35,676 bases of DNA. Origin: a virus. Position 1 is the stretch's first letter; each line of letters starts with the position of its first letter. The notes under the pieces are model-generated. The model was not told where the DNA came from, did not search any database, and saw nothing but the letters and a program-made list of their open reading frames with translations. The translations under genes and the position numbers were made by a program. Positions 1 to 35,676 of this stretch are shown here, in pieces. Location: the IMG/VR virus record IMGVR_UViG_3300036761_001636, positions 1 to 35,676 of that record. One strand, 5' to 3'.

Positions 1-2
1 AG

Positions 3-980
3 AGCGAGTATCAACCTGCAGCGACGAGATCTGCAAGCCACTCTACACTGATGCAGCTTACGAGTGCTGACTATGGCGAGGAGATCGAAGCAGAATATAC
101 TCCTCTAAACACTGTCAATCAGATCAGTCTATCGGGGATGTATTTCAACGGGGTGAATGTCGATACTGGTCTTGTCGCATATGCGTCTCTTGCGAACGGT
201 CACTCCTTCAAGCGATACGGGCACAACGAGACGATCGATCGAGTTGTTCTTTCGAGCCAGTCTCAGGCTAATGAACTAGCTGGACTCATCATGACTGCAA
301 GGAACAACCCATACCCGACGATTACAGTCCCCTTGATTCAGGATAATCGTCTCTTGGATATCTGCCCACAATACTATGTAACGATGATTGTCGACTCAGA
401 GAATGTCCCGCGAAGTCTGAATGGCATCGCTGATGGTTCATACAACTTGTTCGTACAAAGTGTATCATACGAATTCGATGACTTGACGGGATTCTTCTCA
501 GTTCAAGTCACCTTGAAATTCGAGAACAAAGTCAACGGCGAGTATGCTGACCTTGCCGTGACTGGTGACTTGCCTACAAACGATAATGGAGATGTCGATC
601 CGTTCCCAGAGTTCCCACCCTTTCCACCCTTCCCACCCTTTCCAAGCTATCAGGCATCTAGAACTTACACATGGGTGATAGCTGTACCTACTGTCGGAGG
701 TATCCCAGGACCGAAGTTGAAGGAGATGCACAAGCCACTCCGTATTAGTGCATATTGTGTCGGAGGGACATCTGTGACCTTCAACATTGAATTGCGGTCT
801 ACAATCGGGACAGCGGGTGTCGACTTAATGGCTTCGGACGCTGTAGCACCAACGACGGGCATTGATGTAAGTACGTTTGCATACCCGATCTTGATACCCG
901 ACTATTGGCTCTGGCTTGATATTTCAGCAAAGTCAGGCTCACCTACCCATGTGGTAATCACTCTAGCAACAACGGTGTAA
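3..980 (+). CDS. Tail/virion protein, 5' partial
   Basis: The frame is open to the left edge of the window, so this is the C-terminal part of a longer protein; the ATG at 51 is probably internal because it lacks a good ribosome binding site. The visible part is beta-rich, with a proline-phenylalanine linker (a PPFPPFPP-type run at about residues 187-198 counted from the ATG at 51) joining two globular parts. It ends in TAA one base before the next ATG. Its place at the head of a fibre and lysis block suggests a minor tail or baseplate-distal protein. I do not recognise a specific family. Confidence 0.6.
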   Translation, partial: SEYQPAATRSASHSTLMQLTSADYGEEIEAEYTPLNTVNQISLSGMYFNGVNVDTGLVAYASLANGHSFKRYGHNETIDRVVLSSQSQANELAGLIMTARNNPYPTITVPLIQDNRLLDICPQYYVTMIVDSENVPRSLNGIADGSYNLFVQSVSYEFDDLTGFFSVQVTLKFENKVNGEYADLAVTGDLPTNDNGDVDPFPEFPPFPPFPPFPSYQASRTYTWVIAVPTVGGIPGPKLKEMHKPLRISAYCVGGTSVTFNIELRSTIGTAGVDLMASDAVAPTTGIDVSTFAYPILIPDYWLWLDISAKSGSPTHVVITLATTV

Positions 981-981
981 T

Positions 982-2577
982 ATGAGTTTGATCATCGATG
1001 AAGGCGGTCAATACAGTTTTGGGACAAAGTGCCATACTCGTAATGGGTATGCACCCATGTATGTGTCACTTACCGAAGATGACTATAATGCGTCAGGGCA
1101 GCATCTTGTTGCCAAGGGCTCAGGATTCTCCCCTAATGATTATATGGTGGGGATATATGCGATGTCAATGTTTTTAGTAGACAACAAAGATGATAGGGGG
1201 CTCGCATACATGAAGGAAGTAAGTAGTACGGGTAGGGGTTACTTCTGGTGGCTTCCGATAACTCTCTCTGGAGGGAATGTCAGCTGGGGAACACCTGTCG
1301 GCTTATATATTCAGCTCTCGTACGGCAACACCTCGTCCAACTATGTTCGTATTATAGCGATTAGACGCGATACGAGTGACCTAGATGTCTTCTACATGTA
1401 TTACTATACTACCGATATCTATTCCCCCAATAACGTGTTGAAGAAGTGTACGATAGATATTGGTGCTAGTACATATAGTAACAGCACTGTGATCTCCCCC
1501 TTCATAAAACCGTTGTTTGATAACGCATTCCCATCTACACCTTACTGGGCGTCACAACGTGAAGTACTGAATGACAGATACTGGTACTTCCCGGCTTACA
1601 GAACCTACGAGGGCAGTAACTATCATCAGAAAGTATATTGTGTAGATCTTGTAAACGAGACACAATCTGTAGTGTATGATTTTACTATCCCCAGCGGAGG
1701 TCCAACAACAAATGCTATGTTTTATTGGGGTGCGAAGTGGGACAATCTGCTAGGGTTGGTATTCTCTGTAGAGGGAGGGGACTGGGACATCGCGTTCGGA
1801 TATATCGACTCGTCCGGAGACGCGCATGTCGTCACTAGGAACGGCGGAGACGAAGAAGTTCAAACTAACCCGTTCGGCACAATGACTAACATCTCGATCT
1901 ATACACAGGGGTATCCCTCACAACCTTCTGGGGATAGATATACTAGATATATGTGGGTCGAGTGGCATAGAATCATCGGTGGCGAGACCGCATACTTGTG
2001 TACCATCAGCTGTAACGTGAGTGGTGTTGCACACAGTACTGTGGAGACTCTATCCATCCCAGGTGGGCCGTATGATTGGTATACAGAATCGTGCAACGAA
2101 AATACTCCCAAGACTTGGGGAATAACTGACTATGCTGCATTCATTCCCGACGAAGAGTGGATCAACATTGAAACAAATGCTGTCGATAGTGCGTTGGCAC
2201 TCCCGAGCGGTTATACCTTGGAACACTGGATTGATGTTCAAGATACTATCTACGGTTACGCGTATGCCGAAGCAATTCGAGACTCAGACAGTGCTCGAGT
2301 GATCTTGGCTATTGATGCTAGCGGTAGTCTCATTCGAGAGATAGAGTATGATTGGTATCGTAATACATCATACACTTCTGCTCGTGTAAAACTCTTTGGT
2401 AACTTCCTCATTTGGATTAGAACAGAGAGTACCGACTATTATGGGCATGATTACACATATCGACATACTCTCGACGTCGGTGCTGCTGCCTGCGTAGTCG
2501 AGTACTTGAACAACAATACTGGTGTAGACGTCGGCACAAGCGGTAATATTGTACTGATGATGCTGGAGCAAAACTGA
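982..2577 (+). CDS. Hypothetical virion-associated protein (531 aa)
   Basis: It starts one base after the upstream TAA and ends one base before the next ATG, so it belongs to the same late operon. The protein is very rich in Tyr, Trp, Ser and Gly, with regularly spaced aromatic strands such as YWYFPAYR, as seen in all-beta or propeller-like virion proteins. There is no transmembrane segment or signal peptide. It lies between a tail protein and a repeat-containing fibre, so a structural or receptor-facing role is inferred from context. No named family is recognised. Confidence 0.7.
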   Translation: MSLIIDEGGQYSFGTKCHTRNGYAPMYVSLTEDDYNASGQHLVAKGSGFSPNDYMVGIYAMSMFLVDNKDDRGLAYMKEVSSTGRGYFWWLPITLSGGNVSWGTPVGLYIQLSYGNTSSNYVRIIAIRRDTSDLDVFYMYYYTTDIYSPNNVLKKCTIDIGASTYSNSTVISPFIKPLFDNAFPSTPYWASQREVLNDRYWYFPAYRTYEGSNYHQKVYCVDLVNETQSVVYDFTIPSGGPTTNAMFYWGAKWDNLLGLVFSVEGGDWDIAFGYIDSSGDAHVVTRNGGDEEVQTNPFGTMTNISIYTQGYPSQPSGDRYTRYMWVEWHRIIGGETAYLCTISCNVSGVAHSTVETLSIPGGPYDWYTESCNENTPKTWGITDYAAFIPDEEWINIETNAVDSALALPSGYTLEHWIDVQDTIYGYAYAEAIRDSDSARVILAIDASGSLIREIEYDWYRNTSYTSARVKLFGNFLIWIRTESTDYYGHDYTYRHTLDVGAAACVVEYLNNNTGVDVGTSGNIVLMMLEQN

Positions 2578-2578
2578 A

Positions 2579-4906
2579 ATGCCTGCAGATAAGGCTCGTC
2601 GCGCTCTCAATGCAAGATTGAAAGGGTATACTCAACCCCCTCGTGAAGTCGCTGTCTTCATGGGGGATGGAGCTGGGGTTGTAGCAGTCCCGGGTAGATC
2701 TGGGTATATCTACGTTCGTGACATTCGAGGCAATGTTTCGATCGTCTGGAACACATCAGTCCCTAACATCGTCAATCAACCAGTCTTCGTAGCTTATCTC
2801 GACGGTCGACTGCAGGTTGTACGTGTTCGAGATGTGTTCTTTGGATCTAAGCCCACGAATGTTGGGCCTCACAATTGGACACACGAGTGGTCGGCAAGCG
2901 GTGGAGATGTTGTACGAGTCTTTGGTATGCAGATGATGCCCTGGAAGGCTGAGATTGACAGTGCAGATGCTTTCACTGTCAACATCTATCGAGCTATCTA
3001 TGATGCAAACGGGACTTGGGTCGTAGAAGGTGTCGAAGATATCGACCTCAATGCTCACATCCCTGGCACTAGCGCGAATGGTTGTTATGTTCTTCTCTCG
3101 ATCGATACGAGCGGTGTCATCAATCATACAGTGGGAAGTGATGTCGATCCTTATACTACCTTGGCAGTTACCGACATTCCAGCAATCCCGACTGACGAGA
3201 AGCCTCTGTGGGCGATTAGGTTGTACTATGGGCAGACGACTTTAAGTCAGACGCCTCAAGATAACGACTTCATCGATCTCCGAGATTCGTTGCATGCAGC
3301 TGCCGGGGTTGGGGGAGGTCCGTCTGTTGCGACTAGTGCTGAGATCGACACAGGCACGAACAACACCAAGTTTGCAAGCCCACTAGCAATCTCGGGAAGT
3401 CATAATGTCCCTCACGTCGTTCCGGGGACTGCGGGCGATGTCCTCATGTCTGACGGTACAGACTGGTATAGTGCTGCACCGGGAGCTGGGGCAGGTAAAG
3501 CAACATCCGCAGAGGTAGATACGGGAACGAATGATACTAAGTTTGCTACCCCGTTAGCAATCTCAGGCAGTCACAATGTTCCTCACGTAGTTCCAGGGAC
3601 GACTGGCAACTATATGAGATCAGATGGGACCGACTGGGTGAGTGCGGCGTTCCCCTCGATCCCCGTCAAAGCAACTAGTGCTGAGATCGACACAGGGACC
3701 GATGATGCTAAGTTCGCAACAGCATTAGCGATATCGGGAAGTCACAATGTCCCTCATGTCATCCCTGGCTCTGATGGAAATGTACTTACATCAGATGGGA
3801 CAGATTGGGTAAGTGAAGCTCCACCTGCTGGCGCTGGGCCTGCAACAGGTGCCGAAGTTGATACTGGTACGAACAACGCTAAGTTCGCTTCGCCTTTGGC
3901 TCTAGCAGATAGCCACTATGTCCCACATGCATCACCTGCTACATCGGGTAACGTTCTAGCTTCGAACGGGACAGACTGGGTAAGCACTGCTCCATCGGGA
4001 GGCACTAAGGCTACGTCCGCAGAAGTCGATACTGGGACGGATGATGTGAAGTTTGTAACTCCTCTGGCTATCTCGGGCAGCCACAACGTACCTCACGTGG
4101 TTCCCGGGACGACTGGCAATTACATGAGGTCGGATGGGACTGATTGGGTCAGTGCTGCATTCCCCTCCATCCCCGTCAAAGCAACATCCGCAGAAATAGA
4201 CACCGGTACAGACGATGCTAAGTTCGCAACAGCATTAGCGATATCGGGAAGTCACAATGTCCCTCACGTTGTCCCAGGGACCGACGGAAACGTATTAACT
4301 TCAGATGGTACTGATTGGGTCAGCGAAGCTCCCTCAGGAGGGACTAAAGCAACGTCTGCAGAAGTAGATACAGGGACGAATGATACCAAGTTCGTAACAC
4401 CTTTAGCCATCTCAGGTAGTCACAATGTACCTCACGTCGTACCAGGGACGGATGGTAATGTTCTAACTTCGGATGGTACTGATTGGGTGAGCGAAGCGCC
4501 TCCCGGTGGAGGTACGCTTCATATTGATCAAGCTGGAGGTACAGGTGATACGTATGGAGTACTTGGTGGTACCCGAAACGGCTCTAACAAACTCTTTACA
4601 GTATCTGCAGCTGCTTACAACAGCGGTACTTTGAGTGTCTATCTGAATGGGCAGCTTCTGACGCAAGGGTCTGCAGAAGACTGGGTCGAGACGACCCCAG
4701 CTTCAGGGACCTTCACACTAGATGTTGCACCCACATCTGACGACGAGATAACTGCTGTATATGGCTCCAACGGTATCAGCGGTATCATCAACGAAGCCCC
4801 GATCGATGGTACTCAATATGCACGTAAAGACGCGGGCTGGGTCACAGTCGCAGCCTCTGGTAATAGTGCCGGAAGTAAATTATACTTGTATAGTAACGTA
4901 ATCTAG
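2579..4906 (+). CDS. Repeat-containing tail fibre protein (775 aa)
   Basis: Residues 1-250 form a unique N-terminal part, probably the virion attachment end. Residues 251-646 are seven tandem repeats of 56-57 residues built on ATSAE(I/V)DTGT, KFA(S/T)PLAISGSHNVPH and SDGTDWVS. A C-terminal part follows with the LSVYLNGQLL and DDEITAVYG segments common in fibre domains, and ends with NEAPIDG..YARKDAGWV, a motif frequent at the tips of phage fibres. Repeats of this kind usually form an elongated trimeric beta shaft. The gene lies between other virion genes and is followed by a strong AGGAG site for the next. Assignment as a fibre is secure in kind; the receptor is unknown. Confidence 0.85.
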   Translation: MPADKARRALNARLKGYTQPPREVAVFMGDGAGVVAVPGRSGYIYVRDIRGNVSIVWNTSVPNIVNQPVFVAYLDGRLQVVRVRDVFFGSKPTNVGPHNWTHEWSASGGDVVRVFGMQMMPWKAEIDSADAFTVNIYRAIYDANGTWVVEGVEDIDLNAHIPGTSANGCYVLLSIDTSGVINHTVGSDVDPYTTLAVTDIPAIPTDEKPLWAIRLYYGQTTLSQTPQDNDFIDLRDSLHAAAGVGGGPSVATSAEIDTGTNNTKFASPLAISGSHNVPHVVPGTAGDVLMSDGTDWYSAAPGAGAGKATSAEVDTGTNDTKFATPLAISGSHNVPHVVPGTTGNYMRSDGTDWVSAAFPSIPVKATSAEIDTGTDDAKFATALAISGSHNVPHVIPGSDGNVLTSDGTDWVSEAPPAGAGPATGAEVDTGTNNAKFASPLALADSHYVPHASPATSGNVLASNGTDWVSTAPSGGTKATSAEVDTGTDDVKFVTPLAISGSHNVPHVVPGTTGNYMRSDGTDWVSAAFPSIPVKATSAEIDTGTDDAKFATALAISGSHNVPHVVPGTDGNVLTSDGTDWVSEAPSGGTKATSAEVDTGTNDTKFVTPLAISGSHNVPHVVPGTDGNVLTSDGTDWVSEAPPGGGTLHIDQAGGTGDTYGVLGGTRNGSNKLFTVSAAAYNSGTLSVYLNGQLLTQGSAEDWVETTPASGTFTLDVAPTSDDEITAVYGSNGISGIINEAPIDGTQYARKDAGWVTVAASGNSAGSKLYLYSNVI
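3329..4516 (+). repeat. Seven tandem 168-171-bp coding repeats in the fibre gene
   Basis: Repeat starts are near 3329, 3500, 3671, 3842, 4010, 4181 and 4349. Units 2-3 resemble units 5-6 more than their neighbours: both pairs share the NYMRSDGTDWVSAAFPSIPVK-like junction. A 53-nt stretch is identical between 3704-3756 and 4214-4266, although the flanking codons differ synonymously. This points to duplication of a two-unit block or local gene conversion. Confidence 0.9.
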
Positions 4907-4915
4907 GAGTCTACT

Positions 4916-5311
4916 ATGGCCGCAAACACTAACCCAATTTTCGAACTCATTCCCATCAGCGAGGGACATCAGCTCGTCAACGGCGATGGCACTACGTTGC
5001 AGACTATCTTGACAGCAGGAGCAGAAGGGAGTCGCATCGACGGTATCTTCATCAGTTCTGACGATACAGTTGATCGCAACCTAGCGTTCTACATAAACAA
5101 CGGAGCGACAGACTTCTACATTGGCAATGTGGCTGTCCCTGCAGGCTCGGGATATACGACAGTAGTAAGAGTAGATGCTTTAGCGACTCTCAAACCTGCA
5201 TACTTGAACTTTCTAGTACTTCATCACGCTTACCTGCTCAAGTGCGGTGCTGTCGTAGCGATCACCGCAGCTAAGACTGTAACAGTCCTTGCGATGGGAG
5301 GGGACTTCTAA
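4916..5311 (+). CDS. Small virion protein (131 aa)
   Basis: A short soluble protein with predicted beta content and no membrane segment, preceded by an AGGAG site eight bases from the ATG. Its stop overlaps the next start (TAATG at 5309-5313), indicating translational coupling to the LamG-like gene. The position between two fibre-type proteins suggests a fibre accessory, adaptor or small head-tail decoration protein. The family is not recognised. Confidence 0.75.
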   Translation: MAANTNPIFELIPISEGHQLVNGDGTTLQTILTAGAEGSRIDGIFISSDDTVDRNLAFYINNGATDFYIGNVAVPAGSGYTTVVRVDALATLKPAYLNFLVLHHAYLLKCGAVVAITAAKTVTVLAMGGDF

Positions 5312-6348
5312 TGTTTAGCGGGTTTCCCAGAAGCGATGTAGGTATCAGCAAGTTCCAGACACTCCTTGATGCCCCCACCATTCAATGGGACTTGGGTCAA
5401 GGTAATGGTCGTGTTACGTTGACTGGTAACAGAACTCTAGCTAACCCTACTAACTTGATTCCTGGGTATTACTATCTAAGTGTAGTACAAGACAGTACGA
5501 CGGGAAGTAGGCTACTTTCTTATGGTAGTGCTTATAAGTTCGCAAGCAATCTTCACCCTACATTGTCGACATACAAGAGTAGGGAAGACTTCTTAGTCTT
5601 TGCATGCGACGGGATGTACATGTATTTTCTCAATATTGTTCTGGGGCTCACAAACACAGACCCGACTTTGGGATATCTAACTAACTTGCAGCTGTGGTTC
5701 AAGGCAGATGTTCAGGCTTACAGCGACAATGGATCTACACTATGTGTAGATAATGATACTGTCTATAGATGGGATGATCAAAGCGGTAACAGCTTCGACT
5801 GCATTCAAGCAACAGCCTCATATCGCCCTACATATAAGACTGGTATTATCAATAGCAAACCTGTGGTGCGATTCGACGGTGTCGACAATGTCTTGCCCAT
5901 ACCTTCGAGTCTCGCAGGTACGGGAGATGATCTTTCGTTCTTCATAGTCATCAAGCCAGATGATACGTCCCCAATTGGTATTTGGGACTCTGGTGACGAG
6001 GATTCGATTCGTAACTTTAGTACAGGGCAGTGGGACTGGTTTAGTGGTTCTCCGTATGTGTCTATGAGCTTAGCGGATACCAACGCCGTATTGCTTGAGT
6101 TTATTCATACGATGGCGCCCAACAGAAACATTGAGTATTACAAGAATGGGGTCTGGGTATCTTCTAACCCAACATCAGATTCTAGTACTACTCTGTGGGA
6201 GGCACTGGCTGCGTTGGGATCAATCAACTTCGGGTACGACTACTACGACGGTGATATGGCAGAATTTCTCATGTATAAAGAAGCAGTAAGTTCTGGTAAC
6301 AGAGCGGACATCGAGACATATCTCAAGAGCAAGTATGGAATAGCATAA
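5311..6348 (+). CDS. LamG/concanavalin-like domain tail protein (345 aa)
   Basis: Residues from about 125 to the C-terminus show the pattern of concanavalin A-like (LamG) lectin modules found in phage tail proteins: LQLWFKADV, then YRWDDQSGN, RPTYKTG..NSKPVVRFDG and a final GDMAEFLMY followed by IETYLKSKYGI. Such modules bind surface glycans, so host-surface recognition is inferred. The first 120 residues are distinct and probably anchor the protein. Start and stop are both coupled to neighbours (TAATG upstream, one-base gap downstream). Confidence 0.8.
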   Translation: MFSGFPRSDVGISKFQTLLDAPTIQWDLGQGNGRVTLTGNRTLANPTNLIPGYYYLSVVQDSTTGSRLLSYGSAYKFASNLHPTLSTYKSREDFLVFACDGMYMYFLNIVLGLTNTDPTLGYLTNLQLWFKADVQAYSDNGSTLCVDNDTVYRWDDQSGNSFDCIQATASYRPTYKTGIINSKPVVRFDGVDNVLPIPSSLAGTGDDLSFFIVIKPDDTSPIGIWDSGDEDSIRNFSTGQWDWFSGSPYVSMSLADTNAVLLEFIHTMAPNRNIEYYKNGVWVSSNPTSDSSTTLWEALAALGSINFGYDYYDGDMAEFLMYKEAVSSGNRADIETYLKSKYGIA

Positions 6349-6349
6349 T

Positions 6350-7732
6350 ATGGGAACGCCTACTGATATCAAGCTGAAGCAACTCGAACCAATAGCGACT
6401 GATACTATTCTGGCGAACGATACTGCTGGTGCGTCTATTCCCATAGCTGTTGCCGTTGCAGCACAGACTCTCGTAGGTCGGATTACTGGGGGACACGTGG
6501 TCGCGTTAACAGCAGCACAGATCAAGACACTTCTAGCGTATGCTATTGGTGACCTAGCTGTCGTTGCAACCGATACTGTAGTGATGAATAATACTGCTGG
6601 AGACTCAGTGCCTTTGGCGATAGCAGTAGCTGAACAGACTGTAGTAGGACGGATTACGGGGGGTCATATCGCAGCATTGACTGTATCACAGCAGAAGACG
6701 ATGCTAGCTTATGCTATCGGTGACCTCGCAGCTATTGCTGCTAACACAGTTGTTGTAAACGCTACAACAGGCGCTGCAGCTCCGACAGCTCTAGCAGTTG
6801 CAGCAAGTACTTTTGTAGGTCGAATTGCTTCGGGCAATATCATTGCTATGACAGTAGCTCAAGCCAAGACACTCTTAGCTTACGCAGTAGGAGATCTTGC
6901 TGCCGTTGCTGCCAATACAGTCATGGTCAATGCTACCACAGGCTCAGCAGTCATCACTGCAATGGCGGTGGCAGCAAGTACATTCGTAGGACGTATCGCT
7001 TCAGGTAATATCATCGCTATGACTGTTGCACAAGCTCAGACTCTACTTGGGTGTGCTTTACTAGCAGGTGCGACATACACAGGTGCAGTTCTACTTCGAG
7101 TAGGTACTGCCACAGCTGGTCAGGCCCCTGCCTACTTCCAGGCTACAGGTGTGCTGCTGACTGTTGCTGCAGCAGGGGCTATTGAGTTTGACTCGATCAA
7201 CTCCTACATCACTAACGAGACTACATCAGGTCGCGGTGCTATCCCTGTCGAACAGCACTTCAAGTTGACAGCCGCCGGGGGCACGATTACAACGATCGCG
7301 AACTTCTTTGGCACTACTTCCAACATCCCGTTAGTTGCAAGCGCATACTACATCATCGAGATGTGGCTGTACTTCTTGAAGTCTACAGCTAGTACGGTAG
7401 TAATCACCCTTACTAATAGTGTCGCACCTACCGGTCAAGACATCTGGTGGGAGTCTTCGCCCATTACTGGTGCCGTTGCACCTCCCGGAGATGCTAACAT
7501 GCTTTGCGGTCAGGTTTACAATGATGCGACTGCAGCGAAGGCAATTACGACAGGCTCATTATCAGACGCTGTGAATCACTTCATTCACATTCGTATCCAT
7601 CTCAAGAACGGGACTGGGACGAGCCTGAAAATTCAAGCCACAGCTACCTCTGGTAACATCACTCCGGGTATCGGTAGCATGTGGGTCAGCAAGCGGATAT
7701 CCGCTAGCAATGTAGGCGCATTCGTCGCCTAG
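6350..7732 (+). CDS. Alanine-rich repeat tail fibre protein (460 aa)
   Basis: Residues 12 to about 236 are four repeats of 57 residues with the signature (T/S)(L/V/F)VGRI(T/A)(S/G)G followed by (A/M)T..Q.(K/Q)T(M/L)L, a repeat style common in phage fibre shafts. The C-terminal half begins with GTATAGQAPAYFQATG and AGAIEFD, a conserved module of phage fibre/receptor-binding proteins, and includes a beta-rich tip. The composition is strikingly Ala/Thr/Val-rich with few charges. It is likely the distal or side tail fibre. The stop is followed by an unusually strong GAGGAGG site for the next gene. Confidence 0.8.
   Translation: MGTPTDIKLKQLEPIATDTILANDTAGASIPIAVAVAAQTLVGRITGGHVVALTAAQIKTLLAYAIGDLAVVATDTVVMNNTAGDSVPLAIAVAEQTVVGRITGGHIAALTVSQQKTMLAYAIGDLAAIAANTVVVNATTGAAAPTALAVAASTFVGRIASGNIIAMTVAQAKTLLAYAVGDLAAVAANTVMVNATTGSAVITAMAVAASTFVGRIASGNIIAMTVAQAQTLLGCALLAGATYTGAVLLRVGTATAGQAPAYFQATGVLLTVAAAGAIEFDSINSYITNETTSGRGAIPVEQHFKLTAAGGTITTIANFFGTTSNIPLVASAYYIIEMWLYFLKSTASTVVITLTNSVAPTGQDIWWESSPITGAVAPPGDANMLCGQVYNDATAAKAITTGSLSDAVNHFIHIRIHLKNGTGTSLKIQATATSGNITPGIGSMWVSKRISASNVGAFVA
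6383..7057 (+). repeat. Four 171-bp coding repeats in second fibre gene
   Basis: Four units of 57 codons starting near residues 12, 69, 126 and 183. Units 3 and 4 are nearly identical in protein sequence (both carry STFVGRIASGNIIAMTVAQA). The period equals that of the fibre repeat at 3329-4516, although the sequences are unrelated. Confidence 0.8.
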
Positions 7733-7743
7733 AGGAGGCCGAG

Positions 7744-7944
7744 ATGGCTAAGCAAGAAGAGGTCAAGAAGACCTATACGCAAGAAGAGTTTCAGAAGATG
7801 TATCTTCAACTCTGTGCACTAACGGGTTGGCAGCACGGGAGCAACCCGATATTCAAGAACATGGGAGAAGTGGGCTATCTAATCAACGTTCAGTTCACTA
7901 TTGTCCCATATACTAAGGAGGAGCAGAATGCGAATAAATCCTAA
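7744..7944 (+). CDS. Small hypothetical protein (66 aa)
   Basis: Preceded by a GAGGAGG ribosome binding site and overlapping the next gene by 17 bases. The protein is charged, lysine- and glutamate-rich at both ends, and has no membrane segment. It lies between the last fibre and the endolysin. It may be a chaperone-like or late regulatory protein, but nothing in the sequence identifies it. Confidence 0.65.
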   Translation: MAKQEEVKKTYTQEEFQKMYLQLCALTGWQHGSNPIFKNMGEVGYLINVQFTIVPYTKEEQNANKS

Positions 7945-8914
7945 TGTACTTGGAGTCGATGTATCCGATTGGTGCACACGCATCAATGCGAAGGAGCTCG
8001 AGGACAACGGCGTCTCAACAGTCGTAGTTGGGTTGTATCATGTTACGCAGAATGGCAAGCGAGTTCTCTCCCCCAAGTCGCGGGAGCATTGTATCAACGT
8101 GGCTACCAAGTCGAAGATGGTTCTTCAGGCCTACTGCTGGGACGATATTATCGAGGACCCGACCATGCAAGCCGAATGGTTGTGGAACACGATGGTCGTA
8201 GAAGGGCTGCCCATCACGTGGGTCTGGGCTGATCAAGAGCAGTGGTGGGTGAACTGGGTTGCATATTGGAATGCTATCAGGACAGGTGACTACAGCAAAG
8301 TCCCATTTGGCGATCCTGTAAAGATAAGTCTTCACTTCCGGAAGTTCATGGAAGTACTGTATGCATGTACTCCTCGATCAGGAGTCTATTGTAACAAGGG
8401 CTATGTCTCCTCTTGGGCTCCGACAATGGATACTTGGCTTCCGAAGTATCTATCATGGATCCCGCAGTATGGGAGACAACCAGCTTTGAAGACAGCGATG
8501 ACTTGGGATCAGCTCAGGATGAGTTGGATGCCTTCATACGACATCTCGTTGTCAAAGGGGCAACTGCCCGAGAAGGTAGTTGGGCATCAGTTCACTGGAG
8601 ATCGGTGTTTGCTGCCAGGTACTTATGATCAGTATGGGAGGCGAATGCCTGCGGATGTAAACGTATTCTTCCCAACATTCGTTTCTGGCGGAGTACAACC
8701 CCTGCCACCTCCTCCCACGCCTGCACCGGCACATGTAGACTATATCGTCGTCCCAGGAGCGATCTACGTTCGAAAGGGCCCTGCAACTACCTTTGCGATC
8801 GTTCGATACGCTGTAAAGAACGAGATCCTACACGTCATCGGTAACCCCACAAACGGCTATGTTCAAATGATCGATGGTAATTGGGTCTACGCCGTGTACA
8901 TCATCAAAGCCTAG
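7928..8914 (+). CDS. Endolysin: GH25-like muramidase with SH3b domain (328 aa)
   Basis: The start at 7928 is chosen because an AAGGAGG site at 7915-7921 lies six bases upstream; the upstream in-frame codon at 7901 has none. Residues 1 to about 230 fit a TIM-barrel lysozyme of the GH25 type: an opening GVDVSDW strand, a substrate-side region, and WVWADQEQWW carrying the D-x-E acid pair expected at the catalytic strand. After a proline-rich linker (PPPPTPAP) the last 60 residues form an SH3b-like cell-wall-binding module (IYVRKGP..TFAIVRY ... WVYAVYI). It would cut peptidoglycan at the end of infection, and the two following membrane proteins fit holin roles. The GH25 assignment is by motif and is not certain. 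Confidence 0.75.
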   Translation: MRINPNVLGVDVSDWCTRINAKELEDNGVSTVVVGLYHVTQNGKRVLSPKSREHCINVATKSKMVLQAYCWDDIIEDPTMQAEWLWNTMVVEGLPITWVWADQEQWWVNWVAYWNAIRTGDYSKVPFGDPVKISLHFRKFMEVLYACTPRSGVYCNKGYVSSWAPTMDTWLPKYLSWIPQYGRQPALKTAMTWDQLRMSWMPSYDISLSKGQLPEKVVGHQFTGDRCLLPGTYDQYGRRMPADVNVFFPTFVSGGVQPLPPPPTPAPAHVDYIVVPGAIYVRKGPATTFAIVRYAVKNEILHVIGNPTNGYVQMIDGNWVYAVYIIKA

Positions 8915-8923
8915 GAGAGACTT

Positions 8924-9247
8924 ATGCTGAGTGAAACTGCTGTAAACCTGCTGCTGCAGATCCCCCTTGCTGGGGTTGTTGTACTCGTAGTTATTCTGTT
9001 CCTGCGACACTTGAAGGAGATAACATCAGCCTTCATGGCTTCGCAGACAACTCAGTCGATCGCGACTGCGACGACTCAGAAGGAACAGACTGCGTTGTTC
9101 ATGGGAGCTATCAAAGAGCAACGTGAAGAAAACATCAAGTCCTTGAGTGAGATGACCGAGGGTTTCAAGACTCTCGGAGATCTGATCTCGTCACGTCTCG
9201 ACTCGATGGCAGTTGCTAAAGCCGTCAGCAAGTCGAAGGCTAGGTAG
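8924..9247 (+). CDS. Single-TM coiled-coil membrane protein, possible holin/antiholin (107 aa)
   Basis: A hydrophobic segment at about residues 9-28 (LLLQIPLAGVVVLVVILFL) is followed by a long polar, Thr/Gln/Glu-rich helix with coiled-coil character and a basic C-terminus. A GGAGAG site precedes the ATG. Position directly after the endolysin and before a multi-TM protein suggests a lysis role (antiholin, holin partner or spanin-like). No lipobox or signal cleavage site is evident, so a classical Rz/Rz1 pair is not supported. Confidence 0.65.
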   Translation: MLSETAVNLLLQIPLAGVVVLVVILFLRHLKEITSAFMASQTTQSIATATTQKEQTALFMGAIKEQREENIKSLSEMTEGFKTLGDLISSRLDSMAVAKAVSKSKAR

Positions 9248-9291
9248 TTTTCAACCGGCTGCTCTTGCCGGAATTAGAAAGGAGAAGTACT

Positions 9292-9687
9292 ATGAAGAAG
9301 TTCTCAATTGGTGATCTGCTTGCTGTGCTTGGAGCTCTAGTTCTTACTGGGCTCGGCTGGGCAGTCGGGCACCCGGAGGCGGTGATATCGCTCGTTGCCG
9401 TCATCCTGATCTGGGTGGTCAACTTCCTATTCACTTGGAAGGGGATCAAGCTCAGCAAGACTTGGCTGACAGGGATTCTGTTTGTAGTCTCTCTGGGTTT
9501 GACAGCGTTATTCAAGTTGGAGCTGTTCCCCATCTGGCCTTCACCCTCAACTCCCGAAGCTATTGCTGCGTGGCTGACGTCGTTGATTACATACGCCGGT
9601 CCCATCGTAGCCTATGCAACAGGGCTATATAACATTATCTTGTCGAAGGTGCTCGAGAAGCTTTTGTACCAGCCCAAACTTCAGTGA
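9292..9687 (+). CDS. Putative holin with about four TM segments (131 aa)
   Basis: The start at 9292 is favoured by AAAGGAG just upstream; an earlier in-frame start at 9265 lacks one. Hydrophobic segments lie at about residues 8-26, 31-50, 60-75 and 95-115, separated by short charged loops, and the C-terminus is basic. Size and topology match phage holins, and it closes the lysis block before a hairpin. The function is inferred from topology and context. Confidence 0.7.
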   Translation: MKKFSIGDLLAVLGALVLTGLGWAVGHPEAVISLVAVILIWVVNFLFTWKGIKLSKTWLTGILFVVSLGLTALFKLELFPIWPSPSTPEAIAAWLTSLITYAGPIVAYATGLYNIILSKVLEKLLYQPKLQ

Positions 9688-9706
9688 CAGTCTCTCTCCT
9701 CCGAGT

Positions 9707-9740
9707 GGTCAAGCCCTCGTTATTTCACGAGGGCTTGACC
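9707..9740 (+). terminator. Hairpin after the lysis genes, likely terminator
   Basis: A perfect 14-bp stem (9707-9720 with 9727-9740) around a six-base loop lies 20 bases after the holin stop. No U-run follows, so it may be a Rho-type or processing hairpin rather than a classical intrinsic terminator. Confidence 0.6.
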
Positions 9741-9759
9741 TATCTCGAAGCCCCAGAGA

Positions 9760-9806
9760 GCATAGTTAGTTTGTCCCTTATGTAATAAGGGACAAACTAA
9801 CTATGC
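9760..9806. repeat. 21-bp perfect inverted repeat with 5-bp loop
   Basis: The arms 9760-9780 and 9786-9806 are exactly complementary over 21 bp around TGTAA. The stem is AT-rich, has no following T-run and sits 160 bp before the next gene. It could be a second terminator, a protein-binding cruciform or part of a replication origin; the sequence does not decide. Confidence 0.8.
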
Positions 9807-9832
9807 TATGCTTAGACTGACTTCAAGCGAAG

Positions 9833-9878
9833 ACTCTAATCTATTTCTAATCTTCTCCTAATCTCAAGCTCTTATACT
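9833..9878 (+). promoter_or_regulatory. Putative activator-dependent promoter, copy A
   Basis: Three exact CTAATCT heptamers start at 9836, 9847 and 9858, an 11-bp period that puts them on one face of the helix. A -10-like TATACT lies at 9873, 15 bases from the start of the last heptamer. The 37-nt core 9833-9869 matches 15655-15691 at 29 positions. No -35 hexamer is seen; the heptamers occupy its place. Confidence 0.55.
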
Positions 9879-9921
9879 TAGTAATCAGGCCATATCCTTA
9901 CAGTACTATCCGGGAGGAAGT

Positions 9922-10161
9922 ATGCCAACGATCACCAGCTCAGAACCATCTGCAAATCTTTGGACGACAGACCTTTCAGGTGCTACTCCTGGAGGGTTTG
10001 TGTTATGTACCGGGTGCAGCAAGATTGTTCCCGAGGAAGGAGCAAAGTTTGGGACATTCAGAGTATTCATCCCGCCAGAGCCTTACTGCAGAGACTGCAG
10101 TAAGAAACCTGGCTTCATCGACCGGGCAGACTGGTCACCATATGAAGATCCTCAACCCTAA
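9922..10161 (+). CDS. Small zinc-ribbon-like protein (79 aa)
   Basis: First gene after the putative promoter, with a GGGAGGA site before the ATG. Two CxxC pairs (CTGC at about residues 29-32 and CRDC at about 56-59) are spaced as in a treble-clef or ribbon zinc fold, suggesting nucleic-acid or protein binding. It precedes a DUF932-type gene in a replication and modification operon. No specific family is recognised. Confidence 0.7.
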   Translation: MPTITSSEPSANLWTTDLSGATPGGFVLCTGCSKIVPEEGAKFGTFRVFIPPEPYCRDCSKKPGFIDRADWSPYEDPQP

Positions 10162-10172
10162 GGAGGTGCGAG

Positions 10173-11201
10173 ATGCACGACCTATTTGATGAACGTTTCT
10201 TCTCTACACGCCCAGAGTGGCACGACCTCGGAAAGATCTCCGAAGTCCCCACGACTGCAGCTGAGGCCTGGGGTCAGATGACACCCTACTCAGTTCGAAT
10301 GGCGGATCTGTTCTTGAAGCTTCAGAACGGGAAGTACGATCACTCGGGCTTTCGGGCGATTGTACGTGAACCTGTCCCCGATGATCCGATCGAACGCATC
10401 TTCGGTGTCATCGGCTCCGACTACGTCCTGATCGAGCCCCAGGAGATTTGCGAAATCTTCGACAACGCTGTCCAGACTCCAATTCAGACTTTGGGGTCTC
10501 TCGGCAAGGGCGAGACGCTGTTCATGTCAGTGCACTTACCTGATCTGAACGTGAGAGGCGACTTGGTTGAGAACTATCTGGTTCTCACTTCGCCCTACAT
10601 CGGGAATGCTTCCATCAAAACGATGGTCACTCCAGTACGCCCAGTTTGTCATAACACACTTCGCGCCGCAGCTCGGGCTGCTACTGAAGTCTATCGCGTT
10701 ACTCACGACGCCAGTGCTCGTAAGCGCCTGGCGAACTGGATGGCAGGGATGATGGGTCGCGCGAAACAGCGGACCGAGACTCTGCAGCAAGCGTTCGAGA
10801 TGTTTGCGTCCTACTCTCCTTCTGCACGCACTGTCGGGAATATGATCGAAGATGTCTACCCATACCCACCTACTCCTGGCCAGCCGGACGAGCCTGAAGT
10901 CGATCTGGGGCTCTCATCCCGTCGTCTCGAGTACTATACATCGACTGTCGAGACACTCGATCATTCTCGACAGGCTGTTCGTGAGCTCTTCGATGGTAAG
11001 GGGACTGGGCTCGAAGTCAAAGCCTGCAGCGGGACCGGTTGGGGGTTCTACAATGCGGTTGCAGAGTGGGAGAATTGGCGTCGGACTACGAACGTTCAGG
11101 CGCGGGGAGAATCTGTCTTGGTTGGGGCGCGAGGAGCAGCGATTGAACGAGCTTACTCAGTCGTCTTTGGCTATGCTACTCGGGCAGCCAAGCGCTCATG
11201 A
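10173..11201 (+). CDS. DUF932 / TIGR03299-type phage-plasmid protein (342 aa)
   Basis: The family's landmarks are visible: an N-terminal WHDLG, a central GSDYVLIEPQEICEIFD, and VTPVRPVCHNTLRAA. DUF932 proteins are widespread in phages and plasmids near replication genes; their biochemical role is unknown to me. The length is normal for the family. The ATG is preceded by AAGGAGG, and the stop overlaps the next start (ATGA at 11198), coupling it to the MT-A70 methylase. Confidence 0.8.
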   Translation: MHDLFDERFFSTRPEWHDLGKISEVPTTAAEAWGQMTPYSVRMADLFLKLQNGKYDHSGFRAIVREPVPDDPIERIFGVIGSDYVLIEPQEICEIFDNAVQTPIQTLGSLGKGETLFMSVHLPDLNVRGDLVENYLVLTSPYIGNASIKTMVTPVRPVCHNTLRAAARAATEVYRVTHDASARKRLANWMAGMMGRAKQRTETLQQAFEMFASYSPSARTVGNMIEDVYPYPPTPGQPDEPEVDLGLSSRRLEYYTSTVETLDHSRQAVRELFDGKGTGLEVKACSGTGWGFYNAVAEWENWRRTTNVQARGESVLVGARGAAIERAYSVVFGYATRAAKRS

Positions 11202-11965
11202 TCTTCCTCGGAGACATTCGAGACGATCAGCTACGAACTAGAGTCGGTACATATCGAGTGCTCATTGTAGACCCTCCCTGGGGCTACGAAAATCAAGCCC
11301 CAGGGTCGTCTGCAGAAGTATACTCGACACTTCACGACGATGAGATCGTAGATTTGAATCTGCAGGACTTCGCTGCGGATGATGCTGTCCTGCTTTTATG
11401 GACAACTTGGGCGAAGCTCACGATCTCCTTGAAAGCACTCGAAGCCTGGGACTTCAAGTATGTTACAGGCTTCCCGTGGGTAAAGCTTACGACTACGGGG
11501 AACGGGATAGCATACGGGCTTGGGTTTTGGGCTCGAGGGTGCTCCGAACCCATCCTTGTTGGACGCAGAGGTCTAGCTCGGCCCCCTCTCGAGAGCCAAT
11601 GGCTAGGTCTCATCTCTCCGAACTTCCCACACTCTCGAAAGCCTGAGAGCCTCCACGTCTATGCAGAGAGTCTCCCTGGACCGTATCTTGAAGTCTTTGC
11701 TAGACGATCTCGCCCAGGCTGGGATTGCATTGGGCTCGAAGTAGACGATGAGAAAGTCCCGGCTGTACCTTCTCTTCTGACAATCGAAGAGTTCAAGCTT
11801 GGAGATAAGTTCTATACTTCGAAATCGTTAAGCATCTATCATATCTTATTCATCACGCACGATGGGAAGATTCTTCTCAAGGATGAGAAGACCCCCTACA
11901 CCCGTTGGACGAAGCCAGCTACTCTTCGCAAGTTCTATTCTCGTATGATCGGGAGGTCAAAATGA
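11198..11965 (+). CDS. MT-A70 family DNA adenine methyltransferase (255 aa)
   Basis: The DPPWGYEN motif at about residues 27-34 is the catalytic (D/N)PPW signature of MT-A70 N6-adenine methylases. The later LLLWTTWAKL and WVKL..TGNGIAYGLGFW..RGCSEPILVGRRG segments match the family core, which ends near residue 175. The remaining 80 residues are an extension of unknown role. It would methylate adenines in phage DNA, likely against host restriction. ATGA overlaps join it to both neighbours. Confidence 0.85.
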   Translation: MIFLGDIRDDQLRTRVGTYRVLIVDPPWGYENQAPGSSAEVYSTLHDDEIVDLNLQDFAADDAVLLLWTTWAKLTISLKALEAWDFKYVTGFPWVKLTTTGNGIAYGLGFWARGCSEPILVGRRGLARPPLESQWLGLISPNFPHSRKPESLHVYAESLPGPYLEVFARRSRPGWDCIGLEVDDEKVPAVPSLLTIEEFKLGDKFYTSKSLSIYHILFITHDGKILLKDEKTPYTRWTKPATLRKFYSRMIGRSK

Positions 11966-12180
11966 TCAATAAAGTCACTACTCGAAAAGTTACAGCACGT
12001 GTTGAGATCGGGCAGGTAGTTTACTTTACCTGAGGAGGCAATGTCCGCCCGGCTCGTCTCGACGGGTCGGTCACGCCGGTCGGCGTCGCTGCTCATGATA
12101 TGAAGAGAGGCGATCTTATTGAGTACAGCCCTCTTCACGATACGAAAGATATCCTCATACACCTCGAGAGGTCAACATGA
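11962..12180 (+). pseudogene. 72-codon gene interrupted by an in-frame TGA (codon 24)
   Basis: The frame starts at an ATGA overlap with the methylase and ends at an ATGA overlap with the next gene, as most genes in this operon do, and GGGAGG precedes it. Codon 24 (12031-12033) is TGA. Both sides read as one coherent protein: VEIGQVVYFT before the stop, then GGNVRPARLDG and PVGVAAHDM, resembling small beta-barrel capsid-decoration-type (DUF2190-like) proteins, where VGVAAHD is a typical phrase. Explanations are a nonsense mutation (one change from CGA, GGA or TGG), programmed readthrough, or a sequencing or assembly error. TGA is used as a normal stop elsewhere in the window, so a reassigned code is unlikely. 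Confidence 0.65.
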
Positions 12181-12551
12181 CTATTGCACCAGGTGTTCTA
12201 GTTCGAACCCTAGACAAAGGCGAAGGGGTTGTCGATCGACAGGTCTGGGCTCACCCGTCGATTGGCGAACCAGTCTGGTTGGTTCAGGTTAACGACGGGT
12301 TCTATTCGTTTCGCGAGAGCCTACTTACAGTCATCGCAGCTCTCAAGAAGCCAAAGATTCTGAAGGGGACGGATGCTGTCGCATCTGATCTCGTAGGGAC
12401 TTGGTGGAAGCATCGCAAGAGCGGGAAGATGTTCAAGTACACGCAGCTCAGTCTCGAGGGTGTCGTTCGTCTCGATCTCAAGAACACCCCTGGCTTCTTC
12501 TATAATGTACAAGCAAAGAATCTCGAGAAGTGCTATGAGAGGATACCATGA
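12177..12551 (+). CDS. Hypothetical protein (124 aa)
   Basis: Joined by ATGA overlaps to the interrupted gene upstream and the helicase downstream, with GAGAGG before the ATG. The first half (GVLVRTLDKGEGVV, VWLVQVNDGFYSFRES) looks like a small SH3-like barrel. The second half contains a GTWWKHRKSGKMFKY strand pattern. There are no catalytic motifs or cysteines of note. It is possibly an accessory of the helicase next door. Confidence 0.7.
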   Translation: MTIAPGVLVRTLDKGEGVVDRQVWAHPSIGEPVWLVQVNDGFYSFRESLLTVIAALKKPKILKGTDAVASDLVGTWWKHRKSGKMFKYTQLSLEGVVRLDLKNTPGFFYNVQAKNLEKCYERIP

Positions 12552-14119
12552 CAGTCATCGCTCGCGAAGACGGTTCTGGGCTTGTTGTAGAAGGTGTCTC
12601 TACTTCTCCTGACAAGGTCGTTCTGAAGAATTTGGGAGCTAAGCAGCTTGCAATTGATACATACTTGCTTCCAGGGGTTCGAGCTAGCTATCATCGTCTC
12701 TGTCGAGGCTTTGGTCGAGAGATCCCTCTATCAGAGGGACCCAAGCTGATAGTTCATCTCGGTAAGCACCCAAAGTGGGGGGAGATGAAGGACTTTCAAC
12801 GGGAAGCAATTACGTTCCTCTGCCAGTCTCATCTTCGGGGATCGATGATCTGTCTCTCCCCAGGTTTGGGGAAGACTGCAGTATCGATCCTAGCAGCTCA
12901 ATCATACGGTTTCAAGAGGGTACTCGTCATCGCTCCCTTGACTCTCCTTCGAACTTGGGTGAGAGAAATCAAGATGTGGGGAGGGCAGGCTGCAAACATC
13001 ATTCACGGGCTTTCTGATCTCCTCGCTTCCGCTATCTTTAACCCTCTATGGACAGTGACGAACTATGACTCAGTAGTTCGTCATCCTGAAGAGTTCAATC
13101 AGGGATGGGACTTAGTCATCCTCGATGAATCAATTCTCGTGAAGAATCGTTCTGCGAAGCGCACAAAAGTTCTGAAGAGTGTCACTGCAAGTGCTACGAA
13201 GGTCTGGGCTCTTTCGGGCTCTCCCACGTCTAGGTATCTAGACGACTTGTTCGCACAGTTTCAGATCTTGCTTCCCAAGATGTTCACGAGCTACTGGAGG
13301 TTTGCTGAGGAGTACTGCTATGTTGTACGGGATCAGTGGGGGTGGAATGTTGTAGGTTCTCGACAGAATATTGATATGCAGAAAGAGTTCGAGGACATCA
13401 TGTTCGTTCGAAGTATGGATGATGTAATCGATCTACCGAAAGAACTTCAGGAGACAATCGAGCTAGACCTCCTCCCTGCGCAGAAATACGTGTACAACAA
13501 GATTCTCAAGGAGTTCAAGATAGAATTAGCCTCAGGGGATACCCTATCGGTACCGAATCGAATGGCACAGTTAGTTCGTCTTCAGCAAGTCGTCTCGAAC
13601 CTCCAGACTCTCGACCTCTCAGCAGATGACATCTCAATCAAGTTCGACTGTATAGAAGAGCTGCTCGAGACCGAGAGAGCAGAACCCCCCGTCTTGATCT
13701 GGACGCATTGGATCGATACAGGTCGAGCTCTTCGAGATAGACTTTCGAAACATTGGAGTGTAGCACTTATCTTTTCAGACACTCCCCCCGAGGAACGACA
13801 GGCAGTCATCGATATGTTCCAAGGAGGGAAGATACAAGTACTTATCATCTCGATCGGGACAGGCAAGTATGGGATCACACTGACGAACGCTAACTCGATC
13901 ATCTACTGCGATAGATCTTGGGATGCTGATGCTGTCTTCCAAAGTTCATTTCGTGTTCGTCGCATCGGGCTAGATCACTCACCAGTCGTCTTCTCTCTAC
14001 AATGTCCCGGGACGACTGATGATCTCGTCACAGACAATCTCATCGGTAAGTTTAGAGACATTGCTCGTCTTACAAACACTGATCTACTTGCTCTGCTCGA
14101 ACGAATTGAAAGGAGATGA
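12548..14119 (+). CDS. SNF2-family ATPase/helicase (523 aa)
   Basis: Superfamily-2 motifs appear in order: Walker A SPGLGKT (about residues 105-111), motif Ia VLVIAPLTLL, motif II VILDES in place of DEAH, motif III ALSGSPTS, and in the second RecA fold motif V IGTGKYGITLTNANSIIYCD with motif VI QSSFRVRRIG. The order and the APLTLLRTW..E segment are typical of phage SWI2/SNF2 proteins, which translocate on duplex DNA in replication or recombination. Length is usual for phage members. The start is the A of an ATGA overlap. Confidence 0.85.
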   Translation: MTVIAREDGSGLVVEGVSTSPDKVVLKNLGAKQLAIDTYLLPGVRASYHRLCRGFGREIPLSEGPKLIVHLGKHPKWGEMKDFQREAITFLCQSHLRGSMICLSPGLGKTAVSILAAQSYGFKRVLVIAPLTLLRTWVREIKMWGGQAANIIHGLSDLLASAIFNPLWTVTNYDSVVRHPEEFNQGWDLVILDESILVKNRSAKRTKVLKSVTASATKVWALSGSPTSRYLDDLFAQFQILLPKMFTSYWRFAEEYCYVVRDQWGWNVVGSRQNIDMQKEFEDIMFVRSMDDVIDLPKELQETIELDLLPAQKYVYNKILKEFKIELASGDTLSVPNRMAQLVRLQQVVSNLQTLDLSADDISIKFDCIEELLETERAEPPVLIWTHWIDTGRALRDRLSKHWSVALIFSDTPPEERQAVIDMFQGGKIQVLIISIGTGKYGITLTNANSIIYCDRSWDADAVFQSSFRVRRIGLDHSPVVFSLQCPGTTDDLVTDNLIGKFRDIARLTNTDLLALLERIERR

Positions 14120-14120
14120 T

Positions 14121-14549
14121 ATGATTTCGAATCATGCAAAGATCTTCGTAGGTCTCGATCCTGGAATTACAACCGGCTATGCGATTGTAGATGAGGGATG
14201 TACTCTCATCGAGTCTGGGAATTTACTTCGTGAGGACTTGATGGGGTCGGTCTTAGCAGACATTGTTTGTCATCCCCACGCTACTATCATCATCGAAGAC
14301 ACCCCCATCCCTACACGGTCAGCGATGAACAAAGAGCTCCAAGAGATCGTCGGGGATCTCACACGATTGTTCCCAATTCGTGTGACTATCGCCCCAGGAG
14401 TCTGGAAGCAACCAGCAATCGAAGCTCTACGATTCCCGATAGGCTCATTCCCGAAGCCAACTCCTCATCAGCGAGATGCCTATCATCTAGTCGTCTACTA
14501 CTTGATGAAGGAGAAGATATGGACAACCGAGACATTGTCGAAGAGATAG
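14121..14549 (+). CDS. RuvC/RNase H-fold nuclease, likely Holliday junction resolvase (142 aa)
   Basis: The start at 14121 has AAGGAG upstream and is immediately followed by the first conserved strand FVGLDPGITTGYAIVD, carrying the first catalytic Asp. IIIEDTP provides the glutamate, and HQRDAYHLVVYYL near the end gives the Asp of the third motif. These are the landmarks of RuvC-like phage resolvases that cut branched DNA before packaging or during recombination. It sits between a helicase and a RecB-like nuclease, which fits. It overlaps the next small gene by 31 bases. Confidence 0.75.
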   Translation: MISNHAKIFVGLDPGITTGYAIVDEGCTLIESGNLLREDLMGSVLADIVCHPHATIIIEDTPIPTRSAMNKELQEIVGDLTRLFPIRVTIAPGVWKQPAIEALRFPIGSFPKPTPHQRDAYHLVVYYLMKEKIWTTETLSKR

Positions 14550-14668
14550 ATAGAGATCCCTATCTGCCCTTCACTCTAACTGGATGTGGGGTAGCCTTGG
14601 GCTGTAGTTGTATCTTCTGGGCGGGATTTATCGTCGCCGCTCTCATTCTATACTGGAGGTTCTCGTGA
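14519..14668 (+). CDS. Small membrane protein (49 aa)
   Basis: Start chosen at 14519, with AAGGAG six bases upstream. The acidic N-terminus (residues 1-14) is followed by a Cys-rich hydrophobic region and a clear transmembrane stretch (IFWAGFIVAALILYW, about residues 32-46). It ends inside a GTGA overlap with the next gene, so it is embedded in the replication operon. No family is recognised. Confidence 0.6.
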   Translation: MDNRDIVEEIDRDPYLPFTLTGCGVALGCSCIFWAGFIVAALILYWRFS

Positions 14669-15654
14669 AAAGTCTCATCTCTGTAACACAGCTTCGTGAC
14701 TTCCTCGACTGTCGTCGTCGAAGTGTTCTCTCTGCTACCTGGAAAACGATCAAGCCAGAACCTGCACTATGGTTCGGGACTGTTGTTCATGCAGGGCTTG
14801 CTGGCTACTATTCTCACAATCGAGATCGCGATGAAGGAGCTGCAGCTCTCACCCGGAACGCTGAAGAGTCTCTGTCGAAGATCTCGCACACTTTCAGCGA
14901 GATCTGGTCGAACATTTCTAGTGAGTTCGACGAGTACTGGGATACCGCTTGGAAGGTCTATCAGAACTACGTCGACTACGACTCAGATGAGCAGCTCGCA
15001 GGGAAGATTATTAACGTAGAGAAACGACTCAACGTTCAGCTCCCTGGTTCTGAAGTCACTCTCTCGGGACAGATGGACTTGGTTCTCGAACGTCCCGACG
15101 GAATGTTCATCATCGATCACAAAACAGCTTCTCGACCCCTCGAGTCAGCAGCTCTCGAAGTGGATGAGCAAGTCACAGGCTACATCTACCTGCTCTGGAA
15201 GAAGACCGGGAAGATTGCCCAGGGCTTTCTATTCAATACCCTCGTGAAGAGCTACCCGATGCCCCCAGCTGTTCTGAAGACGGGAGCTCTATCGAAAGCT
15301 CAAGATCAACCTACGACCGTAGCGTTGTATCTCGAAGAGATCAAGAAGCGTGGGTTGAATGATGAAGACTACGCAGAGTATCTCTCGATCTTGAAAGCAC
15401 GAGGATGGAAGCGATACTTCATTCGGGAAGGAGGTCACAGGAACCTAGCAGAACTAAAAGCGTTTGAGAGGCGTACCATCACCCGGGCTGTAGAGATCGA
15501 GAAGAGTATTCTTCAGCCCGAGATCTATGCTTACCCTGCACCGTCGATCTATCGATGCGGGTATTGTCCTTACATTGCAGTATGTAAAGCGATGGACGAT
15601 GGTGGTGATGCCGACGCACTCTTACACTCACAGTTTGACAGGGTCGCATCGTGA
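14665..15654 (+). CDS. PD-(D/E)XK nuclease, Cas4/RecB-like with Fe-S cysteines (329 aa)
   Basis: The start is GTG at 14665, with GGAGG five bases upstream and the stop of the previous gene inside it (GTGA). FGTVVHAGL near residue 35 matches the motif with the metal-binding His. GQMDLVL..PDGMFIIDHKTASRP around residues 133-156 holds the PD-(D/E)XK core (D, then DHK). A lone Cys near residue 16 (LDCRRR) with CGYCPYIAVC at the C-terminus gives the four cysteines of an Fe-S clamp as in Cas4/AddB. It probably resects or processes DNA ends alongside the SNF2 and Sak4-like proteins. A gap with a promoter-like element follows. Confidence 0.85.
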   Translation: MKSLISVTQLRDFLDCRRRSVLSATWKTIKPEPALWFGTVVHAGLAGYYSHNRDRDEGAAALTRNAEESLSKISHTFSEIWSNISSEFDEYWDTAWKVYQNYVDYDSDEQLAGKIINVEKRLNVQLPGSEVTLSGQMDLVLERPDGMFIIDHKTASRPLESAALEVDEQVTGYIYLLWKKTGKIAQGFLFNTLVKSYPMPPAVLKTGALSKAQDQPTTVALYLEEIKKRGLNDEDYAEYLSILKARGWKRYFIREGGHRNLAELKAFERRTITRAVEIEKSILQPEIYAYPAPSIYRCGYCPYIAVCKAMDDGGDADALLHSQFDRVAS

Positions 15655-15700
15655 ACTCTAATCTGTTTCTAAGGTTTACTTAATCTTGAGCAATTAGACT
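15655..15700 (+). promoter_or_regulatory. Putative activator-dependent promoter, copy B
   Basis: The arrangement is the same as at 9833: heptamers CTAATCT, CTAAGGT and TTAATCT start at 15658, 15669 and 15680 (period 11 bp), and a -10-like TAGACT lies at 15695, again 15 bases after the last heptamer start. The core 15655-15691 is 29/37 identical to copy A. It lies immediately upstream of the Sak4-like operon. Confidence 0.55.
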
Positions 15701-15722
15701 GAATCTACCGGAGGATAAACTT

Positions 15723-16496
15723 ATGCCAATCACCAAGCCAGAAAGTAACCGTTTTCTCAAGTGTCTCGTCCATGCCCCGTCTGGGGCGGGGAAGACTCGT
15801 CTCATTGCTACGGCGAATGACGACGAACGAACTTCTCCAATGCTCCTGATCGACTACGAAGGCGGAACTCAATCCCTCGTAGGTCGTGATATCGACATTG
15901 AACGCATTCGATCCTGGGAAGATTACAATCGAGTGTACACGATGTTGTCAGGGGAGCATCAGTACAAGTCCATTGGTCTGGATTCGATCTCCGAAACACA
16001 TACGTTCGCTCTCCTGGCACAGCTCGTTGCCGGGGACCGCAAGCGAACGATCCCAGACCTCCTCGAGCAGGGCGACTATGGAATTGCTCTCGTTCAAATG
16101 CGTCGCTTACTTCGTACCTTCCGCGATCTCCCTGTGCACGTCTTCTGCACAGCAACGTCGAAGTCGGACATCGATCCCCGAGAGGGTACAGTCATCAAGC
16201 CAGCACTAGCAGGTGCCTTCGCAGATGAGGTGATGGGCATCTTCGATGTTGTTGCATACTTGGCACTCTCAGACATTCCCAACCCAGAGACGAATGAGAA
16301 CGAGACTCATCGCGTGATGGTCTTGAAGAACTACGCCAAGTTCCGCACGAAGATTCGCATCCCTCAAGAGCTCGATGCTGAAGTACCAGATGAGATTATC
16401 GATCCGACTGTGACATCCCTGATGGATGTCCTTCACTTCCCGATGCCTTCAAAGGCTGTTGCTGGGAAGAAACTCACAAAGAAAGAAGGTGAATAG
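15723..16496 (+). CDS. Sak4-like RecA-fold ATPase (257 aa)
   Basis: Walker A appears as HAPSGAGKTRL (about residues 17-27) and a Walker-B-like strand as YKSIGLDSISE. LLIDYEGGTQSL and VFCTATSKSD match the conserved core of phage 'nucleotide-binding' single-strand-annealing ATPases of the Sak4 type. These promote annealing or strand exchange together with a phage SSB, and the next gene is exactly such a DUF669 SSB. The start follows a GGAGGA site and the putative promoter at 15655. Confidence 0.8.
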   Translation: MPITKPESNRFLKCLVHAPSGAGKTRLIATANDDERTSPMLLIDYEGGTQSLVGRDIDIERIRSWEDYNRVYTMLSGEHQYKSIGLDSISETHTFALLAQLVAGDRKRTIPDLLEQGDYGIALVQMRRLLRTFRDLPVHVFCTATSKSDIDPREGTVIKPALAGAFADEVMGIFDVVAYLALSDIPNPETNENETHRVMVLKNYAKFRTKIRIPQELDAEVPDEIIDPTVTSLMDVLHFPMPSKAVAGKKLTKKEGE

Positions 16497-16497
16497 T

Positions 16498-16989
16498 ATG
16501 TCGAAGCAAATTCAGATTGACTTCGGTGCAGTAGAGGACTTTGCTGCACTTCCCGAAGGAAGCTACCCAGTCACGGTCGATCATGTTGAAATGCGTGACT
16601 CGAAGTCCAGCGATGTCCCGTATCTATCCTGGGACTTGATCGTGAGTGGTGAGGAGTATGCTGGTCGCCATCTCTTCTTCACGACCTCGCTTTCCGAAAA
16701 GAGCCTGTGGCGTCTGAAGGCTGTTCTGAACAACCTGGGCGTCTTGGAAGAGCAGATGTCCTTCGAGATCGATGAAGAGTCGAAGTATGTAACATCTCCT
16801 GAGCTCTCCGGCATCCCGGCTCTTGCCATCGTCACGATCGAGCTCTATCAAGGTCGTACACAGAATCGCGTGGAAGATCTTGTGAGCGTTCAAGAAGCCC
16901 CTGCTCCTGCCAAGAAGACCGCGGTTGTGGTCAATTCCAAGGGCCCGATTGCTCCCGCAAAGAAAGCCCCGGCTCTGAAGCTCAAGTAG
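16498..16989 (+). CDS. DUF669-type single-stranded DNA-binding protein (163 aa)
   Basis: The start at 16498 lies one base after the upstream TAG, with AAGGTG as a modest binding site. The core YPVTVDHVEMRDSKSSD followed by YLSWDL, then HLFFTTSLSEKSLWRLKAVLNNLG, is the signature of DUF669 proteins, the OB-fold SSB partner of Sak4. The C-terminus is Ala/Lys/Pro-rich and flexible. It is predicted to coat single-stranded DNA in replication and recombination. Confidence 0.8.
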   Translation: MSKQIQIDFGAVEDFAALPEGSYPVTVDHVEMRDSKSSDVPYLSWDLIVSGEEYAGRHLFFTTSLSEKSLWRLKAVLNNLGVLEEQMSFEIDEESKYVTSPELSGIPALAIVTIELYQGRTQNRVEDLVSVQEAPAPAKKTAVVVNSKGPIAPAKKAPALKLK

Positions 16990-17130
16990 CCAAGTTTGCG
17001 TCGTGATCGTAGTCCGGGCTGACGAAGCGCAAGGGAGACGAGCGACGCGAGTTGGAGATGAGGAGCGTGTGACAGGTGACTGTCCCTACTCGGTTTGAAG
17101 CGGGTACTTCATTCTCCCCATCTGTACGAT

Positions 17131-17158
17131 CCCTGCTGGGGTGAACGACCCAGCAGGG
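17131..17158 (+). other. Strong hairpin upstream of tRNA(CAT)
   Basis: A perfect 10-bp stem (17131-17140 with 17149-17158) around an 8-base loop ends six bases before the tRNA. There is no T-run. It may terminate or process the upstream transcript, or define the tRNA 5' end. The rest of the gap after 16989 holds no gene I can support. Confidence 0.6.
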
Positions 17159-17163
17159 CCCCT

Positions 17164-17236
17164 TGCGGGGTAGAGCAGCGGTCAGCTCGTCTGGCTCATA
17201 ACCAGGAGGTCAGTGGTCCGAATCCACTCCCCGCAA
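17164..17236 (+). tRNA. tRNA with anticodon CAT (Met or Ile2)
   Basis: A complete 73-nt cloverleaf: acceptor TGCGGGG/CCCCGCA, D-stem GAGC/GCTC, anticodon stem TCTGG/CCAGG with loop CTCATAA (anticodon CAT), and T-arm AGTGG/CCACT with loop TCCGAAT. The anticodon stem lacks the three G-C pairs of initiator tRNA, so this is elongator Met or a lysidine-type Ile tRNA. The CCA end is not encoded. Confidence 0.93.
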
Positions 17237-17239
17237 CTT

Positions 17240-17401
17240 ATGGAAATCAAAGTCAAACACTCCGGCACTAAAAACTGGGCATGGATCACAGCCCCCATCA
17301 GGTTGCTGATTCGTATTGCTATCATGGTCGGTCAGCCGATCAAGCCTGCTGCTGGCAATCAACCAGCTCATATCGATCTACCACTCAGGAGGAACAAATG
17401 A
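17240..17401 (+). CDS. Small hypothetical protein (53 aa)
   Basis: The ATG lies four bases after the tRNA and has no visible ribosome binding site. The stop overlaps the start of the GNAT gene (ATGA at 17398). The protein is basic, with a short hydrophobic stretch (IRLLIRIAIMVG, about residues 28-39). Without a binding site it could be only a leader region, so support is moderate. Confidence 0.4.
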   Translation: MEIKVKHSGTKNWAWITAPIRLLIRIAIMVGQPIKPAAGNQPAHIDLPLRRNK

Positions 17402-18054
17402 ACTTGAATGTCAGATTTGGAACGCTCGAGGACCTGGACACAATTCAGGAGCTCTTCAACCACCCAGACATCATCGCTGGTCTCGGTGGCTTCACAATGA
17501 GAGATCAGATTCGGGACTGCATCAAAGTTCGCCCATCTCTCTGGGTAGCAGAGTTCGGCAGCAAGATCGTCGGGGCTCATATGTTCGGAGGTCGTCCACA
17601 GAGTCATATGGTCAAGCTCGGTCATGTGGGCGTTCTTCCCGAATTCCGTCGAAGGCGTGTAGAGACAACGCTATACTTCACAGCTGTTGCACAAGCTGTC
17701 TTCGAAGGTCGCCGACTGATCGAAGACACTATAGTCGGAGACAACGAAGCCCAGAAGATAGCTTTGCCCTCGATGGGATTTCGTCTTGCTGGCGAGCTTG
17801 TTCATCGAACTGCTTCGGAGAAGTCCATCTTCTTATATCAGCTCTCACTACTTTGGGATCTAGCTTGGGAGAATATTTACATGCGATGCCCTACTGGCTT
17901 CCACATTGAGCTGAAGACGAACCCCTATACTGCAGATCTCTGGGCGAAGAACATGGAGTTGTATCTGAAGAAGGAAAGCAAAGCCCTCGATCTTATCCCT
18001 ACACTTCGGGGGATGCTCGAAAGGAGCTCATATGCTACCGTCATCAGCGAGTGA
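17398..18054 (+). CDS. GNAT-family N-acetyltransferase (218 aa)
   Basis: The start at 17398 has AGGAGG seven bases upstream. Residues 1-150 have the GNAT order: FGTLEDLDTIQELF at the N-terminus, SLWVAEFGSKIVGAHMF, and VGVLPEFRRRRVETTL, the acetyl-CoA-binding motif A. The last 60 residues are an extra helical extension. The family transfers acyl groups to primary amines. It overlaps the QueF-like gene by 23 bases, so preQ1, whose side chain ends in a primary amine, is a conceivable substrate; that link is inference only. Confidence 0.75.
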   Translation: MNLNVRFGTLEDLDTIQELFNHPDIIAGLGGFTMRDQIRDCIKVRPSLWVAEFGSKIVGAHMFGGRPQSHMVKLGHVGVLPEFRRRRVETTLYFTAVAQAVFEGRRLIEDTIVGDNEAQKIALPSMGFRLAGELVHRTASEKSIFLYQLSLLWDLAWENIYMRCPTGFHIELKTNPYTADLWAKNMELYLKKESKALDLIPTLRGMLERSSYATVISE

Positions 18055-18490
18055 ACGATTTCATGCATTGGGTCAGAATGTTCGTGGTGCAACCAAGCAT
18101 CTCGAGACTTTCACGACACCCGACCATGTAGACGAGGTCGTCATGACGACTCATGAATTCACATCTCTCTGCCCTGTTACCGGGCAGCCAGACTTCGGGA
18201 CGGTCGAGATTTCGTATCGCCCAAACACCAAGTGTCTCGAGTCTAAGAGTCTGAAGCTATACTTGATGACATTTCGCGAGAAGGGAACCTTCTGTGAAGC
18301 CCTTGCGAGCGAGATTGCTCGTGATGTGCAGGAAGTTCTTGACGCGAAGTCTATTGGAGTCGTTATTACTCAGGCTCCTCGCGGTGGGGTAGGGATTCGA
18401 GCCTCGGCTTGGATCAAGGGATCTGTTCTACCCATCTCCCTCGCCGACTTCAAGATCGCTAGGGAGGAACCAGCTCTCAAGCCAGGCTGA
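18032..18490 (+). CDS. queF: QueF-like preQ0 reductase, variant (152 aa)
   Basis: SLCPVTGQPDFGTV (about residues 45-58) carries the nucleophilic Cys and the catalytic Asp of type I QueF, and ESKSLKLYL is the NADPH-binding QueF motif. The motif that normally reads FHE appears here as FCE: the His is replaced by Cys. QueF reduces the nitrile of preQ0 to the amine of preQ1. Length matches the short (type I) family. It has AAGGAG before its ATG. With the YhhQ-like transporter and DpdA-like enzyme downstream it suggests 7-deazaguanine DNA modification. The His-to-Cys change leaves the exact reaction open. Confidence 0.82.
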   Translation: MLPSSASERFHALGQNVRGATKHLETFTTPDHVDEVVMTTHEFTSLCPVTGQPDFGTVEISYRPNTKCLESKSLKLYLMTFREKGTFCEALASEIARDVQEVLDAKSIGVVITQAPRGGVGIRASAWIKGSVLPISLADFKIAREEPALKPG

Positions 18491-18543
18491 GCACCTATGG
18501 TCGTAGACAACCCATCCAAAACTACTTAAAGGAGATTACTCAA

Positions 18544-19182
18544 ATGTTGCACAAACGTTTTTCGATCTTGCTCGTCATCCTGGTCGTTCTTGGCTCGGTG
18601 GCCTTGGTGGTCTCAAACATCATCGCTGGTAAGCTTTGGGCGGCTCCCTTCGGGCTGATTCTGACTACAGCCGAGCTCCTGTTCCCGATTGTGTATATCA
18701 TCGGAGATGTCATCCCTGAAGTCTACGGTTTGCAAACAGCTCGTAGAGCTATTCTCATAGGGTTCGCTGCTAACCTGTTTGCTGTCATATTCTTCCTGAT
18801 ATGCTTGCAGCTACCCGCCCCAGGGTTCTGGACTAACCAGGAGGCCTTCAAGATAGTCTTGGGATTCACTCCTCGACTGCTAGTTGGGTCATTCATTGCC
18901 TACTTAATTGGATCGAATGTGAATGCTTGGACACTCGTCAAGATCAAGGAGCTGACAGGCCCTCGATTCCTGTGGGTTCGAACTATTGGAAGCACTATCG
19001 CTGGCGAGGGAGTAGATTCGTTCCTCTTCGCCATCATCGCGTTCACAGGAGTGATCCCCTTCTCGGCAGTGATTGCAATGTCTCTGTCGACCTGGGCATT
19101 CAAGACGTCGTATGAAGCTCTTGCGACCCCATTCACATATCTCGCAGTCAATTGGGTCAAAAAGATCGAAGCAAGTATCTAG
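18544..19182 (+). CDS. YhhQ/QrtT-type queuosine-precursor transporter (212 aa)
   Basis: About six hydrophobic segments span the protein. The conserved VSNIIAGKLW near residue 23, the FPIVYIIGDVIPEVYG strand, RLLVGSFIAYLIGSNVN and the basic C-terminus are typical of the VUT/DUF165 family (YhhQ). These inner-membrane proteins import preQ0, preQ1 or queuine. A phage copy next to QueF and DpdA would supply 7-deazaguanine base, since none of queC, queD, queE or folE is in the window. It has an AAAGGAG site and stands 53 bases after the QueF stop. Confidence 0.85.
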   Translation: MLHKRFSILLVILVVLGSVALVVSNIIAGKLWAAPFGLILTTAELLFPIVYIIGDVIPEVYGLQTARRAILIGFAANLFAVIFFLICLQLPAPGFWTNQEAFKIVLGFTPRLLVGSFIAYLIGSNVNAWTLVKIKELTGPRFLWVRTIGSTIAGEGVDSFLFAIIAFTGVIPFSAVIAMSLSTWAFKTSYEALATPFTYLAVNWVKKIEASI

Positions 19183-19191
19183 ATGCATCAC

Positions 19192-19213
19192 CTGTCCCAC
19201 GAAAGTGGGACAG
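19192..19213 (+). other. Hairpin upstream of second tRNA
   Basis: A 9-bp perfect stem closed by a GAAA tetraloop (19192-19200 with 19205-19213) lies three bases before the tRNA. It parallels the hairpin upstream of the tRNA at 17164 and may mark a processing or termination point. Confidence 0.6.
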
Positions 19214-19216
19214 CAT

Positions 19217-19289
19217 GGGCCCTTGCGTTCAACTGGGAGAACGGCCTGTCCTCCCGCAGGCGATCGAGGTTCGAGCCCTCGAGGGTCCA
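19217..19289 (+). tRNA. tRNA, probable Gly (anticodon CCC), unusual anticodon arm
   Basis: 73 nt with acceptor GGGCCCT/AGGGTCC (one G-T pair), D-stem GTTC/GAAC and a perfect T-arm CGAGG/CCTCG with loop TTCGAGC. The anticodon stem GCCTG/CAGGC closes an 8-base loop instead of seven. Placing U33 correctly gives CCC (Gly); CTC (Glu) is possible but lacks U33. It could be a degenerate or non-standard tRNA. Confidence 0.7.
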
Positions 19290-19317
19290 CTCTCTATCAA
19301 TTCTAGAAGGAGGTAAT

Positions 19318-19593
19318 ATGCCAAGCTTTATCGAAGTAGTTCAGGAAGAAATCTCAGAGTGTCAGAAGATCATTCAGATTCACACTGACGCTGGAGAGAA
19401 CGACATCGTTGCAATCGATCAAATGTTCCCTCACAAGACAGCAGATCTAGCCTTCATGATCTTCACGAAAGCTGCAAGAGTTGTCGGGTACGAGATGCAC
19501 GGTGAGATGGACAAGGTTCGCATGGAAGTTCAGGATATCATCAACTACTGCGGGTTCCTCCTGGCCTTCTTGCAGAAGAAGAAGTGGTCATGA
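19318..19593 (+). CDS. Small helical protein, weakly MazG/DUF1599-like (91 aa)
   Basis: The start at 19318 follows AGGAGG. The protein is all-alpha; HKTADLAFMIFTKAARVVG and GEMDKVRMEVQDIINYCGFLL recall the helical core of MazG/DUF1599-type nucleotide pyrophosphohydrolases, with acidic residues and a final 'D..NY' helix. The usual EExxE metal motif is not clear, so the match is weak. It overlaps the next gene at ATGA (19590). Confidence 0.6.
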   Translation: MPSFIEVVQEEISECQKIIQIHTDAGENDIVAIDQMFPHKTADLAFMIFTKAARVVGYEMHGEMDKVRMEVQDIINYCGFLLAFLQKKKWS

Positions 19594-20276
19594 CACTCGC
19601 CCTCTCCTACACGGTCGTTCGTGAGCTTGGACATCTGATTCAGCTCTCTCCAGAACATCTGGTCGTCAAAGTTCAAGTCGGGAAGGTCACAGAGACTCTA
19701 GTCTCAAACAAGAGCGTCAAGATAGGTCCGTCAATCTTTCGCAAGTTCATCTGCACTACAGGGTGTCGGGCTTGTTGTAGATCCTTCGGGCCATTGACTC
19801 TCGATTATGTCCCGGGCGAGATGGAATGGAAGCGACTCCCTCTCGAGGCTAAGATCCAGTTCGAAGAGAGATCTCTCTGGGTCGACGGAGACGAAAAGAC
19901 CTTCTACTCAGCTATCAAGCCACACAGTTCGTGCCCTCTTGAGTCACCAACTGGGTGTGATGTCTGGCCGAATCATCCTCTTGCTTGTCATGCTTCGGCT
20001 CGTATCCAGATTTCGAAGTACCTCGATACGACGATGGTGCTTAAGAAGAAGGGCTTCTCGCGAACCTGGCGCTGGAAGGAACCTGCTCAGTGCGTCTATA
20101 CTGAACCCCATGAGTGGGATCCTGCAGAGCTGCAGAGAGATCTTCACATTCTCGATCGATATGACTACTGGGCAACCTACTTCGGAATCCCGACTTACAT
20201 TCCCGAGATTAAGAAGAATTTGATTGATTCATATCTAGCTAAGAACGTTATCCCATTCCGAAAGGACCTCGCATGA
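19590..20276 (+). CDS. YkgJ-like cysteine-cluster (UPF0153-type) protein (228 aa)
   Basis: The start is set at the ATGA overlap, two codons after a GTG alternative. FICTTGCRACCRSFGPLTL (about residues 53-71) and SCPLESPTGCDVWPNHPLACHA (split CPLESPTGC and HPLACHA) give the Cys-rich pattern of the YkgJ family, thought to chelate zinc or an Fe-S centre. The C-terminal helical part is family-atypical. It is placed directly before the DpdA-like gene, and its stop overlaps that start, so a role in base modification or redox is a reasonable inference. Its function is not established. Confidence 0.7.
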   Translation: MTLALSYTVVRELGHLIQLSPEHLVVKVQVGKVTETLVSNKSVKIGPSIFRKFICTTGCRACCRSFGPLTLDYVPGEMEWKRLPLEAKIQFEERSLWVDGDEKTFYSAIKPHSSCPLESPTGCDVWPNHPLACHASARIQISKYLDTTMVLKKKGFSRTWRWKEPAQCVYTEPHEWDPAELQRDLHILDRYDYWATYFGIPTYIPEIKKNLIDSYLAKNVIPFRKDLA

Positions 20277-21136
20277 TATCAACTATCATCCCCCCGATCC
20301 CGAATCTCGAATTAGCAGCGGGTCGAAAGTACCTTCTACTTCTGTCACACTTGCTGCACATGCCTGCATACAAGAGATTCTATGCAACCCAGTCGCTGGA
20401 AGGAGCATATCTCATTCTGGATAACTCAGCTCACGAACGACAGTTTGGAGAGGCTGCTTCCATCCTTCTATCGCAGGCCGAAGAGCTCGGAGTTTCTGAG
20501 ATCGTCTGCCCAGATCATCTGTTCGACAGTGACGATACAATTCGTCGTACCAAAGAAGCTCTTCAGTTCTTCGTAACAAACGAGAAGAGACTTCGTCAGA
20601 TGACGCCCATCCCCCGAATGATGCTTGTAGCTCAGGGGAACTCCCTTCTCGAATATTCTCTCTGCTTGCAGGGTCTAGTCAAGGAATTTCTTGCTGCACA
20701 GAAGAAGACAGCTTTCCCTCTAAACTTCCTTCCCACAATCGGTGTTTCGAAAGACTACGAACTGTGGGAAGGGGGGATGCATCGTCTCTTAGAGAAGACT
20801 ATCTTCCCGATAGTAGAAACTCTTCCCGATGTTCAGATTCATCTTCTCGGGTGGGGTCGTGATCTTTGGGCACTTCGCCAGATCGTCAACGACTTCGGAG
20901 ATCGAATTAGGTCGATCGACTCAGCCAAGCCAATGGTCTACGGTCAAGCACATATCCTACTCGATCCTGCGAAGCCCGTCCCTGCATATCCCAAACGATC
21001 CAAGTACTACTTCATCACTGAACTTTCTAAAGAACAGCTTGTAATCGTTCGAAAGAACATCGAAGTATTTGATGCAGTCGTCTCGGGAGGCACTGATGAT
21101 ATCAAACTACGAACCTTGTCTAACTTGTCCACTTAG
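20273..21136 (+). CDS. dpdA: DpdA-like DNA guanine transglycosylase (287 aa)
   Basis: This is a TIM-barrel relative of tRNA-guanine transglycosylase. AYLILDNSAHE (about residues 45-55) carries the Asp that recognises the base. ELGVSEIVCPDHLFDSDDT follows as in phage DpdA proteins. HLLGWGRDLWALRQIV and RSIDSAKPMVYG hold the second Asp, the expected nucleophile. The zinc cysteines of bacterial TGT are absent, as is usual for short phage forms. It would exchange guanine in DNA for a 7-deazaguanine, making DNA resistant to restriction enzymes. Upstream QueF- and YhhQ-like genes support this. The DpdA subfamily cannot be assigned by eye. Confidence 0.82.
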   Translation: MISTIIPPIPNLELAAGRKYLLLLSHLLHMPAYKRFYATQSLEGAYLILDNSAHERQFGEAASILLSQAEELGVSEIVCPDHLFDSDDTIRRTKEALQFFVTNEKRLRQMTPIPRMMLVAQGNSLLEYSLCLQGLVKEFLAAQKKTAFPLNFLPTIGVSKDYELWEGGMHRLLEKTIFPIVETLPDVQIHLLGWGRDLWALRQIVNDFGDRIRSIDSAKPMVYGQAHILLDPAKPVPAYPKRSKYYFITELSKEQLVIVRKNIEVFDAVVSGGTDDIKLRTLSNLST

Positions 21137-23552
21137 GGATTGTCCACCCGTTCTTGGAGTCGGTCCCAAGAACGCTCCTGCAGTCATCGGAGAGGCCCCA
21201 GGGGCTACCGAAGTCGTTCAGAAGAAACCCTTTGTTGGAGTCTCCGGGCAGCTTCTTCGAACGACTCTCGATGCTGTAGGAGTTGGGTCGGAGAACGTCT
21301 ACTACACAAACGTCTGTCTGTGCAGACCCCCTGACAATAAGACCCCATCGCAGACAGCTCAAAACGCTTGTGCGGATCGTCTGATGAGAGAACTCTACGA
21401 AGTCTCCCCAACCAAGATTCTGACGGTTGGGGGGATTGCAACTTCAGCGTTGCTTTCTCCCGGGAAGACTACTGCTATCACAAAAGTTCGGGGGCAGGGG
21501 ATGATGTGGAAGCACACAGTTAAGCCCCATATCGGCGAAACAGACATCGAAGACGAAGATGAGACTTATCTTGTTCCCACATTTCACCCTGCTGCTGTAA
21601 CTCGAACTCCTGATCTGTTTAGGGATTTCTCAGCAGATATTCAGAAGTGGTTCATGAACTTCGCTCCGCTCCCTGCTCCGGAGACTACAAATCTGATTGC
21701 TGGCTCAATCGAGTCTGCAATCGAATACCTCGGCTATCTCAAGTCAGCGACAGTAGTATCCTGCGACCTGGAGACTTCTGGGTTCGACTTCTTGCAAGGG
21801 GAGATCTTCTCAGTCGGCTTTGGGGCGATTGATCAAGACAACCCCCTTCAAGGCATCAATGTCATCATCCCGTTCGAGTTCGCTGATACTTCAGATGTAA
21901 CACAAGCTATTCTCGATCTCGTTCACAACCCGAAGAACATCACGGTCTTTCACAACTGTAAGTTCGATCTGCAGTTCTTTCAATCTTGGCTTGATGAAGA
22001 CTTCGAGCCGGCGAATGTAGCAGACACAATGTTGATGCAGTATGCTCGAGATGAACGAGGATCGGGTGATGCTAATACTGGTCGTGGCTTTCAGGGACTG
22101 GGACTGAAGGATCAAGCCCGCATTCGATACGACATCCCTGACTATCATTTCAACTTCGATAAGTTCTTGGAGATCCCCTATGACGAACGTCCCTGGGAGA
22201 CTCTCTACACCTATCATGCGATGGACTGCTATTGTACAGTTCGGTTATACTTCGATCTCATCAGCGAACTGATGGAAGAGTCTCCGAAGCTGTTGAGTCT
22301 CGTCAACAACGTTCTCGTCCCTGGGGCTTGTGCCTTCGCTCAAATCGAACGAGAAGGGTTCCCCATCAGCATCAAGTACTTCGAGAAGCAGTCAAAGAAG
22401 CTCATCAAAGAGCTCGAAGGGTGTTCTGTGACCCTCAAAGCAATCGCCGAAGAGTATGGCGTCGAAGACCTAAATCCAGCCTCGCCTGTTCAAATCAAGA
22501 AGGTGATGGCTGGGATGAAGGTTATACTCGAGTCGACAGAACGAGACTTCGTAAACTCATTCCTCAAACGTCACCCGAAGCTTTCGAAGACAGTTAAACA
22601 GTTCCTGACGACATTGATGGACTATCGTCAGAAGTCAAAAGTACTTCAGACCTACATGACTGGTCTGTTGGAACGACAGGTCGATGGTCGGGTCCACCCA
22701 GACTTCCTGCTCACAGGAGCAGATACAGGTCGACTGTCTTGTCGTGATCCAAATCTTCAGAACATCCCAATTCTGATGGGTCGAATTGTTCGCGATGGCT
22801 TTGAAGCTCCTGAAGGGTATATGCTAGCCGAGGGAGACTATTCACAGCTTGAACTTCGCGTAGTAGCTTGGTACTCTCGCGACCTCAATATGACAGCAAT
22901 CTTCAGAACGGGTCGAGACATCCATCGAGAAGTAGCAGCGGCGATGTTCAAGAAGCCTGCTGCACAGATTACGCAGCTCGAACGATACATGGCGAAGTAT
23001 GTGGACTTCGGTATCATTTATGGGCGCGGTGCTAGGTCTCTTGCAGAAGGTTGGGAGATGGACTATGTGGTAGAACAGGGAGGCACACCGTGGACACTCA
23101 AAGAAGCCGAAGAGTTCTTGTCGGACTTTCTGAACGGTTTCCCGGGTCTTCGCGATTGGATCGATCGACAACATCGTCTTGTTCGTGCTCAACGGTATGT
23201 GGAGACACCAGTAGGACGTCGTCGGAGATTCCCTCTCATGATGAGGGACACTGCTTTCTTGATGGAGCGAAAGGGGGTCAATTCGCCAGTTCAGTCTCTG
23301 GCGTCAGACATCTGTCTGACAAATCTGATCTATCTTCATAGACACGTGTTGCCTCAGGAAGTCCGAATCATCTCGACAGTGCATGACTCAATCCTGTTTC
23401 TCATCCCCGAAGAGTCAGTCGAAGAGTGGATCCCGATAATCAAGTCTACAATGGAAGTCTGTAGAGCTCTCCCTGAAGGAATGACCTTCGATATCCCGTT
23501 GAAAGTTGACATCAAGCTCGGGAAACGTTGGGGTGATATGAGGGAGCTTTAA
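21096..23552 (+). CDS. Uracil-DNA glycosylase-like / DNA polymerase I fusion (818 aa)
   Basis: The start at 21096 has GGGAGG upstream; it overlaps the DpdA-like gene by 41 bases. Residues 1 to about 200 are family-4-type UDG: CLTCPLRDC, GEAPGATE followed by KPFVGVSGQLL, YYTNVCLCRPP (Fe-S cysteines) and a TFHPAAV motif. Residues 210-400 are a 3'-5' exonuclease (CDLETSG, FHNCKFDL, YHAMDCY). The rest is family A polymerase: DTGRLSC, motif A EGDYSQLELR, motif B AKYVDFGIIYG with Phe at the sugar-discriminating position, and motif C STVHDSILF, where Ser replaces the common Glu after Asp. It is the replicative polymerase. SPO1-type phages offer a precedent for a UDG-polymerase fusion. Confidence 0.92.
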   Translation: MISNYEPCLTCPLRDCPPVLGVGPKNAPAVIGEAPGATEVVQKKPFVGVSGQLLRTTLDAVGVGSENVYYTNVCLCRPPDNKTPSQTAQNACADRLMRELYEVSPTKILTVGGIATSALLSPGKTTAITKVRGQGMMWKHTVKPHIGETDIEDEDETYLVPTFHPAAVTRTPDLFRDFSADIQKWFMNFAPLPAPETTNLIAGSIESAIEYLGYLKSATVVSCDLETSGFDFLQGEIFSVGFGAIDQDNPLQGINVIIPFEFADTSDVTQAILDLVHNPKNITVFHNCKFDLQFFQSWLDEDFEPANVADTMLMQYARDERGSGDANTGRGFQGLGLKDQARIRYDIPDYHFNFDKFLEIPYDERPWETLYTYHAMDCYCTVRLYFDLISELMEESPKLLSLVNNVLVPGACAFAQIEREGFPISIKYFEKQSKKLIKELEGCSVTLKAIAEEYGVEDLNPASPVQIKKVMAGMKVILESTERDFVNSFLKRHPKLSKTVKQFLTTLMDYRQKSKVLQTYMTGLLERQVDGRVHPDFLLTGADTGRLSCRDPNLQNIPILMGRIVRDGFEAPEGYMLAEGDYSQLELRVVAWYSRDLNMTAIFRTGRDIHREVAAAMFKKPAAQITQLERYMAKYVDFGIIYGRGARSLAEGWEMDYVVEQGGTPWTLKEAEEFLSDFLNGFPGLRDWIDRQHRLVRAQRYVETPVGRRRRFPLMMRDTAFLMERKGVNSPVQSLASDICLTNLIYLHRHVLPQEVRIISTVHDSILFLIPEESVEEWIPIIKSTMEVCRALPEGMTFDIPLKVDIKLGKRWGDMREL

Positions 23553-25408
23553 TGGATAAACGATCCCTCGATTGGTGGCTGGAGCATCTCGAAGATGTTA
23601 CTCCAGCAGGTAATGGGTATTCCGCGAAGTGTCCTGCACATGCTGACATTAAGGCTTCGCTGTCGATAACCGAGTCTCCCAACGGGGGAGTTCTCGTTCA
23701 CTGCTTTGCAGGATGCTCTTACGGAGACATTGTGAAGATGCTTGATACTCCCTCGCCCATCTCAATCTCATCGACCCCTACTTCAATATCATCGTCGGCT
23801 TCAGCTTGGTGGGAAAGCTACACTGGAGTGAAAGTCAGTGAATGGGAATCTTGGGGTGTCGTATTCGACGAGACTACAATCAAGTTTACTTGGGATCGAT
23901 CTTCAGTCACGAAGCATCGTGCTGCTGGGGGTAAAGTCTACTCTTGGCACCCTCAGGGGGCAGCTACACCCCCTCTCTGGCCTGATCCTCCTTCGGCTGT
24001 CCCAACTCGAATCTATCTGACAGAAGGAGAGTCCGATTGTGGGGTTCTAAAGCATTTGGGTTTGACAGCATTTGGAGTTACGAAAGGTGCTCAGACCCCG
24101 AACCTAGATCGCAGTTTCGCTCAATTCAAAACGCTCGGGGTTCGCGAGGTCGTCATCTTGTTCGACTATGATGAAGCAGGTCAGAAGTCACAGGAGTCTG
24201 TTGCTGAGTTATGTTTAGGCGAAGGGATAGTTCCCATCTCATGTGAGCTATCGAAGATACTTGATCCATTCTGCGGGGAGAAAGATTTACGAGATGTCTG
24301 GTTACGAGTTCAAGACACTCGAGAGATGACGAAGTTAATCGATCACTTGATCGATCAGACGATGAGAAAACGATCTCGTCGTGTCTCGAGAGCTTCTCTA
24401 GACATGTTCCTCGAGACCCCAGTTCGCGAGGGTCGATGGCTAATAGATCATACAGTCCTTGCAGAGTCAGTGGGGATGATCGTCGGAGCCCCGAAGATGG
24501 GGAAGTCTTGGCTAGCACTCGATATGGGAATCTCGGTCGCCTCCGGCAAGCCGTTTCTCGGGAAGTTCGATGTTCCTGTAGCCGGACCGGTCGTCATCAT
24601 CACGAAGGAAGACCCTGATTACCTACTTCAAGATCGCTTCCAGAAGATCTTGATCTCGAAGGGTCTTGGTGGTAGAGTGAGTCTCCCTGATATCTTCTTC
24701 CCGAAGATACATCTCCCGTTGTACTTAGACTTGTCGAGGGAGTTCCTCTTTACAGCGAAGGATACGGCAGATCTTTTAGCCTGGCTGCGTGAAATCAAAG
24801 AACGTCATGGGAGTCTAGCACTAGTAGTCTTCGACCCTACTCTTCGAATGCTTGAAGATGTAGACGAGTTCAAAGCTTCTGAGGTCGGCAACAGTGTCTT
24901 TGCAACAGCACAGATTATTCAGACTGAGCTGAAGTCTTCAGTGATTCTCGTTCATCATCGATCAAAGGGAGCAGGTGATTCGAAGTCTTCGTATGGCTCG
25001 ATGGCGTTTCATGCCTTCTCCGAAGGGTCGTTGTATCTGAAGGGGGATCGCCCGAACCCAGAAGGGTGGGTCTCGGTCGAGTCTGAATTCAAGTCTGCAG
25101 CAGGAACTACTTGGTCGTATCGCTTCCTCGACCTCGCAGACAGATATGAAGTCGAAGTCTCAGATGCGGAAATGGTCAAGGGCTCACAAGCTGTTGACAG
25201 TTCCTTGAAGTTGTTACAATTGCTCGAGGCAGCTCCAGAAGGATTGACAGTAGAACAGCTGCTCGAAGGTCTACCTGAGTTCTCGGATTATATGATTCGA
25301 TCAACGCTGAAGGCTCTTGAAGCATCGAATCACGTTCATCGCGCGAAGTCTTCTGCCGAAGATGGTAAGAAGGGTGGTCCGCGGAAAGAAAGGTGGTTTA
25401 GAACATGA
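23552..25408 (+). CDS. Primase-helicase with Toprim and RepA-like ATPase (618 aa)
   Basis: Residues 24-60 form a CHC2-type zinc finger (CPAHAD, then VHCFAGCSYGDI). Around residues 155-230 a Toprim domain shows YLTEGESDCGVL and VVILFDYDEAGQ. From about 305 a RecA-like ATPase follows: Walker A GAPKMGKSW, VVIITKEDP, LVVFDPTLRM as Walker B, and SVILVHHRSKG. The last 70 residues resemble a winged helix (EGLTVEQLLEGL). It would prime and unwind DNA for the polymerase encoded just upstream; the two genes overlap at TAATG (23550-23554). Confidence 0.87.
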   Translation: MDKRSLDWWLEHLEDVTPAGNGYSAKCPAHADIKASLSITESPNGGVLVHCFAGCSYGDIVKMLDTPSPISISSTPTSISSSASAWWESYTGVKVSEWESWGVVFDETTIKFTWDRSSVTKHRAAGGKVYSWHPQGAATPPLWPDPPSAVPTRIYLTEGESDCGVLKHLGLTAFGVTKGAQTPNLDRSFAQFKTLGVREVVILFDYDEAGQKSQESVAELCLGEGIVPISCELSKILDPFCGEKDLRDVWLRVQDTREMTKLIDHLIDQTMRKRSRRVSRASLDMFLETPVREGRWLIDHTVLAESVGMIVGAPKMGKSWLALDMGISVASGKPFLGKFDVPVAGPVVIITKEDPDYLLQDRFQKILISKGLGGRVSLPDIFFPKIHLPLYLDLSREFLFTAKDTADLLAWLREIKERHGSLALVVFDPTLRMLEDVDEFKASEVGNSVFATAQIIQTELKSSVILVHHRSKGAGDSKSSYGSMAFHAFSEGSLYLKGDRPNPEGWVSVESEFKSAAGTTWSYRFLDLADRYEVEVSDAEMVKGSQAVDSSLKLLQLLEAAPEGLTVEQLLEGLPEFSDYMIRSTLKALEASNHVHRAKSSAEDGKKGGPRKERWFRT

Positions 25409-25575
25409 GAAAGTATTCTCTTACGAGTCAAGTCGCATCGCTGTTCAAACCTTGGATCGTCAAGCGCCCAAACGGAGGCTGTCAAGTTCTATTCCCGCTA
25501 GCAGAGCTCGATGATCTAGTTCTGAAGATCGTGAGACTCGTCATATCGTCAATGCACGCAGGGGGTGCCAAATGA
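25405..25575 (+). CDS. Small hypothetical protein (56 aa)
   Basis: A complete frame from 25405 that shares ATGA with the primase stop and again with the methylase start at 25572, so it fits the gap exactly. AGAAAGG lies upstream. The sequence has an N-terminal basic segment (VASLFKPWIVKRPNGG) and a C-terminal helix (LAELDDLVLKIVRLVI). It could be a small DNA- or protein-binding factor. No family is recognised. Confidence 0.7.
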   Translation: MRKYSLTSQVASLFKPWIVKRPNGGCQVLFPLAELDDLVLKIVRLVISSMHAGGAK

Positions 25576-26195
25576 CAACTCTCATCTTTGATCGAGATCA
25601 TGTTCAGAAGTGTACTCCCGAGCATCCCTTTCATCAAGTTGTTCACGGTGAGGCATGGGCGAGTCTTAGAACACTCGAAGATGGTTATGCAGATTGTATC
25701 ATCACTGATCCCGAGTATGATACGAAGGACTTCAACTTGGAAGAGCTTCAACGAGTTTGTCGGGGGAACATTGTTGTCTTCTGCAAGCCCGAGAATCAGT
25801 TCTTCAAGCCTGACGAATACTTGTTTTGGGTCAAAACACCTTCGACCAAGAACTTCTCCCAGAAGTGTGGGAGGTTCGTCGAAATGATTCTTGTCAAGCG
25901 ACACGGATATGGTGGAGAGGTGTCGACCTTCAACACTCTGCACTGGAGTCAAATGATCGGAGTCTATGACGATCGACTGATCATGCCTCCCGAGCATCCC
26001 TGGGAGAAGCCGCTGACATTGATCGAACGATTGGTTCGACTATATTCGAATCCTGGCGACTTGGTGCTTGATCCCTTCTGCGGGAGTGGAACAACTCTCG
26101 TCGCGTCCAAGAGTCTTGGGCGTCATTCGATCGGGTTCGAGACTCTTCACTCATACGTAGAGCTCGCAAGAAAACGACTCTGGAGTGTCAAATGA
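25572..26195 (+). CDS. DNA methyltransferase, beta-class N4-C/N6-A type (207 aa)
   Basis: Motif IV appears as TDPEYD near residue 45 (DPEY instead of the common DPPY), and the SAM-binding motif I LDPFCGSGTTL near residue 167. The IV-before-I order is that of beta-class methylases such as site-specific phage methylases. There is no clear target-recognition insert, so it is compact. It probably methylates phage DNA against restriction, in addition to MT-A70 and the deazaguanine system. Both ends overlap neighbours by ATGA. Confidence 0.85.
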   Translation: MTTLIFDRDHVQKCTPEHPFHQVVHGEAWASLRTLEDGYADCIITDPEYDTKDFNLEELQRVCRGNIVVFCKPENQFFKPDEYLFWVKTPSTKNFSQKCGRFVEMILVKRHGYGGEVSTFNTLHWSQMIGVYDDRLIMPPEHPWEKPLTLIERLVRLYSNPGDLVLDPFCGSGTTLVASKSLGRHSIGFETLHSYVELARKRLWSVK

Positions 26196-26473
26196 CCAGA
26201 ACAAGATTCGATCAAGTCATGCATGTCATACATCTTGAACGTGTTCGTCAAGATGCCAAGTGGGGGAAGCATCGTAATCTCACTAGCTTCGAGTGGCTCA
26301 CTGTTCTGATAGAAGAAGCAGGGGAGTGTGCTAAAGCTATCCTACAACGAAAGCCCGAGGAGTTGCAGTTCGAGATCATTCAAGTCGCTGCTGTAGCTGT
26401 AGCATGGCTTGAGGACATTCTCGAGTTCGGAGTGAACGATGCAGCTCCCAGCAAGAATTTCAAAGCTGGGTAG
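26192..26473 (+). CDS. MazG-like nucleotide pyrophosphohydrolase (93 aa)
   Basis: HLERVRQDAKWG, EWLTVLIEEAGECAKA and FEIIQVAAVAVAWLE follow the widespread phage MazG-like pattern, including the EEAGE metal-binding helix. Members hydrolyse (d)NTPs or alarmones, and may help shape the nucleotide pool. It is the last gene of the plus-strand operon, and its start overlaps the methylase stop. Confidence 0.85.
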   Translation: MTRTRFDQVMHVIHLERVRQDAKWGKHRNLTSFEWLTVLIEEAGECAKAILQRKPEELQFEIIQVAAVAVAWLEDILEFGVNDAAPSKNFKAG

Positions 26474-26541
26474 TGCGAGTTCGCTCAATACTGAAACTCC
26501 CCGGCAGCTTCAGCTGCGCGTGAACTGCGCGTACGTGAGAC

Positions 26542-26577
26542 AAAAAAACCCCCCGCAGACCGTGAGATCTGCGGGGG
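26542..26577 (-). terminator. Intrinsic terminator for the minus-strand operon
   Basis: On the minus strand a 10-bp GC-rich stem (26577-26568 with 26559-26550) with an 8-base loop is followed by GG and seven T residues (26548-26542), the classical intrinsic form. It ends transcription arriving from the right. The plus strand sees the hairpin without a T-run. Confidence 0.9.
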
Positions 26578-26580
26578 TAC

Positions 26581-26773
26581 AACTACACCTATTCTGCAAA
26601 CGAACGCAGCCTAACATGTCCTACAAGGTGTTTCTCGGGGAGAAACACGCGTTGCAGACTGGAACCGGACGATCGCGCCCGATCGGAGACAGGGATGACA
26701 AGCCCTGCCAGTCTGCAACGCAGACGAACGGGCAGGAGTCGAACCTGCTTCAACCACACCGTTCGTGCTATGA
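26581..26773 (-). ncRNA. Putative structured RNA at the 3' end of the minus-strand operon
   Basis: Reading the minus strand there are consecutive stable elements. First is a tRNA-like minihelix (26766-26724) with an 8-bp acceptor-like stem and a T-arm GCAGG/CCTGC with loop TTCGACT, but no D or anticodon arm. Next a 14-bp stem (26721-26708 with 26662-26649) encloses two hairpins, CAGGG/CCCTG and CGATC/GATCG. Then a 9-bp hairpin with a CCC loop (about 26648-26628), and CTGC/GCAG near 26600. The intrinsic terminator follows directly. No ORF is supported here. It could be a small phage RNA or degenerate tRNA cluster; function unknown. Confidence 0.55.
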
Positions 26774-27427
26774 TTAGAGCCCGCTCGAGCAGCCCTGAAC
26801 TTCTTCCAAGATCGTGTCCCAGGCTGCGCTGACCTTTGACTCTACTTCATCGTCGAGCTCCATCTGCCAAGCGTCGTGACGACGTTTGACTTCTTCCTCG
26901 ACTTTGGTCTCGTCGACATCGTCGGGGTCTTTGATCTGCTGAAGCATTTCGTCTGTTACCTGCTTACGAACATCAGCGTCATCCCACTCATCGAACTCAC
27001 CTTCGGCTTCTTCACGAAGAGCATCTTCGTCGACTTCGAGCTCGACCCCGCTGAGGTCGCTCGCCCACGAATCCAGGTTGTCAGAACGTTCTTGAAGCAT
27101 CTGACCTGCGGACGAAGACTCCTGAAGCTGCTCGGGCATGTTGGACAAGCTGTCCTGACACTGCGAGCTGAGATCTTCAATGCGACCGATGATCTCAGGG
27201 AGCTCATCAGCGAGATGTGCACCCGCAGTGAGAGCACCGATGTCGTCTTCGATGCCATACAGCTCCTGCAGGAATGAGCTCTGCGTCAGCTGTTGACGAG
27301 TCGGGGCTGTGAGCGACATGTGAGGGGGCTGAAAGCGGAACGCCCACCAGTAGTACGAGTCGCCCTTCTTGATTCCCGCTTGCGGGTAATCCTTGCGTGC
27401 GTGTTTTACGTGCGTTACTCTTGGCAT
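26774..27427 (-). CDS. Conserved phage protein, acidic coiled-coil (217 aa)
   Basis: The N-terminus (MPRVTHVKHARKDYP, then KGDSYYWWAFRF) is a sequence I recognise as recurring in many unrelated phages, of unknown function. The middle and C-terminus are very acidic, helical and coiled-coil-prone (EVDEDALREEAEGEFDEWDD-like). AAAAGGAG lies eight bases before the ATG. It is the last coding gene of the minus-strand operon, just before the structured RNA and terminator. Confidence 0.85.
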   Translation of the reverse strand: MPRVTHVKHARKDYPQAGIKKGDSYYWWAFRFQPPHMSLTAPTRQQLTQSSFLQELYGIEDDIGALTAGAHLADELPEIIGRIEDLSSQCQDSLSNMPEQLQESSSAGQMLQERSDNLDSWASDLSGVELEVDEDALREEAEGEFDEWDDADVRKQVTDEMLQQIKDPDDVDETKVEEEVKRRHDAWQMELDDEVESKVSAAWDTILEEVQGCSSGL

Positions 27428-27459
27428 AGCTTTTCTCCTTTTGTCTGATTATAATCGAA

Positions 27460-27867
27460 TTAGTCGTTCGGAAAGTCTTCGAGATCGGCTCGCGAACGTT
27501 CGAGAACATCTTCAGCATCTCGGTTATCACAGTCGCACTCATCGTACTCGAGAGGGCAACCAGGCGACTCTAGGTTCCAGCCGCAGAATGGGCAGGTTTC
27601 GTTCCCTTCGAGGGAGTCGAACTCCCAGCCTGGGACGTGCTTGCCACAGCGTGGGCAATGTCCTGTCTCAATACAGACAGGGCAGGGGTCAGCGTCTTCC
27701 ATGTGACCGGATCCTAGTGAAACACCAGCAGGCGATGGATCATACGAGTAGCGAAGTTCTCCGAAGCCATCACAGTGCTGACAGTAGTCAGGCCACTGTG
27801 CAACGTACGCATCGTGTTCAGCTTTCATCTTCTGCTGCCAGGCGATGCACGAAAGTGTGTGTGCCAT
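27460..27867 (-). CDS. Zinc-ribbon protein (135 aa)
   Basis: The start at 27867 has GAAAGGAG upstream; the longer in-frame reading has no site. Multiple CxxC knuckles are present: CQHC near residue 29, CPVC and CPRC near 61-72, and CPFC near 91, as in DnaJ-type or ribbon zinc folds. It probably binds two or three zinc ions and a nucleic acid or protein partner. The C-terminus is acidic. Role unknown. Confidence 0.75.
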   Translation of the reverse strand: MAHTLSCIAWQQKMKAEHDAYVAQWPDYCQHCDGFGELRYSYDPSPAGVSLGSGHMEDADPCPVCIETGHCPRCGKHVPGWEFDSLEGNETCPFCGWNLESPGCPLEYDECDCDNRDAEDVLERSRADLEDFPND

Positions 27868-27878
27868 CTGATCTCCTT

Positions 27879-27995
27879 TCATCGAACGAGTATGAATACG
27901 ATAGTGCCAGTGCATCCTGCTACTAACGAAATAATCAGCAGCAGGAGCACTGTGCAGATCACGACGAGAACTCGATACATGAACTCGAGCATCAT
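27879..27995 (-). CDS. Small membrane protein (38 aa)
   Basis: The start overlaps the stop of the SWIM-like gene (ATGA at 27995-27992), and a second ATG follows immediately. One strongly hydrophobic segment covers most of the protein (VLVVICTVLLLLIISLVAG, then C and a second hydrophobic patch). LVAGC resembles a lipobox, but hydrophobic residues follow it, so a lipoprotein is doubtful. The ribosome binding site is weak (GAAAG). Too short for most gene finders. Confidence 0.5.
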   Translation of the reverse strand: MMLEFMYRVLVVICTVLLLLIISLVAGCTGTIVFILVR

Positions 27996-28348
27996 GAACC
28001 GATCTTTCGGGTCGTGAGAATCAACCCGTCACCCAGAACGAACGTCTGGCGATGCTGACGTGCTACATCTTCGGGCTTCGACCAAACGCTGATGCGACGA
28101 CGAGCATAGGTCTCAGCGAGATAGTTCTGAACTGCGACGACATGCGAGCATCCGCAGGGAATACCAGGCTCGCGGTACTTGCCCCAGTCACAAGAACAGA
28201 TGGTCGGGATGTCTAAGTCTCCCAAGACGATCGTGTACTGAGACCCCGACGTCCCGGAAGTGACAACGAACATCGAACCTGATAGCTGCTCGATTGAATG
28301 AGATCGGCTCTTCACCTGCATCTCTTTTGGGAATCGATTTGTCTGCAT
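27992..28348 (-). CDS. SWIM-type zinc-finger protein (118 aa)
   Basis: ICSCDWGKY...GIPCGCSHVVAV (about residues 50-72) fits the SWIM pattern CxC-n-CxH, a zinc module for DNA or protein binding. The start at 28348 has GGGAGGAG upstream; an internal ATG at 28321 is a weaker alternative. It lies in the block of small minus-strand genes. Its target is unknown. Confidence 0.75.
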   Translation of the reverse strand: MQTNRFPKEMQVKSRSHSIEQLSGSMFVVTSGTSGSQYTIVLGDLDIPTICSCDWGKYREPGIPCGCSHVVAVQNYLAETYARRRISVWSKPEDVARQHRQTFVLGDGLILTTRKIGS

Positions 28349-28369
28349 GAGCTCCTCCCGAAGCCAAGC

Positions 28370-28621
28370 TTACGTGTTGTAGTGAGGGATTGTCCCTGCG
28401 ATCGTGGGGAACAACGAACAAGCAACTTCATAGGAGATTTTGTCTCCTTCAGCAGCAACTCGTTCGTCGCTCCAATCAGTCAGACCGCGATACGCTGCCC
28501 AGAAGTACTGATCGTGGACGACTGCAATGACTTTGTAGCCAAAGAAGTCGCCCGTTCGAATCTCACCTCCGTGCACAACGTAAGGATTCAACGTACCATT
28601 CTCATTCGTCTCTCGAGTCAT
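28370..28621 (-). CDS. Hypothetical protein (83 aa)
   Basis: Start chosen at 28621 with AAAGGAG upstream. The longer reading frame would translate the divergent structured element at 28640-28695 and is rejected. The protein is soluble and mixed alpha/beta, with a YKVIAVVHDQYFWAAYRG core. No family is recognised. Confidence 0.7.
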   Translation of the reverse strand: MTRETNENGTLNPYVVHGGEIRTGDFFGYKVIAVVHDQYFWAAYRGLTDWSDERVAAEGDKISYEVACSLFPTIAGTIPHYNT

Positions 28622-28639
28622 AATTCTCCTTTCATAGTT

Positions 28640-28695
28640 GGGTAGAATTACCCTGACTGCTCTCGACATCCAGTCGAGAGCAGATAGGCGTTCTA
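28640..28695 (-). repeat. Start-associated structured element, divergent copy
   Basis: It has the same architecture as the nine main copies with almost entirely different sequence. On the + coordinate axis: hairpin GGGTA/TACCC next to the ribosome binding site (28640-28653), an 11-bp stem (28657-28667 with 28673-28683), and distal TTCTA (28691-28695) complementary to TAGAA spanning the loop at 28643-28647. The distal strand contains the UAG stop of the upstream gene. Confidence 0.6.
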
Positions 28696-29100
28696 CGAGT
28701 GCATGAAGAGCATCACAACGACTTCGCCGGGTTGTGTCATCTCGATGAACTCGACATCGTTGCAAAGCTGTCCTACTTTCGTTGCCCAACGTGTTACTGT
28801 GATCAAGCCTTCGGGGAGCGACTGAAACATCTTCGTTGCCTTAACATAAGCTTCGAAGAAGTTGATTTCGAACGAGTCAAAGAGCTTCAAGATATTGACA
28901 GCTTTCTGAACTCGATCGACATGCTTGCCCGAATTGAAGATATCCGGGAACAGCTTGACCATTTGCTTCGCAGCAGTTGCCATCTCGGCGGAGATCACAG
29001 GAGCGTTGTCCTTGTGAGCGTGTTGATGCCCCTCTGTAGCCATCCCACCGCAGATGAGACATTCAGTCCCAGGAGTAGGGCGATACCAGAGATCTGTCAT
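28693..29100 (-). CDS. Hypothetical protein with N-terminal Cys/His cluster (135 aa)
   Basis: The start at 29100 follows GGTGAT four bases after the stop of the 33-aa membrane gene. CLICGGMATEGHQHAH (about residues 13-28) could hold one zinc ion. The remainder is helical with a hydrophobic C-terminal strand (EVVVMLFMHS). No family is recognised. Confidence 0.7.
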   Translation of the reverse strand: MTDLWYRPTPGTECLICGGMATEGHQHAHKDNAPVISAEMATAAKQMVKLFPDIFNSGKHVDRVQKAVNILKLFDSFEINFFEAYVKATKMFQSLPEGLITVTRWATKVGQLCNDVEFIEMTQPGEVVVMLFMHS

Positions 29101-29104
29101 AGCA

Positions 29105-29206
29105 TCACCACGCAGCTCTCGAAGCAAGGCCGATCAATACGATCAGCAGGATGACGATGGCAATCAAGTCATCCACCAGCAATGGCGTCTGAGGCTTCGA
29201 CGTCAT
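29105..29206 (-). CDS. Small single-TM membrane peptide (33 aa)
   Basis: A perfect AAGGAGGTGA site lies just upstream of the ATG at 29206. A polar start (residues 1-7) is followed by one hydrophobic helix (LLVDDLIAIVILLIVLIGLA) and a short tail SRAAW. It overlaps the end of the previous gene by 38 bases, and its TGA lies four bases before the next ATG. Too short for standard gene calls, but well supported by site and context. Confidence 0.65.
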   Translation of the reverse strand: MTSKPQTPLLVDDLIAIVILLIVLIGLASRAAW

Positions 29207-29570
29207 GTGTCACCTCCTTGTCGATCTCCTTGGCAACCTTAACAAAGTTGTCTAGGTCGTAGTTGAACCGCTTGATGAACTGAACGCGAGTCTTCGGAGA
29301 AGCGTTCGTGCTCAATCCGACCCAGCGTTTGACGTCTTTGGGAGTGAGAAGAACGTCAACCTGTTTCTCGTCTTGCACCATCGTGCGGAACGCACCATTC
29401 GAGATCTCGGTCAAGTGAAGACGGGCATAGACTTCAGGCCAGTTCTCTTTCGTGATCTCGGGTATCCCCGTCGTCATCGATCCGAAGACAAGAACCTCAC
29501 GTAAGTACGAGTCATTCGTGCTGTCGGGTAACGGGGGCACACACTTGCGTGAATCATACTGCAGGCTCAT
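29169..29570 (-). CDS. Hypothetical protein (133 aa)
   Basis: The start at 29570 has AAAAGGAG upstream, immediately after the structured element at 29586-29645. It is a soluble protein with an N-terminal coil and a helical C-terminal half (KRFNYDLDNFVKVAKEIDKE). No recognised motif. It is likely a small early protein. Confidence 0.75.
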   Translation of the reverse strand: MSLQYDSRKCVPPLPDSTNDSYLREVLVFGSMTTGIPEITKENWPEVYARLHLTEISNGAFRTMVQDEKQVDVLLTPKDVKRWVGLSTNASPKTRVQFIKRFNYDLDNFVKVAKEIDKEVTHDVEASDAIAGG

Positions 29571-29585
29571 ATTACTCTCCTTTTC

Positions 29586-29645
29586 GAGGCTGAACCGCCT
29601 CTGACCCAACCTTAACAAGTGTTAAGGTTGGGATGTGAAGGTTCA
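29586..29645 (-). repeat. Start-associated structured element, copy 1 (covariant)
   Basis: The ribosome-site hairpin has stem GAGGC/GCCTC (29586-29590 with 29597-29601) and loop TGAACC; the distal strand is GGTTCA (29640-29645). In other copies loop and partner are TGAACG and CGTTCA, so both the stem and the loop pairing have changed in a compensatory way. The palindrome arms CCCAACCTTAACA and its complement lie at 29605-29617 and 29620-29632. Confidence 0.85.
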
Positions 29646-29648
29646 GAT

Positions 29649-30119
29649 CTACCCGCACGGAAGATCAGCGATGCGTGCGAGTTCGACTCTCGCTTGATCA
29701 GCTAAGTGGTAGATGTTTTCACCAAAGTAGGTGAACGAAGCTTGTTTCAACCCGTCGAGATTATCTCGCTCAGTCATCCGCTCCCAATGCTGTTCCCCAT
29801 ACAGCTTCTCGAAGCGATAGCCACCAGGGACGAGAAGAATGCGACGACGAGCTTCGGAGGCGAGAACGAGAATCTCAGTTGGCACTAGATCGATCCCTTC
29901 GACGCCAGCGTGAATCGCATCGTGAACGATCCCGTTGACGCCTCCCGTGAGATCGTCGAAGAGATGATCTCGAATAGAGATGAGACGCATGAGAGTGCCT
30001 GGAGCAACAACGTTCGCACTCTTCTGCACCTCGACGATGATGCTCTCGAGAATCTTGTGAGTGTCCTGCATCATCTTCTGAGCTTGCTGAATCTTGTGAA
30101 GCTGACGTTTTGTGATCAT
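29649..30119 (-). CDS. Hypothetical helical protein (156 aa)
   Basis: The ATG at 30119 overlaps the stop of the upstream gene (ATGA). The N-terminal basic helix (KRQLHKIQQAQKMM) leads to an alpha-helical body. There are no cysteines of a metal site and no membrane segment. No family is recognised. Confidence 0.75.
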   Translation of the reverse strand: MITKRQLHKIQQAQKMMQDTHKILESIIVEVQKSANVVAPGTLMRLISIRDHLFDDLTGGVNGIVHDAIHAGVEGIDLVPTEILVLASEARRRILLVPGGYRFEKLYGEQHWERMTERDNLDGLKQASFTYFGENIYHLADQARVELARIADLPCG

Positions 30120-30526
30120 TCCATTGTCTCCTGATCGATGATGTACTGGAAGTCGTACTTCTGCTTCCCAGCTAAGACCATCAGACGAGCAGCTTTGATA
30201 GCTGTGTCATTGCGTGCATCAGTGTACTTCTGGGAAGAGATTCCTATTAGGACACCGAGTAGCCAGGTAACAGCGTTTGCCTGAACTGATGGGTGAAACT
30301 CGATCATTGCTTGCCCGAACTTCACGCCATCCCGAACGGTGTGGTTCATACTGTTGAAGAACTTCTCCATGAAGTAAGTGAAGTTCGATGGCGTCATCGA
30401 CCGTGCGAGCTTGTCGACATGCAAGGGCTCGTAGTTAGGATCCGGGTCACCGGTCTCCATTGTCTTGAGCGTGATCTCTCGAGCTCCCTTGCTGTAGCCA
30501 TCGAGAGTGTAGGGATTAGGTTTCAT
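30116..30526 (-). CDS. Hypothetical protein (136 aa)
   Basis: AAAAGGAG precedes the ATG, directly after a structured element. It is helical and soluble, with a central FNSMNHTVRDGVKFGQAMIE segment (shown in part) and a C-terminal KAARLMVLAGKQKYDFQ. It is coupled to the next gene by ATGA. Unknown function. Confidence 0.75.
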   Translation of the reverse strand: MKPNPYTLDGYSKGAREITLKTMETGDPDPNYEPLHVDKLARSMTPSNFTYFMEKFFNSMNHTVRDGVKFGQAMIEFHPSVQANAVTWLLGVLIGISSQKYTDARNDTAIKAARLMVLAGKQKYDFQYIIDQETME

Positions 30527-30540
30527 GAGTTTCTCCTTTT

Positions 30541-30602
30541 GGGATTGAACGATCCCTATCTGAACCTTAACAAGTGTTAAGGTTCAGACGAACGAGCGTT
30601 CA
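30541..30602 (-). repeat. Start-associated structured element, copy 2
   Basis: Hairpin GGGAT/ATCCC with loop TGAACG (30541-30556), palindrome CTGAACCTTAACA with its complement (30560-30572 and 30575-30587, loop AG), and distal CGTTCA (30597-30602). On the minus strand the upstream gene's UGA stop is the first three bases of UGAACG. Confidence 0.88.
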
Positions 30603-30884
30603 GTCAGTGTGCTTACCGTAACCGTGTGATCGAGGTGAGAAGCCTGGACTCCCTGCTCCATTCAGATCGTGACCGATCGTGGCAGCGATCTCCATCTCGG
30701 TCATGTTGGCTCTACAACCAAACGTGATAAAGCCGACGAGATCGTGAAGCCCGTCTTCTCCGTAGGCGTCCAAGTAGCGAGTGAGCCCGATGACAACGTC
30801 AACAGGATCGTTGGTCGTGCAGCGTTCGAACTCCACAACGTCTTGGAAGTCCAACCTGCCCCTCGGTGTTAGTTTCTGTTTCAT
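30600..30884 (-). CDS. Hypothetical protein (94 aa)
   Basis: Start set at 30884 with AAGGAGAG upstream; the longer frame overlaps the previous gene and lacks a site. It contains DVVEFERCTTNDPVDVVIGL and a Gly/Ser-rich C-terminus. No family is recognised. Confidence 0.7.
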   Translation of the reverse strand: MKQKLTPRGRLDFQDVVEFERCTTNDPVDVVIGLTRYLDAYGEDGLHDLVGFITFGCRANMTEMEIAATIGHDLNGAGSPGFSPRSHGYGKHTD

Positions 30885-30895
30885 CTCATCTCTCC

Positions 30896-31111
30896 TTATT
30901 CGTGCATGATAGATGGCTTGGTGATTTCGACGAAGAAGCGAACTGTCTCTTGAAGACGCGTCAGCGTCGTCCGGATGTCTTCGAGAACTTTGATTCTCTC
31001 TGTCAACCACTCGACCTGCTCTCTGTCGTCATCTGCGCATACGATGTCTCTCTTGACATCACGAATGACTTGGTTCACAACTTCAATCTGCTCTGTTAAG
31101 GTTGCGAACAT
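30896..31111 (-). CDS. Small coiled-coil protein (71 aa)
   Basis: The ATG overlaps the upstream stop by one base (TAATG at 31113-31109). The whole protein is helical with heptad-like spacing (EQIEVVNQVIRDVKRDI, VEWLTERIKVLEDIRTTL). It probably dimerises. Unknown role. Confidence 0.75.
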   Translation of the reverse strand: MFATLTEQIEVVNQVIRDVKRDIVCADDDREQVEWLTERIKVLEDIRTTLTRLQETVRFFVEITKPSIMHE

Positions 31112-31452
31112 TATCGTACCCTCCCGTGGCTATTCTGATCTAGCCCGCTGAAGTCCTGAGTGAACTCAGCATCGAATGCCTTCGTGACGAACGTTACGAT
31201 CCGATCGCTCAAGTACGCGAGTGTCCCGCGGTCGCTGTCGGACATCCTGAAGAAATCACGTTCGGCTAGGAGTCGAAGAGCATCACCTGCATCGACAAGA
31301 CCTTCGTCGTTGCAGCTTGCTTGCTCGTAGCCGATTTCGATCAACTCGGCTTTGTAGTCGTCAAAGAACTTCTTGGCGACAGCTTCGAGCTTAGCTTCGT
31401 CCATCGCGTCGTCGACGTCATCGGAATGGGGATAGCCATGTCTGCTGATCAT
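31111..31452 (-). CDS. Hypothetical acidic protein (113 aa)
   Basis: The ATG at 31452 has GGGAGG upstream and overlaps the stop of the upstream gene (ATGA). A GTG at 31467 would lie before the binding site and is rejected. The helical N-terminal half is rich in Asp/Glu, followed by LRLLAERDFFRMSDSDRG. No family is recognised. Confidence 0.72.
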   Translation of the reverse strand: MISRHGYPHSDDVDDAMDEAKLEAVAKKFFDDYKAELIEIGYEQASCNDEGLVDAGDALRLLAERDFFRMSDSDRGTLAYLSDRIVTFVTKAFDAEFTQDFSGLDQNSHGRVR

Positions 31453-31721
31453 GATGGCTCCTCCCACGACTCACCACAGTAGCCTGGGTCGAAGTCCAAC
31501 GGTGCACAGCTGGGAACGAGACCAGACTCCATGATGTAGGTCTCTTCGACCTGAACGCCGGGGTTGGCTGCGACGGCTTCTTCTTTCGAATCGTAGGCGG
31601 TGCACAGCTGACGGCTGAACTGTCCTGCGAGCACTGAGTGCTCGGGGTAGTCGCCACACTTGCACAGCCACCAGTTCGTGTGAACGAACTGGATTGACTT
31701 GTACTCACCAACTAGCTTCAT
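31449..31721 (-). CDS. Hypothetical Cys-containing protein (90 aa)
   Basis: Start at 31721 with AAAAGGAG upstream. An ORF extended upstream would be a translation of the structured element at 31736-31795 and is rejected. Features are WWLCKCGDYPEHS near residue 17 and two further cysteines. No clear metal-site pattern and no family recognised. Confidence 0.72.
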   Translation of the reverse strand: MKLVGEYKSIQFVHTNWWLCKCGDYPEHSVLAGQFSRQLCTAYDSKEEAVAANPGVQVEETYIMESGLVPSCAPLDFDPGYCGESWEEPS

Positions 31722-31735
31722 GATGTTCTCCTTTT

Positions 31736-31795
31736 GGGATTGAACGATCCCTGACTCAACCTTAACAAGTGTTAAGGTTGAGATACGAGCGTTCA
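31736..31795 (-). repeat. Start-associated structured element, copy 3
   Basis: Hairpin GGGAT/ATCCC with loop TGAACG (31736-31751), palindrome CTCAACCTTAACA with its complement (31755-31767 and 31770-31782), distal CGTTCA (31790-31795). The TAA of the upstream gene ends one base before the distal strand. Confidence 0.88.
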
Positions 31796-31796
31796 A

Positions 31797-32405
31797 TTAT
31801 TCGTACTGTGTTAGCTCAGCTTGGGCTTTGCCGAGGTCTTCCTGAAGCTTAGCAACGCGCTCGGTCAGGAGCTTTCGCGCATATGCTCGATTACTCTCAA
31901 TCTGGCGAAGCTTGTACTCGCGGTCGTCGATCTCCCGCTGAGCCTTCTCGGCTTTCTTCTGAGCGCGTTCTTCTTCAGCAGAAGGACGGCCAGCCCAGAT
32001 GCGACTCATATCGCGCAGGTCGGTCTTGAGCTGAGCGAGTGTGTAGGACTGCAGAGCAATCTTCGGATCCTGAGCGTGATCGGTCTCCCAAGTCCACTCA
32101 TTGGCGATCATCTCCTGCACTTTCTCGGGATATGCCATGGCACTCTTGACCCAGAAGATCATTCGATCGCCACAGCAGTCGAGCAGGTTCGGGCTCGAGA
32201 AGCCGTACAGGATGCGCGGGTAGAAGTTGTGCGTGCCGAGGGCTTCACCAGGCTTTGCAACGCTGGCGACTGCATCACACGGCTGCTTCCACGCATCGTA
32301 GGGCTCAGCGTTCTCCCAGTTGCCGTCGCTGAACTGTCCCTTGAACTCGCACTCGTAGAGTACGACCTGGGCGATGTTGCGAAACGTTACTCTCAGATTA
32401 GTCAT
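31797..32405 (-). CDS. Hypothetical protein with C-terminal coiled coil (202 aa)
   Basis: The N-terminal 130 residues are globular (VVLYECEFKGQFSDGNWENAE, shown in part; NLLDCCGDRMIFWVK). Residues 140-200 form a long Lys/Glu/Gln-rich coiled coil (EEERAQKKAEKAQREIDD). AAAAGGAG and an element lie upstream. The opposite strand has a 327-codon open frame that I regard as a shadow. No family is recognised. Confidence 0.8.
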   Translation of the reverse strand: MTNLRVTFRNIAQVVLYECEFKGQFSDGNWENAEPYDAWKQPCDAVASVAKPGEALGTHNFYPRILYGFSSPNLLDCCGDRMIFWVKSAMAYPEKVQEMIANEWTWETDHAQDPKIALQSYTLAQLKTDLRDMSRIWAGRPSAEEERAQKKAEKAQREIDDREYKLRQIESNRAYARKLLTERVAKLQEDLGKAQAELTQYE

Positions 32406-32420
32406 GTTGCATCTCCTTTT

Positions 32421-32477
32421 GGGTTGAACGACCCTGACCCAACCTTAGCGAATGTTAAGGTTGGGATGTGTAGTTCA
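32421..32477 (-). repeat. Start-associated structured element, copy 4 (degenerate palindrome)
   Basis: The ribosome-site hairpin has a 4-bp stem GGGT/ACCC (32421-32434) and the usual TGAACG loop. The palindrome keeps ten pairs (CCCAACCTTA with TAAGGTTGGG) but its centre is mismatched. Distal GTTCA (32473-32477) contains the UGA stop of the upstream gene when read on the minus strand. Confidence 0.8.
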
Positions 32478-32765
32478 ATCGTAGTAGGCGTAACTGATCC
32501 CGCAGCCGTGCAATCTCTTGTTGCGGGTGCGTCTGGCGAAGGTCAGCGTGCCTACTCGAGTCTCGGCTCGCTTGATAGCAGCATCACCATCAGCGATGTC
32601 GAACTCTTCAGAGTCCCACTTGATGGCACCTGTCTCGTCGTCTTCGTAGCAGATGCAATAACTTCGATCCATGAGATCATTGCCACCGCTGACGACTTCG
32701 ATGTGTGCTGTCTGACCGTTGCGACGTGCTCTCCAGTCGGAGGGAATCAAGCTTGTGCGTGGCAT
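32475..32765 (-). CDS. Hypothetical protein (96 aa)
   Basis: Start set at 32765: GAGGTGAT precedes the ATG, four bases after the stop of the 52-aa gene, suggesting coupling. The longer in-frame reading runs antisense through that gene's coding sequence and is rejected. It contains YCICYEDDETGAIKWDSEEF and a basic C-terminal segment (FARRTRNKRLHGCG). No family is recognised. Confidence 0.7.
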   Translation of the reverse strand: MPRTSLIPSDWRARRNGQTAHIEVVSGGNDLMDRSYCICYEDDETGAIKWDSEEFDIADGDAAIKRAETRVGTLTFARRTRNKRLHGCGISYAYYD

Positions 32766-32769
32766 GTCA

Positions 32770-32928
32770 TCACCTCGCATCAACCAAGTTGCCCGAAATG
32801 CTGAACCGGCGAGCCTGAAGCCAGTCGTTGAACTCGGCGAGTGTTTTCCACATCGAGATCTCGACGCCATCGCCGAAGTACTCTACGTGCACCATGTCGC
32901 CTTTGAACGTGAGCTGATACCTTAACAT
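32770..32928 (-). CDS. Small hypothetical protein (52 aa)
   Basis: Start at 32928 with AAGGAGAAC upstream, following an element. It is small and beta-rich (RYQLTFKGDMVHVEYFGDGV) with a helical tail. It is below usual gene-finder length, but site and context are good. Confidence 0.7.
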   Translation of the reverse strand: MLRYQLTFKGDMVHVEYFGDGVEISMWKTLAEFNDWLQARRFSISGNLVDAR

Positions 32929-32943
32929 ATTGTTCTCCTTGTT

Positions 32944-33003
32944 GGGATTGAACGATCCCTGACTCAACCTTAACAAGTGTTAAGGTTGAGATACGAGCGT
33001 TCA
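32944..33003 (-). repeat. Start-associated structured element, copy 5
   Basis: Hairpin GGGAT/ATCCC with loop TGAACG (32944-32959), palindrome CTCAACCTTAACA and complement (32963-32975 and 32978-32990), distal CGTTCA (32998-33003). It starts one base after the upstream TAA. Confidence 0.88.
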
Positions 33004-33004
33004 A

Positions 33005-33250
33005 TTAGTGGCTCATGTAGCCCGAGCCGACCTGAATCGGATAGTGGCTGCACCCATCGGGCTCAGCTATCTGAACGAGCTCATGCGATTCGAAGTGCTC
33101 ACCCAAGAACTCTTCGAGCTCGCCCCGATTCCACATCTCGCGAATCTCGTCGACCGTCTTGACGTCTTCGCCCTTGTTGACGAGCTCGTCTGCGATTGCT
33201 TCGAAATCCAAGTCGACCGTAATGTGAAGCTGAAAGCCTAAGACTGCCAT
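33005..33250 (-). CDS. Hypothetical acidic protein (81 aa)
   Basis: Start at 33250 with AAAAGGAG upstream. The N-terminal strand GFQLHITVDL is followed by acidic helices (DFEAIADELVNKGEDV; EELEEFLGEHF-like). No family is recognised. Confidence 0.72.
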   Translation of the reverse strand: MAVLGFQLHITVDLDFEAIADELVNKGEDVKTVDEIREMWNRGELEEFLGEHFESHELVQIAEPDGCSHYPIQVGSGYMSH

Positions 33251-33265
33251 TGTGAATCTCCTTTT

Positions 33266-33325
33266 GGGATTGAACGATCCCTGACTCAACCTTAACACTT
33301 GTTAAGGTTGAGATACGAGCGTTCA
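33266..33325 (-). repeat. Start-associated structured element, copy 6
   Basis: Same as copy 3 except that the palindrome loop is CT rather than AG (33298-33299). Arms at 33285-33297 and 33300-33312; distal CGTTCA (33320-33325) holds the UGA stop of the upstream gene. Confidence 0.88.
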
Positions 33326-34141
33326 GTCTGAAAGCTGCTTGTTACGACCGGTCACTGCTTTCTGACCGATGTGGAGCGTAGCGCCTACTTCTGAGCCGGA
33401 ATGATACCCAGCTACGTTGAAAGCGTTGTCGCCGAAGCTGATGGTGCGAAAGCCCTTCGAGTGCTCCAACCACTTGGCTGCGAGATTCTCATCGTAGAGC
33501 ACGAGCGCCGATTCGATCTTCTCGGTGCGCTCCTGCTCCTGGTCGATTAGTGAATTCTCGATCGTGCGGAGGCAGCCCTTCAACCAGGATGCCCGCCAAA
33601 CGTTGGGGTGGTCTTCGCCGAGCCCGCTGATGCGATAGGCGCTAGCTACTCCGTAGCCACTGCAGAGGATCTTGCAATACTCGCCAGTCGCTACCATCGC
33701 CATCACAGTGAGCTTGTTGAGCCACTCGACGAAGAGCTGCGAAGCTACTTCTGCGTTGCTCTCCTTGCCATAGAAGCCAATCGTTTTGCCCCACGTCCGT
33801 TCGTAGCCGTAGGCGGTCTTCATCGGTGTGTCGCTTTCTGAGTGCTTGGCGGTGCTGAAGTGCTTGGTGTGCGTGATGCGACCGATGATGCGGGCTAAGT
33901 GCCAGTGCCACTGCTTGATGACGCCGAACATCGCGTCCGCATTTCGTGTTCCAAACGCTTCGTCGATAACGACGTTATTCGCAGCATGTACTTCGTCCAT
34001 GCCGATGGAATACTTGTCCATCAGTCGTTGCATCGCTGCGGAGGCATTCGCCATCTCGCCTTCGAAGGCTCCCGAGTCGGGATTGGTGATCTCCATCAGC
34101 TTTCGAATCTGATCGATGATCTTGGAACGATTAGGTGTCAT
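33323..34141 (-). CDS. DUF2786-domain protein (272 aa)
   Basis: Start at 34141 with AAGGAGAG upstream; a longer in-frame reading would translate non-coding hairpins and a neighbour and is rejected. Residues 5-55 match DUF2786 (KIIDQIRKLMEIT, AAMQRLMDKYSIGMDEV), a small domain found with predicted nucleases or peptidases in phages and bacteria. The middle is aromatic and helical (IKQWHWHLARIIGRITH). The function of the family is not known to me. It is the largest gene of the minus-strand block. Confidence 0.8.
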   Translation of the reverse strand: MTPNRSKIIDQIRKLMEITNPDSGAFEGEMANASAAMQRLMDKYSIGMDEVHAANNVVIDEAFGTRNADAMFGVIKQWHWHLARIIGRITHTKHFSTAKHSESDTPMKTAYGYERTWGKTIGFYGKESNAEVASQLFVEWLNKLTVMAMVATGEYCKILCSGYGVASAYRISGLGEDHPNVWRASWLKGCLRTIENSLIDQEQERTEKIESALVLYDENLAAKWLEHSKGFRTISFGDNAFNVAGYHSGSEVGATLHIGQKAVTGRNKQLSD

Positions 34142-34150
34142 TGGTGCTCT

Positions 34151-34254
34151 CCTTAACAAACGTGAATGATTAGCCGAATTGCTAACCTTAACAAAGCGCT
34201 CAAAGACTGGATCCTTGAGACGCTTTGTTAAGGTGGGCTCCTTCACAGGAGCCC
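34151..34254 (-). repeat. Split variant of the start-associated element
   Basis: Half-sites CCTTAACA and TGTTAAGG are kept but separated: stem 34185-34198 with 34221-34234 (14 bp), extended by CTCAA/TTGAG. Next to the ribosome binding site lies TTAGC/GCTAA (34170-34185). On the far side a 7-bp hairpin GGGCTCC/GGAGCCC (34235-34254) has loop TTCACA, complementary in five bases to GTGAA at 34162-34166. Confidence 0.6.
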
Positions 34255-34262
34255 ATCTTGAC

Positions 34263-34508
34263 CTAGCGACCCATCTTCGTGTCGAGCGAAGCGACGTAGT
34301 GGCCTTGCCCTGAGCCCCAGTGGTTCCATCGCACTTCGCAATGCGTGAGACCGGAGACCGTGTCGGCAAGCTTGGCAGCGAGCTTGATGGCGTCGTCGTA
34401 ATGCTCGACATCGAACGACCGAGTGAAGAGCACTGGAAGCATTTCCCAGGGCAACCGATCGGACGGGTTCTGCACTTGCACTTTGAATTCGAACGATTCG
34501 TGTAGCAT
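34263..34508 (-). CDS. Hypothetical protein (81 aa)
   Basis: AAGGAG precedes the ATG at 34508, directly after an element. It is a small alpha/beta protein (HESFEFKVQVQNPS, DDAIKLAAKLADTVSG, HCEVRWNHWGSGQGHY). No family is recognised. Confidence 0.72.
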   Translation of the reverse strand: MLHESFEFKVQVQNPSDRLPWEMLPVLFTRSFDVEHYDDAIKLAAKLADTVSGLTHCEVRWNHWGSGQGHYVASLDTKMGR

Positions 34509-34521
34509 TTTGTTCTCCTTC

Positions 34522-34581
34522 GGGATTGAACGATCCCTGACCCAACCTTAACAAATGTTAAGGTTGGGATGTGAGCGTTCA
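34522..34581 (-). repeat. Start-associated structured element, copy 7
   Basis: Hairpin GGGAT/ATCCC (34522-34537), palindrome CCCAACCTTAACA with complement (34541-34553 and 34556-34568, loop AA), distal CGTTCA (34576-34581). One base separates it from the upstream TAG. Confidence 0.88.
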
Positions 34582-34582
34582 A

Positions 34583-34903
34583 CTACGAATTGTAGTAGCC
34601 TGCATCAACGACGAGCTTGGCGAACTCCGTGGCTGCTTCGGCGAAGTTACGGTAGTGCTCCGAATTCGCACCACCATCTTCACTCACTTCAAAGTGAGCG
34701 TAGCATTCCACATACGTAAGCTCGACGCCTGCGTGCTCGATGCCATCCGCTTCATTGGTGTCGAGGTCGTTCGTGCAGACGTCACTCATATTGTGCTTCA
34801 CAATCTCAGCTGCGATGTTGGCGACGAGATTGGCTTTCGTCTGAGCACGCACGATGAAGGCTTGCCTGCTGTCGAAATTGTTGAACAGAATGGTTGTAAG
34901 CAT
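34583..34903 (-). CDS. Hypothetical acidic protein (106 aa)
   Basis: AAAGGAG lies before the ATG at 34903. The protein is acidic (pattern DLDTNEADGIEHAGVELT) with an N-terminal strand TTILFNNFDSRQAFIVRA and a C-terminal helix. No motif is recognised. Confidence 0.72.
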   Translation of the reverse strand: MLTTILFNNFDSRQAFIVRAQTKANLVANIAAEIVKHNMSDVCTNDLDTNEADGIEHAGVELTYVECYAHFEVSEDGGANSEHYRNFAEAATEFAKLVVDAGYYNS

Positions 34904-34916
34904 GTTGCTCTCCTTT

Positions 34917-34978
34917 GGGATTGAACGATCCCTATTTGAACCTTAACAAGTGTTAAGGTTCAAACGAACGAGCGTTCA
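34917..34978 (-). repeat. Start-associated structured element, copy 8
   Basis: Hairpin GGGAT/ATCCC (34917-34932), palindrome TTGAACCTTAACA with complement (34936-34948 and 34951-34963), distal CGTTCA (34973-34978) containing the UGA stop of the upstream gene. Outer palindrome pairs differ from copies 3, 5 and 6 at three positions, all compensated. Confidence 0.88.
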
Positions 34979-35236
34979 ATAGCTCCGAACGTAACCAGGT
35001 ATCACGATGAGTCGCATCCTCGGCGTCCAGATGGAGCTCCAACCATCGGCGTACAGCACGACGTCGCCATGCTTGATGATATCCAAGCTGAGTAGCCGGT
35101 TCATGCTGCTGATTGTGGGCTTGTGATAATTGTTAAGGTGCCCGTGCTTCATGCTCTCATCGCGTCGATCGATCATGACGCTGTGATTGCCCTTTCGCAT
35201 GATGATGTGAACGTAGATTGCCTTGCTTTGTGCCAT
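34976..35236 (-). CDS. Hypothetical basic protein (86 aa)
   Basis: AAAGGAG precedes the ATG at 35236. The protein is basic and beta-rich (KAIYVHIIMRKGNHSVMIDR, GDVVLYADGWSSIW). No family is recognised. Confidence 0.72.
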   Translation of the reverse strand: MAQSKAIYVHIIMRKGNHSVMIDRRDESMKHGHLNNYHKPTISSMNRLLSLDIIKHGDVVLYADGWSSIWTPRMRLIVIPGYVRSY

Positions 35237-35249
35237 TTGATTCTCCTTT

Positions 35250-35311
35250 GGGATTGAACGATCCCTATTTGAACCTTAACAAGTGTTAAGGTTCAAACGA
35301 ACGAGCGTTCA
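35250..35311 (-). repeat. Start-associated structured element, copy 9
   Basis: Hairpin GGGAT/ATCCC (35250-35265), 14-bp palindrome arms (35268-35281 and 35284-35297), distal CGTTCA (35306-35311), three bases after the upstream TAG. Nearly identical to copy 8. Confidence 0.88.
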
Positions 35312-35314
35312 AAC

Positions 35315-35676
35315 CTACCCGCGACCCCAACCAATCGCACTAGCGACGATGCCTGGTAAGTAGCCGATCTGATTGCCTTCCACCAGGTACACTACTTCCA
35401 GCACGTTGTCAGCTTCGTTCGACTCCTGCATCGCGATCCAGCCGTCACGAAGCTCCTTGATCTCGGCTTCGCGTTTCTCGGGGTCTTCGATCTGACGGGC
35501 TTCGTAAAGCGCATCTTCGTACTCGCGCTCTTCGTCGTCAGATGGGGCATTCGGGTTGACGACTTCAACTTTGTCGATGCTGTACTCGAATGGCCAGTTT
35601 GGCTGCGCTGCGAACCGAACTTCCAGGTTGTCATCGAGCCCTTCCAACATGTCGCGTAAATCTGAAACTGTGAGTG
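35315..35676 (-). CDS. Conserved small phage protein, 5' partial
   Basis: The frame stays open past the ATG at 35650 to the window edge, reading LTVSDLRDMLEGLDDN, so the true start lies outside. This opening, with EVRFAAQPNWPFEYSI, is a recurrent sequence in small phage proteins of unknown function. The middle is highly acidic and helical; the end is IGYLPGIVASAIGWGRG. Uncertain role. Confidence 0.75.
   Translation of the reverse strand, partial: LTVSDLRDMLEGLDDNLEVRFAAQPNWPFEYSIDKVEVVNPNAPSDDEEREYEDALYEARQIEDPEKREAEIKELRDGWIAMQESNEADNVLEVVYLVEGNQIGYLPGIVASAIGWGRG

Follow-up and report, generated by a model that had tools for sequence, protein, structure and literature searches.

Repeated intergenic elements of an uncultured phage operon carry signs of RNA structure with competing folds

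Start-associated repeats have been described in phages for years, and to our knowledge their mechanism is not known. In phage T7, RNase III sites split the mRNAs and terminal hairpins protect them. The PeSL of T4-type phages, a subject of Arbiol et al. in 2010, are said to be mobile regulatory cassettes, stem-loops that carry an early promoter. In cluster K mycobacteriophages, the start-associated sequence (SAS) is a 13-bp element, GGGATAGGAGCCC, which lies at the start codon and includes the Shine-Dalgarno (SD) sequence; as for ESAS, the authors found no support for pairing of the arms as RNA and preferred DNA binding as the explanation (PMC3203893). Phage ribosome binding sites (RBS) with folded RNA nearby are also known from the T4 gene 32 pseudoknot and from T4 genes 25 and 38, but those structures serve single genes, being bound by gp32 or situated between SD and AUG, and are not operon-wide repeats (PMC3014915).

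Here we describe elements, designated class A, in an uncultured phage operon within a window of 35,676 nucleotides (IMG/VR record IMGVR_UViG_3300036761_001636, positions 1 to 35,676). Like SAS and ESAS, they are repeated, mostly in one orientation, in gaps of >50 bp before the starts of non-structural genes, and their GGG..CCC motif at the start is preceded by inverted repeats (PMC3203893). Unlike the ESAS arms, the arms of these elements pair with compensation. The original prediction had set them apart from SAS in sequence, and rightly so: GGGATAGGAGCCC gave no match above chance, a single match with two mismatches being found in the window at 10908 (0.48 expected), away from the elements. 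They resemble PeSL as stem-loop cassettes repeated in gene gaps, but no promoter-like site is present at the elements here.

All nine copies listed in the original prediction are present on the minus strand, with lengths of 57-62 nt (56-62 nt for all class A copies together). The copy at 35250-35311 (62 nt), which begins 3 nt after a UAG stop codon, consists of the upstream P0 strand UGAACG, the H1 hairpin UUUGAACCUUAACA and the short hairpin H2, GGGAU-CGUUCA-AUCCC, whose loop pairs with UGAACG. The copy at 34917-34978 opens with UGA, the stop codon of the gene at 34976-35236, the UGA in the UGAACG of 33266-33325 is the stop codon of 33323-34141, and P0 of 30541-30602 contains a stop codon. 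Further copies lie at 34522-34581 (60 nt, H1 CCCAACCUUAACA), 32944-33003 and 31736-31795 (z -7.2). Pairing of the loop CGUUCA with UGAACG, as proposed, holds as the general pattern but not in every copy. At 29586-29645, a compensated change gives UGAACC and the loop GGUUCA, with GAGGC/GCCUC as H2 (GGGAC/GUCCC at the same locus in the relatives G001 and G003), and the degenerate element at 32421-32477 (UGAACU; H2 GGGU-CGUUCA-ACCC; two mismatches in H1) retains five of six pairs. The divergent copy that had been suspected does exist, on the same strand at 28640-28695; it is a class A element with UAGAA/UUCUA, a shifted pairing of UUCU(A) with (U)AGAA, the stop codon UAG inside P0, H2 GGGU/ACCC, and an H1, CUGCUCUCGAC, that lacks the octamer CCTTAACA. 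A search descriptor requiring a 5-bp stem with a 6-nt loop, a complement of that loop 25-75 nt ahead of it and an SD behind it matched eight times on the minus strand and never on the plus; shuffled sequences gave 0.2 matches on average.

The elements occupy gene gaps of a minus-strand operon (28370-35650). Relative to the stop codon of the preceding gene, the window copies begin at -3 to +3 nt (-3 to +7 when the copies of the relatives are included), and they end 2-4 nt before the next SD (9 nt for the divergent copy); in most copies, H2 stops 2-4 nt ahead of AGGAG. Every gap of at least 69 nt contains an element. The view that all non-touching gaps are filled fails only at one 68-nt gap, where a small ORF is found instead; the remaining gaps are 11 nt or less. 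The elements do abut the downstream SD, but "start-associated" is half the description, as they lie equally tight to the upstream stop. In G001, the copy L026:1727 lies behind a stop codon with no SD close by, and this speaks for a role at gene boundaries rather than at starts only. At the 28640 locus, the element and the downstream gene are kept in G001 and G003, and the upstream gene is different.

Covariation was evaluated on copies from three related phage types, with significance taken from permutation counts. Compensatory pairs were found at four of six positions in P0, 5 of 13 in H1 and four of five in H2, and the covariation score was reached by none of 500 shuffles; H2 tested independently also gave four of five pairs and 0/500. 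Significant covariation, on which the original prediction had been made to depend, is thus present, and the proposed pairing between loop and upstream strand is supported. In one copy, UAGAGC pairs with the loop GCUCUA. The relatives that carry the element, G001, G003 and G002 (the last with proteins ~55-75% identical), display compensatory changes in all three helices, and in G002 the long hairpin H1 is replaced by unrelated hairpins of similar length while the rest of the element is kept. Judged from these compensatory changes and the exchange of H1, the elements are RNA structures. The compensatory events are few because the copies come from only three related phage types. A strand test on G-U pairs, made by eye, did not discriminate.

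The "split copy" of the original prediction (34172-34255, minus strand) is not the same element and represents a distinct class B, with three abutting hairpins (z -9.8) followed by the SD UUAAGGAG at 34151. H0 begins with GGGCUCC, H1 has 23 bp with one bulge and octamers at its base, and H3 is UUAGC-AAUUCG-GCUAA. In class B, H1 measures 16-24 bp and the hexaloop AAUUCG is mostly constant on a variable stem; a pairing partner for the loop was looked for by eye and none was found. Class B precedes 33323-34141, and class A precedes the 70%-identical relative of this gene in G002. Class B-like patterns in contigs L051 and L053 did not have the three-hairpin arrangement. In L052 (G004), two leader hairpins carry the class B hexaloop.

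The element is absent from Rfam and, by blastn, from sequenced phages. Neither the operon nor one element gave a blastn match among 50,697 phage records, and Rfam 15 at the gathering threshold identified only a tRNA at 17164, with no self-cleaving ribozyme; permissive scans gave sub-threshold matches to unrelated families. A degenerate pattern matched three further viral contig sequences without the element fold and 15 stretches of genome contigs, none with the H1-H2 arrangement, all judged chance. No element was found in L028, the contig of a 33%-identical homolog, or in the distant L029 and L031, where absence is little informative. Promoter-like sites numbered two in 7.3 kb (shuffled mean 4.5), neither at an element, other promoter types being outside the scan; a reading of TTGAAC..TTAACA as a promoter was rejected, as the spacing varies and no element matches the consensus. 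Terminator-like matches numbered five in the region, including one within class B H1, against a shuffled mean of 5.8, and no intrinsic terminator (GC-rich hairpin and T run) was found in class A elements.

Concerning the fold, the upstream strand of P0 pairs past the loop into the stem of H2 itself. The -1:+1 extension is paired in 13 of 14 cases (shuffled mean 9.3, P~0.002), and extra lower-stem pairs (P0b) are weakly supported (P~0.04). In all 18 copies tested, a nested, non-pseudoknotted rod containing P0 was the minimum free energy structure, 2.6-12 kcal/mol below H1+H2, as calculated with ViennaRNA, which is unable to score pseudoknots. Within the rod, both sides have changed in 8 of the 10 pairs of the lower stem and in 5 of the 13 of H1, and the covariation of the rod (0.384, against 0.146 in shuffled alignments; 0/500) vanishes when the strands slide by one to three columns. 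A rod model trained without the H1-swapped copies of G002 recovered them with E values of 1e-8 to 5e-6. The pseudoknot originally proposed keeps part of its support: P0 and H2 are the two compensatory helices that define an H-type pseudoknot, and P0 (6 bp) and H2 (5 bp) could coexist as one. The rod and H2 are mutually exclusive, and a two-state refolding element therefore fits at least as well.

We consider the elements, with a probability of about 0.4, to be two-fold cis-acting RNA elements in a polycistronic phage mRNA, with the rod cut by an RNase III-like enzyme. The components are the helices backed by compensatory change: P0, H1 with its interchangeable sequence, and H2 abutting the SD. 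By energy calculation and by covariation of the P0 extension, P0 and H1 form an irregular rod of ~60 nt with which H2 is incompatible; an internal loop divides its lower stem (6-9 bp) from its upper stem (11-14 bp). The cut, by an RNase III-type enzyme of the host, would fall between H1 and the 3' strand of P0, leaving the upstream mRNA with H1 at its end, just past its stop codon; the downstream strand would refold to H2, a 5'-terminal hairpin immediately before the SD, and both ends of each gene's message would be protected. Class B, with H0, H1 and H3, may do the same job by three dedicated hairpins. The rod fits the description of T7-type RNase III signals, irregular hairpins of ~60 nt and about two helical turns in the gene gaps of early polycistronic mRNA, whose cleavage would likewise leave hairpins at the new ends; unlike these signals, the elements repeat a nearly constant sequence and have the alternative hairpin H2 at the SD, and cleavage here is a prediction. 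The exchange of class A and class B before the same gene and the absence of promoter- or terminator-like sites in class A support cleavage, whereas the shortness of H1 alone for RNase III and an internal loop whose conservation is unlike that of known RNase III sites count against it. No RNase III gene was found among the phage genes scanned.

The octamer raises the alternative that the palindromes form a DNA operator or stoperator array binding a repressor or replication protein, the RNA fold being a by-product. All 25 occurrences of CCTTAACA, against 0.64 expected, fall within 28839-35291. It stands alone on the plus strand at 34151-34158 (where it reads TGTTAAGG in gene sense and overlaps the SD of 33323-34141), 32920-32927 (overlapping the start codon of 32770-32928), 29237-29244 (within 29169-29570) and 28839-28846 (within 28693-29100), and on the minus strand at 31094-31101 (early in 30896-31111) and 35131-35138 (within 34976-35236). 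Such a distribution is compatible with the stoperators of cluster A-type phages, which are dispersed repressor sites. Upstream of the operon in G002 there are 43 CTTAAC/GTTAAG sites, with 21 of the intervals between sites on the same strand measuring exactly 9 bp, and in unrelated phage contigs TGTTAAGGTTAAC adjoins terminator-like hairpins. The occurrence alone in genes and the 9-bp-spaced arrays make the octamer probably a separate signal, a DNA site, which may form an extra layer over the RNA element. As an explanation of the whole element, we find the operator improbable, as it accounts for the octamer only. The core of the hairpin, which the original prediction called conserved, is not required by the RNA: CCUUAACA is missing from three of five G002 copies, and the octamer from the elements at 28640 and at L027:9275, 9928 and 11687. 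Even in the absence of the octamer, P0, H2 and H1 hairpins free of it covary or are retained, and an operator has no need of compensated changes between distant arms.

A translational role is possible, if doubtful. P0, H1 and H2 would form a true pseudoknot that isolates the RBS from the RNA ahead of it or draws the stop codon close to the following SD, allowing re-initiation or independent initiation across a 70-nt gap, and a ribosome at the upstream stop would open P0. The P0 hexamer is compatible with a complete H2, the stop codon lies within P0 or 1-7 nt ahead of it, and the intercistronic folds of T4 genes 25 and 38 aid initiation (PMC3014915); against this, P0 reaches into the H2 stem, the rod has the lowest energy, one copy has no SD, and no predicted fold sequesters the SD, which leaves no clear translational control. 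Rather unlikely, in our estimation, is an RNA switch repeated at every gap of the operon. The 3' strand of each element would pair with the upstream strand in one state (rod) and fold on itself next to the SD in the other (H2), the state being set by the ribosome terminating in or near P0 or by rod cleavage, so that each boundary would read whether the upstream gene was translated. We regard as unlikely a platform on which a phage RNA-binding protein, recognizing H2, the hexaloop or the rod, controls the operon like the T4 gp32/gp43 operators, here repeated before many genes. The near-constant 3' part of ten copies, the mostly constant class B hexaloop and the precedent of the gene 32 pseudoknot (PMC3014915) agree with such a platform, but the loop changes along with its partner, H1 sequences are interchangeable, and no candidate protein was found among the genes scanned. 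Near-identical copies in one genome and the differing upstream gene at 28640 could also reflect a mobile or recombination-prone repeat cassette with no function beyond gene shuffling; this is very improbable, as compensation, the constant length and the exact fit between stop codon and SD imply that the structure is under selection.

Compensatory change among the copies of a single operon and its relatives is enough to establish, from the sequence only, that an RNA structure exists, and competing folds are indicated. A probable DNA-binding octamer overlaid on an RNA hairpin is unusual in itself. Our results suggest that the element is a built-in device cutting or separating each gene's message. 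If cleavage of the rod is the correct reading, the element would be a compact module that divides one polycistronic RNA into messages each protected on their own, and it would be useful for operon building.

The right end of the window, a 35.7-kb contig of an uncultured tailed phage (51% G+C), carries an operon on the minus strand, whose genes are small and mostly lack family matches. Operon gaps of 69-78 nt are occupied by class A elements and one gap of 121 nt by a class B element; the remaining gene junctions between 28370 and 35650 measure 11 nt or less, save one 68-nt gap taken up by a small ORF. A class A element comprises an upstream strand (UGAACG), a 6-9-nt spacer, hairpin H1 (11-14 bp), 2-3 nt and hairpin H2 (GGGAU-CGUUCA-AUCCC), followed after 2-4 nt (9 nt in a divergent copy) by the Shine-Dalgarno (SD) sequence. 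The element spans stop codon to SD: counted from where the stop codon ends, the upstream strand begins at -3, +1 or +3 nt in window copies (up to +7 in the relative G002), and in five window copies its first three bases are the stop codon. A sequence-blind descriptor search of the window found eight copies on the minus strand and none on the plus (shuffle mean 0.2), which together with the gap survey confirmed the predicted repeated element. Class A copies folded with z-scores between -5.0 and -7.9, and class B reached -9.8. A promoter or terminator was sought in class A elements and none was found, and Rfam scans revealed no family that includes the element.

On scanning 2.9 million viral contigs, we obtained three relatives; blastn against sequenced phages gave no match. 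G001 (L010/L026/L022) is almost the same phage, with ~2 kb of additional sequence on the upstream side of the operon; G003 (L018/L023) is close (most proteins 74-100% identical); and G002 (L015/L021/L024/L027; 53.6 kb) is syntenic, with protein identity mostly 55-78%. G001 and G003 retain the 28640 element together with its downstream gene, whereas the gene on its upstream side, 28693-29100 in the window, is different in them (39% identity). Elsewhere, the window carries a tRNA-Met (CAT) gene (17164-17237; ~92% identity to a tRNA of large Vibrio phages) and a QueF/GTP-cyclohydrolase-like gene adjoining a Vut_1-family transporter gene (18032-19182), a pair whose sequences suggest 7-deazaguanine (queuosine-type) metabolism or DNA modification. 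Imperfect long direct repeats (3325-4491; spacing 171 and 339 bp) lie within gene 2579-4906, whose 775-aa product weakly matches tail fibre families. A perfect 23-bp inverted repeat at 9759-9807 (AGCATAGTTAGTTTG.../...CAAACTAACTATGCT) has a counterpart in a relative (L029:3430-3479) with outer arms kept and inner arms altered jointly.

Pairing of the H2 loop with the upstream strand (helix P0) had been predicted and was borne out by compensatory changes. In eight gap-free 60-nt copies, pairing held in 98.4% of cells, and both sides had changed in 4/6 pairs of P0, 5/13 of H1 and 4/5 of H2, counts that are not independent events because the sequences are related; by our own count, independent events number at least two for P0, at least four for H2 and, for H1, at least three complete replacements. 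The covariation score (0.354, against 0.136 shuffled) was reached in 0 of 500 shuffles and was lost when partners slid by 1-3 columns. The best single case is L026:1727, where UAGAGC faces loop GCUCUA; UGAACC/GGUUCA is another, and H2 stems vary as GGGAC/GUCCC, GAGGC/GCCUC and GGUGC/GCACC. Three G002 copies (L027:9275, 9928 and 11687) retain P0 and H2 with entirely different H1 hairpins, and a covariance model trained without them recovered them (E 1.4e-8, 3e-6 and 5e-6). Judged from these alignments, P0, H1 and H2 are conserved RNA helices.

The proposed pseudoknot was supported in part. Both P0 and H2 covary, and the P0 hexamer and H2 can form at once. However, P0 mostly runs on for 1-3 pairs into the 3' strand of H2: of 14 register-matched copies, 13 form the first added pair (-1:+1; U-A, C-G, G-C or U-G), against a mean of 9.3 after shuffling (P~0.002), and two more pairs, between the spacer and the 5' strand of H2, are weakly supported (P~0.04). 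As modelled, this extension and H2 compete. The nested rod of P0 and H1, excluding H2, is the minimum-energy fold in 18/18 copies, 2.6-12 kcal/mol below H1+H2, in energy models that cannot score pseudoknots. Since the whole rod covaries (0.384 versus 0.146 shuffled; 0/500) and H2 covaries at positions that the rod leaves unaccounted for, both folds appear to be selected, and the element is either a dynamic pseudoknot or two alternating folds.

Class B elements (hairpins H0, H1 of 16-24 bp and H3, then SD) number eight: one in the window, common to G001, three more in G001 and four in G002. H1 usually has the octamer CCTTAACA at its base, and H3 varies in its stem around hexaloop AAUUCG (AUUUCG or CAUUCA in two copies). 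As class B precedes gene 33323-34141 and class A its G002 relative (70% identity), the classes look interchangeable. Two leader hairpins closely preceding start codons in another genome, G004 (L056:14129 and 15861), share this hexaloop (GC-AAUUCG-GC) on differing stems.

The octamer is a signal separate from the RNA element. Of the 25 copies in the window, six stand alone as single sites, five within genes and one on an SD. All 32 copies in G002 fall inside 3.5 kb upstream of the operon and at its start. Also upstream of the G002 operon, L015:5000-6830 looks by its sequence like an array of iterons or operators: it contains 43 CTTAAC/GTTAAG sites, and same-strand sites lie exactly 9 bp apart in 21 cases. 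Contigs L058, L059, L061 and L063, which have no protein similarity to the window phage, bear many TGTTAAGGTTAAC sites, often before genes, between a GC-rich hairpin with T run and a promoter-like sequence. From the isolated sites, the 9-bp arrays and these unrelated contigs, the octamer behaves as a putative DNA-binding site taken up into many H1 hairpins.

The rod looks like an RNase III processing signal. We infer that an RNase III-like enzyme may cut it between H1 and the 3' strand of P0; H1 would then protect the 3' end of the upstream message, and H2 would be free to form a 5' hairpin ahead of the SD. Such cleavage would explain the retention of all three helices, an H1 held in length and free in sequence, the substitution of class B for class A and the one copy that follows a stop codon with no SD nearby. 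Its main rival is a translational pseudoknot, which the compatibility of P0 with H2 favours and the minimum-energy rod disfavours.

The predicted likeness to the start-associated sequences (SAS/ESAS) of cluster K mycobacteriophages holds for location and repetition; the element differs from them in sequence, as predicted, and also in its RNA pairing (PMC3203893). Ribosome binding sites with structured RNA have precedents in T4 (PMC3014915). We rate the element as a variant among the intergenic structured elements of phage operons.
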